NCBI GenBank assembly: GCA_945903635.1
Contig: CAMDOT010000002.1
Coordinates: forward strand, 1-64,000
Source of the DNA: Rhizobium sp. Q54
Lineage (GTDB): Bacteria; Pseudomonadota; Alphaproteobacteria; Reyranellales; Reyranellaceae
Length of the DNA stretch: 64,000 nt
Reading direction: 5' to 3'
The notes beneath the pieces were generated by a model, which was not told the origin of the DNA, ran no database searches, and saw only the letters and a list, made by a program, of their open reading frames with translations. Each line of letters starts with the position of its first letter. Position 1 is the stretch's first letter. A program made the position numbers and the translations under genes. Positions 1 to 64,000 of this stretch are shown here, piece after piece.

Positions 1-1
1 C

Positions 2-1021
2 GAGCAGGGCCAGAAGCTGTGGCACACCTCGAACCTGTTCCGCATCGGCAACGGCGAGAAGCTGGCCAAGCGGCTGGTCGAGAACTCGTTCGCCGACACC
101 ATGTTCTTCTGCAACTCGGGCGCCGAGGCGATCGAGGGCGGCATCAAGCTGATCCGCAAGTATCAGTTCATGAACGGCCAGCCCCAGCGGTACAAGCTGA
201 TCTGCTTCCAGGCGGCGTTCCACGGCCGCCTGCTGAACGCGCTCTCGGCCACCGGCAACGAGAAATACCTCGAAGGCTTCGGCCCGCCGGCGCCAGGTTA
301 TCTGCACGCGCCGCTCAACAACACCAATGTCGTGCGCGACATGGTCGACGACGAGACTGCCGGCATCCTGGTCGAGCCGATCCAGGGCGAGGGCGGTATT
401 CGCGCCACCACGACGCAGTTCCTGAAGGACCTGCGCGCGATCTGCGACGAGTTCGGCCTGCTGCTGTTCTACGACGAAATCCACACCGGTTTCGGCCGTA
501 CCGGCAAGATGTGGGGCTACGACTGGTCGGGCGTGAAGCCCGATGTGGCCGCGATCGCCAAGGGCATGGGCGGCGGCTTCCCGATCGGCGCCTTCATGGC
601 GACCGAGAAGGCGGCGGTCGGCATGGTCCCGGGCACGCACGGCTCGACCTACGGCGGCAATCCGCTGGCCACCGGCGTGGCCAACGCGGTGCTCGACGTG
701 CTGCTGGCGCCGGGCTTCATCGAGGGTGTGCGCGAGCGCGGCGAGTATCTCAAGGGCGAGCTCGAGAAGCTGTGCAAGAAGCACCCCAAGGTCTTCGTCG
801 AGCAGCGTGGCATGGGCTTCCTCCAGGGCGTGCAATGCGCCCCGGCGGTGCCGGCCGGCGACATGGTGAACAAGCTGCAGTCGCTGGGCCTCCTGGTCCC
901 GCCGGCGGGCGAGAACGTCGTTCGTATCTTCCCGGCGCTGGTCGCCGACAAGGCGATCCTCGACGAAGGCGTGGCCATCCTCGAACAGGCTGCGATCTCG
1001 TTCGAAGCCGCGGCCAAGTGA
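2..1021 (+). CDS. argD: Acetylornithine aminotransferase ArgD, 5' truncated by the window edge
   Basis: This is a class III PLP aminotransferase that makes N-acetylornithine in arginine biosynthesis. The reading frame is open from base 2, so the N-terminus lies outside the window. Visible family features are the phosphate-binding NSGAEA segment, the YDEIHTGFGRTG segment that holds the PLP-ring Asp, and AIAKGMGGGFPIGA with the Schiff-base Lys, followed by HGSTYGGNPLA. It is followed after 6 bp by argF and then by hslO, an order common in alphaproteobacteria that supports ArgD over other omega-aminotransferases. Related ornithine or succinylornithine aminotransferase activity cannot be excluded. 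Confidence 0.93.
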   Translation, partial: EQGQKLWHTSNLFRIGNGEKLAKRLVENSFADTMFFCNSGAEAIEGGIKLIRKYQFMNGQPQRYKLICFQAAFHGRLLNALSATGNEKYLEGFGPPAPGYLHAPLNNTNVVRDMVDDETAGILVEPIQGEGGIRATTTQFLKDLRAICDEFGLLLFYDEIHTGFGRTGKMWGYDWSGVKPDVAAIAKGMGGGFPIGAFMATEKAAVGMVPGTHGSTYGGNPLATGVANAVLDVLLAPGFIEGVRERGEYLKGELEKLCKKHPKVFVEQRGMGFLQGVQCAPAVPAGDMVNKLQSLGLLVPPAGENVVRIFPALVADKAILDEGVAILEQAAISFEAAAK

Positions 1022-1027
1022 CGACCG

Positions 1028-1954
1028 ATGTCGACACCCAAACATTTCCTCGACCTGGACCAGGTCGACCCTAAGACGCTTCGCCAGATTCTCGATCAGG
1101 GCAAGGCGATGAAGAAGCAGCGCTCGAACGGGGGGCACGACAAGCCCCTCGCAGGCAAGACGCTCGCCATGATCTTCGAGAAACCCTCGACCCGCACGCG
1201 CGTGTCGTTCGAGGTCGGCATGCGCGAGTTGGGCGGCGACACGATCATGCTCGGCCGCACCGACACGCAGTTGGGACGCGGCGAGACCATCGCCGACACC
1301 GCGCGCGTGCTCAGCCGCTACGTCGACATCATCATGATGCGCACCACCGTCGAGGAGAAACTCCTCGAGATGGCCAAGTACGCGACCGTGCCGGTGATCA
1401 ACGGGCTCACCGACAAGACGCACCCCTGCCAGCTCATGGCCGACGTCATGACCTATGAGGAGCATCGCGGCTCGATCAAGGGCAAGTCGGTCGCCTGGTC
1501 GGGCGACGGCAACAACATGGCCACGTCCTGGATCCACGCCGCCGTGCAGTTCGACTTCGAGCTGCGCATCGCCTGCCCGCCGGAACTAACGCCGCCCGCC
1601 GACGTCGTGCAGTGGGCGGAGAAGTCCAAGGGCCGCATCCGCATCGGCCACGACCCCGAGAAGCTGGTGAGTGGCGCCGATTGCGTCGTCACCGACACCT
1701 GGGTGTCGATGGGCGACGAGGATCCGCAAAGCCCGAGTGCCACCAGGCGGCACAATCTGCTGCGCGGCTATCAGGTCGACAAGCACCTGATGAAGCAGGC
1801 CAAGAAGGACGCGATCTTCATGCACTGCCTGCCGGCACATCGCGGCGAGGAAGTGACCGCGGACGTGATCGATGGTCCGCAGTCGGTCGTGTTCGACGAG
1901 GCCGAGAACCGCCTGCACGCTCAGAAGAGCATTTTGGCGTGGTGTCTATCGTGA
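1028..1954 (+). CDS. argF: Ornithine carbamoyltransferase
   Basis: ArgF converts ornithine and carbamoyl phosphate to citrulline in the cytoplasm. The 308-residue protein has the normal length. It carries the carbamoyl-phosphate loop STRTR at 54-58, HPCQ at 132-135 and the catalytic HCLPAHRG at 266-273. The ATG lies 6 bp after argD, so the two are probably co-transcribed and coupled. The stop overlaps the GTG start of hslO by 4 bp. Confidence 0.97.
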
Positions 1955-2919
1955 GTCTCGCGTCGGAGGGCCTCACCCCTTCCGACGATTGGGACCGCGT
2001 CCTGCCCTTCCAGCTCGACGCGCTGGGCGTCCGCGGCCGCCTCGTGCGGCTCGGGCCCTCGCTCGACGCCATCATCGAACGCCACGGCTATCCGCTCGCC
2101 GTGGCGCGGCCGCTGGCCGAGGCGATGGTGCTGTGCGTGGCGCTGGCGACGTCGCTGAAATACGACGGCATCTTCACCCTGCAGATCAGCGGCGACGGCC
2201 CGATCCGCCTCCTCGTCACCGACCTCACCAGCGAGGGCGCGTTGCGCGGCTATGCCCAGTTCGATTCGTGGAAGCTTGCCGTGGCCCTCGGTACCGGCAA
2301 CCACGATGCGCCCGACGGTTATGTGCCCAAACTGTTCGGCCAGGGCCGCCTTGCCTTCACCGTCGACCAGGGCCAGCACACCCAGCGCTACCAGGGCGTC
2401 GTGCCGCTGGAAGGTCCGACTTTGGCCGACTGCGCCCACACCTATTTCCGCCAGTCCGAGCAGTTGCCGACCGGCATCAAGATCGTGGCCCGCCGCGATG
2501 AGACGACGGAAGGCCATCACTGGCGGGCATCGGCGCTGGTCGTCCAGCAGATGCCGGAGTTCGACGCCGGCCGCGTCGACATCGACCAGGACCAGCGCGA
2601 GGACGACTGGCGCAAGGCCGTCATCCTGATGGCCTCGGCCACCGAGAAGGAAATGCTCGACCCTGCGCTTCCGGGCAAGATGCTGCTGTTCCGCCTGTTC
2701 CATGCCGAGGGCGCGCGCCTGTTCGAGCCCCGCGCCTTCGCCGCCCGCTGCCGCTGCAGCCGCGAGCGCATCGACGGCGTGCTGAAATCGATCAAGCGCG
2801 AGGAGCTGGCCGACCTGCGCGATCCGCAAGGCCTGGTCGCCGTCACCTGCGAGTTCTGCTCAACCCAATACGCCTACGACGACGACGATCTCGACCGCCT
2901 CTACGCGTCCGCTGCGTAG
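1951..2919 (+). CDS. hslO: Hsp33 redox-regulated holdase chaperone
   Basis: Hsp33 is a cytoplasmic chaperone that is activated when oxidation releases its zinc. The C-terminus holds the zinc site as C267-X-C269 and C300-X2-C303, the spacing expected for the family. The chosen GTG at 1951 overlaps the argF stop as GTGA and gives 322 residues, a typical length; a GTG at 1942 is also possible. Linkage to argDF is a recurrent alphaproteobacterial arrangement. The gene runs into the repeat element at 2926. Confidence 0.93.
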
Positions 2920-3166
2920 ACGAATCTGGCCCAACTCGACACATAGATATTTGGCTCTCCGCACGCCGGAAAGCCAATAGCGACGGGCTTTTGCGCAGCT
3001 CATCGGGCACACCTGAAACGTCCGTGTGTTGTGCCCCAATGTGGGCCCGGATCTGTGCCCTGGCTTGCACGCGATTGCCTGTCCACGGTTCGAGGCGTGG
3101 CTCTTTTCCTGTTGGCGCCAGCACTGCCAGCACAAGACCCTTTGGGCGTAGATGGACTGCTCTCAC

Positions 3167-3186
3167 CCCTGGGTCAGGACCCAGGG
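3167..3186. other. Perfect inverted repeat inside element copy A
   Basis: Two 9-bp arms, CCCTGGGTC and GACCCAGGG, are separated by AG. The core GGGTC-AG-GACCC is also present in copy B at 27784-27795. The spacing from this core to the next conserved hairpin is nearly the same in both copies (57 and 58 bp). Confidence 0.8.
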
Positions 3187-3285
3187 CGGCTGCACCCGAG
3201 GCTCAGGGCCTGTCCCGCGGGCGTGCCGCGAGGGGTCGTGCCGGAATGGAAAAGGCCGGCGCAGTCCAGGCGCCAACCTATAGAA

Positions 3286-3315
3286 AATATAGGCATAAAC
3301 CTGCTGAACTTGCAA
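3286..3315 (-). promoter_or_regulatory. Predicted minus-strand sigma70-like promoter of element copy A
   Basis: On the minus strand, the -35 TTGCAA (3310-3315) is followed by an 18-bp spacer and the -10 TATATT (3286-3291). Copy B keeps the same arrangement. CCTATA and TATAGG arms flank the -10 in this copy only (3277-3293). Transcription would run leftward through the conserved hairpins. Confidence 0.6.
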
Positions 3316-3347
3316 CTTCCGTTCGCAGGAGCGAGCGCAGGCAGTGC

Positions 3348-3668
3348 CTACACGTCTTGCCAGTCGAACGCGAGCGGCGCCTCACGAAAGGCGAAGCGAT
3401 CGAGATGGCGGGCGACGGCACCCTTCAGTGCCTCGAGCTGTCCCTCGACGCTCGCTTCCAGCCGACATTCGAGACTGTCGCCCTTTGCGCTGAGCAGGAG
3501 CGTCGCATCGCCCGGCCCGTCGGCACCACGGGCATTTCGAGGAAAGACAACTTTGCCTGTCTCTGCCGTGAACTCGACAGCCAGATTGTGACTCCAGTGC
3601 TTGCACAGCTGCTGGAGGTAGCGGCTGCCGTTCGCGGTCGGCACGGCCGCGTTGCGGTGGACGGTCAT
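3348..3668 (-). CDS. DUF2218 family protein
   Basis: This 106-residue protein matches the DUF2218 pattern: a SRYLQQLCKHWSH segment near the N-terminus, the HLDRFAFRE segment near the C-terminus and a closing FDWQDV. The biochemical role is unknown. In other proteobacteria DUF2218 genes often sit beside siderophore-interacting ferric reductases and YqjI regulators. Here the ATG overlaps the stop of the YqjI-like gene by 4 bp, so the two are one transcription unit. A link to iron or metal homeostasis is inferred from this context. Confidence 0.85.
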   Translation of the reverse strand: MTVHRNAAVPTANGSRYLQQLCKHWSHNLAVEFTAETGKVVFPRNARGADGPGDATLLLSAKGDSLECRLEASVEGQLEALKGAVARHLDRFAFREAPLAFDWQDV

Positions 3669-4240
3669 AGGCGTTCGATCCTCTGCGCGGCCTCGTCGAT
3701 GATGGCGACCGCGTCGTGAACAGTCTGAGCCTGCACGCTGTCCCGGCCCAGGCGATGGATCAGCACCGCGCGCAGGTTGCCCATGGCACGGCGGACCGGC
3801 ATCGCATCGGTGCGCTCGCGCAGATCGGCAAGCTCGGCCAGCCGCGCGAACAGCGCCGCGACTTCTTCCTTCTTCTCGACGAGGTGTGACGTGCCATCGT
3901 CGGTGACGGCGAACGCCTTGCGCGCGCCCTCCGACTTCACCTCGGCGATGTGGCCCATCTCGTCCAGCATCGTCAGCGTCGGATAGACCATGCCGGGGCT
4001 CGGCACGTAGCTGCCGCCCGTCAGCTCCTCGATGGCGCGGATGAGTTCGTAGCCGTGGCGCGGCTCGTCGGCGATCAGCTTGAGCAGCACGAGCCGCAGC
4101 TCGCCCGAGTCGAAGACGCGCCGGCGACCGCGCCCCTCGCCGCGCTCGGCCTCGAAGCCGTGACCATGCCGGCTGAAGCCACGCCGACCGAAATGGTGCC
4201 GATGGGCTTCTTCGCCCCTGGAATGATGAAAGGGTCTCAT
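3665..4240 (-). CDS. PadR family regulator, YqjI-like, with His-rich N-terminus
   Basis: This is a 191-residue winged-helix PadR repressor. A His/Arg-rich N-terminal tail (about residues 1-40, with HH, HRHH and HGHG) precedes the PadR domain, which contains ELRLVLLKLI, HGYELIRAI and SPGMVYPTL. This layout matches E. coli YqjI, a nickel-responsive repressor of a ferric reductase gene, so metal sensing through the His tail is inferred. The ATG at 4240 is preferred over an in-frame ATG at 4273 because AAAGGAT lies about 9 bp upstream and a palindrome would otherwise fall inside the gene. No YqjH-type reductase gene is adjacent. Confidence 0.85.
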   Translation of the reverse strand: MRPFHHSRGEEAHRHHFGRRGFSRHGHGFEAERGEGRGRRRVFDSGELRLVLLKLIADEPRHGYELIRAIEELTGGSYVPSPGMVYPTLTMLDEMGHIAEVKSEGARKAFAVTDDGTSHLVEKKEEVAALFARLAELADLRERTDAMPVRRAMGNLRAVLIHRLGRDSVQAQTVHDAVAIIDEAAQRIERL

Positions 4241-4269
4241 TGACTGTATCCTTTTATGTTTGAACATAT

Positions 4270-4285
4270 TCAAGATATATCTTGA
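4270..4285. promoter_or_regulatory. Candidate PadR/YqjI operator, perfect 16-bp palindrome
   Basis: TCAAGATATATCTTGA is a perfect palindrome about 30 bp upstream of the regulator's ATG. An overlapping inverted repeat, TTGAA-N4-TTCAA, lies just closer to the gene. The position suggests autorepression of the regulator-DUF2218 unit. This is inferred from position and symmetry. Confidence 0.6.
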
Positions 4286-4305
4286 GTGCTCAAAAATACA
4301 AGTCT

Positions 4306-4415
4306 AGCGACCATCTTTTTCAGCAGAGTATTATTGTGTACTAGTTACTAAAAGTAATCAAGCGACCATCTTTTTCAGCAGAGTATTATTGTGTACTAGT
4401 TACTAAAAGTAATCA
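4306..4415. repeat. Perfect 55-bp tandem repeat, two copies, AT-rich
   Basis: Bases 4306-4360 and 4361-4415 are identical. The unit has a much lower GC content than its surroundings and holds the inverted repeat TTACT-AAA-AGTAA. Copy 2 ends with the dgoK stop codon, so read on the minus strand each unit starts with TGA. It occupies the gap between the 3' end of dgoK and the 5' region of the PadR gene. Perfect identity implies a recent duplication. Confidence 0.95.
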
Positions 4416-5297
4416 TAAGCCACCTGGGGGCAGCAATGCCCTCAGCCCAGACCATGTCGCTTCGGCGCCGAAGGTGCGCACGCGGGCGCCCATCTTTCCG
4501 AGCGCGAGGGCATAGCGCGCGGTCAATGCCGCCGCGCCGATCGCGATCACCTCATGCCCCGGCGGCAGCTTCTGCAGATACAATTCCTCGCCGATCAGCA
4601 GGCCGGAGAGATAGCTGGCCGACTCGGACGGCGACAGCCGGCCGAACAGCGCGAGCGCGCGCACGCCGAAGGCATTGTGCAGCAGGCCTTCGCCATTGCC
4701 GGCGCGCGCGACACCACGCAGGAAGGCCGCCTCGTCGAGCGGCGCATCAGCTTCGAGCGTGCGCGCCAAGATGGAATGCTGGCTCAGCAATCCATAGAAC
4801 TCGCCGGTCATGAAGGTGCGAAAGCCGATGATCCGGCCGCCCCGCACCGTGGCCCATTTGCTGTGCGTGCCGGGCAGAACGAACAGCCCGTCCGTGAGAC
4901 CAGCCAGCCGCATCGCGCCGAAGATCTGTACCTCCTCGCCGCGCATCACGTCGGGCACGTCGCGCTGCTCATCGCTGAGGCCGGGCACAAGGGCGATCCG
5001 CCCGGGCTCGATCCAATGCAGGCGTTGCCTGACTTCGTCGGGCCCGGCGGGACAGGCAACGTAAGGTGACTCGGCCCAGCCCTGCCGGCTGCCGGCCATG
5101 CCGGAAATCAGGCAGACACTGCCGGCCGGCTTCATCCAGTCCGAGAACGAGGAGGCAAAGGTGCCCGCGAAGTCGCCGTTGGAGACGTTGAGGATGCCGA
5201 GGGGAGCGCTCTTCTCCTCCAGCACGCGGCCCGCTTCGTCGAGACGGGCGCCGCGCAAAGAACTCGTTCCCCAGTCGACGGCGATCAATGACGGCAC
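4413..5297 (-). CDS. dgoK: 2-dehydro-3-deoxygalactonokinase
   Basis: DgoK phosphorylates 2-keto-3-deoxygalactonate in the De Ley-Doudoroff route for galactose. The 294-residue protein has the N-terminal ASKHA-type phosphate loop VDWGTSSLRG and the family segments SGMAGSRQGW, RGEEVQIFGA and LPGTHSKW. The GTG start at 5297 is supported by GGAGGGAGC upstream. No aldolase (dgoA) or galactonate dehydratase is nearby, so the enzyme is an isolated member. The stop codon coincides with the end of the 55-bp tandem repeat. Confidence 0.9.
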   Translation of the reverse strand: MPSLIAVDWGTSSLRGARLDEAGRVLEEKSAPLGILNVSNGDFAGTFASSFSDWMKPAGSVCLISGMAGSRQGWAESPYVACPAGPDEVRQRLHWIEPGRIALVPGLSDEQRDVPDVMRGEEVQIFGAMRLAGLTDGLFVLPGTHSKWATVRGGRIIGFRTFMTGEFYGLLSQHSILARTLEADAPLDEAAFLRGVARAGNGEGLLHNAFGVRALALFGRLSPSESASYLSGLLIGEELYLQKLPPGHEVIAIGAAALTARYALALGKMGARVRTFGAEATWSGLRALLPPGGL

Positions 5298-5407
5298 GTC
5301 CTGCTCCCTCCGGCGTTCACTCTAACGACTTCGATTCCCGATAGACAGCGGACGCCGCCGCCCTGGGCTATCCTGCCCCACCGGAACCGCCGACAGGAGA
5401 ACACGCC

Positions 5408-6706
5408 ATGGTCGCGCCACGTCCCTCCAAAACCCATATCGGCAATCATGCGCTCAAGCCCGAGACGCTGATGCTGAGCTACGGCTACGATCCGAAACTG
5501 TCGGAGGGCGCGGTGAAGCCGCCCGTCTTCCTCACCTCCACCTTCGTGTTCGCCACGGCGGAGGAAGGGCGCGACTTCTTCGACTATGCCGCGGGGCGCC
5601 GCAAGCCACCCGCCGGCACCGGCGCCGGCCTCGTCTATTCGCGCTTCAACCATCCCAACAGCGAGATCGTCGAGGATCGCCTCGCGGTCTACGAAGGAGC
5701 GGAATCGTGCGTGCTGTTCTCGTCCGGCATGTCGGCGATCGCCACCACGATCCTGGCTTTTGCCCGGCCCGGCGACGTCATCCTCCATTCCCAGCCGCTC
5801 TACGGCGGCACCGAAACGCTGCTGTCGCGCACGATGTCGGGCTTCGGCATCGGCTCGGTCGGGTTCGTCGACGGCGTCGACGAAGCCACCGTTCGCGCGG
5901 CCGCGGCCGAGGCATGCGGCCAGGGACGCGACAAGCGACGCCTGTCGGTCATCATGATCGAAACGCCGGCCAACCCGACCGTAACACTGGTCGATATCGC
6001 GCTGCTGCGACGGATTGCCGACGAGATTGGCGCCGCGCAGGGTTTCAGGCCGATCCTGGTCTGCGACAACACCCTGCTGGGTCCGGTGTTCCAGCGTCCG
6101 CTCGACCATGGCGCCGATGTCTCGGTCTACTCGCTCACCAAGTATGTCGGCGGCCACTCCGATCTCATCGCCGGCGCGACGCTGGGCGCGCAGGCGACCA
6201 TCGGGCCGATCAAGGCGCTGCGCGGCAGCCTCGGCACGCAGCTCGATCCGCATTCCTGCTGGATGCTGGGCCGCTCGCTGGAAACGCTCGGGATCAGGAT
6301 GGAGCGGGCCGAGGCCAATGGGAGACTCGTTGCCGAGTATCTGCGCGACCATCCCCGGGTCGACAAGGTTCACTACCTGAAATTCCTGGAGGAAGGCTCG
6401 CAGGCGCAGAAGGTCTTTGCCCGGCAATGCACGGGCGCCGGCTCGACCTTCTCGTTCGACATCAAGGGCGGCGAGAAGGAGGCGTTCGCCTTCCTGAATG
6501 CGCTGCAGATCTTCAAGCTGGCGGTCAGCCTCGGCGGCACCGAATCGCTGGCGAGCCATCCCGCCGCCATGACGCATTCCGGCGTTCCCGTCGAGGTCCG
6601 CGACCGCATCGGCGTGCTGGACACGACGATCCGCCTCTCGGTCGGCATAGAACATCCCGACGACCTGATCGCCGATCTGACACAGGCACTGGCGGCGACG
6701 GGGTGA
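5408..6706 (+). CDS. Cystathionine gamma-synthase/methionine gamma-lyase family PLP enzyme
   Basis: This 432-residue enzyme belongs to the Cys/Met metabolism PLP family (fold type I). It has the substrate-loop [17 protein letters not shown] for phosphate contact, the PLP-ring Asp in VCDNTLLGP and the Schiff-base Lys in [11 protein letters not shown] (K245). The C-terminal [18 protein letters not shown] is a family signature. An extra insertion around residues 58-72 ([12 protein letters not shown]) separates it from classic MetB and MetZ. Substrate specificity cannot be assigned. It is divergent from dgoK across 110 bp. Confidence 0.85.
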
Positions 6707-6710
6707 AACG

Positions 6711-6739
6711 AAAGGTCCCTCGCTACGCTCGGGACCTTT
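6711..6739. terminator. Bidirectional hairpin terminator between convergent genes
   Basis: Arms AAAGGTCCC and GGGACCTTT (9 bp) flank an 11-nt loop, four bases after the stop of the PLP enzyme and three bases before the stop of argE. The A-rich and T-rich ends would serve as U-tracts in both directions. Confidence 0.65.
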
Positions 6740-6742
6740 GAC

Positions 6743-7912
6743 TCAGTCCCGGCAGCACCACTCGACCATGCGCTTCATGAAGGCCTCGCAGGCTTCGATC
6801 TGCGACGCGATCAGGAATTCGTTGGGCTGGTGCGCCTGGGCGATGTCGCCGGGGCCGCACAGCACCGTCGGCACACCCATGATCTTGCGGAAGATGCCGG
6901 CTTCGGTGGCATAGACCACGCTGCCCACGGTGTTGGAGCCCGACCAGCTGCCGGCCAGGGTCTTGGCTTCGTCGTTTCCCTCGGGCGAGAAGGCCGGCGT
7001 CGAGGCGCGCAGCTCGGTGGCGATGGCGGCGGCCGGATGCTTGGCCTTCATCTTGGGCAGCAGTTCCGTTTCCAGCCACTTCTTGGCGCGCTCGCCCAGC
7101 TCCTCGATCGGCCGGGTCGGCAATTCGCGATAGCCCCACAACACCTCGCACTCGCGCGCCAGGATGTTGCCGGCCGTGCCGCCGATGATGGTGCCGACGT
7201 TGAAGGTCGCCGCCGCCGGCATGAACTCGCTGTTCTTCGGCGCGGCCGCCTCGAGTTCCTCCTGCACCGTATTGAGGTAATGGACGAACTCGCCGGCGAA
7301 GTGGATGGCGCTGACGCCGAGGTGCGTCATCGAGGAATGAGCCTCGAAGCCGGTGAACCTGGTGACGTAGGACTGGCTGCCCTTGTGGGCATGGACCACC
7401 GTCATCATCGTGGGCTCGCCGATGATGATGGCGCGCGGGCGCGGCACTTCGGTCGCCATGGCGGCGGCCAGGGAATGGGCACCGAAGCAGCCGATCTCCT
7501 CGTCATAGGAGAGCGCGAAATGGATCGGCTTCTTGAGCTTGGCCTTCTTGAACTCAGGGACCATGGCGAGCGCGATGGCATAGAAGGCCTTCATGTCGCA
7601 GGTGCCGCGGCCGTAATACTTGCCGTCCTTGAGCGTCAGCGTCCACGGATCGGTGACCCACGGCTGGCCGTCGACCGGCACCACGTCGGTGTGGCCCGAG
7701 AGCACGACGCCGTCCTTCACGTCGGGACCGACGGTCGCGAACATGTTGGCCTTGGTGCCGTCTTCGTTCGGCACCAGCTTCGAGTCGATGCCGTGTCCCT
7801 TGAGATATCCCTGGACGTACTCGATCAAGGCCAGGTTGGAATTGCGCGAGGTGGTGTCGAACGCCACGAGACGACGCAGCATTTCGACTGAATTGACGAT
7901 CTCTCCGGCCAT
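6743..7912 (-). CDS. argE: Acetylornithine deacetylase
   Basis: ArgE hydrolyses N-acetylornithine to ornithine. It is an M20 metallopeptidase-type enzyme of 389 residues, a normal length. The zinc-ligand segment SGHTDVVPVDG, the metal-bridging Asp in YYGRGTCDMK and the catalytic/ligand DEEIGCFGAH are visible, with the dimerisation insert following. The argD and argF genes are nearby at the start of the window but on the other strand. Its ATG lies 16 bp after the folE stop, so the two may be co-transcribed. Confidence 0.93.
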   Translation of the reverse strand: MAGEIVNSVEMLRRLVAFDTTSRNSNLALIEYVQGYLKGHGIDSKLVPNEDGTKANMFATVGPDVKDGVVLSGHTDVVPVDGQPWVTDPWTLTLKDGKYYGRGTCDMKAFYAIALAMVPEFKKAKLKKPIHFALSYDEEIGCFGAHSLAAAMATEVPRPRAIIIGEPTMMTVVHAHKGSQSYVTRFTGFEAHSSMTHLGVSAIHFAGEFVHYLNTVQEELEAAAPKNSEFMPAAATFNVGTIIGGTAGNILARECEVLWGYRELPTRPIEELGERAKKWLETELLPKMKAKHPAAAIATELRASTPAFSPEGNDEAKTLAGSWSGSNTVGSVVYATEAGIFRKIMGVPTVLCGPGDIAQAHQPNEFLIASQIEACEAFMKRMVEWCCRD

Positions 7913-7928
7913 GATGCCCTTTTCAAAC

Positions 7929-8555
7929 TCAGACTGACGTACGACCGATCATGGTCAGGAATTCGCGACGTGTCTCGCCATTGTCGCGGAACGCACCCAG
8001 CATGCGGCTGGTCACCATGGTGACGTCGGACTTGTGGACGCCTCTGGTGGTCATGCACTGGTGCGCCGCCTCGATCACGACGGCGACACCGCGCGGCTGC
8101 AGCACGTCCTGCAGCGTGTTGGCGATCTGCGCCGTCAGCTTCTCCTGAATCTGCAGGCGGTGAGCGAAGGCATCCACGACGCGGGCGAGCTTGCTGATGC
8201 CGACGACGCGCTTGTCGGGCAGGTAGCCGACGTGGACCTTGCCGATGATCGGCACCATGTGGTGCTCGCAGTGCGATTCGAGGCGGATGTCGCGCAGCAC
8301 CACGACCTCGTCGTAGCCTTCGACCTCCTCGAAGGTCCGCTGCAGCATGTCGCGCGGGTCCTGGTCGTAGCCGGCAAAGAATTCCTCGTAGGAGCGCACG
8401 ACACGGTCAGGCGTGCCGGTCAGGCCCTCGCGATCAGGGTCGTCGCCGGACCAGCGGATCAAGGTGCGGACGGCGGCCTCGGCCTCCTCGCGCGAGGGAC
8501 GGGTGAGGCCGGTGGCGAGCGAGACCATGTCGCCCTTCTTCAGCATCCTGTTCAT
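7929..8555 (-). CDS. folE: GTP cyclohydrolase I
   Basis: FolE converts GTP to 7,8-dihydroneopterin triphosphate, the first step of tetrahydrofolate synthesis. The 208-residue protein shows the zinc/active-site segment [19 protein letters not shown], followed by [16 protein letters not shown] and a final HQCMTTRG motif that carries the third zinc ligand. GAGGGAAAG lies before the ATG at 8555; ATG codons four and ten residues in are alternatives. argE follows downstream and apaG precedes it by 22 bp. Confidence 0.97.
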
Positions 8556-8577
8556 CGTCTTTCCCTCGAATGAAGGC

Positions 8578-8970
8578 TCAGTTGAGGTTGCGCTTTGCCG
8601 TGGGCGTGTCGAGCGAGAAAACTGGAATCTCGATGTCGAAATTCTCGCCCGACTCGGTCACCATCTGATACGTGCCGCCCATGATGCCGGATGGCGTCGA
8701 AAGCGGCGTGCCGGAAGTGTACTCGAACACGTCGCCGGGCCGCAGCATCGGCGTCTCGCCGACCACGCCGGGCCCCTTCACTTCCTGCTGGCGGCCAAGC
8801 CCATCGGTGATTTTCCAATGGCGGCTGCGCAGCTGCACCGTGGCATCACCCTTGTTTTCAATGCGGACTTGATACGCCCAGACATACTTCGATTTGGCCG
8901 GATCGGACTGATCGGGCAGATATTGCGGCCTGACGGTGACGGCGATGGCACGGGTTGTGGCTGTATACAT
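8578..8970 (-). CDS. apaG: ApaG protein
   Basis: The 130-residue protein is a single fibronectin-III-like ApaG domain. Characteristic segments are [17 protein letters not shown] and the closing [22 protein letters not shown] region. ApaG has been linked to Co2+ resistance and Mg2+ efflux in enterobacteria, but its mechanism is unsettled. The ATG at 8970 gives the usual family length. Confidence 0.93.
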
Positions 8971-9102
8971 CGGACGGCGGGTCTCCCCTAGGCCTCCCTG
9001 ACATGGGATGTTCCGGCCGAAAGGTCAAACCTGTCCAAGCCTGCTCGTCATTGAGAAGTTCGTACAGCGGCTGGCCTGCCGGTCGCTTCCAAGGGCGGGC
9101 GA

Positions 9103-9576
9103 TCAAATCGGGAAGATCAGGCAGGTGGTTGTGCCGTGCGCCAGCAACTTGCCGGACGCGTCGACCAGCCGTCCTTCGGACGTGCCGATGCGCGAGCCGA
9201 CGTTGATGACCTTGCCTTCCGCCCGGACCGGGCCGGTCTTGTCGGTCATGGCGCGGAAGTAGTTCACCTTGATCTCGACCGTCGTGTAGCCGACGCCGGC
9301 CTTCAGCGTGGTGTGGATGCAGCAGCCCATCACCGAATCGAGCAGCGTGGCGGCGATGCCGCCGTGCACACTGCCGAGCGGATTGTAGTGATCGTAGACC
9401 GGCGTATAGGCGAACACGACGCGGCCGAACTCGATCTCGGACAAGCTCATGCCCAGCATCCGCGAGATCGGCGGCGCCGGGAAGCGGCCCTCCAGCAGAC
9501 CCTGGAACAGGGTGAGCCCGTCCATGGTGCGCGCCTGTTCCAGCGGCACCACGCCAAACCCGGCATCTGCAGTCAC
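9103..9576 (-). CDS. PaaI/YdiI-type hotdog-fold thioesterase
   Basis: This 157-residue protein is a single hotdog domain. The conserved NPLGSVHGGIAATLLDSVMG segment carries the catalytic Asp, and TVEIKVNYFRAM follows, as in phenylacetyl-CoA thioesterase PaaI and related acyl-CoA thioesterases. Start choice is the GTG at 9576, preceded by AAGGAGAG. It is transcribed divergently from a MarR regulator across 79 bp that hold a palindrome, so repression by that regulator is likely. The acyl substrate is unknown. Confidence 0.87.
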   Translation of the reverse strand: MTADAGFGVVPLEQARTMDGLTLFQGLLEGRFPAPPISRMLGMSLSEIEFGRVVFAYTPVYDHYNPLGSVHGGIAATLLDSVMGCCIHTTLKAGVGYTTVEIKVNYFRAMTDKTGPVRAEGKVINVGSRIGTSEGRLVDASGKLLAHGTTTCLIFPI

Positions 9577-9599
9577 GGCTCTCTCCTTGGTCTATTTAG

Positions 9600-9611
9600 G
9601 TGCATATACAC
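9600..9611. promoter_or_regulatory. Candidate MarR operator in divergent promoter
   Basis: GTGCATATACAC is a near-perfect palindrome (GTG-N6-CAC) in the 79-bp space between the thioesterase and MarR genes. Position and symmetry suit a MarR dimer site. No experimental consensus is known for this regulator. Confidence 0.45.
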
Positions 9612-9655
9612 TTTACGCCTTTGCCAAGGCAAGCGATGGCGATAGTCTTGGCAGC

Positions 9656-10102
9656 ATGTCCGGCACCGCCCCGAGCCGCCTGTCGCCCGCCGAGTGCACC
9701 TGCTTTCGCGTGCGCGGTGCGGCCCGGCGCGTCACCCAGATTTACAGCCGGCACCTGGCGCCGACCGGCCTGAAAATATCGCAATTCTCGCTGCTGGGCT
9801 TCGTCGCGGCGCGCGGGCCGGTAAGCATCACCGAATTGTCGGAAATGCTCAGCACCGACCGCACGACGCTGACCCGCAACCTGCGGCCGCTTCTGTCGTC
9901 GGGCACCATCGAGCGCACCGCCGCCGGCGACCGCCGCCGACATGAGCTGGTCGCCACGGCAGCCGGCCGGGCCCTGTTCAAGCGCGCCCTGCCGCTGTGG
10001 GCCGCTGCCGAGCAGGAGGTGCGCACGGCCATGGGGGCCAAGCTCACCGCCGACCTGCACGGCGCCCTCGACCGGTCGATGGAAAAACTCGCCGCGCTCT
10101 AG
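9656..10102 (+). CDS. MarR family transcriptional regulator
   Basis: This 148-residue winged-helix regulator has a MarR domain with ISQFSLLGFVAARGP, the recognition-helix region ELSEMLSTDRTTLTRNLRPL and the wing GDRRRHELVATAAG. The start is the ATG at 9656, because earlier in-frame codons would cover the divergent promoter. It probably controls the divergently transcribed thioesterase and itself. Its 3' end overlaps the 3' end of tenA by 4 bp. Confidence 0.87.
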   Translation: MSGTAPSRLSPAECTCFRVRGAARRVTQIYSRHLAPTGLKISQFSLLGFVAARGPVSITELSEMLSTDRTTLTRNLRPLLSSGTIERTAAGDRRRHELVATAAGRALFKRALPLWAAAEQEVRTAMGAKLTADLHGALDRSMEKLAAL

Positions 10103-10710
10103 AGATTGGCGTCGAAGAAGCCGTATTCGAGGTCCATGGCGCTTGCATAGTTGGCGCGCACCTCGTTGCTGTTCGTGGCGTGCCTGTCGAGCAGCGCTTC
10201 CAGTCGCGCCGCCAGCGCCTCGAAGCCGGGATCGGCATAGGCCGTCACCCATTCGGCGTAGAGCGGCGCCACGCGGCCGGCCGACAGCGTGCGCCCGAGG
10301 AACGCGTAGAGCCGCATGCAGGGCGTCATGGCGGCGATCGTGGCGCCAAGATCGCTGCGCCGCGCGATTGTTAGCAGGAAATCGACATAGGCCTGGGTCG
10401 CCGCGAGCGGCACAACCCCAGTCAGATCGACCTGCCAGCGCTCGGCATAGCTCTTGTGCAGCTCAAGCTCGTCGCGGACGCCCGCGATCAGGTCGGCGAA
10501 ATCGTTGAGATCCGCGCGCGTCGTGCTGTTGGCGAGACAGAAGGCGTAAGCCCGCGCAAATGCTTCGAGGAAATAGGCATCCTGCGCCACGTAACTCTTG
10601 AAGCAGTCGACCGGCAGCGAGCCGTCGCCCAGCCCGCGCACGAAGCCGTGCGCCAGGATGCGCTCGGCTTCATGGATATTGTCCTGCCAGAGTGTCGCCG
10701 CGAGCGACAC
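10099..10710 (-). CDS. tenA: TenA family protein (thiaminase II / aminopyrimidine aminohydrolase)
   Basis: TenA proteins salvage thiamine by hydrolysing aminopyrimidine breakdown products. The 203-residue all-helical protein has the N-terminal FVRGLGDGSLP, the YVAQDAYFLEAFARAYA helix with the active-site Asp, and PCMRLYAFLG followed by Y(A/S)EW-like YAEWVTAYADPGF. The start is the GTG at 10710, with a GAGGG ribosome-binding site that overlaps the metZ stop. Only 6 bp separate it from metZ, so it should be co-transcribed from the riboswitch-controlled metZ promoter. That link between methionine and thiamine salvage is unusual. Confidence 0.87.
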   Translation of the reverse strand: MSLAATLWQDNIHEAERILAHGFVRGLGDGSLPVDCFKSYVAQDAYFLEAFARAYAFCLANSTTRADLNDFADLIAGVRDELELHKSYAERWQVDLTGVVPLAATQAYVDFLLTIARRSDLGATIAAMTPCMRLYAFLGRTLSAGRVAPLYAEWVTAYADPGFEALAARLEALLDRHATNSNEVRANYASAMDLEYGFFDANL

Positions 10711-10716
10711 TGGCCC

Positions 10717-11928
10717 TCAGCCGCCCAGCGCCTGCACCAGGTCGGCGATGACATCGTCAGCGTCTTCCAGGCCGACCGAGAGCCGGACCGTGCCGTCGTT
10801 GATGCCGAGCCTGGCGCGCTCCTCGGCGCCGATGCGCATGTGCGTCGTGGTCGCCGGATGGGTGACCATGCTCTTGGCATCGCCGAGGTTGTTCGCGATG
10901 TCGACGAGCTGCAGGCGGTTCAGCGTCTCGAATGCCGCCCACTTGCCGGCCTTGAGGTCGAAGGTGACGACGCCGCCGAAGTTCGACATCTGCTTGGCCG
11001 CGAGCTTGTGCTGCGGATGGTCGCTGCGCCCGGGATAGAGCACGCGTGAGATGGCGGGGTGGCCGGCCAGCGCATCGGCGACGCGCGCCGCATTGGCACA
11101 ATGGCGATCGACGCGAAGACCGAGCGTCTCCAAGCCCTTTACCAGCACCCAGGCATTGAACGGGCTGAGCGATGGGCCGGTGTTGCGGATGATCGGCTGC
11201 AGCTTTTCCAGGATGAACTCCTTGGAGCCCAGCACCGCGCCCCCCAGGGTGCGGCCCTGGCCGTCGATGTATTTGGTCGCGGAATGGACCACGATATCGG
11301 CGCCCCACTCGAGCGGCCGCTGCAGCATCGGTGTCGCAAAGGCATTGTCGAGCACGACCTTGGCGCCGGCCTTGTGGGCGAGATCGCACACCGCCTTGAT
11401 GTCGACGATGTCGAGCATCGGGTTGCTGGGCGATTCGAACAGCACCGCCTGCGTCGGCTTCGACAGCGCCTTCTCCCAGGCAGCGAGATCGCCGCCGTCG
11501 ACGAACTCGCCCTGGATGCCGTACTTCGGCAGCAACTCGGCCACGATGTAATGGCAGGAGCCGAAGAGCTGGCGCGCCGCCACGATGCGGTCGCCTGACT
11601 TGAGCAGGGCGAGCAGGGAGAAGAACACCGCCGACATGCCGGTCGAGGTGGCGCGACAGGCCTCCGCGCCTTCGAGCGCGGCGAGGCGGTTCTCGAACAT
11701 GCTGACGGTGGGATTGCCGAAGCGCGAATACTGGTAGTGGTTGCCTTCGCCCCTGAAGGTGGCCTCGGCCTCCTCGGCGCTCGCATAGACGTAGCCCGAC
11801 GTCAGGAACAACGCCTCCGAGGTTTCGTCGAAGTTGCTGCGCTGCTGGCCGGCGCGTACGGCCCGCGTCTGCGGCCGCCAGCTCTTGATGTCCGCCTGCG
11901 TCTTCTTCCTCGGGATCGATCCGTCCAT
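10717..11928 (-). CDS. metZ: O-succinylhomoserine sulfhydrylase
   Basis: MetZ uses O-succinylhomoserine and sulfide to make homocysteine for methionine synthesis. The 403-residue PLP enzyme has YSRFGNPT, the SGMSAV-like TGMSAVFFSLLAL, the PLP Asp in VVLDNAFATP and the Schiff-base Lys in HSATKYIDGQGR. The start lies behind GAGGAGAG. Upstream are a SAM-II riboswitch and an intrinsic terminator, the usual arrangement for metZ or metX genes in alphaproteobacteria. tenA follows 6 bp downstream. Confidence 0.92.
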   Translation of the reverse strand: MDGSIPRKKTQADIKSWRPQTRAVRAGQQRSNFDETSEALFLTSGYVYASAEEAEATFRGEGNHYQYSRFGNPTVSMFENRLAALEGAEACRATSTGMSAVFFSLLALLKSGDRIVAARQLFGSCHYIVAELLPKYGIQGEFVDGGDLAAWEKALSKPTQAVLFESPSNPMLDIVDIKAVCDLAHKAGAKVVLDNAFATPMLQRPLEWGADIVVHSATKYIDGQGRTLGGAVLGSKEFILEKLQPIIRNTGPSLSPFNAWVLVKGLETLGLRVDRHCANAARVADALAGHPAISRVLYPGRSDHPQHKLAAKQMSNFGGVVTFDLKAGKWAAFETLNRLQLVDIANNLGDAKSMVTHPATTTHMRIGAEERARLGINDGTVRLSVGLEDADDVIADLVQALGG

Positions 11929-11978
11929 CTCACTCTCCTCGCGTCCGCGCCCTCCCCTCGAGGATAAGCGCGCAACGA

Positions 11979-12011
11979 AAAAGCCCCCGACCTGGAAAGT
12001 CGGGGGCTTTT
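11979..12011 (-). terminator. Intrinsic terminator in the metZ leader
   Basis: A 13-bp stem (AAAAGCCCCCGAC with GTCGGGGGCTTTT) closes a 7-nt loop and is followed on the minus strand by a T-tract. It lies between the SAM-II aptamer and the metZ start. It probably acts as the expression platform or attenuator; no competing antiterminator was worked out here. Confidence 0.85.
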
Positions 12012-12020
12012 GCGAGCACC

Positions 12021-12080
12021 TCCGACCTTTTAGCGATGTTTAACGTGGTCGCAAGCCGGTCGGCTCAAATCTCCACGGAC
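12021..12080 (-). ncRNA. SAM-II riboswitch (metA/metZ type)
   Basis: Read on the minus strand, the leader has P1 arms CGTGG (12077-12073) and CCACG (12048-12044). Between them lies a GATTTGAGCC...GGCTTGC segment. After P1 come GTTAAAC and GCTAAAAGG (12034-12026), which form the pseudoknot and SAM pocket in this class. The pattern matches the compact SAM-II pseudoknot known from alphaproteobacteria. It sits directly upstream of a terminator and metZ, as expected for feedback control by S-adenosylmethionine. Confidence 0.9.
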
Positions 12081-12084
12081 CCCC

Positions 12085-12113
12085 TCTATATAGGCGAAGC
12101 CCGCCTTCTGCAA
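12085..12113 (-). promoter_or_regulatory. Predicted metZ promoter
   Basis: On the minus strand, TTGCAG (12113-12108) is followed by a 17-bp spacer and TATAGA (12090-12085). The predicted start falls just before the SAM-II aptamer. The -35 region reaches to within 6 bp of the end of the neighbouring upstream gene. Confidence 0.6.
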
Positions 12114-12118
12114 GCCCA

Positions 12119-13087
12119 TCAATCGGGCTTCACATCAGCGGCCTTTGCCACCTCGGTCCACTTCTTCAGCTCCGCTGCGGTGTGGGCCGCCAGCTCGGCC
12201 GGAGTCGAGGGTGCCAGCTCGTAGCCGAGTTCCGAGATCTTCCGCGCGTTCTCCGGATCTTTCAGCGACTTCAGCAGCTCGGCATTCAGCCGGTTCACGA
12301 TGGCGGGCGCAGTGCCTGCCGGCGCATAGAGCCCCGCCCAGGTATAGGCCTCGACGCCCGTGATGCCCTGCTCCGCGAGGGTCTTGAGATCAGGCAGCGC
12401 CGGCGAGCGCTTGGCCATGGCGAGGCCGAGCGCATGCAGCTTGCCCGCCTTGATCTGGCCCATCGTCGGCGGCAGCGCGTCGAACACCACGTCGATCTCG
12501 CCGGCCAGCAGCGCCTGCAGCGCCGGTGCCGAGCCACGATAGGGGATGTGCTGCATCTTGAGTCCGGTCCTGAGCTTGAAGAGCTCGGCCGTGAGATGGA
12601 GGATCGAACCGTTGCCCGACGAGCCGTAGTTGAAGTCGGGCTTGCTCTTGATGAGCTCGACCAGGCCCGCCATGTCCTGCGCCGGCGATTCGGCGCGCAC
12701 CACGACCACCATCGGCACGACAGCGGCAAGGCCGATGGCGGCGAAGCTGGTCGGGTCGTACTTCAGCGACGGATTGACCGCCGGCACGATCGACATGGTC
12801 GAGACCGTGCCCATCAGCAGCGTGTAGCCGTCGGGTGTCGCCTGGGCGAGAAGCTGTCCCGCCAGTCCGCCGCCGGCACCCGGCTTGTTGTCGACGACGA
12901 ACGACTGACTGAGCGCCTCGGCCATCCGGGGCGTGACGATACGGGAAATGATATCCGGCACGCCGCCGGGTGCGAACGGGATGAGGACTTTTATCGGCTG
13001 GCCCTTCGGCCATTCGGTTTGCGCAAAGGCCTTTGATGCAAGCGCAACAACGGGCACCGCAAAAGCGGCGCGACGCGTGATGTTCAT
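12119..13087 (-). CDS. Bug/TctC-type tripartite tricarboxylate transporter receptor
   Basis: This is a periplasmic solute-binding protein of 322 residues with an N-terminal signal peptide ending near AFA-Q. Family signatures are IKVLIPFAPGG, VVDNKPGAGG and DGYTLLMG in the N-terminal lobe and HIPYRGSAPALQALLAGEID at the hinge. Such receptors bind carboxylates. No TctA/TctB membrane components are nearby. It lies 8 bp downstream of a ThDP-dependent enzyme and may be co-transcribed with it. The ligand is unknown. Confidence 0.88.
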   Translation of the reverse strand: MNITRRAAFAVPVVALASKAFAQTEWPKGQPIKVLIPFAPGGVPDIISRIVTPRMAEALSQSFVVDNKPGAGGGLAGQLLAQATPDGYTLLMGTVSTMSIVPAVNPSLKYDPTSFAAIGLAAVVPMVVVVRAESPAQDMAGLVELIKSKPDFNYGSSGNGSILHLTAELFKLRTGLKMQHIPYRGSAPALQALLAGEIDVVFDALPPTMGQIKAGKLHALGLAMAKRSPALPDLKTLAEQGITGVEAYTWAGLYAPAGTAPAIVNRLNAELLKSLKDPENARKISELGYELAPSTPAELAAHTAAELKKWTEVAKAADVKPD

Positions 13088-13095
13088 GGCGGTCC

Positions 13096-14784
13096 TCAGT
13101 GCTTCTGCTTGGCCAACGACTGCTCACGCAGCTTGGTGAGGGTAATACGCGAGGTGATTGCCTCGGCGTCGGTCTTGATGTGGATGATCGACGGCTTGCC
13201 GACCGCGACGCAACGTTCGAATGCGGCGGCGAAATCCTCGGTCTTCTCGACAGTCTCGCCGTGACCGCCGAAGGCGCGAGCATAGGCGGCGAAGTCGGGG
13301 TTCTTGAGTTCGGTGCCGTGAACGCGGGTCGGATAGTCGCGCTCCTGGTGCATGCGGATGGTGCCGTACATGCCGTTGTCGACGACGATGAACACGATGT
13401 GGGCGCCGTGCTGAACCGCCGTCGAGAACTCCTGGCCGTTCATCAGGAAGCAGCCGTCGCCCGAGAAGGACACGACCATGCGGCCGGGCGCTGCGATCTT
13501 GGCTGCCACCGCCGACGGCACACCGTAACCCATCGAGCCGTTGGTCGGCGCAAGCTGGGTGCGGAAGCCGCGATACTGGAAGAAGCGATGGACGAAGCCT
13601 GCATAGTTGCCGGCGCCGTTGGTGACGATCACGTCATCGGGCAGGCGCGTGTTCAGCCAACCGACGATGGCGGCGAGATCCGCCGAGCCCGGCTGCGGCA
13701 CCGGCTCGATGTTCTTCAGGTAATCGGCACGCGCCACCGCGACCTTGTCCTTCCACGCCGAGGCATCGACCGGCTTCATCGCCTTGGCCGACGCCGCGAA
13801 CTGGGCCATGCCGCTGTTGATCGGCAGCGTCGCCTGGTAGACGCGGCCGAGTTCCTCGGCGCTGGCGTGGACATGCACCATCTTCTGCGCCGGCACCGGC
13901 AGGTCGAACATGGTGTAGCCGCCGGTCGTTGCCTCACCCAGCCGAGGGCCGACGGCGATGATGAGGTCGCTTTCCTTGATGCGCTTGCCGAGCGGCGGAT
14001 TGACGCCCAACCCGAGATCGCCCACGAAGTTGGCGTGGCGGTTGTCGATCAGGTCCTGGTTGCGGAAGGCCGTGGTGACCGGCAGATGGTTGGCCTCGGC
14101 AAAGGCCTTCATGTCGGCGCAGGCCTCGGCATTCCAGCCGCCGCCGCCCAGAATGAGAAGCGGCTGCTTGGATGCCGCGAGAAGCTCCCGCAGCGTCGCC
14201 ATGTCGGCCGTCGAAGGCGCACCGCGCGCGATCCGGTAGGGACCGGCATCCGCCACCTCGACTTCGTCGGTCAGCATGTCCTCCGGCAAGACCACCACGA
14301 CCGGACCCGGCCGGCCGTTGAGCGCGGTGTGAAAGGCCTGGCTTATAAGCTCGGGGATACGGCGGGCGTCCTCGATCTGGGTCACCCACTTGGCCATCTC
14401 GCCGTACATGCGGCGGTAGTCGATCTCCTGGAAGGCCTCGCGGTCGGTGGTCTCGCGCGCCACCTGGCCGACCAGCAGGATCATGGGCGTCGAATCCTGG
14501 AAGCCGGTATGCATTCCGACCGCAGCATTGGTGGCACCGGGGCCGCGGGTCACGAAGCAGATGCCGGGCTTGCCGGTCAGCTTGCCGTAGGCCTCGGCCA
14601 TGTAGGACGCGCCGCCTTCCTGGCGGCAGATCACGTAGCGGATGGAATTCCTCTGGGCGTAGAGCGCGTCGAGGGCAGCCAGATAGCTCTCGCCGGGGAC
14701 GCCGAAGATCGTTTCGGTTCCGTGAATGCGCAATTGGTCGATCAGAACCTGCGCGCCACTGCGGCGCGGATGGGCGGTCGCCAT
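13096..14784 (-). CDS. Thiamine pyrophosphate-dependent enzyme, acetolactate-synthase-like
   Basis: This 562-residue protein has the three-domain ThDP fold: an N-terminal PYR domain with the conserved Glu region CRQEGGASYMAEAYG, a central FAD/DHAP-synthase-like domain and a C-terminal PP domain with the diphosphate motif GDGCFLMNGQE. It resembles acetolactate synthase large subunits and related decarboxylases, but no small subunit is present. The next genes downstream are a Bug receptor, and upstream a NIPSNAP protein. The substrate cannot be named; a catabolic role is inferred from its neighbours. Confidence 0.82.
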   Translation of the reverse strand: MATAHPRRSGAQVLIDQLRIHGTETIFGVPGESYLAALDALYAQRNSIRYVICRQEGGASYMAEAYGKLTGKPGICFVTRGPGATNAAVGMHTGFQDSTPMILLVGQVARETTDREAFQEIDYRRMYGEMAKWVTQIEDARRIPELISQAFHTALNGRPGPVVVVLPEDMLTDEVEVADAGPYRIARGAPSTADMATLRELLAASKQPLLILGGGGWNAEACADMKAFAEANHLPVTTAFRNQDLIDNRHANFVGDLGLGVNPPLGKRIKESDLIIAVGPRLGEATTGGYTMFDLPVPAQKMVHVHASAEELGRVYQATLPINSGMAQFAASAKAMKPVDASAWKDKVAVARADYLKNIEPVPQPGSADLAAIVGWLNTRLPDDVIVTNGAGNYAGFVHRFFQYRGFRTQLAPTNGSMGYGVPSAVAAKIAAPGRMVVSFSGDGCFLMNGQEFSTAVQHGAHIVFIVVDNGMYGTIRMHQERDYPTRVHGTELKNPDFAAYARAFGGHGETVEKTEDFAAAFERCVAVGKPSIIHIKTDAEAITSRITLTKLREQSLAKQKH

Positions 14785-14794
14785 GATTTTTCCC

Positions 14795-15109
14795 TTACTT
14801 CGTGGGTGAGAAGCTGGTCGGCACCAATATCTTGTTATTCATGTGCTTCATGAATTCTCGGCTCTTCTGCAAATAGGCTTGCCATGCAGGGTCCGCTGCC
14901 ATGGCGGCGCGGCGCTTGGTGCGATCGGCCAGATCTTCGTAGCCCCAGATATGCACGATCTCGTTCACATTGCCGACCTCAGTGGTGAAATATCCGACAA
15001 GATTGCCGAGATGTTTCATCTGCACCGGCAGACCTTCCTTTTCGTAGAGCGCGAGGAAGTCGCGCAATCTGCCCGGCTGCAATTCGTAGGTTCGATGGTC
15101 GACAATCAT
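14795..15109 (-). CDS. NIPSNAP family protein
   Basis: This 104-residue alpha/beta ferredoxin-like (dimeric alpha-beta barrel) protein starts with IVDHRTYELQPGRL and contains LVGYFTTEVGNVNEIVHIWGYEDL, the NIPSNAP signature. The start at 15109 is set by a strong GGAGGAACG ribosome-binding site. It lies 10 bp upstream of the ThDP enzyme and is probably co-transcribed with it. The function of bacterial NIPSNAP proteins is not established. Confidence 0.87.
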   Translation of the reverse strand: MIVDHRTYELQPGRLRDFLALYEKEGLPVQMKHLGNLVGYFTTEVGNVNEIVHIWGYEDLADRTKRRAAMAADPAWQAYLQKSREFMKHMNNKILVPTSFSPTK

Positions 15110-15410
15110 GACGTTCCTCCAATTTCCGCGGCGATTGTGTGGCCTGCTCGATACGATCTCAACCCTCACCGCCGTCACCTTGCCCGCAAGCGGTAGACTC
15201 AGACGGTGAATCAGCGCATAAGTGCGGCATTGCGACACTGGCCGACGAGCATCATCACGAGTCTCGGTACAGTCGCGGAGCGCGATACCGGCAACGTCTT
15301 CCCGTGAGATTCTTGGTCACCCGTCAACGGTCAACGAAACGCTTGGACACAGCGGTCCAGCAAGCGGGCGCCGGACTCCGCTCGATCCTTCCTCCAGCAC
15401 AGAGCTTTGA
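15110..15410. other. Intergenic region upstream of the RNA-binding protein gene
   Basis: This 301-bp gap separates the NIPSNAP gene (minus strand) from the RRM gene (plus strand) and should hold both promoters. The only repeat noticed is GTCAACG twice in tandem at 15323-15336. No open frame with a ribosome-binding site or strong terminator was seen. The RRM gene has only a weak Shine-Dalgarno sequence, so its long leader may carry post-transcriptional control. Confidence 0.4.
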
Positions 15411-16121
15411 ATGAGTCGCAAATTGTTTGTGGGCAATCTGCCCTACTCGGTCACGTCCGAGCGTCTGGGCGAAGCGTTCTCCCAATTCGGGACCGTGAGC
15501 TCATCGAAAGTGATCGCGGATCGCGAGACCGGCCGCAGCCGCGGCTTCGCGTTCCTCGAAATGGAAACTGACGATCAGGGCGCCGCGGCCATGCAGGCCA
15601 TGAACGGCGCACTGCTCGATGGCCGCTCGATCGCGGTCCGTGAAGCCGTCGAACGCCAGCCCGGTGGTGGCGGTGGTGGATTTGGCGGCGGCGGTGGCCG
15701 TGACGGTGGTGGTGGTGGTGGCGGTCGCGATGGCGGCGGCTTCCGTCCGCGCGGTCCGCGTCCGCCCTACGGCGGCGGCGGTGGCGGCCGTGAAGGCGGC
15801 GGTGGCGGCGGCGGTTACAGCGGCGGCGGCGGTGGCGGTGGCTATCGCGGCGGCGGTGGTGGCGGCGGATATGGTGGTGGCGGCGGCGGTGCCGGCGGCG
15901 GCGGCGGCGGTGGTTACCGCGGCGCACCGTCCGGCCCGAGCGACGGCGGCCCGATGCGCGACCGGCGCGCCGATTTCTCCGGTGCCCCGCCTTCCGGCGG
16001 GTTTGAGCCTCCGAGCGGTGAAGTCGCCAAGCCGGTACGGCGGCGCGATGCCCCCGGCCCGGACAAGCGCCGCGAACGTGATTACGAACCGCGCAAGCGC
16101 GGGTTCGACGACGATCAATAG
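15411..16121 (+). CDS. RRM-domain RNA-binding protein with glycine-rich tail
   Basis: This 236-residue protein begins with one RRM domain (residues 1-80): RNP2 is KLFVGNLPYS and RNP1 is RSRGFAFLEM. A low-complexity Gly/Arg region follows (about 85-175) with many RGG and GGGGY units. A charged tail follows, containing PVRRRDAPGPDKRRERDY. Such single-RRM proteins are often cold- or stress-induced in cyanobacteria and proteobacteria and bind RNA in the cytoplasm. The GGC-repeat coding stretch is prone to length change. A strong terminator follows. Confidence 0.9.
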   Translation: MSRKLFVGNLPYSVTSERLGEAFSQFGTVSSSKVIADRETGRSRGFAFLEMETDDQGAAAMQAMNGALLDGRSIAVREAVERQPGGGGGGFGGGGGRDGGGGGGGRDGGGFRPRGPRPPYGGGGGGREGGGGGGGYSGGGGGGGYRGGGGGGGYGGGGGGAGGGGGGGYRGAPSGPSDGGPMRDRRADFSGAPPSGGFEPPSGEVAKPVRRRDAPGPDKRRERDYEPRKRGFDDDQ

Positions 16122-16144
16122 ACCGCTCACAGCAGGTCGAATGC

Positions 16145-16177
16145 AACGCCGGAGGTCTTTTCCTCCGGCGTTTTTCT
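16145..16177 (+). terminator. Intrinsic terminator after the RRM gene
   Basis: Perfect 11-bp arms, AACGCCGGAGG and CCTCCGGCGTT, flank TCTTTT and are followed by a TTTTT-C-TTT tract. It lies 24 bp after the stop codon. Confidence 0.92.
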
Positions 16178-16242
16178 TTGCCCTCGTCCATCCGGTGCTA
16201 TGCTCGACGCCATCGGTGAGAGGCTGGCGGCAGGAGGTGGGC

Positions 16243-16971
16243 ATGAAGCGACGGTCGGCGCTTGTGGGCTCCTTGGCGGCGATGGTTGCGGCGGCGACGG
16301 CTGCCAAAGCCGACACGCCCGTCGATCTTCAACTCGTGCTCGCGGTCGACGTGTCGCGCTCGATCGACGAGGTCGAAGCCGAGCTCCAGCGACGGGGCTA
16401 CATCGAGGCGCTCACCAACGACCGCGTGATCGACGCCATCCTGTCGGGTGAACACAGGCGCATCGCGATTTGCTACACCGAATGGGCCGGCACGCACTAT
16501 CAGATCGTGGTGATCGACTGGACGATGCTCGACAGCCCCACCGCCGCGCGCCGCTTCGCCGAAAAGCTCGCCGAGGCACCGCGCGAGTCGCAGAGCTGGA
16601 CGGCCGTCGGCGCCGCCCTTGCCCATGCCGGCCAGCGTTTTGAGAATTCAGGCTTCGCCCCCAAGCGCCGCGTCATCGATGTGTCCGGCGACGGCCGCAC
16701 CAACGACGGGCCACCCGCTGAGATCGTGCGCGACAAGCTGGTCGCGCAGGGCATCGTGATCAACGGCCTGCCGGTGATGATGAACCGCACCAATTTCGGC
16801 CGCCCACCCGATCTCATGCTCGACAAATACTACGAGGAGAACGTCATCGGCGGGCCCGGCTCCTTCATGGTCGTGGCCGACAACTTCGATCATTTCAGCC
16901 GCGCCGTACGGACCAAGCTGGTCCGCGAGATCTCTGACGCCGGCAGCCCGCGCCACTCTTCGCCGGCCTGA
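16243..16971 (+). CDS. DUF1194 (von Willebrand factor A-like) secreted protein
   Basis: This 242-residue protein has a signal peptide ending near AKA-D and then a VWA-like DUF1194 domain. The MIDAS-like start is LAVDVSRSID, and VIDVSGDGRTNDG provides the later Asp/Thr elements. DUF1194 proteins are exported and their partner is unknown. The ATG at 16243 follows AGGAGGTGG, which decides the start. It is followed by an aldolase-type gene after 73 bp. Confidence 0.85.
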   Translation: MKRRSALVGSLAAMVAAATAAKADTPVDLQLVLAVDVSRSIDEVEAELQRRGYIEALTNDRVIDAILSGEHRRIAICYTEWAGTHYQIVVIDWTMLDSPTAARRFAEKLAEAPRESQSWTAVGAALAHAGQRFENSGFAPKRRVIDVSGDGRTNDGPPAEIVRDKLVAQGIVINGLPVMMNRTNFGRPPDLMLDKYYEENVIGGPGSFMVVADNFDHFSRAVRTKLVREISDAGSPRHSSPA

Positions 16972-17044
16972 ATTTTCCTTGGCCGAAAGGGCCCTAGGCC
17001 GCATCATCCGCGCTGCAACGGATTTTGCGAACGGAGTCTCTTCG

Positions 17045-17788
17045 ATGCTGGTCAACGATCCCATAACCCAGGCGCGTATCGACCTGACGACAGCCCTGCG
17101 CGCCGCCGCGCGGCACGGGCTGAACGAAGGCGTCTGCAATCACTTCAGCATGACCGTGCCCGGTCGCGAGGAGCTGTTCCTGGTCAATCCGCAGGGACTG
17201 CACTGGTCCGAGATCACGCCCTCCGACATCGTCATGGCCGACGGCGACGGCAACATCGTCGAGGGCAAGTATCCGGTCGAGCCGACCGCGTTCTACATCC
17301 ATGCCCGTATCCATGCCGGCAACCCCCGCGCCAAGGTCGTGCTGCATACCCACATGCCCTATGCGACCGCGCTGACCTCGATCAAGGACGGCAGGATCGA
17401 GATGTGCACGCAGAACGCCTTCCGCTACTGGGGCCGCATCGCCTATGACGACAAATATGGCGGCGTGGCGCTGTCGAACGACGAGGGCGAGCGCATGTGC
17501 CGCGCCATGGGCGACAAGGACATCCTGTTCCTGCGCAACCACGGCATCATCGTCTCGGGCCCGACTGTCGCACAGACCTATGACGACCTTTACTATCTCG
17601 AGCGCGCCGCGATGGTGCAGGTGCTGGCCATGCAGACCGGCCGGGAGCTGCACAATATCGACGAGGCGATGGCCGAGCACACCGCCCGCCAGATCGCCGG
17701 CGAGGCGCAGCAGGCATTCCTGCATTTCGAATCGCTCAAGCGCCTGCTGGACCGGGACGAGCCCGGCTGGCAAAAGCCGACGGCCTAG
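17045..17788 (+). CDS. Class II aldolase/adducin domain protein
   Basis: This 247-residue cytoplasmic protein carries the class II aldolase fold. NHFSMTVPG is in the N-terminal part, the zinc ligands lie in VVLHTHMPYATAL, and LRNHGIIVSG holds the third His. The family includes fuculose-phosphate aldolase, ribulose-phosphate epimerase and decarboxylases, so the reaction is not fixed. ACGGAG precedes the ATG at 17045. The next gene begins 10 bp after its stop behind TAGGAGG. Confidence 0.85.
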   Translation: MLVNDPITQARIDLTTALRAAARHGLNEGVCNHFSMTVPGREELFLVNPQGLHWSEITPSDIVMADGDGNIVEGKYPVEPTAFYIHARIHAGNPRAKVVLHTHMPYATALTSIKDGRIEMCTQNAFRYWGRIAYDDKYGGVALSNDEGERMCRAMGDKDILFLRNHGIIVSGPTVAQTYDDLYYLERAAMVQVLAMQTGRELHNIDEAMAEHTARQIAGEAQQAFLHFESLKRLLDRDEPGWQKPTA

Positions 17789-17798
17789 GAGGACATCA

Positions 17799-18404
17799 AT
17801 GCGGATCGTAGCAGCTCTCGTCGCCGTCTGGGCGCTTGCCCATGCCACCTCGGCGCCAGCGCCGGCACAGAGCTACGGCAACATCGGCACCGGCCCCAAG
17901 CTCGGCGAAATGGAGATCAAGGCCTGGCAGCCGATCCCCAAGACCAAGACCGCCGTGCAGCTCGGTTCCGACACGAAACTGGGACGCGACTTGCGCCGGC
18001 AGGTGATGATCCGCCTGTCGCAGCGCGGCAACGAGGTGGGCTTCAGCGGCAGCAACGTCATGCGCCTCGATGTGAGCTACTTCTCTCTCTTGGGGGGCAG
18101 CGGGCGAAGCTACGGCGAGCTCGGCGAGCGGCCAGGCTACGCCGAGACGGGCTCCAATCCGTTCCTGCCCACCCCCGCCAACCCGATCGGCCGCAACACC
18201 GGCCGCACGCCTTCGACCGCCGGCCCGACGCTGCGCATCTCGCTCTCGCTCTATTCCGTCGACACCGGCAAAGTGCTGTGGAGCGCCACGACGTCCTGCG
18301 TGACCCAGGCCGACATCGCCCAGCGCGCCGGCGAGATGATGATCAACAACATCTTCGACAATGCCGACAAGAATCGCGTCGGCGACGCCGGCTGCCCGCT
18401 CTAA
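17799..18404 (+). CDS. Hypothetical exported protein
   Basis: This 201-residue protein has an N-terminal signal peptide ending near APAQ-S. I do not recognise the family. The middle part has the pattern of an outer-membrane or periplasmic assembly protein that compares strands (MRLDVSYFSLLGG, LRISLSLYSVDTGKVLWSA), and two Cys residues near the end could form a disulfide. It follows the aldolase gene by 10 bp behind GGAGGAC and is probably co-transcribed. The role is unknown. Confidence 0.7.
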   Translation: MRIVAALVAVWALAHATSAPAPAQSYGNIGTGPKLGEMEIKAWQPIPKTKTAVQLGSDTKLGRDLRRQVMIRLSQRGNEVGFSGSNVMRLDVSYFSLLGGSGRSYGELGERPGYAETGSNPFLPTPANPIGRNTGRTPSTAGPTLRISLSLYSVDTGKVLWSATTSCVTQADIAQRAGEMMINNIFDNADKNRVGDAGCPL

Positions 18405-18435
18405 CACCCATCCCGAATTCAAGGAATCTTTGTTC

Positions 18436-18984
18436 ATGCCGCGTCTGACCCCGCTCGACCTCGACAAGCTCACGCCCGAACAGAAGACGGTGGCCGATGC
18501 CATCGTCGCGGGACCTCGCGGCGGGCTGCGTGGACCGTTCGACCCGTGGCTGCGCGCGCCGGGGTTGGCCGACCGGGCACAGAAGCTCGGCGAGTACTGC
18601 CGCTTCAACACGTCGCTGCCCAAGGACCTCGCCGAGCTGGCGATCTGCCTCGTCGGCCGGCATTTCAAGGCGCAGTTCGAGTTCTACGCCCATGCGCGAC
18701 TGGCCAAGGAAGCCGGCCTGGCGCCCGCCATCATCGAGGCCGTGCGCACGCGCGCCACGCCGCCGTTCACGCGCGACGTCGAGCGCGTGGTCTATGACTT
18801 CGTCACGGAATATCTCGACACCAACCGGGTGGCGACACCCAACTATAAGCGCGCCATCGATGCCTTCGGCGAGCAGGGTGTGGTCGATCTGGTCGGCGTC
18901 TGCGGCTACTACATGCTGGTCTCGATGACGTTGAACGTCTTCGAGATGCCGCTGCCGCCGGGCGAACCAGACCCACTCCTTTAG
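18436..18984 (+). CDS. Carboxymuconolactone decarboxylase (AhpD-like) family protein
   Basis: This 182-residue alpha-helical protein resembles the CMD/AhpD fold, with ELAICLVGRHFKAQFEFYAHARLAKEAGL and the later helix VVDLVGVCGYYMLVSMTLNVFEMPLP. The CXXC redox pair of AhpD is absent, so a hydrolase or decarboxylase-like role is more likely than peroxidase. It starts at 18436 and ends 17 bp before lysE. The substrate is unknown. Confidence 0.8.
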   Translation: MPRLTPLDLDKLTPEQKTVADAIVAGPRGGLRGPFDPWLRAPGLADRAQKLGEYCRFNTSLPKDLAELAICLVGRHFKAQFEFYAHARLAKEAGLAPAIIEAVRTRATPPFTRDVERVVYDFVTEYLDTNRVATPNYKRAIDAFGEQGVVDLVGVCGYYMLVSMTLNVFEMPLPPGEPDPLL

Positions 18985-19001
18985 AGGGGCCGCTCGCCTA
19001 G

Positions 19002-19658
19002 ATGGATCTCTCCAGCGTCGCTCTGTTCTTCCTCGCGGCACTCGTCATTGCGGTCTCGCCAGGGCCGGGCATCTTCTACGTCGCGGCACGCGCCCTGGCC
19101 GGCGGCCGCGATGAAGGGCTTGCCTCGAGCCTCGGCACCGGCCTGGGCGGGCTCGTCCATGTCGCCGCGGGCGCGGCCGGCGTCTCGGCGCTCGTGCTGG
19201 CCAGTGCCGAGGCTTTTACACTTCTGAAGATCGCCGGTGCGATCTATCTCGTCTGGCTCGGCATCAAGACGATGCGCGAGGCGGGGCGCGAGGCGGGGCG
19301 CGAGGCGCGGGTCGCCATCGACATGCGTGCCGAACCGACGGGCGTGCGGCGCGCCTTCCGCGAAGGCATCGTCGTGGAGGCACTCAATCCCAAGACCGCA
19401 GCGTTCTTCCTGGCCTTCCTGCCGCAGTTCGTCGACCCTGCCGCCGGCCCGGTATGGCTGCAATTCCTGCTGCTCGGGCTGGTCTCGGTGGCCCTCAATA
19501 CCGCGGTCGACATCGGAGTAGCCGTCATGGCGGCGCGGGCACGCTCGATCGCGGTCGCCCGGCCCTCGCTGCTGAAGCGTCTACGACAAGGCGCCGGTCT
19601 CGGTATCGCAAGCCTCGGCCTGGCACTCGTCTTCGCACGCCGTCCTGCGTCGCTCTAG
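19002..19658 (+). CDS. LysE family amino-acid exporter
   Basis: This 218-residue inner-membrane protein has about six hydrophobic segments and the LysE/RhtB motif SPGPGIFYVAARALAGGRDEG near the N-terminus. These transporters export amino acids or homoserine lactones. A cytoplasmic loop around residue 92 is encoded by a 12-bp tandem repeat. It converges on the cyclase gene, with only 3 bp between the two stops. Confidence 0.88.
   Translation: MDLSSVALFFLAALVIAVSPGPGIFYVAARALAGGRDEGLASSLGTGLGGLVHVAAGAAGVSALVLASAEAFTLLKIAGAIYLVWLGIKTMREAGREAGREARVAIDMRAEPTGVRRAFREGIVVEALNPKTAAFFLAFLPQFVDPAAGPVWLQFLLLGLVSVALNTAVDIGVAVMAARARSIAVARPSLLKRLRQGAGLGIASLGLALVFARRPASL
19274..19309 (+). repeat. 12-bp coding tandem repeat in the LysE gene
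   Basis: GCGCGAGGCGGG occurs twice in tandem (19274-19297), with a third partial copy after it. It encodes REAGREAGREA in the cytoplasmic loop of the exporter. Slippage could change loop length in multiples of four residues. Confidence 0.8.
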
Positions 19659-19661
19659 TCG

Positions 19662-20438
19662 CTACTCCTCGAAGATCGCCACGGCCCGCGTCCAGCCGGC
19701 CGAGGCGCCGCGGATCTTGTGCGGGAAGCAGGAGATCGTGAATCCGTGGCCTGGCAGGGCCTCGAGATTGTGCAGCTTCTCGAGATGGCAGTAGCCGATG
19801 TCGCGGCCAGCCTTGTGGCCTTCCCAGATGATCGACGGATCGTGGTCCTTCGCCCATTTCTGGGCGGTGAAATAGAACGGCGCGTCCCAGCTCCAGGCGT
19901 CGGTGCCGGTCAGACGAATGCCGCGCTCCAGCAGATACATGGTGGCGTCGTAACCCATGCCGCAGCCCGAGTTCACATAGTCGCTGTTGCCGTAGCGCGA
20001 GCCCGCGCGTGTGTTGACGACGACGATCTCCAGCGGTTTCAGATCGTGGCCGATTCGCTTCAACTCGTCGTCGACTTCCTTGGCGGTGATGACGTGGCCA
20101 TCCTCCATCGCTCGGAAGTCGAGCTTTACGCCGGGCTGGAAGCACCATTCGAGCGGCACCTCGTCGATAGTGATGGCGCGCTCGCCCTTGTTCATCGTCG
20201 AATGGAAATGATAGGGCGCGTCGAGATGCGTGCCGTTGTGCGTGCTGAGATTGACGTTCTCGACCGCCCAGCCCTCGCCGTCCGGCAGGTCTTCCTTCTT
20301 CAGGCCGGGGAAGAAGCTGGCGATCTGCGCCGCCGTGTTCTCGTGCTTGTGATACTGGATCTTCGGGCCGAACGGCACCGGATCGGAAATGACGTCATTT
20401 TCGAGATAGATGGAGAGATCGACGAAGCGGCGTTTCAT
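19662..20438 (-). CDS. Cyclase family protein (kynurenine formamidase-like)
   Basis: This 258-residue protein belongs to the metal-dependent cyclase/KynB-like hydrolase family. The metal-binding motif HNGTHLDAPYHFH lies at about 85-97. A second conserved part, DAWSWDAPF and the later CHLEKLHNLEALPGHGF, follows. Formamidase, cyclase and isatin hydrolase members share this fold, so the substrate is not settled. The start at 20438 (KRRFVDLSIYLEND) is chosen because the domain begins there. It is encoded opposite to lysE. Confidence 0.85.
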   Translation of the reverse strand: MKRRFVDLSIYLENDVISDPVPFGPKIQYHKHENTAAQIASFFPGLKKEDLPDGEGWAVENVNLSTHNGTHLDAPYHFHSTMNKGERAITIDEVPLEWCFQPGVKLDFRAMEDGHVITAKEVDDELKRIGHDLKPLEIVVVNTRAGSRYGNSDYVNSGCGMGYDATMYLLERGIRLTGTDAWSWDAPFYFTAQKWAKDHDPSIIWEGHKAGRDIGYCHLEKLHNLEALPGHGFTISCFPHKIRGASAGWTRAVAIFEE

Positions 20439-20467
20439 GTGGCCTTTCTCCCGCAGGCGGAAAGACC

Positions 20468-21238
20468 TCAGCGTGAAGTATTTGGCGCGCCGGTCAACTT
20501 CTTCGGAACGATGGTGTCGATGATGGCACTCGACAGCAGCTTGCCGATGCACTTCTGGCCGAAATCGTTGAGGTGCAGACCGTCGCTGGTGACGAACTGG
20601 GAGTACGGCATGCCGTCATTGTACCAGGCGCGCATGATCTCGAAGCGGCGGAAAAGGCCCGCGCCCTTCTCCTTGGCGACGTCGGCCATGACACGGGCGT
20701 AGTCCTCCTCGTCGCGCAAAGCCACGACGGCGGGAACATACTGCAGGTTCATGAGCACGAAGTTGGCGCCCAGCGACTTGCCGATGTCGATGCCGGCGCG
20801 GAGCCGATTGGCGAATTGATCGATCGGCGTGCGGCGGATAGCGGAATTGGTGCCGACCTGCCAGACCACGAGCTGCGCGCGCTCCGGCTTCACATCCGCC
20901 TTCATGCGTGCCGTCATCTCCTCGGCGTCCTGGCCGCCGATGCCCTTGTTAGTGACGTGGATGGCGACACCCGGCATTGCCGCCTCGAGCTTCATCTTGA
21001 GCTGGGCGGGATATGCGAACTGCGGATTGGTGGTGCCGTAACCCTGGGTCGACGACGAGCCCATCGCGACGATGCGCAGCTCATGCTCGTCGGCCACGGC
21101 GGCGCGGGCAATCTCCAGCGGATTCCCGAGATCAAGCAGCTCGCGGCTGGCCCGGCAGTCGCGGCTCTGCGCGAACGCGCTGCCCGAGCAAACGGCCAGT
21201 GCCACCAGACCCATCGCCATCAAAACATGCTTCTTCAT
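20468..21238 (-). CDS. Exported SGNH/GDSL-type esterase
   Basis: This 256-residue protein has a signal peptide ending near AFA-Q. SGNH blocks follow: GSSSTQGYG with the nucleophile Ser, NKGIGGQDAEEM, WQVGTNSAIR and the catalytic pair in DGLHLNDFG. It should act in the periplasm on an ester, perhaps an acyl or acetyl group on a glycan. Its ATG overlaps the stop of the opgC-like acyltransferase by 4 bp, so the two proteins probably act together in glycan acylation and deacylation. Confidence 0.88.
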   Translation of the reverse strand: MKKHVLMAMGLVALAVCSGSAFAQSRDCRASRELLDLGNPLEIARAAVADEHELRIVAMGSSSTQGYGTTNPQFAYPAQLKMKLEAAMPGVAIHVTNKGIGGQDAEEMTARMKADVKPERAQLVVWQVGTNSAIRRTPIDQFANRLRAGIDIGKSLGANFVLMNLQYVPAVVALRDEEDYARVMADVAKEKGAGLFRRFEIMRAWYNDGMPYSQFVTSDGLHLNDFGQKCIGKLLSSAIIDTIVPKKLTGAPNTSR

Positions 21239-22371
21239 GCGGCAGCCTTGCGGGCTGGCGGGGCGCCGAACCAGGCGGCGCTGTAGGCGATCACGCACAT
21301 GATGGCGATGCCAACGATGCTCACGACGACTTGCGACACGATTGAATTTTCATAGTTGGCGACAACCACCTGGGCAGTGAGAGCCAAGAACGTGCCCAGG
21401 CAGAATACCTGCAACGAATGTTCCCCGCATCTGCGAACTGGCTCTAATGCGCGCCATTTCAGGAACGCCGCATCGGCCGGGACGGCCAGCCGCACCAGCC
21501 AGGCCACTGCCAGGAAGTGGACGAACCGGAGGATATCGATGTTGGTCTTGTCGATCGGGTAGATCTGCCGGGAGATCCATTCCGGAATGAGGCGGGATAG
21601 CGAATTATAGTGCCAGGACAAGGCGATAAGCGCCGAAAATAGCAGGTAGAGGACAGCCAGAATCGCCAGCGGCCAGCGCCACCGATCGAACCAGGCGAGC
21701 CGGGGCCCCAGCACGGCCGCAGCGGCGCCGACGTGGAAAACGACCTGCCAGGCCATGGGATTGAAGTACCAGACCTTGCCGTCCGGGTAGGCGGCGAGGT
21801 TCCAGTTGTAGTGACAAGTCGCCGCATAAAGGGCGACCGACACCCCGATGACCGCCAGCGGCCAGCGCACCACCGCCGGCAGGACGAAGGGGAAAGCCGC
21901 CAGCAGGACGATGTAGAGCGGCAGGACGTCGAGGTTGACCGGACGGAATTTCAGCAACGCCGCCTCGAGAATGGCCTGGTAGGGGTTCTGCCCAAGGCCG
22001 AGCAGTTCCATCTCTTCGATCAGCGCCGGCGTGTCGCGCGCGATCGACACCCAGGCGATCTGGGCGATGAAGGCCACGAACAGCAGGATATGCGCGACAT
22101 AGAGCTGCCAGACGCGGCGGTAGATGCGCGACGCCGTGCGCGGCCAGCCTTCGCGCGCCAGCATGCGGCTGTAGGCGATCACAGCGGTGTAGCCGGAGAT
22201 GTAGACGAAGATCTCGGTGGCGTCGCTGAAACCGTAGTTGCGCACAGTCAGCCAGCTCACGATGTTTTCCGGCACGTGGTCGACGAAGATGAACCACAGC
22301 GCCAGCCCACGGAACAGGTCGAGGCGGATGTCGCGTTCGGGTGGGGCGACGTAGGGCGCGGCGGCGGCCAT
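21235..22371 (-). CDS. opgC: OpgC domain membrane acyltransferase
   Basis: This 378-residue integral membrane protein has about ten hydrophobic helices. The OpgC/acyltransferase-3-like pattern is visible in RDIRLDLFRGLALWFIFVDH, where the catalytic His-like residue sits, and in FSDATEIFVYISGYTA. OpgC succinylates periplasmic glucans in enterobacteria; here the acyl donor and glycan are inferred only from family. The start at 22371 excludes a long non-conserved extension. It is coupled to the downstream SGNH esterase. Confidence 0.85.
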   Translation of the reverse strand: MAAAAPYVAPPERDIRLDLFRGLALWFIFVDHVPENIVSWLTVRNYGFSDATEIFVYISGYTAVIAYSRMLAREGWPRTASRIYRRVWQLYVAHILLFVAFIAQIAWVSIARDTPALIEEMELLGLGQNPYQAILEAALLKFRPVNLDVLPLYIVLLAAFPFVLPAVVRWPLAVIGVSVALYAATCHYNWNLAAYPDGKVWYFNPMAWQVVFHVGAAAAVLGPRLAWFDRWRWPLAILAVLYLLFSALIALSWHYNSLSRLIPEWISRQIYPIDKTNIDILRFVHFLAVAWLVRLAVPADAAFLKWRALEPVRRCGEHSLQVFCLGTFLALTAQVVVANYENSIVSQVVVSIVGIAIMCVIAYSAAWFGAPPARKAAA

Positions 22372-22427
22372 GGCCCATTGGTATCGCAGCCGGAAGAGCC
22401 GCGCTACGCTCGTTCCCGGAGGAACGA

Positions 22428-23144
22428 ATGGCCAAGACACCCCTGCTGCTGATCCCGGGCCTGCTGTGCTCGCCGAGATTGTTTGCCCCGCAGGCCGCAG
22501 CCCTTGCCGATGCGGCCGAGGTCGTCGTGCCGGATTGGCGCCGGGCACCGCTCGAGATCTGGGACAGCTGGGAGAGCGCAGCGCGTTGGTGCATCGAACA
22601 AATGCCGCCCGGCAAATTCGCGCTGGCCGGCCTGTCGCTGGGCGGCATGCTGGCCGTCGAGATCATGCAGATCGCCGCGGACCGTGTGACGAAGCTGGCG
22701 CTGCTCGATACCGGCATGCGCAGCCAGAACGAGACCGAGCGTGCCATCCGCCGCGCCCGCATTCGCCTCGCCAACGAAGGACACTTCGAGCTGGTCCTGG
22801 GCCTGCAGATGTCGCGCTTCATCCCGGCCTACCGGCTGCCCGACAAGGCGCTGGTCGACGAGGTGATGACGATGTGCGGCGAGGTCGGCGTCGAGATTTA
22901 CAGGCGCCAGGAAGAGCTGGCAGCCATCCGCGCCGACCGGCGGCCCGACCTCCCCCGGATCAAATGTCCGACCATCGTGGTGTGCGGCCGTGACGATGCC
23001 GCCACGCCCTTGTTCCTGTCCGAGGAAATGGTCGCCGCCATCCCGGGCAGCGAGCTGATCGTGATCGAGGCGTGCGGGCATCTCATTTCGATAGAGAAGC
23101 CCGAAGAGACCAACGCGATCCTGCGTCGCTGGCTTAACCGATAA
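22428..23144 (+). CDS. Alpha/beta hydrolase
   Basis: This 238-residue protein has the alpha/beta-hydrolase fold. LLLIPGLLCSPRLF provides the oxyanion-hole region, GLSLGGML the nucleophile elbow, CGRDDAATP the catalytic Asp and EACGHLISIE the catalytic His. The start at 22428 follows GGAGGAACG. It is divergent from the opgC gene, and its last 11 bp overlap the end of the convergent CoA-transferase gene. The substrate is unknown. Confidence 0.87.
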   Translation: MAKTPLLLIPGLLCSPRLFAPQAAALADAAEVVVPDWRRAPLEIWDSWESAARWCIEQMPPGKFALAGLSLGGMLAVEIMQIAADRVTKLALLDTGMRSQNETERAIRRARIRLANEGHFELVLGLQMSRFIPAYRLPDKALVDEVMTMCGEVGVEIYRRQEELAAIRADRRPDLPRIKCPTIVVCGRDDAATPLFLSEEMVAAIPGSELIVIEACGHLISIEKPEETNAILRRWLNR

Positions 23145-24342
23145 TTTTCTTCCCGCGCAGCGCGGCCAGATCGGCGTCGCTCACGCCCGCGATCTCGCGC
23201 AGCACCCGGTCGGTGTGCTCGCCGAGCGACGGCGGCGGGCGCGTGTCGTCGACCGGCGTGTCGGAGAAGTGGTAGTTCGAGCCGATCAGCGGCACGTCGC
23301 CGACCCTGGTGTGCTTATAGGTCTTGAGCATGCCGCGGCGCTTCACCTCGGGCTCGTCGAGCGCCTCCTTCATGGTGCGGATCGGCCCGGCCGGCAGGTG
23401 GCGCAGCTTCTGCGTCCAGTTCTCCTTGGTGTCGGTCATCAGGACCTCTTCCATCAGGCGCGTCAGCTCGGGCTTGTTCGCCACGCGCTGGGCGATGGTC
23501 GAAAAGCGCGGATCGGTCGCCCATTCGAGATGGCCCATCGCCTTGCAGGTGTCGACGAACAGTTTCTGGTTGGCCACTGCCATGTAGATCTTGCCGTTCG
23601 ACGTATTGAACGAGCTGTTGGGCGCCGAGGCGAAATGGCCGTTGCCCGCCCGCTTGGGTTGCTCGCCGCCGATCAGATAGTACGACCCCATGTTGCCGAG
23701 TGACACCAGCGCTGTGTCATAGAGGGCGAGATCGATGTGCTGGCCCTTGCCCGTCGAGGTGCGCGCGAACAGCGCGGCATTGATCGCCGCCGCCGAATGG
23801 ATCGCCGTCATCGTGTCGACGATGGCGATGGCATGGCGCAGCCCCTCGCCGTCGGCCTCGCCGTTCACGCTCATCATGCCCGACTCGGCTTGCAGCACCG
23901 GATCGTAGCCCGGCCGGTCTGACAGCGGCCCGGTCTGGCCGTAGGCCGAGATCGAGAGGTAGATCAGCTTCGGGTACTTCTTGGAGAGGCTGGCGTAGTC
24001 GAGGCCGTACTTCTTGAGCACGCCCGGCCGAAAATTCTCCAGCATGACGTCGGCCTTTTCGAGCAGCTTGTGCACGATCGCCTGGCCGTCGGGCTTGGTG
24101 AAATCGAGGGCGACGCTCTTCTTGCCCCTATTGTAGGTCATGAAGAAGTGGCTCTCGCCCTGGTCGCCGCCAACCCGGGGCCCCGCGCCCTTGCGCGTGT
24201 CGTCGCCACCGTCGGGATTTTCGATCTTGATCACCTCGGCGCCCATGTCGGAGAGCATCTGGGTGCACATGGGGCCCGCGATCACGCGGGAGAAATCGAT
24301 GATGCGGATACCGTCGAGCGGTGGACGACCTGATGTTGCCAT
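23134..24342 (-). CDS. CaiB/BaiF family CoA-transferase
   Basis: This 402-residue family III CoA-transferase starts with LDGIRIIDFSRVIAGPMCTQML and contains DIGADVIKIE-like DMGAEVIKIENPDGGDDTR. ADVMLENFRPGVLKKYGLDY and the central PGYDPVLQAESGMMSVNGEADGEG also match the family. These enzymes move CoA between carboxylic acids in an enzyme-bound anhydride mechanism. The acid is not known. A Bug receptor gene lies upstream in the opposite direction, which suggests carboxylate catabolism. Confidence 0.92.
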   Translation of the reverse strand: MATSGRPPLDGIRIIDFSRVIAGPMCTQMLSDMGAEVIKIENPDGGDDTRKGAGPRVGGDQGESHFFMTYNRGKKSVALDFTKPDGQAIVHKLLEKADVMLENFRPGVLKKYGLDYASLSKKYPKLIYLSISAYGQTGPLSDRPGYDPVLQAESGMMSVNGEADGEGLRHAIAIVDTMTAIHSAAAINAALFARTSTGKGQHIDLALYDTALVSLGNMGSYYLIGGEQPKRAGNGHFASAPNSSFNTSNGKIYMAVANQKLFVDTCKAMGHLEWATDPRFSTIAQRVANKPELTRLMEEVLMTDTKENWTQKLRHLPAGPIRTMKEALDEPEVKRRGMLKTYKHTRVGDVPLIGSNYHFSDTPVDDTRPPPSLGEHTDRVLREIAGVSDADLAALRGKKIIG

Positions 24343-24408
24343 GGATGCAAGGTAGGGCTGCAGGCAGCGCGCTGTCCATGCGCTGCAGATGCGCTAGACT
24401 CCGCCGCC

Positions 24409-25389
24409 ATGAACACATTCCGCATGTCGCTGTCTCGTCGCAGCCTTTTCGCCCTGCCCCTTCTCGCCAGCCTTCCCGCTGTCGCGCAGACCGAAACCTT
24501 CCCGACCAAGGCGATCCGCATCATCGTGCCCTTCGCGCCGGGCGGCTCGGGCGACATCACCGCCCGCCTGGTCGGCAAGTACATCGAGGACAAGACCGGC
24601 CAGCCCTTCGTGGTCGAGAACAAGCCGGGCGCCAACGGCATCGTGGGCGCCCTCTCGGTGAAGGCGGCGGCACCGGACGGCTACACGCTGATGCTGGCCA
24701 CGACCTCGACCAACGCCGCCAACATCCACATGTACAAGAACCCGGGCTACGACCCGGAGAAGGATTTTACCGTCGTCGGCATCATCGGCTCGAGCGGCGC
24801 CTTCCTGGTCGTGCCGGCCGACAGCCCGCACAAGATCCTGGACGATCTGCTGATCTACGCGCGGACCAATCCGGGCAAACTGAACTTCGGCTACTTCAAT
24901 GCGAGTTCGCAGGTGCCGGCCGAGGTGCTGGGCAAGCGTGCCGGCGTCGAATGGCAGGGCGTCGCCTACAAGGCGATCGGCAACGCCTGGACCGACCTCT
25001 ATTCGGGCGCCATCCAGTTCATGTTCGTCGACCTCACCGCCGGCCGCGGCCAGGTCGTGGCCAACAAGGCGCGGCCGCTCGCGCTCACCCTGCCGGCGCG
25101 CAGCCCGCTCTATCCCGACCTGCCGACGCTTGCCGAGTCCTTCCCCGGCTTCACTAGCACCGGCTTCCTCGCCATCGCTGTGCCCAAGGCGACGCCGCTG
25201 CCCATCCAGCAGCGGCTGAACACGCTGATCAACGAGGCGATCACTTCGCCTGAGATCAACAAGCGCCTGACCGACGAATTCGCGCTGACCGCCCGGGCGC
25301 TCTCGCTCGAGCAGTGCGCCCAGCAGGACCGCGACGAGCGCGCCAAGTGGGCCGAGTACGTCAAGATCGCCAAAATCGAACCGCAGTGA
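24409..25389 (+). CDS. Bug/TctC-type tripartite tricarboxylate transporter receptor
   Basis: This 326-residue periplasmic binding protein has a signal peptide ending near AVA-Q. The Bug family segments are IRIIVPFAPGGSGDITAR, VVENKPGANG and DGYTLMLATTST. Two such receptors occur in the window (the other at 12119-13087) without membrane partners. It is divergent from the CoA-transferase gene across 66 bp. The ligand is presumably a carboxylate, but this is only family-based. Confidence 0.88.
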   Translation: MNTFRMSLSRRSLFALPLLASLPAVAQTETFPTKAIRIIVPFAPGGSGDITARLVGKYIEDKTGQPFVVENKPGANGIVGALSVKAAAPDGYTLMLATTSTNAANIHMYKNPGYDPEKDFTVVGIIGSSGAFLVVPADSPHKILDDLLIYARTNPGKLNFGYFNASSQVPAEVLGKRAGVEWQGVAYKAIGNAWTDLYSGAIQFMFVDLTAGRGQVVANKARPLALTLPARSPLYPDLPTLAESFPGFTSTGFLAIAVPKATPLPIQQRLNTLINEAITSPEINKRLTDEFALTARALSLEQCAQQDRDERAKWAEYVKIAKIEPQ

Positions 25390-25441
25390 TCAAACCGCAC
25401 TAAGGGCCGTTTCGACGCAGCTTCCAAGGGTGTCCGGACAT

Positions 25442-25455
25442 TTGATCTGGATCAA
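25442..25455 (+). promoter_or_regulatory. Perfect FNR/FixK-type binding site
   Basis: TTGATCTGGATCAA is a perfect match to the FNR consensus TTGAT-N4-ATCAA. It is centred 53.5 bp upstream of the ATG at 25502. A start of transcription near 25490 would place it at -41.5, the class II activator position, with CATAGT (25478-25483) as -10. The gene two positions downstream encodes an Fe-S FNR-type regulator, so autocontrol is likely. Confidence 0.85.
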
Positions 25456-25501
25456 AGCGGGCCTACCATGGCGTCCCCATAGTTGAACCTTGGAGGTAGT
25501 A

Positions 25502-25879
25502 ATGTCCCTCAAGCGTATTCGACTGGAACTGGCCCGCACGCCGCTGCATCCCGACGGCAGCAGCCGGCACGGCTATGAGTTCGTGGCGCCACTGGATGCG
25601 GATGGCCATCTGGTCGCCGCCGACTGGGCCAAGGCCCGGGACGCCTGCATGGTCCGCCGCTTCTGGGCGGGCGACGGCGACGAGCACGGCAAGCTCATCC
25701 ATCGCCGCGACGGCAAGTGGGCGTTTTCCTACGCCGCCGGCGAGGACGACGACGAGCCGATCTTCCGCTTCGACAAGCATGTCTTCCGCCAGGGCGAATA
25801 CGTCTCGGTGACCGAGCACGACGGCGTGACGCGGCCCTTCAAGGTGGTCGACGTCCGCGCTGCCCTGACCACGACCTGA
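25502..25879 (+). CDS. Unknown 125-residue protein under an FNR box
   Basis: I do not recognise this family. The protein starts with SLKRIRLELARTP behind a good GGAGGT site. It is acidic, lacks a signal peptide and membrane segments, and ends in PFKVVDVRAALTTT. It is the first gene after a perfect FNR site and its stop overlaps the regulator's ATG by one base (TGATG). That context suggests a role in low-oxygen or stress physiology. Confidence 0.72.
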   Translation: MSLKRIRLELARTPLHPDGSSRHGYEFVAPLDADGHLVAADWAKARDACMVRRFWAGDGDEHGKLIHRRDGKWAFSYAAGEDDDEPIFRFDKHVFRQGEYVSVTEHDGVTRPFKVVDVRAALTTT

Positions 25880-26616
25880 TGACGGGCATGACCTCACTGC
25901 ATGAGTTTTGCGCCACGCGCGGCGATCTCGCGGCGCCGTGCCGGCACTGTGGCGCGCGGGAATTCAACGTCTGCCAGGCGCTCGATGCGGCGCAGCAGGA
26001 AAAACTGTTCGCGCTGGCGCTCCGCCTGCAGGTCGGCAAACGCTGCCGGCTGTTCTCGGCCGGCGATCCGGCGCGCTACGTCTACAACCTGACCGAGGGC
26101 ACGGTCTGCCTGTCGCGCAGCCTGCCCGACGGCCGGCGCCAGATCCTGGGCTTCCTCCTGCCCGGCGACTTCATCGGCTTCGAAGCAGATGAAACCCATC
26201 GCCGCGATGCCGAGGCGCTCACCGAAGCGAAGCTCTGCCGCTTCGAGCGGGCGGCGTTCGACGGCTTCCTGGAGGACAACCCCGACGTGGCGCTGCGCCT
26301 GCTGCGCCTGGCTTCCAGCGATCTCGCGGAGGCGGCGCGCCACGAGGTGCTGCTGGGCCGCAAGACGGCGCTCGAGCGCATCGCCACTTTCCTGCTCGAC
26401 CTGCGCGACCGGTCGGGGGCGCGGCACCTCCGCACCCAACCGCTGGCCCTGCCCATGACGCGCGGCGAGATCGCCGATTACACCGGGCTTACGATCGAGA
26501 CCGTAAGCCGGGTTCTCGGCCGGCTGAGATCGGATAAGCTCATCGAGGTGATCGGCACGAGCGCCGTGCGTTTGCTCGACGATGGCCAGCTGGAACGCCT
26601 GTCGGGATCCGCCTGA
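25879..26616 (+). CDS. Oxygen-sensing Crp/Fnr regulator, FnrN/FnrL type
   Basis: This 245-residue activator carries the [4Fe-4S] ligand set of FnrN/FnrL proteins: C21-X2-C24-X7-C32 near the N-terminus and C120 in the effector domain. The recognition helix ETVSRVLGRLR matches the class that binds TTGAT-N4-ATCAA. C11 is extra. Such proteins sense oxygen in the cytoplasm and switch on microaerobic genes. Translation is coupled to the upstream gene, and a perfect cognate box lies before the operon. Confidence 0.92.
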   Translation: MTGMTSLHEFCATRGDLAAPCRHCGAREFNVCQALDAAQQEKLFALALRLQVGKRCRLFSAGDPARYVYNLTEGTVCLSRSLPDGRRQILGFLLPGDFIGFEADETHRRDAEALTEAKLCRFERAAFDGFLEDNPDVALRLLRLASSDLAEAARHEVLLGRKTALERIATFLLDLRDRSGARHLRTQPLALPMTRGEIADYTGLTIETVSRVLGRLRSDKLIEVIGTSAVRLLDDGQLERLSGSA

Positions 26617-26635
26617 CCGGCAGAGGAGGTAGCCC

Positions 26636-27472
26636 ATGACCTACAAGACCATTCTGGTTCACTGCGATGCCGCCAAGAACGCGGCGCACCGGCTCGATGT
26701 GGCAGCGGAGCTGGCGCAGCAGCAGGGCGCGCACCTGGTGGGCTTCCACGCCCGCCCGCCCTTCCGGACGCCGGTCTTCTTCGACGGCGGCTTTCCGATG
26801 GACGACCTGTTCAAGTCCTATGAGGCGAGCGCGGCGGCCGACCAGGCCACTGCCCTGGCCGCCTTCGAGAAGGCTGCCAAGGGCCGGCACCTGTCGACCG
26901 AATGGCGTGTCGTCGACGGCTTCGTCGACAGCGAGCTCGCCGTGCAGGCGCGCTATGCCGATCTCCTCGTGCTCGGCCAGACCGATCCCGAAAGCGGCCT
27001 GCCCGAACCCTCCGACCTGCCCGAGGCCACGGCGCTGGCGAGCGGCCGGCCCGTCCTGGTGGTGCCGCACATCGGCGTCGCGACGCCACCCGGCAAGACC
27101 GTGCTGCTGTGCTGGAACGCCAGCCGCGAAGCCGCGCGCGCCGCATCTGAGGCGCTGCCCATTCTGAAGGCCGCCGCCAAGGTGATCGTGCTGGTGATCG
27201 ATGCCAAGCCCTCGCCCGACGGCCACGGCGCCGAGCCGGGCGCCGACGTCGCCGGCTGGCTCGCCCGTCATGGCGTCAAAGTCACGGTCCAGCGCGACAC
27301 GGCGGCCGATGCCGACGTCGGCGCCACCATCCTGTCGCGCGCCGCCGATCACGCCATCGACCTGATCGTCATGGGCCTCTACGGCCACTCGCGGATGCGC
27401 GAGATGGTGCTGGGCGGCGCCAGCCGCACCCTGCTCGGCAGCATGACCGTGCCCGTGCTGATGGCGCATTGA
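26636..27472 (+). CDS. Universal stress protein with two UspA domains
   Basis: This 278-residue protein has tandem UspA folds (about 1-145 and 150-278). The second keeps the ATP-binding G-X2-G-X9-G-S/T pattern in GLYGHSRMREMVLGGASRTL. It starts 19 bp after the FNR-type gene behind GGAGGTAG, so it is likely in the same low-oxygen unit. Tandem Usp proteins are often under FNR control in other proteobacteria. The exact role is not known. Confidence 0.9.
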   Translation: MTYKTILVHCDAAKNAAHRLDVAAELAQQQGAHLVGFHARPPFRTPVFFDGGFPMDDLFKSYEASAAADQATALAAFEKAAKGRHLSTEWRVVDGFVDSELAVQARYADLLVLGQTDPESGLPEPSDLPEATALASGRPVLVVPHIGVATPPGKTVLLCWNASREAARAASEALPILKAAAKVIVLVIDAKPSPDGHGAEPGADVAGWLARHGVKVTVQRDTAADADVGATILSRAADHAIDLIVMGLYGHSRMREMVLGGASRTLLGSMTVPVLMAH

Positions 27473-27780
27473 GATCGCCTCAACCGATCCGGCTGGGCCC
27501 AACTTCGCGAAAAGGGCCCAAATCACGGTGTCGAACTAAGGCTCTCCAACCGCCGGAGTGCCAGCAAATCCAATCTTTTTGCGCGCCCGGCGGGCCCACC
27601 TGAACGCAGGGAGTGTTGGGCCCCGCGTTGGGCCCACACCTGTCCTCGATTCGCGCCGAGGATATTGTTTCGTTCCTTCGTTGCGGCCGTCGGTCGAGCG
27701 GGCCCGGCGCGCCGGTGGGCCGGCGACGTTGTTGCCTCCGCGACGGCCGTCGAGAAGGCGGGCTTGTTGTTTTGTCTGTC

Positions 27781-27798
27781 CATGGGTCAGGACCCACG
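27781..27798. other. Inverted repeat inside element copy B
   Basis: CATGGGTC-AG-GACCCACG forms an 8-bp stem with one mismatch around the AG spacer. The core GGGTCAGGACCC is identical to copy A (3171-3182). Read on the minus strand it is the second hairpin after the predicted promoter. Confidence 0.75.
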
Positions 27799-27909
27799 GC
27801 GGCGACCTTGCGTTCTGGGACGCGAACCCGCGAGCGGCGGCGGGCGGGTCTTTGCCGGAATGAAAAAGGCCGGCGTCCGCATTTACATGCCAAGCGCCAG
27901 CCTGACAGA

Positions 27910-27939
27910 AATATAGCACATATCCTGCTGAACCTGCAA
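27910..27939 (-). promoter_or_regulatory. Predicted minus-strand sigma70-like promoter of element copy B
   Basis: TTGCAG (27939-27934), an 18-bp spacer and TATATT (27915-27910) are found at the position equivalent to the copy A promoter. Spacer sequence GTTCAGCAGG is shared. Because the boxes are kept while much of the body has diverged, transcription of the element is a reasonable inference. Confidence 0.6.
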
Positions 27940-27975
27940 CTTTATGTTTGCGGGCATTTTGCTGGCACGATCGCG

Positions 27976-29034
27976 TCAATGCGAGTGCCGATGGTGGCTG
28001 TCCGGCGTGTGCGGGTGAGCGTGCCGCAGTGGTGTGTGCACGTGCCAATGGCTATGCGCCTGCGCGGGATCGACGGGTCCCTCGTGCGGATGGCCGTGAT
28101 GATCGTCGTGGGTATGGCGGTGTTCGTGCGCGAATTCGGCGTGCTCGTGAAAGTGCTCGTGGCGTTCGCTGAGATGCAGCCAGACGCCGAAGGCCATCAA
28201 GGCGCCGGCCGAGACCAGCTGAAAGGTGACGGCCTCGCCGAACAGGGGGACCGACACCACGGCCCCCACGAACGGCGCGATCGAGAAATAGGCGCCGGTT
28301 CGGGCCGTGCCCAGGTGGCGCAGCGCCAGCACGAACAGCACGAGACTGACGCCATAGCCCAAAAACCCGGTCACGGCCCCGAGGCCGACCGTGGCAAGCG
28401 GCGGCAGGGCGCTGCCCAGCAGATAGCCGATGCCGAGGCTTACCGGACCGGCCACGAGCCCCTTGATCATGGCGATCTGCACGGGGTCGGACAGCGAGAC
28501 CTTGCGCGTGAGGTTGTTGTCGAGCGCCCAGGCAAGGCAGGCGCCGACGATGGCCGCGGGACCGATCAAATCGCTCGCCGTCGCCTCCGGCTGCCAGTTG
28601 AGGACGATGGCCCCCGCAACGATGCTCAGCATCCCGAGCGCGATGCGGCGATCGAAATTCTCCTTGAAGACGAACCATGCCAGGAGAGCCGTCAGCACTC
28701 CTTCGAGGGTGAGGAGAAGCGACGCGGCCGACGCGCTGACCCGCGCCAGGCCGAGCAGAAGAAGACCGGGGCCCAGCACGCCGCCGCACATCACGGCCGC
28801 CGCGAGCCAGGGCAGTTCACGACGGGTGAGCCGCGCCTCCGCCAACGGGCCGATCCCCCGCAGGGCGACATGCACCCCGAACAAGCCAACCCCTGCGCCG
28901 CAATAGAGGATACCGGCGAGTATCCACGGGTCGGAGGTTTCGAGGAGGAACTTCGCCACGGGCGCCGCGAGGCCAAAAAGAACGGCCGAACCAATGGCGA
29001 GGAGGACGGCTGAAAGGTTCAATACACTCACCAC
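27976..29034 (-). CDS. EamA/DMT family transporter with His-rich C-terminal tail
   Basis: This 352-residue inner-membrane protein has about ten hydrophobic helices in two EamA repeats (residues about 5-280). A cytoplasmic or periplasmic tail of some 65 residues is very rich in His (HEHFHEHAEFAHEHRHTHDD and later HHRHSH). The tail suggests metal binding, but the substrate is unknown. The proposed start is the GTG at 29034; a second GTG follows immediately. Its stop lies close to repeat element copy B. Confidence 0.85.
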   Translation of the reverse strand: MVSVLNLSAVLLAIGSAVLFGLAAPVAKFLLETSDPWILAGILYCGAGVGLFGVHVALRGIGPLAEARLTRRELPWLAAAVMCGGVLGPGLLLLGLARVSASAASLLLTLEGVLTALLAWFVFKENFDRRIALGMLSIVAGAIVLNWQPEATASDLIGPAAIVGACLAWALDNNLTRKVSLSDPVQIAMIKGLVAGPVSLGIGYLLGSALPPLATVGLGAVTGFLGYGVSLVLFVLALRHLGTARTGAYFSIAPFVGAVVSVPLFGEAVTFQLVSAGALMAFGVWLHLSERHEHFHEHAEFAHEHRHTHDDHHGHPHEGPVDPAQAHSHWHVHTPLRHAHPHTPDSHHRHSH

Positions 29035-29246
29035 GAAGTGTGAAGCTAGTCTCTCCAGCTACCGGCAATCTGAAGGGCGCCCGTCCCGCCGTCTAGAATT
29101 TTACCTGCCCAACTTTCCTGACGCTTCTTGATGGCAAAGGCGAGTATGCGGCCATCGCCCCAAGGCGTATCCTCGCCGCGCTCGGAAGCCGCGTTGCCGC
29201 ACGGCGCCGGACTTTCCGATGCATTCCTGAGGTTCAGGAGGCGTGT

Positions 29247-30044
29247 TTGTCCGACTTTCTGCTGGGCCATGAGCCGGCGATCCGATTCGTCTTCAGCATC
29301 GCCGTTTTCGCCCTCGTCGCGTCGGGCGAAGTCCTGTTTCCGCGCCAGGTGCAGCAGATCGGCCGGCTCGTCCGCTGGCCCAGCAACCTCGGCCTCGTCG
29401 CCCTCAACACCGTGCTGGTGCGCCTGCTGCTGCCGACGGCAGCCGTTGGCCTCGCCGTGATCGCCGAGGCGCGCGGCTGGGGGCTGCTCAACTTGATCGC
29501 CTTACCGGCGTGGCTCGCCCTGCCGCTCGCCGTGCTGCTGCTCGATCTCGCGATCTATCTGCAGCACAGGATCTTTCACGCCGTCCCGGTGCTGTGGCGA
29601 CTTCATCGCATGCACCACGCCGACCTCGAATTCGATGTCACGACCGGACTGCGCTTCCATCCTGTCGAGATCGCGCTGTCGATGGGCATCAAGTTTCTGG
29701 TGATAGCAGCCCTTGGTCCTTCCGCCCTTGCCGTGCTGATCTTCGAGGTGCTGCTGAACGCCACCTCCCTGTTCAATCACGGCAATGTCGCCCTTCCGGG
29801 AGGAATCGACCGCATTCTGCGCCGAATCGTCGTCACGCCGGATATGCACCGCGTCCACCATTCCATTCATCCCGGAGAGACCAACAGCAATTTTGGCTTC
29901 AATCTGCCGTGGTGGGATCGCCTGCTGGGCACCTATCGTCCGCAGCCGCGGGACGGCCATGACGGCATGACCATCGGCATCGCGCAGTTCCGCACACCCC
30001 ACGATCTCCGGCTCGACCGGATGCTGATCCAGCCGGTGCGATAG
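29247..30044 (+). CDS. Sterol desaturase/fatty-acid hydroxylase family protein
   Basis: This 265-residue integral membrane protein carries the histidine clusters of the family: HRIFH, LHRMHH and MHRVHHS, which bind a diiron centre. About four hydrophobic segments are present. The start is inferred to be TTG at 29247 because AGGAGG lies just upstream and no ATG fits in frame. Possible roles are lipid hydroxylation or sterol-like modification. No co-transcribed partner is seen. Confidence 0.85.
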   Translation: MSDFLLGHEPAIRFVFSIAVFALVASGEVLFPRQVQQIGRLVRWPSNLGLVALNTVLVRLLLPTAAVGLAVIAEARGWGLLNLIALPAWLALPLAVLLLDLAIYLQHRIFHAVPVLWRLHRMHHADLEFDVTTGLRFHPVEIALSMGIKFLVIAALGPSALAVLIFEVLLNATSLFNHGNVALPGGIDRILRRIVVTPDMHRVHHSIHPGETNSNFGFNLPWWDRLLGTYRPQPRDGHDGMTIGIAQFRTPHDLRLDRMLIQPVR

Positions 30045-30215
30045 CCGGCGAGTGGCTACCCGAACAATCGCGAGAAGGACGCCAGCTCGTAAACTTGCGA
30101 GAGCGCCCCGGAAGCCTGGAGGGCAGGCGGTGCCACGCGGCGCAAAATGGCGGATTCCTGCATTGACGCGCCGAGAGGCGAATAGTCAGATCAAACGAGG
30201 CGGGGCACGCTGCGC

Positions 30216-31487
30216 ATGGAACAAGATCGGGCAACAGGGCGTCGGCCGGGCTGGATTTCCGATTACACCAAGGGTCTTGTCGCCCTGGCCGGGCGTATCG
30301 GCATCGACCCGACCGACAGCAACGAAACAGCACTGCAAAAGCGGCTTGTCGTCCTGCTCTCCGTCGGCACCTTGCCGCTCACGATTCTGTGGAGCGCCAT
30401 CTACGTCGTCGCTGGCGCCCCGCTCTCTGCCGCCGTCCCGGGATTGTATTCGGTCATCACCCCGATCAACACGCTGGTGTTCGCCTGGACTCGCAACCTC
30501 GGCTTCTACCGTTTCACCCAGCTTCTCCTGATCCTGATTCTGCCCTGGCTTCTCATGATGAGCCTGGGGGGCTTCAAGGAGTCGAGCGTCGTGATCATCT
30601 GGGCGGCTCTGTGCCCGCTCGTGTCCCTTCTGCTCGAGGATCTGCGACAAACGATGTTGTGGATCGTCGGGTTCGTCGTTCTGCTGATCGTGAGCGCGTT
30701 CCTGGAGCCCCATTTGGCTCCCGCAGGCCTGCCCGAGGACTTCGTGACCTGGTTCTTCGTGCTCAACGTGGGCACGGTGATCGCGATCGTCTTCGGGCTC
30801 CTCTACTACTTCGTCGGGCAGCGGAATTTCTTCCAGGAACGCTCGGAAGCGCTCCTGCTCAATATCCTCCCCAGGGAGATCTCGGAAGCGCTCAAGGTGG
30901 ACCGGCGCACGATTGCCGCTCACCATGACGCCGCAAGCATCCTCTTCGCCGACGTCGTCGACTTCACGCCGATGGCGGCGACGATGACGCCGCTGCATCT
31001 GGTCGATCTCCTCAACGAGGTCTTCCAGTGCTTCGACACCCTGGTCGAGAAATACGATCTGGAGAAGATCAAGACGATAGGTGACTGCTACATGGTCGCC
31101 GCTGGGGTGCCACGGTCGCGCCCCGACCACGCAACCGCTCTCGTCGATCTGGCGCTCGACATGCAGGACGCCGTCGCGGAACGCCGCTTCGGCGGCCGCG
31201 AGCTGGCGTTCCGCATCGGCATCAACTCCGGTCCGGTGGTTGCCGGCGTCATCGGCCGCAAGAAATTCATCTACGATCTTTGGGGCGAAGCGGTGAACGT
31301 GGCGAGCCGCATGGAATCGCAGGGACAAAGGCAGGCCATCCAGATCACGCGCACCACCTTTGACCTGATCAAGGACGACTTCGACTGCGAAGCCAGGGGG
31401 ACGATCAAGGTGAAAGGCGCGGATCAGATGGAGGTCTGGCACGTGCTCGGCAGGAAAGCGAGCCAACGTCCTCACGTTCATCGTTGA
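30216..31487 (+). CDS. Class III adenylate/guanylate cyclase with membrane N-terminus
   Basis: This 423-residue protein has about six transmembrane segments (residues 40-205) and then a class III cyclase catalytic domain. Visible are the metal-binding Asp segment ILFADVVDFTPMAA and INSGPVVAGVIGRKKFIYDLWG with GEAVNVASRMES. It should make cAMP (or cGMP) from cytoplasmic nucleotide. The receptor ligand is unknown. The 171-bp region upstream shows nothing recognisable. Confidence 0.92.
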   Translation: MEQDRATGRRPGWISDYTKGLVALAGRIGIDPTDSNETALQKRLVVLLSVGTLPLTILWSAIYVVAGAPLSAAVPGLYSVITPINTLVFAWTRNLGFYRFTQLLLILILPWLLMMSLGGFKESSVVIIWAALCPLVSLLLEDLRQTMLWIVGFVVLLIVSAFLEPHLAPAGLPEDFVTWFFVLNVGTVIAIVFGLLYYFVGQRNFFQERSEALLLNILPREISEALKVDRRTIAAHHDAASILFADVVDFTPMAATMTPLHLVDLLNEVFQCFDTLVEKYDLEKIKTIGDCYMVAAGVPRSRPDHATALVDLALDMQDAVAERRFGGRELAFRIGINSGPVVAGVIGRKKFIYDLWGEAVNVASRMESQGQRQAIQITRTTFDLIKDDFDCEARGTIKVKGADQMEVWHVLGRKASQRPHVHR

Positions 31488-31605
31488 GCCACTCCTTCCA
31501 CACGGGACGCTCGTCAGGCGAGCCCGAAGCGGGAGAGGCCAGCGCCGGCACACCGCCGATTCGGTCCCGGAGATCACTTCGTTCCGGAAAGGCGCCGATT
31601 TCGCG

Positions 31606-32262
31606 CTACTCGGCCGGCGCGTGGACGTGCGTCGCGGTTTGCCGAAGTTCGGCCATCGCATGCCGCACGATCTGCCAGGCACCGTAGAGGGCCAGCGCCG
31701 CCATGATCGCGCCGACCGCGAAGTCCGGCCAGCCGATGCCGGTGCCGAAGACACCGAGTGCTGCGAGCATCACGGCAAGATTGCCGATGACGTCGTTGCG
31801 CGTGCAGATCCAGACCGAGGCCATGTTGCTGTCGCCCTCGCGGAAGCGATAGAGCAGCGCCGCCACGGCGCAGTTGGCGAGGAGCGCCACCATCCCGACG
31901 ACGCCCATGACCGGCGCGTCGGGCACCGTGCCGGAAAGCGCATGGCGCGCCGTGACGAAGAGAATCCAGAGGCCGAAGGCCGCCATGGTCGCGCCCTTGA
32001 GCAGCGATGCGCGGGCCCGCCACTGCAGCGCCATGCCGAGCACGAACAGGCTGACGCCGTAGTTGGCGGCATCGCCCAGGAAGTCGAGCGAGTCGGCGAG
32101 CAGCGACACCGAGCGGGCACCGATGCCCGCCGCGATCTCGACGCCGAACATCGCGAAGTTGATGGCCAGAGCCGCCCACAGGATGCGGCGATAGATGGGG
32201 GCGTTGGCGGATGCCCGGTCGTTTCCGTTCGGGCCGGGAGGAGGACAACAGGCGGCGCTCAT
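31606..32262 (-). CDS. Cation diffusion facilitator (CDF) transporter
   Basis: This 218-residue membrane protein has about six helices and the CDF-type segment SVSLLADSLDFLGDAANYGVS, where Asp residues bind metal. A second pair, TRNDVIGNLAVM, is in helix five. It lacks the long cytoplasmic C-terminal domain of larger CDF proteins. The start at 32262 (MSAACCPPPG) is chosen because short CDF relatives begin this way; a start at 32298 is possible. The metal is unknown, perhaps zinc or cobalt. Confidence 0.85.
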   Translation of the reverse strand: MSAACCPPPGPNGNDRASANAPIYRRILWAALAINFAMFGVEIAAGIGARSVSLLADSLDFLGDAANYGVSLFVLGMALQWRARASLLKGATMAAFGLWILFVTARHALSGTVPDAPVMGVVGMVALLANCAVAALLYRFREGDSNMASVWICTRNDVIGNLAVMLAALGVFGTGIGWPDFAVGAIMAALALYGAWQIVRHAMAELRQTATHVHAPAE

Positions 32263-32345
32263 GACGTAAACATATGGGCTCGAACCGCCGATACACAATT
32301 ACAACAGAACGTCGGATGACCCTTCCAACGCCACGGGCTTTGCCG

Positions 32346-33296
32346 TCACAGTCCGGCGAGCAGGTGCCGCCATGCCGTCCTCTCGCGGGCGGGGCGGAAC
32401 AGCGGCGCACGCCGTGCCAACGCCTTGACCAGGCGCGCGACGAAGCGCGGCTCATCCTCAAATTTCTGCAGCAGGCGGGCGAGCGCCTCGGTGTCCCCGA
32501 CAGGAAAATAGCCGGGATAGTCGGCGCCGAGCAGCCCGACGTTGCCATCTATGCGCGAGGCCAGCACCGGCACGCCGGCGACAACGGCCTCGGAAATCAC
32601 GTTGGCGCCGCCCTCGCTCAAGGACGAGATCACCATGGCATGGCTGCGCGCCAGCAGCCGGCGAACGGCGGCACCCGGCACATCGTCGCGCCAGAGGTAG
32701 CGCGGGTTGGCCTTCATCTCCGCCCGTGCACGGACCGCCCATTCCGGCGTGTAAGCCCGTCCGACCTGTTCGATGCGCACGCGGCTCGCGGCCGGCAGCA
32801 GGCGCGCCGCCTCGGCCGCGCGCAGCGGATCTTTTACGTCACGCAGATGGCCGATCACCGAGACGACCACGGCGCGCGAGCTGGGCCGGCGCGGATGCGG
32901 TAAACGGGCCGCCGACTGATGGATGATGCAAAGGCGCGGGCGGAGTCTTTTGGGAACAACACGTCCCGCAAGGTCGTTCAACGCCACCAGCCGGTCGGCC
33001 AACGCCATCGAGCGCAGTGTCTGTTTCGGATCGGTATCGATGTACTCGTAGATGTCGGTGCCGCTCAGTTGCAGGATCACCGGGCGTTCGGGAAACGTCG
33101 CCTTGAACCGCTCGATGGCCGCGGCACTCCGCCAGGCATGGACGGCCACCATCAGATCGGCCGGCCGGCCGTCGTACTCCGCCGCGATGCGCACGCGATG
33201 GCCGAGGTAGCGCAGGATGCGCGCCCAGCGCGAGGCGGCCACGCGGTTGCCGGTGCGTGAAGTGGGGCCATCGGGTGTGATAAGGACGATCCTCAT
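32346..33296 (-). CDS. senB: Selenosugar synthase SenB-like glycosyltransferase
   Basis: This 316-residue GT-B fold protein matches the TIGR04348 family, now known as SenB, which makes a selenosugar from selenophosphate and a sugar nucleotide in selenoneine synthesis. Features are the N-terminal TGNRVAASRWARILR, VILQLSGTDIYEYID, VSVIGHLRDVKDP and ISSLSEGGANVISEAV for the nucleotide-sugar site. Its start codon overlaps that of the divergent senA-like gene. Assignment rests on the family pattern and that neighbour. Confidence 0.82.
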   Translation of the reverse strand: MRIVLITPDGPTSRTGNRVAASRWARILRYLGHRVRIAAEYDGRPADLMVAVHAWRSAAAIERFKATFPERPVILQLSGTDIYEYIDTDPKQTLRSMALADRLVALNDLAGRVVPKRLRPRLCIIHQSAARLPHPRRPSSRAVVVSVIGHLRDVKDPLRAAEAARLLPAASRVRIEQVGRAYTPEWAVRARAEMKANPRYLWRDDVPGAAVRRLLARSHAMVISSLSEGGANVISEAVVAGVPVLASRIDGNVGLLGADYPGYFPVGDTEALARLLQKFEDEPRFVARLVKALARRAPLFRPARERTAWRHLLAGL

Positions 33297-34641
33297 GGAC
33301 CACATCCATGAGCAGCGCCCGACCAGCGGAGCGTCCGCGGCCGAACTGGTGGCGCAACTGCGCGAAGTCCGTCATCGCACCCGGCGCTTGACGGAAGAAC
33401 TCTCATCGACCGAATTGATGGGGCCGCAAATCTCCATCGTCAATCCCGTGCTCTGGGAGATCGGCCATGTCGGCTGGTTCCACGAGTACTGGACGCTGCG
33501 CCATGCCCACGGCCGCGCCCCGCTGATCGAGCGCGGCGATCGGCTGTGGGATTCGAGCGCGGTGGCGCACGCCACGCGCTGGCAGCTCGACCTGCCGGAC
33601 CGCGCCGGCACTTTCAGCTACCTGGCCGATGTGCTGGCGCAGCAGGAGGATCGGCTCGGCGGCACGGTCGACGACGGCGCCCGCTACTTCTACGAACTGG
33701 CGTTGCGCCACGAGGACATGCATGTCGAGGCGCTCACCTATTCGCGCCAGACCTTGTCCTATGCGCCGCCCAGCGGACTTGGCGAGGCCGCGCGACCGGA
33801 CGCCGGCGCTCTCCCCAGCGCCCTCCGAGGTCCATGGCCGGGTGACGCCGCCGTGCCCGGTGGAACGTGGCGGCTGGGCTCGACCGCCGCCGACGGGTTC
33901 GTCTTCGACAACGAGAAATGGGCGCACGAGACGGCGCTGGCGGCCTTCCGCATCGCCCGTGCGCCGGTGACCAACGTCGAGTTCGCGGCCTTCGTCGAGG
34001 CCGGAGGCTACGGTGCCCGGGAGTTCTGGAGCGACGCAGGCTGGGCGTGGCGACAAACTCGCAACGCCGAACGTCCCATCTATTGGCAGCCCAAGCGCGA
34101 CGGCGTTTGGACCGTCCGGCGCTATCGCGAGATCGAGGCGCTGGCGCCGCATCAGCCGGTCGTGTTCGTCACCTGGTTCGAGGCCGAAGCGTGGTGCCGC
34201 TGGGCCGGCCGGCGCCTGCCGAGCGAAGCCGAATGGGGGGCCGCCGCCATCGGCGAGCCGACAACCGACGGCCGGCGTCTGGCCGACGTGCGCCGCCGCT
34301 GGCCATGGGGTGACGCGTCCCCTGCGTCATCCCGCGCCAATCTCGACTATGCCTTCGATGGACCGGTCGATGTCGCCGGCTGCGCGGCGGGCGACAGCGC
34401 CTTCGGTTGCCGCCAGATGATCGGCAACGTCTGGGAATGGACCACGTCGGACTTCCTGCCTTTCGCGGGCTTCGCCGCCGATCCCTACAAGGACTATTCC
34501 GAGCCCTGGTTCGGCAGCCGCAAGGTGTTGCGCGGCGGTTGTTGGGCGACCAGCGCGCGCATCGCCCGACCGACCTATCGCAATTTCTTCACGCCGGATC
34601 GCAACGATGTTGTCGCCGGCTTCCGGACCTGCGCCCTGTAA
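33295..34641 (+). CDS. senA: Selenoneine synthase SenA-like (EgtB-related) iron enzyme
   Basis: SenA joins a selenosugar to hercynine. The 448-residue protein has an N-terminal DinB-like domain and a C-terminal FGE-sulfatase domain. The iron-binding triad is H139-X3-H143-X-E145 in RHEDMHVEAL. Also visible are SIVNPVLWEIGHVGWFHEYW and the closing GNVWEWT and RGGCWATS motifs. EgtB for ergothioneine is the close alternative, but pairing with the TIGR04348 gene favours SenA. AAGGA precedes the ATG at 33295. Confidence 0.82.
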   Translation: MDHIHEQRPTSGASAAELVAQLREVRHRTRRLTEELSSTELMGPQISIVNPVLWEIGHVGWFHEYWTLRHAHGRAPLIERGDRLWDSSAVAHATRWQLDLPDRAGTFSYLADVLAQQEDRLGGTVDDGARYFYELALRHEDMHVEALTYSRQTLSYAPPSGLGEAARPDAGALPSALRGPWPGDAAVPGGTWRLGSTAADGFVFDNEKWAHETALAAFRIARAPVTNVEFAAFVEAGGYGAREFWSDAGWAWRQTRNAERPIYWQPKRDGVWTVRRYREIEALAPHQPVVFVTWFEAEAWCRWAGRRLPSEAEWGAAAIGEPTTDGRRLADVRRRWPWGDASPASSRANLDYAFDGPVDVAGCAAGDSAFGCRQMIGNVWEWTTSDFLPFAGFAADPYKDYSEPWFGSRKVLRGGCWATSARIARPTYRNFFTPDRNDVVAGFRTCAL

Positions 34642-34649
34642 GCCACTGA

Positions 34650-34663
34650 CAATCTGTTGATTG
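34650..34663. promoter_or_regulatory. Inverted repeat upstream of the copper cluster
   Basis: CAATC-TGTT-GATTG lies between the senA-like stop and the first gene of the RND operon, about 34 bp before the ATG at 34697. It could be a regulator site, or part of the senA terminator. No assignment is possible. Confidence 0.3.
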
Positions 34664-34696
34664 GCCTGCGACCGTGATGAGAGCAATATAAAGACG

Positions 34697-35035
34697 ATGA
34701 CGCGTCTGCGCCTCCTTGCCGGCCTCCTAGGGTGCCTCGCCGTTCTGGCGTCGGGCCTGCCTGCGGTCGCGCTGGCGTCGGCGCCGATGGCCAACGCCAT
34801 GCCCATGCAGACGACAGCCTCGGAACCCTGCAGCCACTGCCCGGACTGCGACGGCAGCCCATGCCAACCTGCGGCCGCCGGGTGCGTGCTGGCCTGTGTC
34901 GCCGCGCCGCCGACGCTCGGCGTAGCCTCCTTCGTGCTGCCGGCGATCGGCGCTGCCACCATCCCTTGGCCGGCGCGACTCGTTGTGCTGACCGGCCTGT
35001 CTCCACCACCCGACCCCTTCCCTCCGCGAGCCTGA
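34697..35035 (+). CDS. Small exported Cys-rich protein at the head of the RND operon
   Basis: This 112-residue protein has an N-terminal signal or membrane segment. A Met/Cys-rich stretch follows, with PMANAMPM, then SEPCSHCPDC and ACVAAP, which suggests metal binding. A Pro-rich tail closes it. I do not recognise a characterised family; such proteins often precede heavy-metal RND genes. The start at 34697 gives the most compact form. It lies 61 bp before the cusB-like gene. Confidence 0.65.
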   Translation: MTRLRLLAGLLGCLAVLASGLPAVALASAPMANAMPMQTTASEPCSHCPDCDGSPCQPAAAGCVLACVAAPPTLGVASFVLPAIGAATIPWPARLVVLTGLSPPPDPFPPRA

Positions 35036-35096
35036 CTCTTCGTCGGTCGGCTTGAACCGGCGCGTATCGACGCGCGCCGGCATCGCGGAGGGATTC

Positions 35097-36299
35097 ATGA
35101 AGTTCGTCGCAAAGCTGCGGCCCGGCATCGCCGGCGCCGCTCTCTTGGTCGTCATTGCCGCTGCCGCCATCGCGTCGCCAGCGAGCGCGGCCGATCCGGC
35201 CTGTGCCGGCGGCAAGGTCAAATACTACCGCAATCCGATGGGCACGCCCGATACCTCGCCGGTGCCCAAAAAGGATTCCATGAACATGGACTACATCCCG
35301 GTCTGCGAGGACGCGACCGGCGATGGGCCCGGCACGGTCAAGATCAGCCTCGACAAGGTGCAGCTCCTGGGCGTGCGCAGCGTGGAGGTGCAGGAGCGCG
35401 CGCTCAGCCGCAGCATCCGCGCCTTCGCCACGGTGCAGTATGACGAACGCCGCCAGTTCGTGGTGGCGCCCAAGTTCAGCGGCTGGATCGAGAAGCTCGC
35501 CGTCAATGCCACCGGTGACGCCGTGACGGTCGGCCAACCACTGTTCGACGCCTACAGCCCCGAGCTGAACATCCTGCAGCAGCAATGGCGGGTGGCCGGC
35601 CGCAGCGCCGACGCCACCGACAAGTTGCGCTATCTCGCCTATCCCGAAGCAGCCCTCGAAAAGCTGCGCCGCGGCGACCCGCCGTCGCGCACCGTCACCA
35701 TTCCCTCGCCGGCCGCCGGAACGGTTGTCGACAAAGTCGCCATCGAGGGCATGCACTTCCAGCCGGGCGACGCGCTGTTCCGTATCGTCGACACCGCGAA
35801 CATGTGGGTGATCGCCGAGGTCTACGAGCAGGACCTCGCCTTCGTGAAGGTGGGCGATGTGGCGCGCGTCACCATCAACGCCTGGCCGGGCCAGCCCTTC
35901 GAGGGGAAGGTGACGTTCATCTATCCCGGCCTCGGCAAGGAAAGCCGCACGGCGCGGCTCCGGATCGAGGTCGCCAATCCGGACGGCAGGTTGCGCGCTG
36001 ACATGGCGGCAACCGCCGAGATTGCCGCGCCTCTCGGTTCCAGCCTTGCTGTCCCAGAGTCGGCCGTCATCGACAGCGGCCGGCGGCAGGTCGTGCTAGT
36101 CGAGCGCGGCGAGGGCCGCTACGAGCCGCGACCGGTGAAACTGGGCGCGCGGGTGCCGGGTTGGGTACAGGTGCTCGACGGCCTGAAAGCCGGCGAGCGC
36201 GTCGTGACGCAAGCCACCTTCCTGATCGACGCCGAGAGCAACATCCGCACCGCCCTTGCAGCGTTCGGACATGGTGAAAACAAGGGAGACAGCAAATGA
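35097..36299 (+). CDS. cusB: Copper/silver RND efflux adaptor (CusB-like)
   Basis: This 400-residue periplasmic membrane-fusion protein has a signal peptide ending near ASA-A. It starts with a heavy-metal-binding domain carrying KYYRNPMG, DTSPVPKKDSMNMDY and PVC. The barrel-sandwich and beta-barrel parts follow (VAPKFSGWIEKL, IPSPAAGTVVDKV, VIAEVYEQDLAFV). It should bridge CusA to a TolC-type channel. CGGAGGG precedes the ATG at 35097, and the stop overlaps cusA by 4 bp. Confidence 0.9.
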   Translation: MKFVAKLRPGIAGAALLVVIAAAAIASPASAADPACAGGKVKYYRNPMGTPDTSPVPKKDSMNMDYIPVCEDATGDGPGTVKISLDKVQLLGVRSVEVQERALSRSIRAFATVQYDERRQFVVAPKFSGWIEKLAVNATGDAVTVGQPLFDAYSPELNILQQQWRVAGRSADATDKLRYLAYPEAALEKLRRGDPPSRTVTIPSPAAGTVVDKVAIEGMHFQPGDALFRIVDTANMWVIAEVYEQDLAFVKVGDVARVTINAWPGQPFEGKVTFIYPGLGKESRTARLRIEVANPDGRLRADMAATAEIAAPLGSSLAVPESAVIDSGRRQVVLVERGEGRYEPRPVKLGARVPGWVQVLDGLKAGERVVTQATFLIDAESNIRTALAAFGHGENKGDSK

Positions 36300-39200
36300 T
36301 CGCCGGCCTGATCCGCTGGTCGGCGCGCAATGTCCTGCTGATCCTGATCGCCACGGCGGGGCTGGTTGGGGGCGGCCTGTTCGCGGTCGGGCGGCTGTCG
36401 CTCGACGCCATTCCCGACCTCTCCGACACCCAGGTCATCGTCTATACCGAGATGCCGGGCCAGGCACCGCAGGTCGTCGAGGATCAGGTGACCTATCCGC
36501 TGACCACCGCGATGCTGGCGGTGCCCAGGAGCCGGGCGGTGCGCGGCTTCTCGTTCTTCGGCGCGTCGTTCGTCTACGTCATCTTCGAGGACGGCACCGA
36601 CATCTATTGGGCACGCAGCCGCGTCCTGGAATACCTGAACTCCGGCGCGCAGAAGCTGCCGGCCAATGTGAAGCCGACCCTGGGGCCAGACGCCACCGGC
36701 GTCGGCTGGGTCTACCAATACGTCGTGGTCGGTGCCAACCGCACCCTGGCCGAGCTGCGGTCGCTGCAGGACTGGTACATCCGCTTCGGTCTCGCCAAGG
36801 CACCCGGCGTCGCCGAGGTGGCGAGCGTCGGCGGCTTCGTGCGGCAGTACAACGTCGTGGTCGATCCGCTGAAGCTTCGCAGCTACGGCGTGCCCCTGTC
36901 GCGCGTCGTCGAGGCGATCCGGGCCTCCAACCGGGAGACCGGCGGCCGCGTGGTCGAGATGGCCGAGGCCGAGTTCATGGTGCGGGGCCGCGGCTACCTC
37001 ACCGGGACCGCCGATCTCGAGCAGATCGTGCTCAAGGCCGACGGGTCGGTGCCAGTGCTGATGCGCGACGTGGCGCGTATCGAGCTGGGGCCCGACGAGC
37101 GACGGGGCCTCAGCGAACTCAACGGCGAGGGCGAGGCGGTAGGCGGCATCGCGCTGCAGCGCTTCGGCCAGAACGCACTCGACGTGATCGACGGCGTGAA
37201 GGCGAAGCTGCGCGAAATCGCCGGCGGCCTGCCCGAGGGCGTGCGGATCGAGGCGGTCTATGATCGCTCGGAGCTGATCCACCGCGCCATCGACACGCTG
37301 AAATCGACCCTGATCGAGGAATGCCTGGTCGTGGCCGCGGTGTGCATGATCTTCCTGCTGCACGTGCGCTCCGCCCTGGTCGCCATCGTCACCCTCCCGG
37401 TGGGCGTGCTGATGGCCTTCATCGCCATGCATTTTTTGGGCATCGGCTCCAACATCATGAGCCTGGGCGGGATCGCCATCGCGATCGGCGCCATGGTCGA
37501 CGCCGCCATCGTCATGATCGAGAACGCCCACAAGCACCTGGAGCGGCTCAAGCCCGGTCAATCGCGCGCCGAAGCGATCATCGAGGCGGCGGTCGAGGTC
37601 GGGCCGGCGCTGTTCTTCAGCCTGCTGGTGATCACCGTGTCGTTCCTGCCGATCTTCGCCCTGGAGGAGCAGGAAGGCCGGCTGTTCAAGCCCCTGGCCT
37701 GGACCAAGAGCCTCGCGATGGCGGCCTCCGCGATGCTGTCGGTGACCCTGGTGCCGGCCCTGATGATGCTGTTCGTGCGCGGCCGCATCCTGCCCGAGCG
37801 GCGCAATCCGGTGAACCGGGCCTTGATCTGGCTCTACCGGCCGGCGATCCGTCTGGTGCTGCGTGCACGCGTGCTCACCGTGGGACTTGCCCTGGCGGCC
37901 CTTGCCGCCACCGCGTGGCCGGCGATGCGGCTCGGGGTCGAGTTCATGCCCAGCCTCGACGAGGGCACGCTGTTCTACATGCCGGTCACGCTGCCCGGCC
38001 TCTCGGTGACCAAGTCGGCCGAGCTGCTGCAGACCCAGAACAAGGTCCTGAAGTCGTTCCCCGAGGTCACCTCGGTGTTCGGCAAGGCGGGCCGCGCCGC
38101 CACGGCGACCGATCCCGCGCCACTCGAAATGTTCGAGACGGTGATCAACCTGAAGCCCAAGTCACAGTGGCGCGCCGGCATGACGGTGGACAAGTTGATC
38201 GCCGAGATGGACCGCGCGCTACAATTTCCCGGCGTCGCCAACGCCTGGACCATGCCGATCAAGGCGCGCATCGACATGCTGGCGACCGGCATTCGCACGC
38301 CGGTCGGGGTAAAACTGCTGGGCCGCGACTACGGCGAACTGGAAGTCGTGGCGCGCCAGGTCGAGGCGGCGATCCATGCCGTGCCCGGCACCACATCCGC
38401 CCACGCCGAGCGCGTGACCGGCGGCTACTTCCTCGACGTCGTGCCCGACCGCGGCAAGCTCGCGCAGTACGGCGTCATGATGGAGGAGGTGCAGCAGGCG
38501 GTGGCCAGCGCGCTGGGTGGCGAGACCGTGACGACGACCGTCGAGGGCCGCGAGCGTTACTCGGTGAACGTGCGCTATCCGCGAGACTTCCGGTCCGATC
38601 CGCGCGCCATCGCCGCCGACATCCTGGTGCCGACCCTGCGCGGCGGAATGCTGCCGCTCGGCCAGCTCGCCGATGTGCGCCTGACACAGGGCGCCACGAC
38701 GATCCGTACCGAAAACGCCCAGCTCGCAGTCTATGTCTTCGTCGATTTCCGCGGCCGCGATCTCGCAGGCTACGTCGCCGATGCCCGCAAGGCCGTGCAG
38801 GAGAAGGTCGTGTTCCCGCCCGGCACCTATGCGGTGTGGAGCGGCCAATTCGAATATCTCGAACGCGCCGAGGCCAAGTTGAAACTGGTCGTGCCGGCGA
38901 CCCTGCTGCTGATCTTCGTCCTGCTTTATCTCAACTTCGGCCGCATCGCCGAGACCATGATCGTGATGCTGTCGCTGCCCTTCTCCATGGTCGGCGGCCT
39001 GTGGCTGGTCTGGGCCATGGGCTTCAACATGAGCGTGGCCGTGACCGTGGGCTTCATCGCCCTGGCCGGCGTCGCGGCCGAAACCGGTGTGGTGATGCTG
39101 ATCTATCTCGACCAGGCCCTGGCGGCGCGACGCGCGCTTTGCGCAACGGAGGCCCGCCCCTTCACGCGCGCCGACCTCCATGCGGCGATCATGGAGGGCG

Positions 39201-39448
39201 CGGTCGAGCGCGTGCGTCCCAAGATGATGACGGTGACGGCGATCACGGCCGGCCTGCTGCCCATCCTGTGGAACGAGGGCACCGGCTCGGAGGTGATGCA
39301 GCGCATCGCCGTGCCGATGATCGGCGGCATGGCGAGCTCGACCGTGCTCACCCTGCTGGTGATCCCGGCGATCTATGCCCTGGTGAAAGGCGGCTTTCGC
39401 CCACCGCCCGGTACAGCCGAGGCGCATGTCAGCCGTCGATCAGCCTGA
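36296..39448 (+). CDS. cusA: Heavy-metal RND efflux pump (CusA-like)
   Basis: This 1050-residue inner-membrane proton antiporter has the normal RND layout, with two blocks of transmembrane helices and large periplasmic loops. The heavy-metal signature PDLSDTQVIVYTEMPGQAPQ is at the N-terminus. GAMVDAAIVMIENAHKHLE marks the proton-relay helix and VAAETGVVMLIYLDQAL the second half. Met residues of the Cus metal relay were not checked individually. It pairs with cusB and probably with the TolC-type lipoprotein at 42515. Confidence 0.93.
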   Translation: MIAGLIRWSARNVLLILIATAGLVGGGLFAVGRLSLDAIPDLSDTQVIVYTEMPGQAPQVVEDQVTYPLTTAMLAVPRSRAVRGFSFFGASFVYVIFEDGTDIYWARSRVLEYLNSGAQKLPANVKPTLGPDATGVGWVYQYVVVGANRTLAELRSLQDWYIRFGLAKAPGVAEVASVGGFVRQYNVVVDPLKLRSYGVPLSRVVEAIRASNRETGGRVVEMAEAEFMVRGRGYLTGTADLEQIVLKADGSVPVLMRDVARIELGPDERRGLSELNGEGEAVGGIALQRFGQNALDVIDGVKAKLREIAGGLPEGVRIEAVYDRSELIHRAIDTLKSTLIEECLVVAAVCMIFLLHVRSALVAIVTLPVGVLMAFIAMHFLGIGSNIMSLGGIAIAIGAMVDAAIVMIENAHKHLERLKPGQSRAEAIIEAAVEVGPALFFSLLVITVSFLPIFALEEQEGRLFKPLAWTKSLAMAASAMLSVTLVPALMMLFVRGRILPERRNPVNRALIWLYRPAIRLVLRARVLTVGLALAALAATAWPAMRLGVEFMPSLDEGTLFYMPVTLPGLSVTKSAELLQTQNKVLKSFPEVTSVFGKAGRAATATDPAPLEMFETVINLKPKSQWRAGMTVDKLIAEMDRALQFPGVANAWTMPIKARIDMLATGIRTPVGVKLLGRDYGELEVVARQVEAAIHAVPGTTSAHAERVTGGYFLDVVPDRGKLAQYGVMMEEVQQAVASALGGETVTTTVEGRERYSVNVRYPRDFRSDPRAIAADILVPTLRGGMLPLGQLADVRLTQGATTIRTENAQLAVYVFVDFRGRDLAGYVADARKAVQEKVVFPPGTYAVWSGQFEYLERAEAKLKLVVPATLLLIFVLLYLNFGRIAETMIVMLSLPFSMVGGLWLVWAMGFNMSVAVTVGFIALAGVAAETGVVMLIYLDQALAARRALCATEARPFTRADLHAAIMEGAVERVRPKMMTVTAITAGLLPILWNEGTGSEVMQRIAVPMIGGMASSTVLTLLVIPAIYALVKGGFRPPPGTAEAHVSRRSA

Positions 39449-39487
39449 TAGGGTCCAATCCGGGGTAAAAGCGCCGCGGGGACCAAG

Positions 39488-39922
39488 ATGGCGTTGGAAT
39501 GGGCGATATCGCATCCGGATCAGCTGGTGATGGCGGCTGCCCGGGGAGACGTCAGCCCCGGGGAGATCGAGAACTATTTCCATGGTGTCGGCCTGGAAGG
39601 CGGCATCGGCTACGCCAAGATGTTCCTCATCGATTCGGCAAGCATGCTGAGCGACGAGAACATCAAGACGCTGGGCCGCGTCATCGAGCGCTACGCGCTC
39701 ACCGGCAAGATCGGGCCGGTCGCGATCGTGGCGACGACGGACGAGGCTTTTCGTCAGGCCCAGGTGTTTGCATCGGCCGCGCGCGCCGAGCGTCCCCTGC
39801 GTGTTTTCCGCCAGCAACTCGAGGCCGCGCGCTGGCTCGTCCGCATGAAGCAGGGTGACCTGCCGGCCGACGAGGCATCCCCGGGCCCGACCGGCCGTCG
39901 TGGCGAATACCGGCACAGCTAG
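39488..39922 (+). CDS. Unknown 144-residue protein after cusA
   Basis: I do not recognise this family with confidence. It has no signal peptide and an alpha/beta pattern (KMFLIDSASM, VAIVATTDEAFRQAQVFA), with a basic tail, somewhat like STAS or SpoIIAA-type folds. It begins 39 bp after cusA on the same strand and may be co-transcribed, but a metal role is not visible in the sequence. Confidence 0.6.
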   Translation: MALEWAISHPDQLVMAAARGDVSPGEIENYFHGVGLEGGIGYAKMFLIDSASMLSDENIKTLGRVIERYALTGKIGPVAIVATTDEAFRQAQVFASAARAERPLRVFRQQLEAARWLVRMKQGDLPADEASPGPTGRRGEYRHS

Positions 39923-39983
39923 AATTCGAAGCCGGAACCTGAGCCCGGCCAGTCCGCGGAGATTGGCGTCACCTCCTCGATGT

Positions 39984-40244
39984 CTATTTCTCGTCGTCTT
40001 CGCGAGACTTCGGCTGATGCCGGCAGTCCGTCTCCAGACAGACGATTTGAACGACCCGTCCGCTTCCCTTGCAAGTCACCTCATAGGCGACCAGCGTTGC
40101 CGACAGGTTCGTCGGCGCAACGCGGGCCGGAACGCATGCCAGGCGATCCAGGGTGACTTGCAGTTCCCGGTCGCTGGCGTGCGCACCGTCCAGGGAGAAA
40201 AAGCCGGCCACAGACAGCAGGCCAAACACGATCGTTGTCTTCAC
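39984..40244 (-). CDS. Small exported protein at the end of the copper operon
   Basis: This 86-residue protein has a signal peptide ending near AHA-S. Four Cys residues in the mature part (LACVP, EVTCK, VCLETDC) could form disulfides or bind metal. The family is unknown. The start is a GTG at 40244, 16 bp after the cusF stop, so it is probably the last gene of the minus-strand operon. Confidence 0.65.
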   Translation of the reverse strand: MKTTIVFGLLSVAGFFSLDGAHASDRELQVTLDRLACVPARVAPTNLSATLVAYEVTCKGSGRVVQIVCLETDCRHQPKSREDDEK

Positions 40245-40260
40245 GGCGCTTCGTCGAACC

Positions 40261-40551
40261 TCAATGTGCCTTGCCGATCTTCGTCACGGTGATCGCGCCA
40301 TTGACGCGATCCACCTCGAACTCGATCTGGTCGCCGGCCTTGACTTTGTCGAGCATGGCCGGATCGGCGACGCGGAACACCATCGTCATGGAGTCCATGT
40401 CGAGGCTCTTGATCGGTCCGTGCTTGAGCGTGATCTTGCCGGCGGCCTTGTCGATCTTGATCACCTCGCCTTTGACGTGGTGAGCGTTCGCCAGGGCGGT
40501 ACCGGCGAGAAGAAAGGTTGCGGCGGCGAGAGAAACCAGAGTCTTGAACAT
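40261..40551 (-). CDS. cusF: CusF-like periplasmic copper chaperone
   Basis: This 96-residue protein has a signal peptide ending near ANA-H and the CusF OB-fold pattern KGEVIKIDKAAGKITLKHGPI followed by SLDMDSMTMVFRV. In CusF, a His, two Met and a Trp ligate Cu(I) or Ag(I); here the Met and His are present, but the Trp position reads as Phe or Leu. AAAGGAG precedes the ATG. It would pass copper to the CusBA pump. Confidence 0.9.
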   Translation of the reverse strand: MFKTLVSLAAATFLLAGTALANAHHVKGEVIKIDKAAGKITLKHGPIKSLDMDSMTMVFRVADPAMLDKVKAGDQIEFEVDRVNGAITVTKIGKAH

Positions 40552-40575
40552 GTGAATCTCCTTTGGGGGATGAGG

Positions 40576-40605
40576 TGAACTACTCGACGATGAACTACTC
40601 GACGA
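40576..40605. repeat. 15-bp tandem duplication across the cupredoxin gene stop
   Basis: TGAACTACTCGACGA occurs twice in tandem (40576-40590, 40591-40605). The cupredoxin gene stops in the right-hand copy, so the left-hand copy carries a duplicate of its final codons and stop. A recent slippage event is likely and has no effect on the protein. Confidence 0.9.
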
Positions 40606-41086
40606 CGATCGTGCCGAACATGCCGGCCTGGCGATGGCCGGGGATGAGGCAGGAGAAGTCGAAGGTGCCGGCCTTGGTGAACTGCCAGACGATTTCGCCG
40701 GTGGTCTTGGGCTTCAGGCGCTTGGCGTTGGGGTCGTCGTGCTCCATGTCGGGGTTCTTCTCCATCTCCTTCATGTGCTTCAGATTCTCCTCGACCGTGG
40801 CGACGACGAACTCGTGATCGAGGACGCCGTTGTTGCGCAGCTGGAAGCGGATCTGCTCGCCCTTCTTCACTTTCAGGTTGTTCGGCAGAAACAGCATCTT
40901 GCCGTCGTCCTCGCGGAAGACGATCTGGACGATCCGCGCCGGCTTCTTCGGATCGCCGGGCTTGCCGTAGGCCGTGTCGTCGGCATGGCCGTGCCCTTCG
41001 CCGGGCTTGTGGCCGGGCGCCGCCACGGCAACGCCGGTGAAGAGTCCAAGGGCAACGAACGCCGCGATCAGATTTGTCAGTTTCAT
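40595..41086 (-). CDS. Exported cupredoxin-domain copper protein
   Basis: This 163-residue protein has a signal peptide ending near AVA-A and a plastocyanin/azurin-like fold. Type 1 copper ligands fit LDHEF (His), and the Cys, His and Met of FSCLIPGHRQAGMFG. A His/Gly-rich segment, HKPGEGHGHADD, lies at the mature N-terminus. AGGAGG precedes the ATG. Its neighbours are the multicopper oxidase (15 bp upstream) and cusF. It probably carries or buffers periplasmic copper. Confidence 0.9.
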   Translation of the reverse strand: MKLTNLIAAFVALGLFTGVAVAAPGHKPGEGHGHADDTAYGKPGDPKKPARIVQIVFREDDGKMLFLPNNLKVKKGEQIRFQLRNNGVLDHEFVVATVEENLKHMKEMEKNPDMEHDDPNAKRLKPKTTGEIVWQFTKAGTFDFSCLIPGHRQAGMFGTIVVE

Positions 41087-41101
41087 GTCTGCCTCCTGTG
41101 C

Positions 41102-42499
41102 TTACTTGTGTGAATCGTGCGACGGCTTGACGGCCCGTGGCATCGGCTGGACCCTGCTCGCCGGCGTGGGCGATGGGACGCGTGTGGTGGCGGGGGCCGG
41201 GCCCTTCCATTCGTAGGCGACGGTGCCGGGCGGATGCGTGTACCAGCCGGGATCCTTGTAATCGCCTGATGCCAGTCCCTCGCGGACCTTCAGGACCGTG
41301 AACATGCCGCCCATCTCGACCGCGCCGAACGGACCGAAGCCGGTCATCATCGGCAGGGTGTTGTCGGGGAGCGACATCTCCATCTCGCCCATGTCGGCCA
41401 TGCCGGCGCTGCCCATCGGCATGTAGTCCGGCACCATGCGCTTCATCTGCTTGGCGAACGCTTTCTTGTCGACACCGATAAAGGTCCTGATGTCGTGGCC
41501 CATCGCGTTCATCGTGTGATGCGACTTGTGGCAATGCAGCGCCCAGTCGCCGGGATGGATCGCGTCGAACTCATAGGCGCGCATGCCGCCCACCGGGATG
41601 TCGATGGTGACTTCCGGCCAGCGCGCCTCCGGGCGCACCCAGCCGCCGTCGGTGCAGGTCACCTCGAAGTCGTAGCCGTGCATGTGGATCGGGTGGTTGG
41701 TCATGGTGAGATTGCCGACGCGCACGCGCACGCGATCGTTCTTCGCCACGACCAGATGATCGATGCCCGGAAACACGCGGCTGTTGAAGGTCCACATGTT
41801 GAAGGCGGTCATCTCCGCGACCTTGGGCACGTAGTTGCCGGGGTCGATGTCGTAGGCCGAGAGGAGGAAGACGAAGTCACGATCGACACGATGCAGCTTC
41901 GGGTCGCGCGGATGGACGACGAAGAAGCCCATCATGCCCATCGCCATCTGCACCATCTCATCGGCATGCGGGTGGTACATGAAGGTGCCGCTCTTCCTGA
42001 GCTCGAACTCGTAGACGAAGGTCTTGCCCGGCTTGATGTGCGGCTGGGTGAGGCCACCGACGCCGTCCATCCCGCAGGGCAGGATCTGGCCGTGCCAATG
42101 GATCGTCGTGTGCTCCGGCAGGCGGTTGGTGACGAAGATGCGGACCTTGTCGCCTTCGACCGCTTCGATGGTCGGCCCCGGGCTCTGGCCGTTGTAGCCC
42201 CACAGACGCGCCACCATGCCCGGCGCCATTTCGCGCTCGACCGGCTCGGCGACGAGATGGAACTCCTTCCAGTCGCCGTTCTGCCGCCACGGCAGGGTCC
42301 AGCCGTTCAGCGTCACGACCGGCTGATAGTCCGGTCCGCTCGTGGGATGGAGCGGCGGCTGCATGGTGTTCGCCGTCATCGTCGGCGCTTCGGGGATGGA
42401 TTGCGCCTGGACGCGGCCGCTGACGGCGGCGCCGCCGAGGAGGGCGAGGCCAGAAGCGAGGCCAGTGGCCCCGACGAGGTCGCGTCTCGAGAGACTCAT
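41102..42499 (-). CDS. Multicopper oxidase, periplasmic copper-resistance type
   Basis: This 465-residue protein starts with a twin-arginine-like signal (SRRDLVGATG) and has three cupredoxin domains. Copper-binding motifs are HWHG, YHPHADE, NHPIHMHG and HCHKSHHTMNAM. A Met-rich stretch after residue 350 (MGSAGMADMGEMEM) resembles Cu(I)-oxidising MCOs. It likely oxidises Cu(I) in the periplasm. CAGGAG precedes the ATG. It sits between the TolC-type lipoprotein and the cupredoxin gene. Confidence 0.92.
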   Translation of the reverse strand: MSLSRRDLVGATGLASGLALLGGAAVSGRVQAQSIPEAPTMTANTMQPPLHPTSGPDYQPVVTLNGWTLPWRQNGDWKEFHLVAEPVEREMAPGMVARLWGYNGQSPGPTIEAVEGDKVRIFVTNRLPEHTTIHWHGQILPCGMDGVGGLTQPHIKPGKTFVYEFELRKSGTFMYHPHADEMVQMAMGMMGFFVVHPRDPKLHRVDRDFVFLLSAYDIDPGNYVPKVAEMTAFNMWTFNSRVFPGIDHLVVAKNDRVRVRVGNLTMTNHPIHMHGYDFEVTCTDGGWVRPEARWPEVTIDIPVGGMRAYEFDAIHPGDWALHCHKSHHTMNAMGHDIRTFIGVDKKAFAKQMKRMVPDYMPMGSAGMADMGEMEMSLPDNTLPMMTGFGPFGAVEMGGMFTVLKVREGLASGDYKDPGWYTHPPGTVAYEWKGPAPATTRVPSPTPASRVQPMPRAVKPSHDSHK

Positions 42500-42514
42500 G
42501 TCGATCTCCTGTTG

Positions 42515-43951
42515 CTAGATGCCGAGGGGAAGGGTTTCGGGCGGGGGCGTCGTGTTGACGACGCCCGACGGCGGCACGGTGCCGCCGACGATCAGCGCCG
42601 CCTGGAGATCGGCGACCGCCAGGTGGTAGTCGCGCAACGCATCGAGGGACGCGACGTTGGCCGCGATGCGTTCGCGCTCCTCGATCAGGACCTCGAAGAC
42701 ATCGACCAGCATGCCGTTGTAGCGCAGCAGGACCTCGGCCGAGATCTGGCGGCGCAGCGGCACGATGCGGGTCTGGTAGTACCGGGCGATGTCGTAGGTC
42801 GCCCGGTAGGTCGTATAGGCGACGCGCGCCTCGGAGCGCGCATTGACCGAGCGCTCGGTCAATCGGTTGACCGCCCGCATGTAGATTTCCCGGGCGGTCA
42901 CCGTTCTCGCCTCGCCGGTATCGAAGATCGGGATCACGATGCCGAGTTCGAGGCCGTAGCGGTTCTTCGACGACTGCTCGCCGGCGTCGTTGGTCTCGAC
43001 CTCGTTGCGGTAGCCCAGGCCCAGCTCGAGGAAGGACAGGTAGCGCGTGGCGTTCACGAAACCGACCGACTTGGCCAGGGTGACGATCTCGTAGCGCAGG
43101 ATGATGAGGTCGACGCGCCGCCGCATGGCCTCGACCTCGACATTCGCCAGCGCGTCCGCCGCCGCCGGCAGCGCCACAAGCCGCGGCGGCAACTTGTAAT
43201 CGAGGTCCGTCCCCCATACGCCCAGCAGGCGATTGAGGGCCTCTCGCGTGCCGGAGACGCTCAGCCGCGCCTGGGCCACCTGGGCGCTCAAATCAGCATA
43301 GAAAACGGAAACGCGGGCCTGATCGAGCTTGTTGGCGGCGCCGGTTTCGCCGAGCTGCTTCATCATCCTGGCCGAGGCATCGGCGGTTTGCCGCGACTGT
43401 TCGAGCAGCGCCAGTCGCTGCTGGGCCGCGATGGCGCGGACATAGGCGCGCCGCACGTCGATGGTCAGGCTGAGCGTCGTGGCGACCGCCCGATAGCGCG
43501 CTTCCTCGAACTCGCGCTTGGCAATTTCCGTCCTTCTCGGCAGCGTGGCCAACGCCAGGAGGTTGCCGACGAGCTGGAAGCCGACTTCCGCGAAGCCGCC
43601 GGTGCCAAAGTTGCGTCCCACGGTGAGCGCGGGATTTGGCGGCAAGCTCGTCTGCACATACTCGGCTTCGGAGACGCCGAGATCGTTGTAGGCCGCCTGC
43701 AGGCCGCGATTGTTGAGCAGTGCGACCTGTACCGCCGACTCCTCGCTCAGGGGTTCGGCGAGAAGCGTCTGCACGCGTTCGCGGGCGCGTCGATGATCTT
43801 CAGGCGACGAGAGTTTCCCGGCATCCTTGCCGATCTCCTTTCGAACGCCGTCCGTGACCGGCGCCATGCCGCCGTCGTCGGTGAACTTGGCGCATCCGGC
43901 GGCCAACAGGCCCAGCAGAACGGTGAGGCCGACCTTGGAGGCCGCACTCAT
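42515..43951 (-). CDS. TolC family outer-membrane efflux lipoprotein (CusC-like)
   Basis: This 478-residue protein has a lipobox LLAAGC near the N-terminus and then an outer-membrane efflux domain with two coiled-coil repeats. Conserved parts include LLNNRGLQAAYNDLGVSEAE and the second-half FDTGEARTVTAREIYMRAVNRL. It is probably the outer channel for the CusBA pump encoded on the other strand. Its ATG overlaps the stop of the small lipoprotein upstream by 4 bp. Confidence 0.87.
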   Translation of the reverse strand: MSAASKVGLTVLLGLLAAGCAKFTDDGGMAPVTDGVRKEIGKDAGKLSSPEDHRRARERVQTLLAEPLSEESAVQVALLNNRGLQAAYNDLGVSEAEYVQTSLPPNPALTVGRNFGTGGFAEVGFQLVGNLLALATLPRRTEIAKREFEEARYRAVATTLSLTIDVRRAYVRAIAAQQRLALLEQSRQTADASARMMKQLGETGAANKLDQARVSVFYADLSAQVAQARLSVSGTREALNRLLGVWGTDLDYKLPPRLVALPAAADALANVEVEAMRRRVDLIILRYEIVTLAKSVGFVNATRYLSFLELGLGYRNEVETNDAGEQSSKNRYGLELGIVIPIFDTGEARTVTAREIYMRAVNRLTERSVNARSEARVAYTTYRATYDIARYYQTRIVPLRRQISAEVLLRYNGMLVDVFEVLIEERERIAANVASLDALRDYHLAVADLQAALIVGGTVPPSGVVNTTPPPETLPLGI

Positions 43952-44172
43952 GGCGACCGCCCCGCGCCGGGCGCGACGCGGTCGTTCAGCTCGCGCCACG
44001 GCTTCAGCCCGACCGGCACATGCGCGGCGGTTCCGGCCATGACGGGTGTGTAGGGCATGGCCGCGGCGGGGGCCTGCGGGTCGCCGGGGTCGGGCGACGG
44101 GGTTTCGGGCAGCGGCGAGGCACTGCAGCCTGACAAGAAGATGCCAAGCACCATGAACAGGTTGAGTTTCAT
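43948..44172 (-). CDS. Small lipoprotein before the TolC-type gene
   Basis: This 74-residue protein has a short signal with lipobox FLSGC and then a Pro-rich chain with no known domain. It is translationally coupled to the efflux lipoprotein by a 4-bp overlap. The role is unknown. It is the first gene of the minus-strand copper operon, with its promoter probably within 44173-44339. Confidence 0.65.
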   Translation of the reverse strand: MKLNLFMVLGIFLSGCSASPLPETPSPDPGDPQAPAAAMPYTPVMAGTAAHVPVGLKPWRELNDRVAPGAGRSP

Positions 44173-44339
44173 CTGGAACAATCCGGAATCGCGTAACGGT
44201 GATCGGGAACACGACGCACCCGCGCTGCACCACGTCACATGGCGGAGACGGGCCGAGGTTCCGCGTCAGTCGGATGTCCGAACGGCTGCGGCCTCACGGC
44301 GAGGCAGCGACCGGACACGCGCCTGAGGCGCGGACCGAA

Positions 44340-44792
44340 CTAGGCGAGTTTCGGAGGACGTTCCATGCGGTCGCCCGAACGACCGTGCAGGATCTCGGAA
44401 TTGCCGGGAAGACGCAGGCTTGGCCTATCGGGAACGGCCAAGGGACCTACGGGAAGCGTGGCGAGAGCGGCATGGCAGGCCATCGTGCAGCAGCCTGTAG
44501 CGTGATTGCCGTCACCTTGATCGTCGGAGCATGGGCCGCCGCCGGGCTTTGCGATGTGCGCCTGCTTCGACGAAACCACCGTCACGACGCCGCTCCGGTC
44601 GACAGAGCTTCGGTCGACGCCACTCCGGTCGATGGGGCTCGCCTCGTCATTCGACGCCACGACTGCGGAGGCGTGTCCGCCGCCGGAGCCGTGACCACCG
44701 TGCGCGGCGGCCGTCCCGACAGACAGCAAAAATCCCACCGCGGCGAGCGACAAGGCTCGCAGCAACCAGGAAATGGGATGGGCTCCACGCAT
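44340..44792 (-). CDS. Unknown His/Cys-rich exported protein
   Basis: This 150-residue protein has a signal or membrane helix ending near AAA-H, then HGGHGSGGGH. Three copies of a DRSxV unit follow, and then CSDDQ and CCTMACHAAL, which look like metal ligands. I do not recognise a characterised family. The start at 44792 excludes an N-terminal extension encoded by an 18-bp tandem repeat. It lies between csoR and the efflux operon on the same strand, so a copper role is inferred. Confidence 0.6.
   Translation of the reverse strand: MRGAHPISWLLRALSLAAVGFLLSVGTAAAHGGHGSGGGHASAVVASNDEASPIDRSGVDRSSVDRSGVVTVVSSKQAHIAKPGGGPCSDDQGDGNHATGCCTMACHAALATLPVGPLAVPDRPSLRLPGNSEILHGRSGDRMERPPKLA
44586..44630 (-). 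repeat. 15-bp coding tandem repeat (DRSxV) in the His/Cys-rich gene
   Basis: Three imperfect 15-bp units encode DRSGV, DRSSV and DRSGV at residues 55-69 of the exported protein. It is a low-complexity linker. Confidence 0.75.
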
Positions 44793-44820
44793 GACCGGGA
44801 AAATGAGTTGCCTGCCCCCT

Positions 44821-44856
44821 CCTGTCAATCGAGAGGCGCCTGTCAATCGAGAGGCG
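44821..44856. repeat. 18-bp perfect tandem repeat between csoR and the His/Cys-rich gene
   Basis: CCTGTCAATCGAGAGGCG occurs at 44821-44838 and again at 44839-44856. It lies upstream of the proposed start at 44792, in the gap after csoR. No regulatory meaning can be assigned. Confidence 0.9.
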
Positions 44857-44880
44857 CGATCACGTTGCTGCGACATGCTC

Positions 44881-45156
44881 TCACCGCCGACGACTGTCCA
44901 GCACTTCGAGCAACTCCTCGATCTTGGTCTTGCGGTCTTTTTCCGAGCCGCCGTGGAAAGCGTGCGCCACGCAATGCTGCAGATGGTCGTTCAGCGTCGC
45001 CTGCTCGACCTTGTCGAGGGCGGCACGAACGGCGCGGATCTGCGTCAGCACGTCGATGCAGTAGCGCTCTTCCTCGATCATGCGCGCCACGCCGCGCACC
45101 TGGCCTTCGATGCGGCCAAGGCGGGCGAGCTGGGATTTCTTGAGTTTCTCGTCCAT
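44881..45156 (-). CDS. csoR: CsoR-type copper-sensing repressor
   Basis: This 91-residue all-helical protein is a CsoR/RcnR family metal sensor. The fingerprint Cys-His-Cys of Cu(I)-sensing CsoR is present: Cys in EERYCIDV, and His and Cys in DHLQHC. It should repress copA, which is divergent across 29 bp that hold a palindrome. The ATG has no clear Shine-Dalgarno sequence. The start at 45156 fits the family length. Confidence 0.9.
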   Translation of the reverse strand: MDEKLKKSQLARLGRIEGQVRGVARMIEEERYCIDVLTQIRAVRAALDKVEQATLNDHLQHCVAHAFHGGSEKDRKTKIEELLEVLDSRRR

Positions 45157-45165
45157 GGCTTGAAC

Positions 45166-45184
45166 TATACCCCCGTAGGGTATA
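45166..45184. promoter_or_regulatory. CsoR operator in the csoR/copA divergent gap
   Basis: TATACCC-CCGTA-GGGTATA is a perfect 7-bp inverted repeat of the C/G-run type bound by CsoR repressors. It fills most of the 29-bp gap between the csoR ATG (45156) and the copA ATG (45186). A repressor here would block both genes. Promoter boxes must lie partly inside coding DNA or overlap this site. Confidence 0.8.
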
Positions 45185-45185
45185 A

Positions 45186-47552
<2,367 letters not shown>

Positions 47553-47636
47553 GAGGTATCCGCCTGCGACATTTCGGGACGGCCTTGTCGCTTTGCACTT
47601 GATCTGCAGTCGGCCGGGGCGGAAATTATCCGGACC

Positions 47637-47984
47637 ATGCGTCTGATCGACCGCTCGCCCCGCGCCGCCAACGCCGTCTGGACCGTATCCCCCGGCGGCG
47701 AGCTGTTCGTTGCGTCGGTTGTGATCTGCATGATCCTGGCGTCGTTCGGCGACGCCGTCGATCCGGCCTGGATCGGCGAAGCCGGCCTCGAGGTCGCCCT
47801 GTTCGACCTCGGCGGCGAGTTCTCGGTGCTGGCGATGCGGCACTGGCATCTCCTGCAACTGCTGCTGGGCGGCGCCGCGCTGGCAGTCGGCATCACTGTC
47901 CTGCGCATCGGCGGCACCACCTTCTTCAAGGCGCTGCGCCCTGCCCCGTCCGGGGGCGTCGAGAAGGTTCCAATAAAGCTCTGA
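47637..47984 (+). CDS. Hypothetical small membrane protein
   Basis: This 115-residue protein has two hydrophobic segments (LFVASVVICMILASF and LLQLLLGGAALAVGITVL) and no motif that I recognise. It starts 84 bp after copA on the same strand and could be in its transcription unit. The Shine-Dalgarno sequence is weak. Confidence 0.55.
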   Translation: MRLIDRSPRAANAVWTVSPGGELFVASVVICMILASFGDAVDPAWIGEAGLEVALFDLGGEFSVLAMRHWHLLQLLLGGAALAVGITVLRIGGTTFFKALRPAPSGGVEKVPIKL

Positions 47985-48052
47985 CGACAGACTGAAACCG
48001 CCTGCGACTCATCGAGCCGACGGCTTGCGTTCATTTTTCGTTGGAGATCATC

Positions 48053-48958
48053 GTGGAGCTCGAGTTCTTTTCGGCCGCCTTTCTGTCGGCCCTGTTCACC
48101 ATCATCCTGATCGACCTGGTGCTGGCGGGCGACAATGCCCTCATCATCGGCCTGGTCGCCCGCAACCTGCCCAAGGACACCCAGAACAGGGTCATCTTCT
48201 GGGGCACCTTCGGCGCCATCGCCATCCGCGCCGCGATGGCCATCCTCGTGGTCTACATCCTGGCCGTGCCCGGCTTCATGCTGGGCGGCGGCCTCGCCCT
48301 GGTCTGGATCGCGCGCAAGCTGCTCACACCCGACTCGGATACCGAGGCGAGCCATCTCGCCAAGGCGCCGGCCGCGACCTTCGCTGCCGCGGTGCGTACC
48401 ATCGTGATCGCCGACGCGGTCATGGGCGTCGACAACGTGCTGGCGATCGGCGGCGCGGCCCACGGCAGCATCCTGCTGATCGTGCTGGGCCTCGCCATCA
48501 GCGTGCCGATCATCGTCTGGGGCAGCCAGCTCGTCATCAAGCTGGTCGACCGCTTTCCTTCGATCATCCTGCTGGGCGGTGCGGTGCTGGCCTGGACCGC
48601 CTACTCGATGATCGTGCGCGAACCGCTGCTGATGGCATGGTTCGAGGCCCATACCGCCACCAAGCTGATCCTGGCGATCCTGATCTTCTCGATCTCGCTC
48701 GGCCCCTGGTACAGCGAGCGGCTGTCGGAGAACATGAAGCCGCTGGTTGTCCTGCTGCCGGCGCTACTGGTGTGGATGCTGGGCTTCGAGGTCGCGGCCA
48801 GCGTCTGGAAGGTCCAGGTCGACTACCTGCTCGCCCGCGAGCAGGGCGAGTACATGCTCGAGGGCCTGCGCTGGCTGGGCTGGCTGCCGTTGGCGGCGGC
48901 GTTCCTGTGGCTGCGCGAGCAGGTCGTGAAGCGCAACGCACGCTCGGCACGCGCATAG
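48053..48958 (+). CDS. TerC/YjbE family membrane protein
   Basis: This 301-residue integral membrane protein belongs to the TerC superfamily (Mn2+ export in some members). The signature Asp-rich helix segments are IDLVLAGDNALIIGLVARNLP and the repeat copy VIADAVMGVDNVLAI. The GTG at 48053, 6 bp after TTGGAG, is preferred over a TTG at 48041 because it begins like YjbE proteins. No yybP-ykoY manganese riboswitch fits in the 68-bp gap upstream. Confidence 0.88.
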   Translation: MELEFFSAAFLSALFTIILIDLVLAGDNALIIGLVARNLPKDTQNRVIFWGTFGAIAIRAAMAILVVYILAVPGFMLGGGLALVWIARKLLTPDSDTEASHLAKAPAATFAAAVRTIVIADAVMGVDNVLAIGGAAHGSILLIVLGLAISVPIIVWGSQLVIKLVDRFPSIILLGGAVLAWTAYSMIVREPLLMAWFEAHTATKLILAILIFSISLGPWYSERLSENMKPLVVLLPALLVWMLGFEVAASVWKVQVDYLLAREQGEYMLEGLRWLGWLPLAAAFLWLREQVVKRNARSARA

Positions 48959-49030
48959 AGGCGCGCGCATAAGGTAGAGGGACCTTACGGGAGCTTGCGG
49001 GAGACATCATTGCCGGCGTAACAGCGCGGC

Positions 49031-49351
49031 ATGACCCGCAAGCTCCTGCCTGTTTTGCTACTGCTCTCCGCCGCCGCCTGCACGAGGAGCGGCGACACGG
49101 TCCCGGCGGCGACCGCCGCCCCGCCTGCAAGCCCCGCCAGGACCTATACCGCAAGCGAAGACAGGGACTATTGCGGCCAGCTCGCGGGCCTCTATCTCCG
49201 CTACGAGGGCAGCATCGGCGCCCGCGTCATGCCCGACGTCAACGTGAGTGCCGCGATCAACGAGTGCGCCAAGGGCAACTATGCCGCCGGCATCCCGACG
49301 CTCGAACGGGTTCTGCGCGACTCCGACTTCACCCTGCCGAAGCGGTCATGA
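49031..49351 (+). CDS. Small lipoprotein of unknown function
   Basis: This 106-residue protein has a lipoprotein signal with lipobox SAAAC near residue 17 and a Ser/Thr/Ala/Pro-rich linker. A short conserved-looking domain has two Cys (DYCGQLAGLYLRY and INECAKGNY) that may pair. The family is unknown. It is a single gene between terC and the convergent oxygenase. Confidence 0.65.
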   Translation: MTRKLLPVLLLLSAAACTRSGDTVPAATAAPPASPARTYTASEDRDYCGQLAGLYLRYEGSIGARVMPDVNVSAAINECAKGNYAAGIPTLERVLRDSDFTLPKRS

Positions 49352-49387
49352 CACGCTGAGGCCGGTCCCGGCCATTGTGCTGTTTGG

Positions 49388-50410
49388 CTATTCCGCAGCG
49401 GCCTCGACGACCTCGCCGGTCGTGATCTTGTTCAGGTCGGCACCCCATAGTTTGCGCGTCGCCTTGAACCGCGACATCAGGAACTCGCCTGACTGGATGG
49501 GCGGGTACTGCGCCTCGGCATCGCCGACACCGAGATCGCGCGGATCGACGATGGTGCGAAAATTGGGATTGCAGAACAGCGGCATCGAGTAGCGCGACCT
49601 GTCCTGCAGATGCACGACGCGATGCACCGTCGCCTGGAAGCGCCCGTTGGTCCATCGCTTCATCAACTCGCCGATGTTGATCACGTAGCTGCCGCGGAGC
49701 GGCGTCGCCGAAATCCACTGGCCATCCTTGCCCATGACCTCGAGGCCGCCCAGGCTGTCCTGCCACAGGATGGTGACGATGCCGTGGTCGGTGTGCGGTC
49801 CCGAGGCCTGATCCGAGACGTGCAGGCCGGCGGCGCCGAGATAGTGGTTGATCACCATGTCGGCGACCGGCTTGGTGAAGTGGCTGGTGAAGAAATCGTC
49901 GGGCTTGCCGAGATAGATCGCGAAGCCCTCCAGGATCTTCATGCCGAGCTGGTAGGTGGCCATGTAGTAGGGCTCGACGGCCTCGCGGAAACCCGGCAGC
50001 TCCGGCCACAAGTTGGGGGCGTAGAATGGCGTGCCGGCCTTGACCTCGGGATCGTCGGCGGTCACCGGAAAGCCCAGATCGAAGCTGTCCTTGGCGTTGG
50101 TCTTGCCGTTGCGGTGGACGCTGTCCCAGATGTCGCGATAGCCACGGTTGTTGCTGTTGGCCTTGATCTTGAGCTTCTCGGCTTCGGGCAGGGCGAAGAA
50201 CCTGTCGGCCTGGGCGACCGCGCGATCGATGGTCTCGACCGGTACGTTGTGGTTCACGGCATAGAAGAAACCGATGTCATCGCAGGCCGCGCCGAGCTTG
50301 GCGGCGACCGCTTTCCTGGCGGCCGGATCGCTCGAGTAGAGCCCGCCGATGTCGATCACCGGGATGCTGGCCGGCATCGCCTGGGTTTGTGCTGAAAGAC
50401 CTGCTGCCAT
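49388..50410 (-). CDS. Isopenicillin N synthase family 2-oxoglutarate/Fe(II) dioxygenase
   Basis: This 340-residue oxygenase has the double-stranded beta-helix fold. The DIOX-N half starts with IPVIDIGGLYSSD. The Fe(II) ligands are in HTDHGIVTIL and in TVHRVVHL, with the 2-oxoglutarate-type Arg-Ser pair in RYSMPLF. The substrate is unknown. The ATG at 50410 is preferred over the one at 50422. It lies on the same strand as, and downstream of, the ABC importer genes, 50 bp after the permease stop. Confidence 0.88.
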   Translation of the reverse strand: MAAGLSAQTQAMPASIPVIDIGGLYSSDPAARKAVAAKLGAACDDIGFFYAVNHNVPVETIDRAVAQADRFFALPEAEKLKIKANSNNRGYRDIWDSVHRNGKTNAKDSFDLGFPVTADDPEVKAGTPFYAPNLWPELPGFREAVEPYYMATYQLGMKILEGFAIYLGKPDDFFTSHFTKPVADMVINHYLGAAGLHVSDQASGPHTDHGIVTILWQDSLGGLEVMGKDGQWISATPLRGSYVINIGELMKRWTNGRFQATVHRVVHLQDRSRYSMPLFCNPNFRTIVDPRDLGVGDAEAQYPPIQSGEFLMSRFKATRKLWGADLNKITTGEVVEAAAE

Positions 50411-50460
50411 GACCGCCTCCAACGTCCCAGATACCTAGTTGAGCAACCTAGCTGAGAAGC

Positions 50461-51306
50461 CTATCCGCGCCGCTGCTCGCCGGCCGTGCGCCAGTCCAGC
50501 CGTTTTCCCAGCGCGTGTACGAACGAATATATCAGAAAAGACAGGGCCGTCGCGAGCAGGGCAACGGCATAGACCTTGTCGCCCCGGTAGTTCTGCATTG
50601 CATGATTGATGACGTAGCCGAGGCCGGTCGATGAGATCATCCACTCGGCGGCAATGGCCACGATGATCGATCCGCTGCCGGTGATCTCCTGGGCCGCCAC
50701 GATGGAGGGCAGCGCATAGGGCAGCCGCACCCGGCTGAAGGTCTGCCACCAGCTGGCATTCAGGATGCGCATGCGGTCGAGCTGGACCTCGTCGGCCGCC
50801 CGCAACCCATGCATCGTGTTGATCAGGACCGGGAAGAAGCCGGCCAGTGCCACGATCGTGGTCTTGCTCAGGATCGAATCGCCGAAGGCCAGCATCAGGA
50901 CGGAAATCAGGGCAATATAGGGCACGTTGCGCAGCGTGATGGCCGCCGGCATCAGCATGTGCCGCGTCGGCGGCAGCAGGTCGAACAGCACCGCAAGCCC
51001 GATGCCCGCCACGTTGGCCCACAGGAAACCGATCGCCGCCACCTGCAGGGTCGCCAGCAGGTGCCCGAAGATGAAGGCGCGCTCCTCCCACAATACCTCC
51101 AGCACGCGCTCGGGCAGCGGGATCACGAAGGCGGGCAGGCCCGAAAACCAGATCGCCAGGTACCAGAGCAGCAGCACCGAAACGACCGGCATCGCCATCC
51201 GCATCACCAGCCACAGCACGCGCCTGGCCCAGCGGACCGACGATGTCGTCCGGAGCCCGGTGCCCGTGACCTTGGCGCTTTGCTTCAGGGCGACGTCCGC
51301 CGGCAT
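50461..51306 (-). CDS. ABC transporter permease (SsuC/TauC-like)
   Basis: This 281-residue inner-membrane protein has about six hydrophobic helices and the EAA-like motif in ALYRRILP-type position (ILNASWWQTFSRVRLPYALPSI), as in the BPD transp-1 permeases of nitrate, sulfonate, taurine and hydroxymethylpyrimidine importers. The ATG overlaps the ATPase stop by one base (TGATG). The ligand follows from the binding protein and is not known. Confidence 0.88.
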   Translation of the reverse strand: MPADVALKQSAKVTGTGLRTTSSVRWARRVLWLVMRMAMPVVSVLLLWYLAIWFSGLPAFVIPLPERVLEVLWEERAFIFGHLLATLQVAAIGFLWANVAGIGLAVLFDLLPPTRHMLMPAAITLRNVPYIALISVLMLAFGDSILSKTTIVALAGFFPVLINTMHGLRAADEVQLDRMRILNASWWQTFSRVRLPYALPSIVAAQEITGSGSIIVAIAAEWMISSTGLGYVINHAMQNYRGDKVYAVALLATALSFLIYSFVHALGKRLDWRTAGEQRRG

Positions 51307-52055
51307 CAGGCGGCCGCCTGATGCATCAGCAGGCCGCGCACGTGGGCCGCGATGGCGACGAAGCGTGGATCCTGACGGAACGCGTGACTACGCGGCCGCG
51401 GTACCGGCACCGACACGACCTCGATCACGCGGCCGGGCGCCGGCGAGAACACCAGCAGCCGGTCGGCCAGCATGACCGCCTCATCGATGTGATGGGTGAC
51501 GAACAGCACGGTCTTGGGCCGAACGCTGAGTTCGCGGTCGAACCACTCGCCGATTTCCTCGCGCTTCATCTCGTCGAGGGCGGCGAACGGCTCGTCCATC
51601 AGCAGCACGGAGGGATCGTGCGCCATGGCGCTGGCGATGTTGACCCGCTGCAGCATCCCGCCGGACAACTCACGCGCCCGCTTGTTCTCATGGCCGGCCA
51701 GGCCGAATTCGGCCAGCACCTTGGCCGGATCGAACCCGACGCGGCCGGCGATCTTCTGCGTGAATCGAACATCGTCGATGGCGCGCTTCCACGGCAGCAC
51801 CGCCGGGCGCTGGGAGACGAGGCCGAGCAGGCGCTTGCGCCGCGCCTCGGCCGCCGAATCCTCGCCGATCCGGACCTCGCCGCTCGACGGATCCTGCAGG
51901 TCGGCGACGATGCGCAGCAACGTCGTCTTGCCGCATCCCGAAGGGCCGACCAGGGCAATGAACTCGCCGGCGGCGATCTCCAGATCGACCGGACGTAGCG
52001 CCCAGTTGTCGCCGAAGCGCCGCGAGACGTTTCGGATGGAGATCGGCGCGGCCAT
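51306..52055 (-). CDS. ABC transporter ATP-binding protein (SsuB/TauB-like)
   Basis: This 249-residue ATPase has the Walker A GPSGCGKTTLLRIV, the signature LSGGMLQRVNIASAMA, Walker B VLLMDEPFAALDEMKR and the switch His in VTHHIDEAV. It energises the permease at 50461 with the binding protein at 52055, forming a standard three-gene importer. Its start overlaps the binding-protein stop by one base. Confidence 0.92.
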   Translation of the reverse strand: MAAPISIRNVSRRFGDNWALRPVDLEIAAGEFIALVGPSGCGKTTLLRIVADLQDPSSGEVRIGEDSAAEARRKRLLGLVSQRPAVLPWKRAIDDVRFTQKIAGRVGFDPAKVLAEFGLAGHENKRARELSGGMLQRVNIASAMAHDPSVLLMDEPFAALDEMKREEIGEWFDRELSVRPKTVLFVTHHIDEAVMLADRLLVFSPAPGRVIEVVSVPVPRPRSHAFRQDPRFVAIAAHVRGLLMHQAAA

Positions 52056-53077
52056 TACTTCTTGGGCAGGAAGGCGTCGGTCATGACCTCGGCCACCGGA
52101 ATGGCGCGCGGGATCTGCTCACCGTCCTTGAGGAATTCCACCATCTGCTCCCAGGTCGCCGGGTTCATCCAGAGCAGGCCGTTCTTCCTGGTGTCGTCGC
52201 TCTGGAACAGCGGGTTCTGCAGCTTGAAGCGCCAGGCGAGTTTCTTGGCGTCCTCGATCTGGCCCGGGAACTTGGCGAGGATGTCGACCGATTCATCGGG
52301 ATGATCGATCACGTACTGCATGCCGCGCTGCACCGCCTTGAGGTAGCGCCGCACCAGTTCCGGGTTCTTCTTCAGCATGTCGCCCGAGGTGAAGATCACG
52401 TCGGTGTAAGTCGGCACGCCCCACTCCGCGAGCCGAAGCGCCCGCCAGCTCTTGCCCTTGATCGTGGCCGGCGCGTCGGGTTTCGCCGCCTCGGTCTCGA
52501 TCTGGAACGTCTGGTTGATCACCCACCCGGAAAAATAATCGATCTGTCCGGCCATCAGCGGCTCGACGGTCGCCTTGACGAAAGTGACCTTCACCTTCGA
52601 GAGATCGATGTTGTTCTTCTTGGCGAAGGCCTTGAAGACGAACTCCGTCTCGGCCTGCACGCCGACGTTCTTGCCTTCCATGTCCTTGGGCTTCGACGGC
52701 GGGGCATCGGCTTCGGTGATGCTGATGTAGGACGACGGCGCCTGCTGGAAGAGCGTGCCGATCGCCACGACGTCGACCGGATCGCGCGCCGCGCGCGCCG
52801 AGATGATCTGCATGCCCTGGGTGGCGAGGCCGAACTGCGCCTGGCCGACGGCGACGATGGGAATCGGTTTCTTGCCCGGGCCGCCATCGACCGTCTTGTG
52901 GTCGATCCCCTCGTCCTTGAAGAACCCCTTGGCTTCGGCGACCAGGATCGGCGCGTACTCGCCGATGCGCAGCCAGCCGAGCTGGGTGACGGCGGTCATC
53001 TGCTGGGCCTCGGCGGCGGAAGCAGCAAGTCCGGCGATGCCGGCCACGACGACGGCCAGACGGCTCATGATCTTCAT
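52055..53077 (-). CDS. NMT1/THI5-like ABC substrate-binding protein
   Basis: This 340-residue periplasmic protein has a signal peptide ending near AEA-Q. The family segments are LGWLRIGEYAPILVAEAKGFFKDEG and VDGGPGKKPIPIVAVGQAQFGLA. Relatives bind nitrate, alkanesulfonates, taurine or pyrimidine precursors of thiamine; the ligand cannot be told. The ATG at 53077 with GGGGAACG upstream is preferred over a TTG at 53092. It is the first gene of the importer operon. Confidence 0.87.
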   Translation of the reverse strand: MKIMSRLAVVVAGIAGLAASAAEAQQMTAVTQLGWLRIGEYAPILVAEAKGFFKDEGIDHKTVDGGPGKKPIPIVAVGQAQFGLATQGMQIISARAARDPVDVVAIGTLFQQAPSSYISITEADAPPSKPKDMEGKNVGVQAETEFVFKAFAKKNNIDLSKVKVTFVKATVEPLMAGQIDYFSGWVINQTFQIETEAAKPDAPATIKGKSWRALRLAEWGVPTYTDVIFTSGDMLKKNPELVRRYLKAVQRGMQYVIDHPDESVDILAKFPGQIEDAKKLAWRFKLQNPLFQSDDTRKNGLLWMNPATWEQMVEFLKDGEQIPRAIPVAEVMTDAFLPKK

Positions 53078-53194
53078 GCCTGCGTTCCCCAAATCCCGAG
53101 TTCAAGTTCCGTGTTCAAGCCTCATATTGCCGGCAAATCTAGCATCGCCTGCGGTGCAAATGTCATGCCGGGGATGTCGAATATCCCGGCCGAT

Positions 53195-54115
53195 CTAGCC
53201 GGGAACGATGAGCTCGGCCCCGGTCAGCCGGCGATAGGCCTCGAGATAGCGCTGGCTGGTGGCCTCGACCACTTCCGGCGGCAATTTGGGCGGCGGCGCC
53301 TCGCCGTTCCAGCGGCCGGCATGACGCTCGACGTCGAGCCAGTCGCGCAGCGGCTGCTTGTCGAAGCTGGGCTGTCCCCTGCCCTCGGCATAGCCGTCGA
53401 GCGGCCAGAAGCGCGAACTGTCCGGCGTCATCACCTCGTCGATCAGCAGGATCTCGCCCGACGCGGTGCGGCCGAACTCGAACTTGGTGTCGGCGATGAT
53501 GATGCCGTGCTTCAGCGCGACATCTCGGCCGCGCGTATAGACGAGACGCGAGAGCCGCTCGAGCTCGGCCGTGACATCGGCGCCCAGCACCTTCTTCATC
53601 TCCGTGACGGTGATGTTCTCGTCGTGGCCACTCTCGGCCTTGGTCGCGGGGCTGAAGATCGGCGGATCGAGGCGGCCGCTTTCCCGGAGGCCTGCCGGCA
53701 GCGTCTCGCCGGCCAGCGTGCCGGTCTTGGCATATTCCCGCCACGCCGAGCCGGTGATGTAGCCGCGGATGACGCACTCGATCGGGAACACCGTGCCGCG
53801 CCGGCAGAGCATGGCGCGGCCGGCGATCGCGGCGCGGTGCGGCTTCAGCACCGGCACCGATGCCGCGATCTCGTCGGCATCGGCCGAGATCATGTGATGC
53901 TTCACCACATCGCCCAGCTGCCGGAACCACCAGGCGCTGACCTGCGTCAGCACCGCGCCCTTCTTCGGGATCGGCTCGGCCATCACCACGTCGTAGGCGC
54001 TGACCCGGTCGGTCGCCACCAGCAGCAGCCGGTCGGCATCGACGGCGTAGACATCGCGCACCTTGCCCCGCGCGATCCGCTCCAGGGGCAGATCGCTGGT
54101 CGTCATCAACATCAT
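53195..54115 (-). CDS. purC: Phosphoribosylaminoimidazole-succinocarboxamide synthase
   Basis: PurC (SAICAR synthetase) joins aspartate to CAIR in purine synthesis. This 306-residue protein is of the longer form. It has the N-terminal [31 protein letters not shown], the central [14 protein letters not shown] and the nucleotide-site [19 protein letters not shown]. Several in-frame ATG codons at the start (54115, 54112, 54106) leave the exact start open. It ends 118 bp before the ABC binding protein gene. Confidence 0.95.
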
Positions 54116-54116
54116 G

Positions 54117-54509
54117 CTATTTCTCGTTGTTCATCTCGTGAAAGACTTCCTTGGCGATCAGCAGCGCCTCGCGCACCGACGGCAGGCCGGTGTAGCCGCA
54201 GAGATGCATCAATGCCTCGCTCAGTTCGTCCTCGGTCCAGCCCTGGTTGCGCGCCATGCGCAGGTGGATCGCCAGTTCCGGCCAGCGCGCCTGGGACGTG
54301 TCGGAGATGACGCAGATCAGGGCCCGCGTCTTCATGTCGAGGCCGGGCCGCGACCACAGCATGCCGAACACCGCCTCGCGGGAGTAGTCACCGAACTTCT
54401 TCATGATCGGGTCGTCGTAGACGGTCTTGTTCATCTTGTCGGCGTAGGCCTCGCCCATCAGCGTGCGGCGGATCTCGGTGCCCTTCTTGTAGTTCTCGCT
54501 CTCAGCCAT
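54117..54509 (-). CDS. Carboxymuconolactone decarboxylase family protein
   Basis: This 130-residue all-helical protein has the CMD fold with [31 protein letters not shown] and [27 protein letters not shown]. It resembles 4-carboxymuconolactone decarboxylase PcaC, but no protocatechuate genes are near. The stop is one base from the purC start, so the two are coupled. The reaction is unconfirmed. Confidence 0.87.
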
Positions 54510-54613
54510 TCTTCCCTCCCGTTTGCAATCAGACCTGCAGCGTCCCGGAATTCGCGTGTAGGATCAATCGTTCACACCGGCGTTCACACGGGAAAAGGCG
54601 AGGCTTTGCCGGC

Positions 54614-56509
54614 ATGACGGGCAGCAATTCCGCAAATGCACCGGTCGGCCGGATGCGCACAGCGACACTCACCCTGGCGGCACTCGGCATCGTCTTCGGC
54701 GATATCGGCACCAGCCCGCTCTATACCGTCCAGACCTGCTTCAGCGACTATACCGGCCTCAAGCCCACGCCCGAGAACGTGCTCGGCATGCTGTCGCTGA
54801 TCACCTGGGCGCTGATCATCGTCGTCACCCTGAAGTACGTCGTGGTGGTGATGCGGGCCGGCAACAACGGCGAGGGCGGCGTGCTGGCGCTGATGGCGCT
54901 GGTCTCGCAGGAGCCGGGCATCTCCGACAGGCGGCGGCGGGTCTACATGATGCTGGGCATTGCGGGCGCCGCGCTGTTCTACGGCGACTGCCTGCTGACG
55001 CCGGCGATCTCGGTGCTGAGCGCGGTCGAGGGCCTCAACGTCGCCACGACAGCCTTTGCCGACCTGGTCGTGCCGATCTCGATCGGCCTGATCGTGGGGC
55101 TGTTCACCGTGCAGCACTTCGGCACCGGCGGCGTCGGCCGCTGGTTCGGGCCGATCATGCTGCTGTGGTTCCTGACCCTGTTCGCGCTCGGCATCGTCCA
55201 TGTCATCCATCATCCGAAAGTGCTGGCCGCACTCTCGCCCCTGCATGCATTCGAGTTCGCCATGCACCACAAGGTCGTGGCCTTCGTGTCTATGGGCGCG
55301 GTGACGCTGGCCTTCACCGGCGCCGAGGCGCTCTACGCCGACATGGGCCACTTCGGCCGCCTGCCGATCCGCATCGCCTGGCTGGCGCTGGTGTTTCCCG
55401 CGTTGCTCGTCAACTACTACGGCCAGGGCGCGCTCCTGCTGGACGATCCCGCCGCACTCGCCAATCCGTTCTTCCGGCTGGCGCCCGGCTGGGCGCTCTA
55501 TCCGCTGGTGGTGCTGGCGACGGCCGCGACCGTCATCGCCTCGCAGGCCACCATCTCCGGCGCCTTCTCCATGGCCCAGCAGGCAGCGCTCCTCGGCCTC
55601 AGCCCGCGTGTGCGCATCCAGCACACGTCGGCCAGCGAATACGGCCAGATCTACGTGCCGTCGGTGAACTGGCTGCAGATGATCGGCGTCGTGGCGCTCA
55701 TCCTGGGCTTCAACTCATCCGCGAGCCTCGCCTCGGCCTATGGCATCGCCGTCACCGGCACGATGCTGGTGACCAGCGTGCTGGTCCTGGGCCTGGCGGT
55801 GCGGACCTGGAAATGGGGTTGGCCGGCCTCGATCCTGGTCTTCGGCTGCTTCCTCGCGGTCGACGTCACGCTGTTCTCCTCCAACATGCTGAAGTTCGTC
55901 CACGGCGGCTGGGTGCCGCTGGCCATCGCGGCGGTGATCTTCATCTGCATGTGGACATGGCTGCAGGGCCGCCTCGCCGTCTCCCTGCGCGAGAAGGAAA
56001 AAGCCGTCCCGCTCGACGCGCTGCTGGCCGGCTTCAATATTGGCGGCTGGCATCGGGCCACCGGCACGGCGGTCTATTTCACCGCCTTCGCCGACAACGC
56101 CTCGAACTGCCTCAGGCGAAACCTCACGCACAACGAGGCATTTCACGAGCATGTCGTGCTGCTCACCGTCCAGACAGTGGACAAGCCCTTCGTGGCGCCC
56201 GAGGCGCATCGCGAGATGGCCGACCTCGGCAACGGCATCCACCGCGTGCTGCTGCGCTACGGCTTCATGGAGAAGCCCGACGTGGCGCACGCCATGGCAG
56301 GCCTTGCCGGCAGCGGCATTCCGGTCGACCTCGAACACACGACCTATTTCATCGGCCGCAACACCATCGTCGGCAGCGAGCATCCGCTGATGCCGCGCTG
56401 GCAGCAGAAGCTGTTCCTGATGCTGGCCCGATTTGCCACCAGCCCCGGCGACTTCTTCGGCCTGCCGGCCAACCGCGTGGTCGAACTGGGCGGCCGGCTC
56501 GAGATTTGA
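54614..56509 (+). CDS. kup: Kup potassium uptake transporter
   Basis: Kup is a proton-coupled K+ importer of the KUP/HAK family. This 631-residue protein has about twelve helices. Family motifs are GIVFGDIGTSPLYT, YGDCLLTPAISVLSAVEGL and GAVTLAFTGAEALYADMGHFG, with a cytoplasmic C-terminal domain. The start at 54614 fits the known start of the family. It is divergent from the CMD gene across 104 bp. Confidence 0.96.
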   Translation: MTGSNSANAPVGRMRTATLTLAALGIVFGDIGTSPLYTVQTCFSDYTGLKPTPENVLGMLSLITWALIIVVTLKYVVVVMRAGNNGEGGVLALMALVSQEPGISDRRRRVYMMLGIAGAALFYGDCLLTPAISVLSAVEGLNVATTAFADLVVPISIGLIVGLFTVQHFGTGGVGRWFGPIMLLWFLTLFALGIVHVIHHPKVLAALSPLHAFEFAMHHKVVAFVSMGAVTLAFTGAEALYADMGHFGRLPIRIAWLALVFPALLVNYYGQGALLLDDPAALANPFFRLAPGWALYPLVVLATAATVIASQATISGAFSMAQQAALLGLSPRVRIQHTSASEYGQIYVPSVNWLQMIGVVALILGFNSSASLASAYGIAVTGTMLVTSVLVLGLAVRTWKWGWPASILVFGCFLAVDVTLFSSNMLKFVHGGWVPLAIAAVIFICMWTWLQGRLAVSLREKEKAVPLDALLAGFNIGGWHRATGTAVYFTAFADNASNCLRRNLTHNEAFHEHVVLLTVQTVDKPFVAPEAHREMADLGNGIHRVLLRYGFMEKPDVAHAMAGLAGSGIPVDLEHTTYFIGRNTIVGSEHPLMPRWQQKLFLMLARFATSPGDFFGLPANRVVELGGRLEI

Positions 56510-56730
56510 TCGGCCTGCTCCCTTTCCTATCTTGCGCGGCCAATATGGCTCCAAGCCATTGATTTTCGAGAGCTATTCCCCGTGGGCGTGAGTCGCCAAG
56601 TGTCGAATTTCATGACTCCTGCCCTCTCCTCGGCTCGCGGCACAATTTAGCTCGATCGAACGATGGATAGAACAGACAGGAAAGATAGGACAATATAGGA
56701 AATTGTCAAGGGCGTCGACCACCGTCGTGC
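56510..56730. other. Convergent intergenic gap with short inverted repeat
   Basis: The gap between kup and the VOC gene is AT-richer than its surroundings. GACAAT-ATAGGAA-ATTGTC (56689-56707) can form a 6-bp hairpin, and ATAGGA-like direct repeats flank it. It may be a weak bidirectional terminator. No gene was seen. Confidence 0.4.
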
Positions 56731-57084
56731 CTACCATTCCCCGCAGCCGAACCTGAGCAGGTTGCCGTGCGGATCGTGGATGTAGAATTCCTTCATGTTC
56801 CACGGCCGCACCTCGAAGGGTGACAGACGCGGCACGCGATTCTGCGTGAACTCGTGGAAAAGCGCCGTCACCTGACCGCCGCGGATATAGCAGGAGGTAT
56901 TCTCGGGAAACTGACGCTGGTCGGTCTTCCAGAAATGCAGCTCGATGTCGCCGCGCTTGACGATGAGATAGTGAGGCTCTTCGTAGCCGACGGAGAAGCC
57001 GAGCTGCCAGACGTAGAAATCACGCGTCTCGGCAATGTCGAGCGACGCCAGCACTGGAATGCCGCGCGCGGGATCGGGTGTCAC
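56731..57084 (-). CDS. VOC (glyoxalase/bleomycin-resistance) family protein
   Basis: This 117-residue protein is one glyoxalase/VOC unit: PVLASLDIAETRDFYVWQLGF at the start, HYLIVKRGDIELHFWKTD in the middle and FYIHDPHGNLLRFGCGEW at the end with the last metal ligand Glu-type position. It resembles bleomycin-binding proteins, but the substrate is unknown. The start is a GTG at 57084 that overlaps the previous stop as GTGA, which shows translational coupling. Confidence 0.82.
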   Translation of the reverse strand: MTPDPARGIPVLASLDIAETRDFYVWQLGFSVGYEEPHYLIVKRGDIELHFWKTDQRQFPENTSCYIRGGQVTALFHEFTQNRVPRLSPFEVRPWNMKEFYIHDPHGNLLRFGCGEW

Positions 57085-57338
57085 GCGTCGAAGCCCGTGA
57101 GCGCCACGGCGTCGCCCTTCGCCGGCTGGATGCCCGACGACAGGAAGTGGGCGAGCCGGGCGAAGATACGGCCCGCTTCGGCGCAACCGACATCCTGCGC
57201 CACGGCTTCGGCGGCGATGTTGAGGAGCGCATTGCCGGCAAGATCCCGGCACTGCAACGGCAAGGCCTCGACCGCGTCCGTGATCAGACGCATGGCAAGA
57301 TGCAGGTCGTCGATACGACCAGGGGTGCGGGGCATCAT
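57081..57338 (-). CDS. Unknown 85-residue protein
   Basis: This short, mainly helical protein (LHLAMRLITDAVEALPLQC, EAVAQDVGCAEAGRIFARL) has no motif that I recognise. It sits between a 165-residue unknown gene (2 bp upstream) and the VOC gene, so the three form a unit. That unit is divergent from hemP, which suggests a link to iron or haem physiology. Confidence 0.6.
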   Translation of the reverse strand: MMPRTPGRIDDLHLAMRLITDAVEALPLQCRDLAGNALLNIAAEAVAQDVGCAEAGRIFARLAHFLSSGIQPAKGDAVALTGFDA

Positions 57339-57340
57339 GG

Positions 57341-57838
57341 TCAGTTGAGCCGCGCGCCGGCCGTGCCCGCCGCAGGTGCCAGCCGCAGGCCCGCGGTCGA
57401 GAGCGCAACGGCGAACGCTTTTAGCCGGATCGCGGCAACCCGCGAGGCGGTCGGCGCCATCATCAGGTCGAGCGAGGCCAGCATCGGCCCGTCGAGGTCG
57501 CCTTGCGCCAGGCCGCAGAGGGCGACCAGCGTCGCCTCGTCACGGCTCACCTTCGAGCAGGTCGGCAGGTGAATCTCCATGGCGCGCCTGGCGCCGAACA
57601 GAAACGCGTCCATGGCAATGGCGAAGTCGGGCAGCGCTTCCAGAAGGCCCGCCATCTGGAAGCCGCGGTGGAGCGTCGAGCCCTCCGCCGGCAAGGCCCT
57701 GTCCTGCTGCCACTGACGCAGCGCCCAGAGCACGAAGCGCTCGCCGATCGGCAGATTGCACGCGCAACCGGCCCTGCCACAGCCTGGCTTGGGAGATGCC
57801 TGGAGAGCACTAAGTCTCTGTTCCGGCGAGCTTTCCAT
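57341..57838 (-). CDS. Unknown 165-residue protein divergent from hemP
   Basis: The family is not recognised. The N-terminus holds a Cys cluster C20-X4-C25-X-C27 (GCGRAGCAC) that could bind iron or an Fe-S centre. Two helical stretches, IAMDAFLFGARRAMEIHLP and CSKVSRDEATLVALCGLAQGD, follow. It shares a 98-bp divergent promoter region with hemP and is first in a three-gene unit. An iron-linked role is only inferred. Confidence 0.65.
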   Translation of the reverse strand: MESSPEQRLSALQASPKPGCGRAGCACNLPIGERFVLWALRQWQQDRALPAEGSTLHRGFQMAGLLEALPDFAIAMDAFLFGARRAMEIHLPTCSKVSRDEATLVALCGLAQGDLDGPMLASLDLMMAPTASRVAAIRLKAFAVALSTAGLRLAPAAGTAGARLN

Positions 57839-57862
57839 GACCTCTCCAAGGGTTAGTAAAGC

Positions 57863-57914
57863 GTTGACAGTGACTCACATTTTATGCAATTGAGAGTCAG
57901 TCGCAACTCAATTA
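57863..57914. promoter_or_regulatory. Divergent iron-type promoter region with Fur-like inverted repeats
   Basis: The gap between the unknown gene and hemP holds AATTGAG-N12-CTCAATT and an overlapping TGACTC-N17-GAGTCA, resembling the GCAAATGAGAATCATTCGCA type of Fur site with mismatches. Candidate promoters are minus-strand TTGCGA-N16-TAAAAT and plus-strand TTGAGA-N16-TTATTT. Control of both directions by one iron regulator (Fur, Irr or RirA) is inferred. Confidence 0.5.
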
Positions 57915-57936
57915 TTTCGGGGGAGGTGAGAAGCGT

Positions 57937-58119
57937 ATGAACCAGCCACCGCGCGTTGCGCGGGCGAGTGATGTGGAAGCTGAAAGACCGGATTCCGGCT
58001 CGCCGAGTGTCGACAGCGTCACGCTGATGGGCGGACGGCGCGAATTGATCATCCGGCACGGCGCCGACGCCTACCGCCTAAGAGTCACCGCTTCCAACAA
58101 GTTGATTCTCACCAAGTAA
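57937..58119 (+). CDS. hemP: Hemin uptake protein HemP
   Basis: This 60-residue protein ends with the conserved HemP domain: SVTLMGGRRELIIRHGADAY with RLRVTASNKLILTK. HemP proteins are small, iron-regulated and often lie before haem receptor genes; some act as regulators of haem uptake. GGGGAGGTG precedes the ATG. It is followed after 108 bp by the TonB receptor gene. Confidence 0.92.
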   Translation: MNQPPRVARASDVEAERPDSGSPSVDSVTLMGGRRELIIRHGADAYRLRVTASNKLILTK

Positions 58120-58227
58120 ATCGAGACCCCGGGGAGCCATCCCTCTCCGGTCAAACTGCCCAGCCAGCCGGCCCGTTCGGGCCATTGCCAGCCAGGCGTC
58201 CTTTTCCGCCTTTGGGGGACCTGGCCA

Positions 58228-60492
58228 ATGAAAACCCGCTCACTTCTCTATGCGCTACTGGCGACCACGACGATCGGAGGCATCACGACGATGCCGGCAT
58301 TTGCGCAGACGCCGCCTGCTTCGACACCGCCCGCCTCGACACCGCCCGCCTCGACACCGGACCCGTACGCGACGCCCATTGGCGTTCCCACGCAGCTCGA
58401 CGCCGTGACGACGGCGGCGACGCGCAACAGGCGACCGCTCGACGAGGTCCCGGCCACCGTCTCGGTGATCACGACCGAGGACATCGAGCGCGAGAACATG
58501 CAGGACGTCCGCGACCTCGTGCGCAACGAACCCGGCGTCACGGTCGGCAACAATCCCAATCGCGCCGGCTTCCAGAACTTCGTGATCCGCGGCATCGGCG
58601 GCAACCGCGTGCTGGTCATCGTCGATGGCATGCGCGTGCCCGATTTCCCGGAATCCAACCTGGGCGCCGGCACCTACACCCGCGAGCAGCCCGACCTCGA
58701 GGACATCAAGCGCGTGGAAATCATCCGCGGCCCTGCATCGGCCCTCTACGGTTCGGACGCGATCGGCGGCGTGGTGGCCTACACCACCAAGGATCCGGGC
58801 GACTACGTCAGGGAAGGCGAGAACGTCTACGGCAGTGTCAAGGGTGCCTACAGCGGCGCCAACCAGATGTTCGCCGAGACCTTCACCGGCGCGGTGAAGG
58901 CCGACAAGCTCGAGTTCCTCGGCATCTACACGCGCCGCGACGGCCAGCAGTTCACCCCGGCGCAGTCCTCGCTCGGGCCCAACCCGACGACCTGGTTCAA
59001 CAACGACTTCCTGGCCAAGATCGTGGTCAGGCTGACCGAGGTCGACACCATCCGCATCACGGGCGGCTACACCCAGGGCCAGCAGACCACCCAAGGGCTG
59101 TCGGGCGTCGGCGTCTTCCCGAGCCTGTTCACGCGCATCTACGACGAATGGGGCAAGGACTACACCAACACCTACCGGCTGAGCGGCCAATATGAGCGCA
59201 CGGCGCCGATCGGCTTCGTCGATCGCCTCAGCCTCCTCGTCTACTACAACAACGTCAACACGCAGGCCGATACCTATACGCTGCGCGGCGCGACGCTCGG
59301 CACCATCCCGACCAACGCCCGAGTAACGACAGGGCTCTTCAACCAGTCGGTCTCCGGCGCCGAACTGCAGATGAACACCGACGCGACGTTCTTCGGGTTG
59401 CGCAATTTCCTGACGTATGGCCTGAGCTTCACCTATACGGACACGACCCGCCCGCGCAACCGCGCGCAGATCACCCTGGCGACCGGTGCCACGACCCAGG
59501 TGGTCGGCGGCGAAACCTATCCCAACAAGAACTTCCCCGACACCACCACCGTCCAGGGCGGCGCCTACATCCAGGACGAAATCACCGCGTACGACGGGAA
59601 GCTCGTCGTCACGCCGGCGGTGCGGCTCGACTACTACAGCCTCACGCCGAATCCGGACAAATATTTCTGGAATTCCACCGGTGCCTCGCTCGGCATCGTC
59701 CCGAGCGCCAGCACCTACGTCTCGGCGTCGCCGAAGCTCGGCGTCCTCTATCATTTCAGTGAGAGGTACTCGAGCTACTTCCAGTATGCGACCGGCTTCC
59801 GCGCGCCGCCCTACGATAATGCCAACTTCGGCTTCACCAACACGGCGTCGTTCTACCAGATCCTGCCCAACGCCAACCTGCAGCCGGAGACGGCGAACAG
59901 CTTCGAAGTCGGCTTTCGCGGCAAGTATCCCACCGGGTCGAGCTGGCAGCTCACCGGCTTCTACAATCTCTACAACAACTTCATCGAAACGGTGGTCGTC
60001 GGCATGGTCGGGCCGGTCACCCAGTACCAGTACGTCAACCTGACCAACGTCACGATCTGGGGCGTCGAAGCGCGCGGCGAGTACCGCTTCACGCCGGAAT
60101 GGGCGGTCCTCGGCTGGACGGCGTTCGCCCAGGGCAAGGACCAGCGGACCGGCCTGCCGGTGGATTCGGTCGCCCCGTGGGCCTCGCAGGCGCGCATTCG
60201 CTACGGCGGTGAAACCGGCGTCAACGCCCAGATCATCGGCACCATGGTCGCGCAGCACAACATGGTGAGCAACCCGACCTACTTCCAGACGCCGGCCTAC
60301 TTCAACATCGATGCCACCGTCGGCTACACCTTCGGCAATCACATCAAGTTCAACGCCGGTGTCTTCAACGTCACCAATGCGAAGTACTGGAACTCGGCGG
60401 ACGTGATCGGCATTCAGACCACGAACCGTCAGCTCGACCTCTACGCCCAGCCCGCGCGCTACTTCGGCGCCAACCTCACGGCAAAATGGTAG
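58228..60492 (+). CDS. TonB-dependent haem/haemoglobin receptor
   Basis: This 754-residue outer-membrane protein has a signal peptide ending near AFA-Q, a short PPAST repeat, a plug domain (LDEVPATVSVITTEDIE, IIRGPASALYGSDAIGGVV) and a 22-strand barrel ending in Phe/Trp-like LTAKW. FRAPPYDNANFGF and the later NPNL-like LPNANLQPETANSFEVGF match haemoglobin/transferrin family receptors. It is followed by tonB, with which it overlaps by 7 bp. Confidence 0.92.
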   Translation: MKTRSLLYALLATTTIGGITTMPAFAQTPPASTPPASTPPASTPDPYATPIGVPTQLDAVTTAATRNRRPLDEVPATVSVITTEDIERENMQDVRDLVRNEPGVTVGNNPNRAGFQNFVIRGIGGNRVLVIVDGMRVPDFPESNLGAGTYTREQPDLEDIKRVEIIRGPASALYGSDAIGGVVAYTTKDPGDYVREGENVYGSVKGAYSGANQMFAETFTGAVKADKLEFLGIYTRRDGQQFTPAQSSLGPNPTTWFNNDFLAKIVVRLTEVDTIRITGGYTQGQQTTQGLSGVGVFPSLFTRIYDEWGKDYTNTYRLSGQYERTAPIGFVDRLSLLVYYNNVNTQADTYTLRGATLGTIPTNARVTTGLFNQSVSGAELQMNTDATFFGLRNFLTYGLSFTYTDTTRPRNRAQITLATGATTQVVGGETYPNKNFPDTTTVQGGAYIQDEITAYDGKLVVTPAVRLDYYSLTPNPDKYFWNSTGASLGIVPSASTYVSASPKLGVLYHFSERYSSYFQYATGFRAPPYDNANFGFTNTASFYQILPNANLQPETANSFEVGFRGKYPTGSSWQLTGFYNLYNNFIETVVVGMVGPVTQYQYVNLTNVTIWGVEARGEYRFTPEWAVLGWTAFAQGKDQRTGLPVDSVAPWASQARIRYGGETGVNAQIIGTMVAQHNMVSNPTYFQTPAYFNIDATVGYTFGNHIKFNAGVFNVTNAKYWNSADVIGIQTTNRQLDLYAQPARYFGANLTAKW
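58312..58356 (+). repeat. 15-bp coding tandem repeat (PPAST) in the receptor gene
   Basis: Three 15-bp units encode PPAST three times at residues 29-43, just after the predicted signal peptide. The last two units are nearly identical at the DNA level. Confidence 0.85.
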
Positions 60493-61376
60493 TCCCGGCG
60501 GCCCTCTCTGTCGGCCGACTGCCGGCGCCATCGGCACGCGCACCCCGCGTGCCGATGGTGTTGTCGCTGACGCTGCACGGGCTCGCCGTCCTTCCACTCT
60601 TCCTGATCGCCGGAACCCTGGGCAGCACGTCCCAGGAGCCTGCCCTCATCGTCGAATTCTCCGTTGCCGCACCGACCGTGGGGCCGAACGCCGAACCTGA
60701 CGGCACAACCGCCGACCTGCCGTCGCCGCCGGAGCCGTCGCTTCCCACGCCCGTGGAAATGGCGGCGCAGCCGACGGAGCCACAACGGCCGACCGAAGCA
60801 ACGCCGCCGCCCGAAGCGGTCGCCCAGATTGCCATCGATCTTCCCCCGCCCGAGGAAGCGCCGCCCCTCGAATTGATCGCGGAGACCGCCGTCGAACTCC
60901 CTCCGCCTGAGGCTCCCCCGCCGGTCAAAGTGACGGAGCTGAAGCCGGTCGAACCGCCCAAGCCGAAACCGGCAGCGCCGAAGCCCGCAGCGCCGCGCCC
61001 GGCCGCGAAGCCTGCCGCTGCGCAGGCAGTGGTCACGCCCGACACGGGCAATGCGGCCGTCACCCAGCAAGCCACTGCCGCTCCCGCAGAAACTGCGGTG
61101 TTCGTGGGTAGGGCACGTTATCGCACAACACCCAAGCCGCCAGTCTATCCGTCAAGCGCGAGAGAACTCGGCCAGCAGGGTGAAGTGGTGATCCGAGTGC
61201 GTCTGGACCTTGACGGGTCGGCAGCCGAAATCAAGCTATGGCGCAGCAGCGGCTTCGAGGCGCTCGATCGTTCGGCGCTCGCCGCGGTCCGCGGTTGGTC
61301 CTTCCACCCGGAGACGCGCGGTGGCCATCCAGTCCCGGCCTGGGTCGAATTTCCGGTTCGTTTTAATCTGCACTGA
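60486..61376 (+). CDS. tonB: Energy-transducing protein TonB
   Basis: This 296-residue protein has an N-terminal membrane anchor (LSLTLHGLAVLPLFLIAGTL), a long Pro/Glu-rich periplasmic spacer with PKPKPAAPKPAAP and a C-terminal TonB domain containing YPSSARELGQQGEVVIRVRL. It couples the inner-membrane proton motive force to the receptor. No exbB or exbD is in the window. Its ATG overlaps the receptor stop by 7 bp. Confidence 0.92.
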   Translation: MVVPAALSVGRLPAPSARAPRVPMVLSLTLHGLAVLPLFLIAGTLGSTSQEPALIVEFSVAAPTVGPNAEPDGTTADLPSPPEPSLPTPVEMAAQPTEPQRPTEATPPPEAVAQIAIDLPPPEEAPPLELIAETAVELPPPEAPPPVKVTELKPVEPPKPKPAAPKPAAPRPAAKPAAAQAVVTPDTGNAAVTQQATAAPAETAVFVGRARYRTTPKPPVYPSSARELGQQGEVVIRVRLDLDGSAAEIKLWRSSGFEALDRSALAAVRGWSFHPETRGGHPVPAWVEFPVRFNLH

Positions 61377-61389
61377 CAAGGAGACTCTC

Positions 61390-62439
61390 ATGCTTTCAAC
61401 ATCGAACGGCGATCTTGCCGCCCGCTGGACACAGTTGCGCGACGAACGTCCGACACTGCGTATTCGCGATGCCGCCACAACGCTGGGCGTCAGCGAAGCC
61501 GAGCTGGTGGCGCTGGGCGTCGGCCGGACGGCAACGCCACTCACGGCGGACTGGCGCGCAATTCTCAATGAACTGCCGTCCGCCGGCCGGGTCATGTGCC
61601 TGACCCGCAACGACCATTGCGTCCACGAGCGCCACGGCCGCTTCGAGGATGTCTCGGTGAGTGGCCCGCACGGCCTGGTGCTCGGCCCCGACATCGACCT
61701 CCGCCTGTTTCTGTCCAACTGGACCTACGGCTTCGCCGTCCGCGAACCGTTGAAGCAGGGCGAACGGCTCAGCCTGCAGTTCTTCGACGCCTCGGGCGAA
61801 GCCGTGCACAAGATCTACGCCACCGACGAGACCGACCGGACGGCCTTCGACGCGCTGGTCGTCCGCAACCGCGCCAAGGCGCCGGCCGAAATGGTCATCG
61901 CACCGGCCAAGCCTGACGCCACCGACCGCCCTGATTCCGAGATCGACCTGGAAGGGCTGCGCACCGCCTGGCGCGCGATGAAGGATACGCACGAATTCTT
62001 CGGCATGCTGGCCAAGTTCAAGGTCGGTCGTGTGCAGGCGCTGCGCCTGGTCGGCCAGGAACTCGCCCGCGAGCTGCCGGCACGCGCATTGCGCTCGGCG
62101 ATGGAGGCCGCTGCGGCCGACGAAACGCCGATCATGATCTTTGTCGGCAACCGCGGCTGCATCCAGATCCACACCGGCCCGGTCAAGCGGCTGGTCGAGA
62201 CGCACGGCTGGTTCAACGTGCTCGATCCGACCTTCAACCTGCATCTGCGCGACGAGGGCGTGGCGCGTGTGTTCTCCGTCCGCAAGCCGACAGAGGACGG
62301 CATCGTCACCTCGATCGAAGCCTTCGACGATCGCGACCGCAACATCCTTCTGATGTTCGGCGCGCGCAAACCCGGCAAGCCCGAACTCGAGCAATGGCGC
62401 GCGCTGGTGGCCCGGACCGAGAAACAGGCAGCTTCCTGA
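61390..62439 (+). CDS. hmuS: Hemin-degrading factor HmuS/HemS
   Basis: HmuS binds and degrades haem in the cytoplasm after import. This 349-residue protein has the duplicated HemS fold (residues about 15-165 and 195-345). Segments such as DVSVSGPHGLVLGPDIDLRLF in the first half and GCIQIHTGPVKRLVETHGWFNVLD in the second match the family. It begins 13 bp after tonB, and its stop overlaps the hmuT ATG as TGATG. Confidence 0.92.
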   Translation: MLSTSNGDLAARWTQLRDERPTLRIRDAATTLGVSEAELVALGVGRTATPLTADWRAILNELPSAGRVMCLTRNDHCVHERHGRFEDVSVSGPHGLVLGPDIDLRLFLSNWTYGFAVREPLKQGERLSLQFFDASGEAVHKIYATDETDRTAFDALVVRNRAKAPAEMVIAPAKPDATDRPDSEIDLEGLRTAWRAMKDTHEFFGMLAKFKVGRVQALRLVGQELARELPARALRSAMEAAAADETPIMIFVGNRGCIQIHTGPVKRLVETHGWFNVLDPTFNLHLRDEGVARVFSVRKPTEDGIVTSIEAFDDRDRNILLMFGARKPGKPELEQWRALVARTEKQAAS

Positions 62440-63302
62440 TGAAGCGACGCCTTGTCTTCACGATCGGCTTGGGCGCCGCGGCCGTAGCGTCCCTGCCGGC
62501 CGGGGCGCAGACGCCGCCCCGAGTCGTATCGGTCGGCAGCGCTCTCACCGAGATCGTCTATGCGTTGGGTGCCGAGGGCCAGTTGGTCGGTGTCGACACC
62601 ACCAGCCTGTACCCCGAAGCCGCAAAGGCTCTACCGCAGGTCGGCTACATGCGGGCGCTGTCGGCGGAGGGCGTACTGTCGCTGAAGCCCACACTGGTGA
62701 TCGCCACGACCGCGGCGGGGCCGGCCACAACGCTCGACCAGTTGCGCGCGACCGGTGTCGAGGTCCTCGTCCTGCCCGATCACTACGACTACGACAGCGT
62801 GATCGCCAAGATCGCCGCGGTCGGGCGCGTGACGGGCAAGGAGGCAGAGGCCGCGGCGATGATCGCACGCGGACGCGCCGACATGGTCGAACTGGCGAAG
62901 CGGCTCGCTGCGGCAACCGGCAAGCCGCGTGTGCTGTTCCTGCTGTCGATGGGCGGTGGCGCGCCGCAGGCCGCGGGCCGCGACACGGCCGCCGACGGCA
63001 TCATTCGCCTCGCCGGCGGCACCAACGCGATCGACAGCTACGCCGGCTACCGGCCGCTCACGCCCGAGGCGGTCCTCGCCTCGCGTGCCGACTTCGTACT
63101 GGTCACGCGTCAGACAGTGCAGGCCATGGGCGGCATCGAGGCCGTCCTCAACCAGCCGTCGCTGCGCCAGACACCGGCCGGGCGGGCCGGCAAGGTGCTG
63201 CAGTTCGACACGCTGCTGCTGTTGGGCTTCGGCCCACGTACACCGCAAGCGGCCCAGGAACTGGCAATGGCACTCCATCCCAATCTCGCGCGCGCACCGT
63301 GA
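62439..63302 (+). CDS. hmuT: Haem ABC transporter substrate-binding protein
   Basis: This 287-residue periplasmic haem-binding protein has a signal peptide ending near AGA-Q, then the family segments RVVSVGSALTEIVYALGAEGQLVGVD and YMRALSAEGVLSLKPTLVIATT. The haem-axial Tyr is likely in LGTRTTSLYPEA-like position. The C-terminal half shows GYRPLTPEAVLASRADFVLV. It is coupled to hmuS and hmuU by TGATG overlaps. Confidence 0.93.
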   Translation: MKRRLVFTIGLGAAAVASLPAGAQTPPRVVSVGSALTEIVYALGAEGQLVGVDTTSLYPEAAKALPQVGYMRALSAEGVLSLKPTLVIATTAAGPATTLDQLRATGVEVLVLPDHYDYDSVIAKIAAVGRVTGKEAEAAAMIARGRADMVELAKRLAAATGKPRVLFLLSMGGGAPQAAGRDTAADGIIRLAGGTNAIDSYAGYRPLTPEAVLASRADFVLVTRQTVQAMGGIEAVLNQPSLRQTPAGRAGKVLQFDTLLLLGFGPRTPQAAQELAMALHPNLARAP

Positions 63303-64000
63303 TGGCGTTGACGTCGCAGCGGACACTGCCGCTTTTTGCTCTCGCGGCGGCGGTAAGCGTGGCGAGCGCGCTCTGCATCGGCGCGTTCCCGGTCAGTTTC
63401 GACCAGCTCCTGTCGGCCGTCGGACTGTCGAGCACGCCGCTCGACGACACGACGGCCGCGGTGCTCTACGCCATCCGCGCACCGCGCGTGATTGCAGCCT
63501 TTGCTGTCGGCGCGGCGCTCGCCGCCGGAGGTGCTGCGATGCAGAGCCTGTTCCGCAATCCGCTCGCCGACCCCGGCCTGCTCGGCGTCTCGAGCGGCGC
63601 GGCACTGGCGGCGGTGTCGGTGATCGTGCTGGGCGAAAAGGTGTTCCACATCGTGCCGCCGGGCCTGCGGCCGTGGTGCCTGCCGGTGGCGGCGTTCCTC
63701 GGCGGCCTCGCGGCGACGGTCGTCGTCTATCGCATCGCCGCGCGCGAAGGCGTCACCTTGGTCGGCACGCTTCTGCTGGCCGGCATCGCCATCAATGCCG
63801 TGGCCTCGGCCGGCATCGGCATGCTGGTGTTCGTGGCAGACGAACAGCAGTTGCGCACTTTGATCTTCTGGACGATGGGCGGCTTCGGCGCCGTGACGTG
63901 GGTGGCCATCGCGCCTGCCCTCGTCGTACTAGCCATCAGCATTCCGACGCTGTTGCCCGTCGCGCATCTGCTCGACGCTCTGGCGCTGGGCGAGCGCGAG
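63302..64000 (+). CDS. hmuU: Haem ABC transporter permease, 3' truncated by the window end
   Basis: The frame runs open to the last base (233 codons). It is a FecCD/BtuC-type permease: AIRAPRVIAAFAVGAALAAGGAAMQSLFRNPLADPGLLGVSSGAALA is the family hallmark, and at least five hydrophobic helices are seen. It imports haem with hmuT and an ATPase that would lie past the end. Its ATG overlaps the hmuT stop as TGATG. Confidence 0.93.
   Translation, partial: MALTSQRTLPLFALAAAVSVASALCIGAFPVSFDQLLSAVGLSSTPLDDTTAAVLYAIRAPRVIAAFAVGAALAAGGAAMQSLFRNPLADPGLLGVSSGAALAAVSVIVLGEKVFHIVPPGLRPWCLPVAAFLGGLAATVVVYRIAAREGVTLVGTLLLAGIAINAVASAGIGMLVFVADEQQLRTLIFWTMGGFGAVTWVAIAPALVVLAISIPTLLPVAHLLDALALGERE

Follow-up and report, generated by a model that had tools for sequence, protein, structure and literature searches.

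The window analysed here is a 64,000-nucleotide stretch of contig CAMDOT010000002.1 from Reyranella (Alphaproteobacteria), and it contains two noncoding elements of similar build (Table 1). As the initial annotation had stated, each occupies a gap where two genes converge: the first lies between the genes for Hsp33 (+) and a DUF2218 protein (-), and the second between those for Usp (+) and EamA (-). The two gaps, 2926-3330 and 27493-27957, can be aligned collinearly and in one orientation, and every landmark named in that annotation is present in the pairwise alignment. The local alignment score is 98, while the highest score of either element gap is 29 when 13 further gaps between genes of the window are taken on both strands, and 32 against shuffled sequence. 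The likeness is far above that with the other gaps. The core spans given earlier stand, with the right borders moved slightly further right, to about 3347 and 27975. The only Rfam match in the window is a SAM_alpha riboswitch on the minus strand at 12010-12086.

Two models were used for the matches in Table 1. R1, the core model, was built without the window copies and finds them at E = 6e-15 and 4e-7; the window copies were among the sequences from which R2, the model of the 3' part, was made, so that its matches to them are expected. A protein-coding body is ruled out by the gap lengths in the alignment, which are not multiples of three, so that there is no conserved reading frame, in line with the initial annotation.

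Table 1. Features of the two intergenic elements, in window positions
Feature	Position	Strand	Evidence
Whole element 1 (type A, subfamily w1), flanked by hsp33 and the DUF2218 gene	2926..3347	-	BLAST family, model matches
Element 1, R2 model match	2950-3070	-	E=4e-25
Element 1, terminal hairpin GGCTTTCCGGCGTGCGGAGAGCC, distal structured end	2953..2975	-	helix 11
Element 1, GGGCACA / TGTGCCC stem with conserved CACCTGAA loop	3005..3037	-	helix 10, compensatory changes
Element 1, R1 model match	3152-3196	-	E=4e-7
Element 1, covarying hairpin, CCTG loop on minus strand (GGGTCAGGACCC of the initial annotation)	3167..3186	-	helix 4
Element 1, promoter-proximal intrinsic terminator-like hairpin and T run	3250..3278	-	dG -17.1
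Element 1, conserved head ('tail' in window orientation)	3287..3318	-	69 genome copies vs 2 control; motif alignment
Element 1, head, -10-like CTATAT	3287-3292	-	conserved spacer GTTCAGCAGG between -35 and -10
Element 1, head, -35 TTGCAA	3310-3315	-	
Whole element 2 (type A, subfamily w2), flanked by the Usp and EamA genes	27493..27975	-	BLAST/model
Element 2, R2 model match	27537-27642	-	E=5e-18
Element 2, terminal hairpin	27540..27562	-	
Element 2, R1 model match	27697-27807	-	E=6e-15
Element 2, hairpin, CCTG loop on minus strand	27780..27799	-	covariation
Element 2, promoter-proximal terminator-like hairpin and T run	27863..27902	-	dG -25.1
Element 2, conserved promoter-like head	27911..27942	-	exact tail match 27924-27942

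Family size and structured body

The window genome (6.38 Mb, 384 contigs) holds at least 19 copies of what is called type A, the two in the window included, as counted from pattern and BLAST searches. Seventeen further copies could be aligned over all or nearly all of their length (L051 without its right end), and many partial matches exist besides. Across named genomes, a left-end pattern found 27 stretches, labelled as Reyranella or as unplaced alphaproteobacterial or Rhodospirillales MAGs. The head motif described below is present in 16 of 61 genomes of the genus, with 1-45 copies each and at most 1 for a control pattern, and all 16 belong to one Reyranella clade. Outside the genus, the family was found neither in 24 genomes nor in the 288 other genomes of a class search; such absences call for caution, since most of the genomes compared are MAGs in fragments. 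Collections of phages, plasmids and viral contigs gave no family match, and in Rfam 15 no element match exceeded the gathering score, the best sub-threshold scores being at chance level. As far as these collections show, the family is apparently undescribed so far, in agreement with the initial annotation.

The body behind the head is approximately 330 nt long and structured, with clear covariation. An alignment of 33 type A copies from several genomes (A3) contains 54 pairs in 11 helices, 97.2% of the cells being paired, and 14 pairs are changed on both sides. The number of double-change cells is 80, compared with 31 ± 3.6 in shuffled alignments and at most 15 with slid partners; this alignment is mainly one subfamily, and the RNAalifold consensus over mixed subfamilies is poor. 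The consensus energy is -225, versus -133 ± 6.6 for column-shuffled alignments. Three landmarks find their place in this structure, as GGGTCAGGACCC is one covarying hairpin, CACCTGAA a conserved loop and GGCTCTCC part of the terminal hairpin. Further copies and covarying stems, which had been proposed as the check on the element, are therefore both present.

Type A is one of several body classes that follow a common head. The others are type B (GGCACAACGAGGTGTGCC...ATGGTCCA) and the C and D types, and some copies are mosaics, L162 and L205 among them, in which a B body stands behind a leader of A type. At another locus (L053), a B body adjoins an A element. The initial annotation spoke of one element, whereas the family comprises several.

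The promoter-like head and the terminase units

A conserved right end of about 45 bp is common to all type A copies. Its pattern, CCTGCTGAACCTGCAAxTT, occurs 69 times in the genome, and the reversed control twice. The right-hand landmark CTGCTGAAC is part of this minus-strand promoter-like motif, with about 67 genomic copies, a point overlooked in the initial annotation. When 57 units are aligned on the minus strand, the head reads TTGCAG-GTTCAGCAGG-N4-5-GCTATAAT-like. The spacing is that of sigma70 promoters, with TTGCAG, 17 bp and a TATAAT-like sequence, and the spacer is unusually conserved; it is probably bound by a regulator. In addition, a stable hairpin with a run of four or more T behind it lies within 165 nt of the head in 57 of 73 units, compared with 37 of 219 shuffled sequences. 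The stems of these terminators are unrelated in sequence between body classes. Taken together, the head looks like a sigma70-type promoter followed by an intrinsic terminator, both on the minus strand. Some units, such as L044, L046, L050 and L297, have a dyad like GTGCTTGCACTGCCAGCA about 20-45 bp before the -35 box; it is possibly an operator or a separate repeat.

The promoter also bears on the strand of the structure. The G-U/A-C counts in shared pairs, 121 versus 97, fit either strand, and it is the promoter that argues for a minus-strand transcript, which is the probable one. The window repeats would then probably make RNA.

The same head is found in front of phage genes. In the window's genome, a 12-kb cluster starts with a head and continues with protease, GP7 capsid (E=6e-148), tail and internal virion genes. 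In the genome G032, one cluster has a head before terS-terL and another, farther along, before its capsid part; terS-terL-portal likewise stands behind a head. Directly behind the second head of a phage cluster in that genome (L295:15184-16066), a HigB/HigA-like pair was noted by eye; the HigB-like toxin gave no Pfam match. In the equivalent clusters of three non-clade Reyranella genomes the head motif is absent. The capsid cluster is present in 5 of the 16 head-bearing genomes (6 with G084, whose copy is non-clade-like), and one is disrupted.

The terminase genes are more widespread. Most clade genomes have several terL, with up to seven matches, some of them partial, while the non-clade genomes tested have 0-2. 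Many of these terL belong to stand-alone head-terS-terL units, in which the flanking genes are without similarity to the phage cluster. All 18 terL that were read (18/18) have open frames and keep the Walker and nuclease motifs, and dN/dS is 0.12-0.41 in the clade pairs tested. As judged from these intact motifs and ratios, the stand-alone terL is under purifying selection and is kept as a working protein.

A structured body lies 3' of terL in at least six units and is of A, C or D type. Type A ends were found by model search in L353 (E=5e-9), L366 (E=2e-5), L352 (E=9e-5) and L355 (E=3.5e-17), and by motif match a C-type end follows terL in L354 and a D-type end in L351. In several other terS-terL units, model and motif search recognised no structured end. 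Cargo lies in some of these units. In L355, the genes between terL and the structured end are for E1 (ThiF), JAB, a Panacea antitoxin and a peptidase of IrrE type, and Multi_ubiq is matched weakly there. An Xre-RES pair is found in L354 and a RelA/SpoT-like fragment in L351. The stretch L355:6046-10503 (G032) can be described as a ubiquitin-like defence operon with the Panacea antitoxin and an HTH/IrrE pair. The initial annotation was thus right about a structured repeat family, but the element is not isolated, as its head, and in several cases its structured end, recurs in the units of terminase genes; the earlier observation understates what is present.

Such an arrangement could arise if the elements belong to the regulon of a gene transfer agent in decay, with a single promoter in front of its scattered genes for capsid, terminase and accessory functions. 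The capsid cluster, terS-terL, endolysin-like genes and noncoding RNAs do stand at separate loci under one promoter class. A plain regulon of this kind was nevertheless downgraded and is very unlikely, because the capsid is missing from most promoter-bearing clade genomes, and up to seven terL matches per genome are unlike known gene transfer agents. The heads in common with phage late genes, the many promoter copies per genome and the defence and toxin-antitoxin cargo of several units have also been considered in terms of host defence. Here, the elements would be decoys or sensors: each copy would fire from its phage-type late promoter at takeover, and the RNA, or else titration of a phage factor or of TerS, would stop packaging or the expression of late genes. 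This is quite unlikely, as a selected, functional terL in stand-alone units is needless for a decoy, and no target or mechanism was found.

Occupied sites

The preference for convergent gaps extends to the family, with 31 of 56 units in such gaps compared with 24 of 147 background gaps. Behind noncoding bodies, the downstream gene is opposing in 42 of 45 cases; both counts rest on genes called with our own gene caller. In the outgroup species G036, G062 and G063, the gap 3' of hsp33 is only 5-41 bp and holds no element, while in clade members the same position is filled by A bodies of different subfamilies, by B or by other bodies. At another host gene end, too, the gap is short in the outgroup and the bodies differ within the clade. 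Old insertion with exchange of bodies, repeated insertion, or both would explain these sites, and their near-universal occupancy in the clade is as compatible with active mobility as with old insertions in which bodies were exchanged. In the window's own bin (G000), two hsp33 loci that are 87% identical lie on contigs C2 and C249 (L053), and 2.3 kb of contig C2 is 100% identical to G023, the bin of another species. Because of these two observations, the assembly may mix strains.

No terminal repeats or target-site duplications were noticed when copies, and filled and short sites, were compared. Neither the units that were read nor the comparison with outgroups showed an integrase or attachment site, and no transposase was identified in those units, as the initial annotation had noted for the element. 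These results bear on whether the elements are MITE-like DNA repeats, mobilised by a transposase encoded at another locus and with a structure that serves DNA transposition. The elements are short, noncoding, dispersed and hairpin-rich, outgroup sites lack them, and the G-U/A-C counts are compatible with structure on either strand. However, neither terminal inverted repeats nor target duplications were noticed in the copies compared, and the coding relatives carry terminase and not transposase, making this the least probable of the readings considered.

The occupation of the same host gene ends across the clade also suits a different view, which is that the elements are clade-specific regulatory RNAs with their own promoters, multiplied by duplication and acting in trans in the host, and that the phage genes acquired the same promoter. 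Strong covariation, the conserved promoter-terminator head and the absence of the capsid cluster from many clade genomes agree with this. For a host regulator, however, it is unusual that the body class turns over fast at one site, that structured bodies lie behind terL, and that dozens of diverged copies exist per genome, and so this origin is unlikely.

A proposed satellite-like family and its relation to known systems

The family is real and clade-restricted, it has a head in common with phage late genes and terminase units, and it has a structured body; all of this is well supported. That the window elements are derivatives without terminase and cargo is moderately supported. The heads, terS-terL, cargo and ends seen in the units point to a layout of a head, optional terS-terL, optional cargo and a structured end. 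A full unit would consist of the promoter-terminator head, terS and terL and a structured tail body, with cargo of anti-phage or toxin-antitoxin genes as an option, and the window copies would have retained head and tail alone. As the larger relatives carry terminase and sometimes anti-phage genes, the window repeats appear to be reduced relatives of phage-satellite-like islands.

The explanation that we favour, and hold to be rather probable, is that the window elements are small, non-autonomous members of a phage-derived, satellite-like family of one Reyranella clade, which would act in three steps. We infer late control of the antitermination type, recognition by or interference with terminase, and a mode of spread. 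The head promoter would be constitutive and yield a terminated leader of approximately 30-90 nt. A late-type, Q-like factor from a resident or infecting phage would then allow RNA polymerase to read through, so that the structured RNA of about 330 nt would appear only during phage activity. Because a convergent gene lies ahead, no neighbouring gene would be driven in sense by this readthrough. Finally, the structured end, as RNA or DNA, may be recognised by terminase or interfere with it, and as a consequence the elements would ride on phage packaging or parasitise it. Several points stand against this explanation: a classical Q gene (PF06530) was found in 0 of 61 genomes of the genus, most clade genomes have no capsid cluster, several terS-terL units show no recognised structured end, the G-U/A-C counts do not favour one strand clearly, the site occupancy suits old insertions equally well, and no integrase, transposase, terminal repeat or target duplication was seen that would account for spread to new sites. 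A bolder reading is possible but doubtful. This is a new class of mobile element, made up of small chromosomal units whose sole common enzyme is phage TerS/TerL, with a late-type promoter head, a structured end and dozens of terminase-less derivatives, in which the terminase would recognise the end as RNA or DNA and so drive packaging or even movement.

Known systems resemble parts of the family. bcr1 of Bacillus cereus is a dispersed, partly transcribed intergenic repeat with mobile-element features. The BRE of Bordetella are likewise dispersed intergenic repeats, partly transcribed and with such features (PMC3110155). Both are structured, as is the Reyranella family, which differs in its length of about 400 bp, its own predicted promoter and terminator, and its terminase-carrying relatives. 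GOLLD and ROOL are large structured RNAs of phages and prophages with unknown function, and GOLLD rises during phage lysis (PMC12286853). The elements share with them the candidate structured RNA and the phage link, but they lack an Rfam match and are smaller, chromosomal, multi-copy and tied to terminase units.

At lambda PR' leaders, Q overcomes a terminator from a binding site within the promoter (PMC6606751), and AlpA acts in a similar way (PMC9371919). The order of conserved DNA inside a promoter, an intrinsic terminator and then the controlled genes is the same in the heads, and a promoter with an embedded conserved site and a 3' intrinsic terminator is indeed present before late genes; unlike the lambda type, the heads occur without a PF06530 Q, and many lead to noncoding bodies. 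Phage satellites (P4-like, PICI, cfPICI) are similar in their phage-derived packaging genes, defence cargo and apparent tie to late functions. Packaging genes are present here as terS-terL in full units and absent from the window copies themselves. A phage satellite measures 7-20 kb and has an integrase and attL/attR (PMC13376191), whereas no integrase, attachment site, or gene for replication or capsid redirection is seen in the units read of the Reyranella family, which has many tiny copies per genome.

Should the favoured explanation be correct, repeats dispersed between genes can be remnants of islands that carry terminase, or parasites on them. It would also mean that an enzyme of phage packaging can be maintained as a selected, stand-alone chromosomal unit with defence cargo even where capsid and integrase are lacking. 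The elements would count as a further multi-copy family of RNAs, with late control of the phage type. In addition, they would offer a tractable system for asking whether terminase reads a structured RNA or DNA end, a question hitherto tied to the packaging RNA of phi29.

Follow-up and report, generated by a model that had tools for sequence, protein, structure and literature searches.

Two intergenic elements in a 64,000-nucleotide stretch of DNA (the window), here called copies A and B, appear to be members of a multicopy, structured non-coding RNA family in one group of Reyranella genomes, a reading that we hold at even confidence jointly with the whole antitermination explanation given below. 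The source organism, judged from a genome scan with the promoter pattern, is a Reyranella relative. Some 20-30 such elements per genome in the Reyranella group are probably non-coding RNAs whose expression is turned on along with that of a resident or domesticated phage. The family, its covarying folds, the spacer element, the early terminators and the common promoter were all read from sequence; we infer that the elements are transcribed under antitermination, and likewise whatever part the RNA may play in a phage or particle programme.

Extent of the family

The two window copies understate the extent of the family, which is large and previously unlisted. With the 5' half of copy A as a query, about 25 further places were found in the genome that contains the window (384 contigs, 6.38 Mb). 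R1, a covariance model built for the 5' domain, matched about 30 places in this genome, 25 in G019, 19 in G021, 28 in G023 and 7 in G018, counting matches with E up to 0.01, the weaker ones being partial or divergent. Few R1 matches, all of them weak, were obtained in the remaining same-genus genomes sampled. Measured between the presumed start and the last hairpin, full-length copies were 360-430 nt long. The pattern described in the initial annotation is far beyond chance, because about 30 further copies were found in the same genome by BLAST and the covariance model.

A scan of named genomes with the promoter pattern gave matches almost only in Reyranella and related Rhodospirillales metagenome-assembled genomes (MAGs), and the RNA elements were absent from the viral contigs, phage records and plasmid records searched. 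A Reyranella-type promoter unit was also seen in a Nitrospirae bin (GW928_bin.19, L115), which shares its sample series with a Reyranella bin, and the contig is probably misbinned.

Layout of copies A and B

Copy A lies on the minus strand at 2920-3347 and takes up the whole gap from the stop codon of a convergent plus-strand gene (ending at 2919) to the end of a minus-strand gene (3348-3668). It was matched by the covariance model at 3279-3163 (E = 3e-26). Copy B, also on the minus strand, lies at 27473-27975 and fills the gap between convergent genes ending at 27472 (plus strand) and 27976 (minus strand), with a covariance-model match at 27903-27776 (E = 4.1e-14).

The initial annotation had placed a minus-strand promoter and two hairpin sequences in both copies, and an exact scan found them there. 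The promoter pattern TTGCA[A/G]-N18-TATATT occurred twice in the window, both times on the minus strand (3315-3286 and 27939-27910), against 0.0 expected from shuffling. The copy A promoter (3286-3315) consists of a -35 box TTGCAA at 3315-3310, the spacer element GTTCAGCAGG at 3309-3300 and a -10 box TATATT at 3291-3286; in the copy B promoter (27910-27939), the -35 box TTGCAG is at 27939-27934, the same spacer element at 27933-27924 and TATATT at 27915-27910. Behind each promoter comes a terminator-like hairpin with a T-run, termed H1. That of copy A (AGGTTGGCGC / GCGCCGGCCT, 3250-3279, minus strand) resembles an intrinsic terminator, starts at the presumed RNA start and forms helix 1, with a fold of -16.7 kcal/mol, and that of copy B (AGGCTGGCG...CGCCGGCCT, 27862-27903, minus strand) contains a nested GCAT/ATGC hairpin and folds with -24.6 kcal/mol.

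The motif GCCGG-N11-CCGGC, annotated initially as hairpin 1, is present in letters on the minus strand of both copies (3260-3240 and 27874-27854), and it is not rare by chance (6 in the window versus 1.6 expected). The second annotated hairpin, GGGTCCTGACCC, at 3182-3171 and 27795-27784, is rare by chance (2 in the window versus 0.02 expected), and its distance from the first, given as 57-58 bp, was measured as 57 and 58 bases. Further minus-strand hairpins are P2 (helix 2; CTCGCGG / CCGCGGG at 3214-3232 in copy A, and 27827-27846 in copy B), P3 (helix 3; CCCTGGGT-CCTG-ACCCAGGG at 3167-3186 in copy A, and 27780-27799 in copy B), which includes the second annotated hairpin, a 3' hairpin with an 18-nt loop (7-bp stem GGGCACA / TGTGCCC at 3005-3036 in copy A; stem GGGCCCA / TGGGCCC at 27592-27623 in copy B) and a last hairpin (TTGGCTTTCCGGCGTGCGGAGAGCCAA at 2951-2977 in copy A; GGCACTCCGGCGGTTGGAGAGCC at 27540-27562 in copy B). 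A pairwise alignment of the two copies extended over their full length and contained two conserved blocks, the first located at the promoter with the 5' end, the second at the 3' end. Conservation is thus not limited to exactly the promoter and two hairpins, as had been claimed, since it also covers the last third of the element on the 3' side.

RNA fold and compensatory changes

The fold was examined on 67 copies aligned to R1. The three helices comprise H1, in which AGGYTGGCGC pairs with GCGCCGGCCT, P2, and the 8-bp P3 with its CCUG loop. Across their 25 pairs, 96.5% of the cells were paired, and 17 of the 25 pairs had changed on both sides. Cells with double changes numbered 190 in the alignment and 68 in shuffled controls, with none of 500 shuffles reaching 190, and pairing fell to 34-45% when partners were slid; the alignment had been fitted to the tested structure, a bias in its favour, and both controls were far off. 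Compensatory changes thus exceeded both the shuffled and the slid controls. Double changes were visible by eye in P3, where GGGT/ACCC is replaced by GACT/AGTC, and in P2, where CGCG/CGCG is swapped. P2, including that of copy B, covaried on the 67 copies (97.2% of cells paired, 6 of 7 pairs changed on both sides), and so did P3 (98.7% paired, 5 of 8 pairs changed on both sides). The second annotated hairpin is the inner part of P3 and thus survived the proposed check for uncompensated stem breaks in further copies.

The first annotated hairpin fared differently. Its GCCGG/CCGGC pairing was found in 97.6% of cells versus 97.5% in shuffles, with a single double change, and covariation supports it in neither copy A nor copy B. 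We rejected it as an RNA stem: the GCCGG arm is the 3' arm of H1, where its partner is AGGYTGGCGC at the presumed start of the RNA. The proposal of an RNA-coding element with its own promoter is supported by the strong compensatory changes in the 67 copies. The element is not a lone two-hairpin small RNA, however; multicopy and mosaic, with a length of 360-430 nt, it also has its promoter in common with phage-type genes.

The stem of the 3' hairpin varies freely but in step, and its loop is exactly 18 nt, starts with ACA or ACG and usually ends with AGG or TGG. Among 52 instances near a promoter, selected on the loop and inner pairs only, 48 kept at least four of the five outer pairs. The 32 distinct sequences contained 35 double-change cells versus 10.4 after shuffling, a number reached in 0 of 500 shuffles. 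This hairpin recurs even where the rest of the cassette body is different. A kissing interaction between the CCUG loop of P3 and CAGG of the 3' loop was considered and dropped, as copies with CCUA (L011, L013 and L014) lacked UAGG when inspected by eye. Several bodies on the family's promoter (L026, L031, L040, L053, L060, L015, L020, L046 and L021) carry a repeated signature of their own that ends in ACA (TGTCACA, GGCACA or TGGACA) and is matched by its inverse near the 3' end, which gives the impression of a stem code particular to each cassette.

Promoter, spacer element and early terminator

The promoter was analysed on 66 elements chosen by the RNA model only. It contains a TTGACA-like or TTGCA-like -35 box and a TATATT-like -10 box spaced by 17-18 bp, and GTTCAGCAG with at most one mismatch lies within the spacer of 55 of these elements. 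By sequence, the family promoter is of the sigma70 type with a conserved TTCAGCAGG element between -35 and -10. A whole-genome search with the 16-mer, allowing up to two mismatches, returned 73 places versus 1 for the reversed control.

A hairpin and T-run follow 30-45 nt past the presumed start in the RNA elements. Counting those whose T-run begins 26-76 nt after the presumed start, a strict intrinsic terminator was detected in 62 of 115 distinct promoter instances versus about 2% in upstream or shuffled DNA. H1 is the early terminator of the RNA elements, and the other promoters are followed, similarly far on, by a hairpin unrelated to it. The sequence TAnnnT was found 11-13 bases after the start of the -10 box in 34 of the 66 elements; it resembles a promoter-proximal, -10-like pause element in consensus only, and it overlaps the start of H1. 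Just upstream of many promoters (for example L005, L006, L008, L010 and window 27958-27968), the motif TGC-N2-GCA recurs, as in GTGCTTGCACTGCCAGCA; it is possibly an activator site.

Phage-type genes on the same promoter

A head-tail gene block, with a major head protein (phrog_212) and, further on, a tail protein (phrog_376), lies behind the same promoter and leader, as do terminase small subunits (phrog_4044) and large proteins whose matches are weak and lysin-like and whose ends vary. Phage or particle genes make up only part of the promoter set. The promoter was also found in three IMG/VR contigs (L138, L140 and L141), at least two of them with podovirus-type structural genes beside it; hits of a looser promoter pattern in viral contigs were mostly uninformative and were disregarded. 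Where both were tested, the promoter-positive genomes of the genus were the RNA-positive ones. The head-protein lineage (at least 80% identity) was present in 5 of 8 promoter-positive versus 0 of 33 promoter-negative genomes in the sample, a difference that partly reflects common ancestry; the lack of a detected head gene in three promoter-positive genomes is perhaps caused by fragmented assemblies.

The large proteins, which lie behind the promoter or within related phage-type clusters (L065:7626-9671, L068:5339-7321, L273:6736-8652 and L140:2881-4578), share an N-terminal region (...EPWPVDEHTIRVDEMFARQLDTEF...) and differ in their C-terminal parts, with weak matches to phage lysins. In this respect they resemble exchangeable particle cassettes of the effector or toxin-immunity kind.

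The order of parts in the element, a sigma70-type promoter, a hairpin with a T-run and a mosaic body (P2, P3, a variable middle and the 3' hairpin with the 18-nt loop), suggests a model in which the promoter would fire but transcription would halt at the early hairpin and yield a short leader. An antiterminator encoded by the phage or particle would then load at the spacer element, in the manner of lambda Q and Caulobacter GafZ, and RNA polymerase would pass H1, so that the full RNA would be made along with the particle genes. Such an antiterminator-controlled RNA family, with start, early stop and factor-dependent read-through together with particle genes, has in our estimation about an equal chance of being right or wrong. 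It is doubtful that the elements form a dispersed regulon of this kind in the fullest sense, with 20-30 or more mosaic cassettes per genome that have exchangeable bodies and a common 18-nt-loop 3' hairpin, are read only with a phage-like particle programme and supply an RNA that is a working part of it (scaffold, cargo or regulator).

One point against antitermination is that the promoter seems strong enough for plain constitutive use. The elements might be host genes for small RNAs, of an ordinary multicopy kind and driven by a constitutive sigma70 promoter, with the early hairpin just part of the fold and the phage genes having borrowed a strong host promoter. The near-consensus promoter, including its TTGACA forms, the strong RNA covariation and the location of most copies in host intergenic gaps between convergent genes agree with this explanation. 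We nevertheless consider it rather unlikely, given that a spacer element is conserved beyond the -35 and -10 hexamers and a T-run follows the first hairpin, that L211 and L228 have replaced the H1 sequence by unrelated hairpins yet keep the T-run (weaker in L211), and that phage leaders contain early terminators that are unrelated in sequence and similarly placed.

Genomic position and turnover

A convergent downstream gene was found for 53 of 75 copies, a count that rests on heuristic gene calls, and the element fills the gap to the facing stop codon. This position, together with the GC-rich hairpins throughout, would suit transcription insulators, that is, hairpin-rich bidirectional terminators between convergent genes with an incidental promoter. 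Insulation leaves unexplained the conserved promoter and spacer element, the use of the promoter before phage genes and the conserved loops (CCUG and the 18-nt ACA...AGG), and we regard it as highly improbable.

At the site of copy A in G019, both neighbours are kept and a different cassette stands behind a related promoter; at the site of copy B in G021, both neighbours are kept (94%) and yet another cassette is present. Flanks at further shared sites were about 86-99% identical versus about 67-72% for the element, with modules lost or replaced. Single-linkage clustering placed nearly all cassette bodies in one group because they have modules in common, so no clean typing of cassettes is claimed. 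At the sites compared, no clean empty site with both flanks conserved was found, and no terminal repeats were recognised in the copies read.

Over at least 2 kb, G023 matches copy A and its flanks at 100% identity (compared at window 2500-4273 versus G023:C12), which suggests recent exchange or a chimera in MAG assembly. Contamination in the form of a shared contig is unlikely, since identity over the wider 18-kb alignment is 95%; local exchange or chimerism remains.

Intergenic repeats of the REP/MITE type are multicopy, hairpin-rich and often located between convergent genes, and the family is like them in all these respects. It differs from them in being a long composite element with non-palindromic RNA domains that covary and an oriented, conserved promoter. 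Selfish, non-autonomous elements, mobile or repetitive (phage satellites or MITE/REP-like), that carry a promoter and have a fold serving mobility, possibly as single-stranded DNA, would account for tens of copies in one group only, for the different element or cassette type at orthologous sites with flanks of about 78-97% identity and for the mosaic modules; covariation does not separate RNA from single-stranded DNA. Against mobility, no common terminal inverted repeats were recognised among the copies, no transposase was seen in the surroundings that were read around copies, several sites are common to species and thus indicate long residence, only the transcribed side has a conserved promoter, and the 3' end reaches the neighbour's stop codon with no defined border. 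We judge mobile elements to be improbable, though less so than insulators.

Relation to known systems

Lambda-type late promoters combine pR', the Q-binding element (QBE), an early terminator and Q antitermination (PMC7171158), and the Caulobacter gene-transfer-agent promoter has a GafZ-binding element between -10 and -35, with terminator bypass and particle genes (PMC11150451). Because the layout found here, with a spacer site, terminators and particle genes, is that of lambda Q and GafZ, we infer that a factor may load at the spacer. Like the lambda system, the present promoters have a conserved element at the promoter, a hairpin terminator soon after the start and, in part of the set, late-type phage genes downstream. 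Unlike it, they occur in dozens of dispersed copies and lead mostly into structured RNA. The likeness to GafZ extends to the alphaproteobacterial host, the spacer element, the particle genes and, presumably, terminator bypass. However, the GafZ element is a GCGCCCG-CTGGCGC palindrome, whereas that found here is TTCAGCAGG, and GafZ has a single target in Caulobacter, as opposed to about 70 sites with at most two mismatches here.

Also unlike both systems, no Q-family protein (PF06530, PF03589) and no DUF6456/GafA protein (PF20057) above cut-off was detected in any of the 8 promoter-positive genomes. The missing homologues are weak evidence, since GafZ resembles neither Q nor AlpA, and Q21 and lambda Q are likewise dissimilar (PMC11150451). 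If correct, the explanation would mean that a phage-type antitermination switch is used chromosome-wide, at dozens of sites and mainly for RNA. The spacer element and the early terminator make the idea directly testable by simple reporters, and the 3' hairpin could serve as bait for a protein partner.

GOLLD and ROOL are likewise structured non-coding RNAs with a phage link, and GOLLD expression goes up in phage lysis (PMC12286853). The present family differs from them in its length (360-430 nt versus more than 800 for many GOLLD RNAs), in being dispersed in multiple chromosomal copies and not in phage tRNA islands, and in its lack of an Rfam match. Neither copy reached a gathering score in Rfam 15, and a permissive search was also without a match; hits of single copies to mir-H2, BcKCsr2 and CRISPR-DR10 were rejected as weak chance matches far below the cut-offs. 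The elements would accordingly represent, if the reading is true, a structured RNA family absent from Rfam, in an alphaproteobacterial group for which the libraries searched hold no such RNA. Elsewhere in the window, an ordinary SAM-alpha riboswitch (RF00521, 59.3 bits) lies on the minus strand at 12010-12086, upstream of a minus-strand gene ending at 10717.
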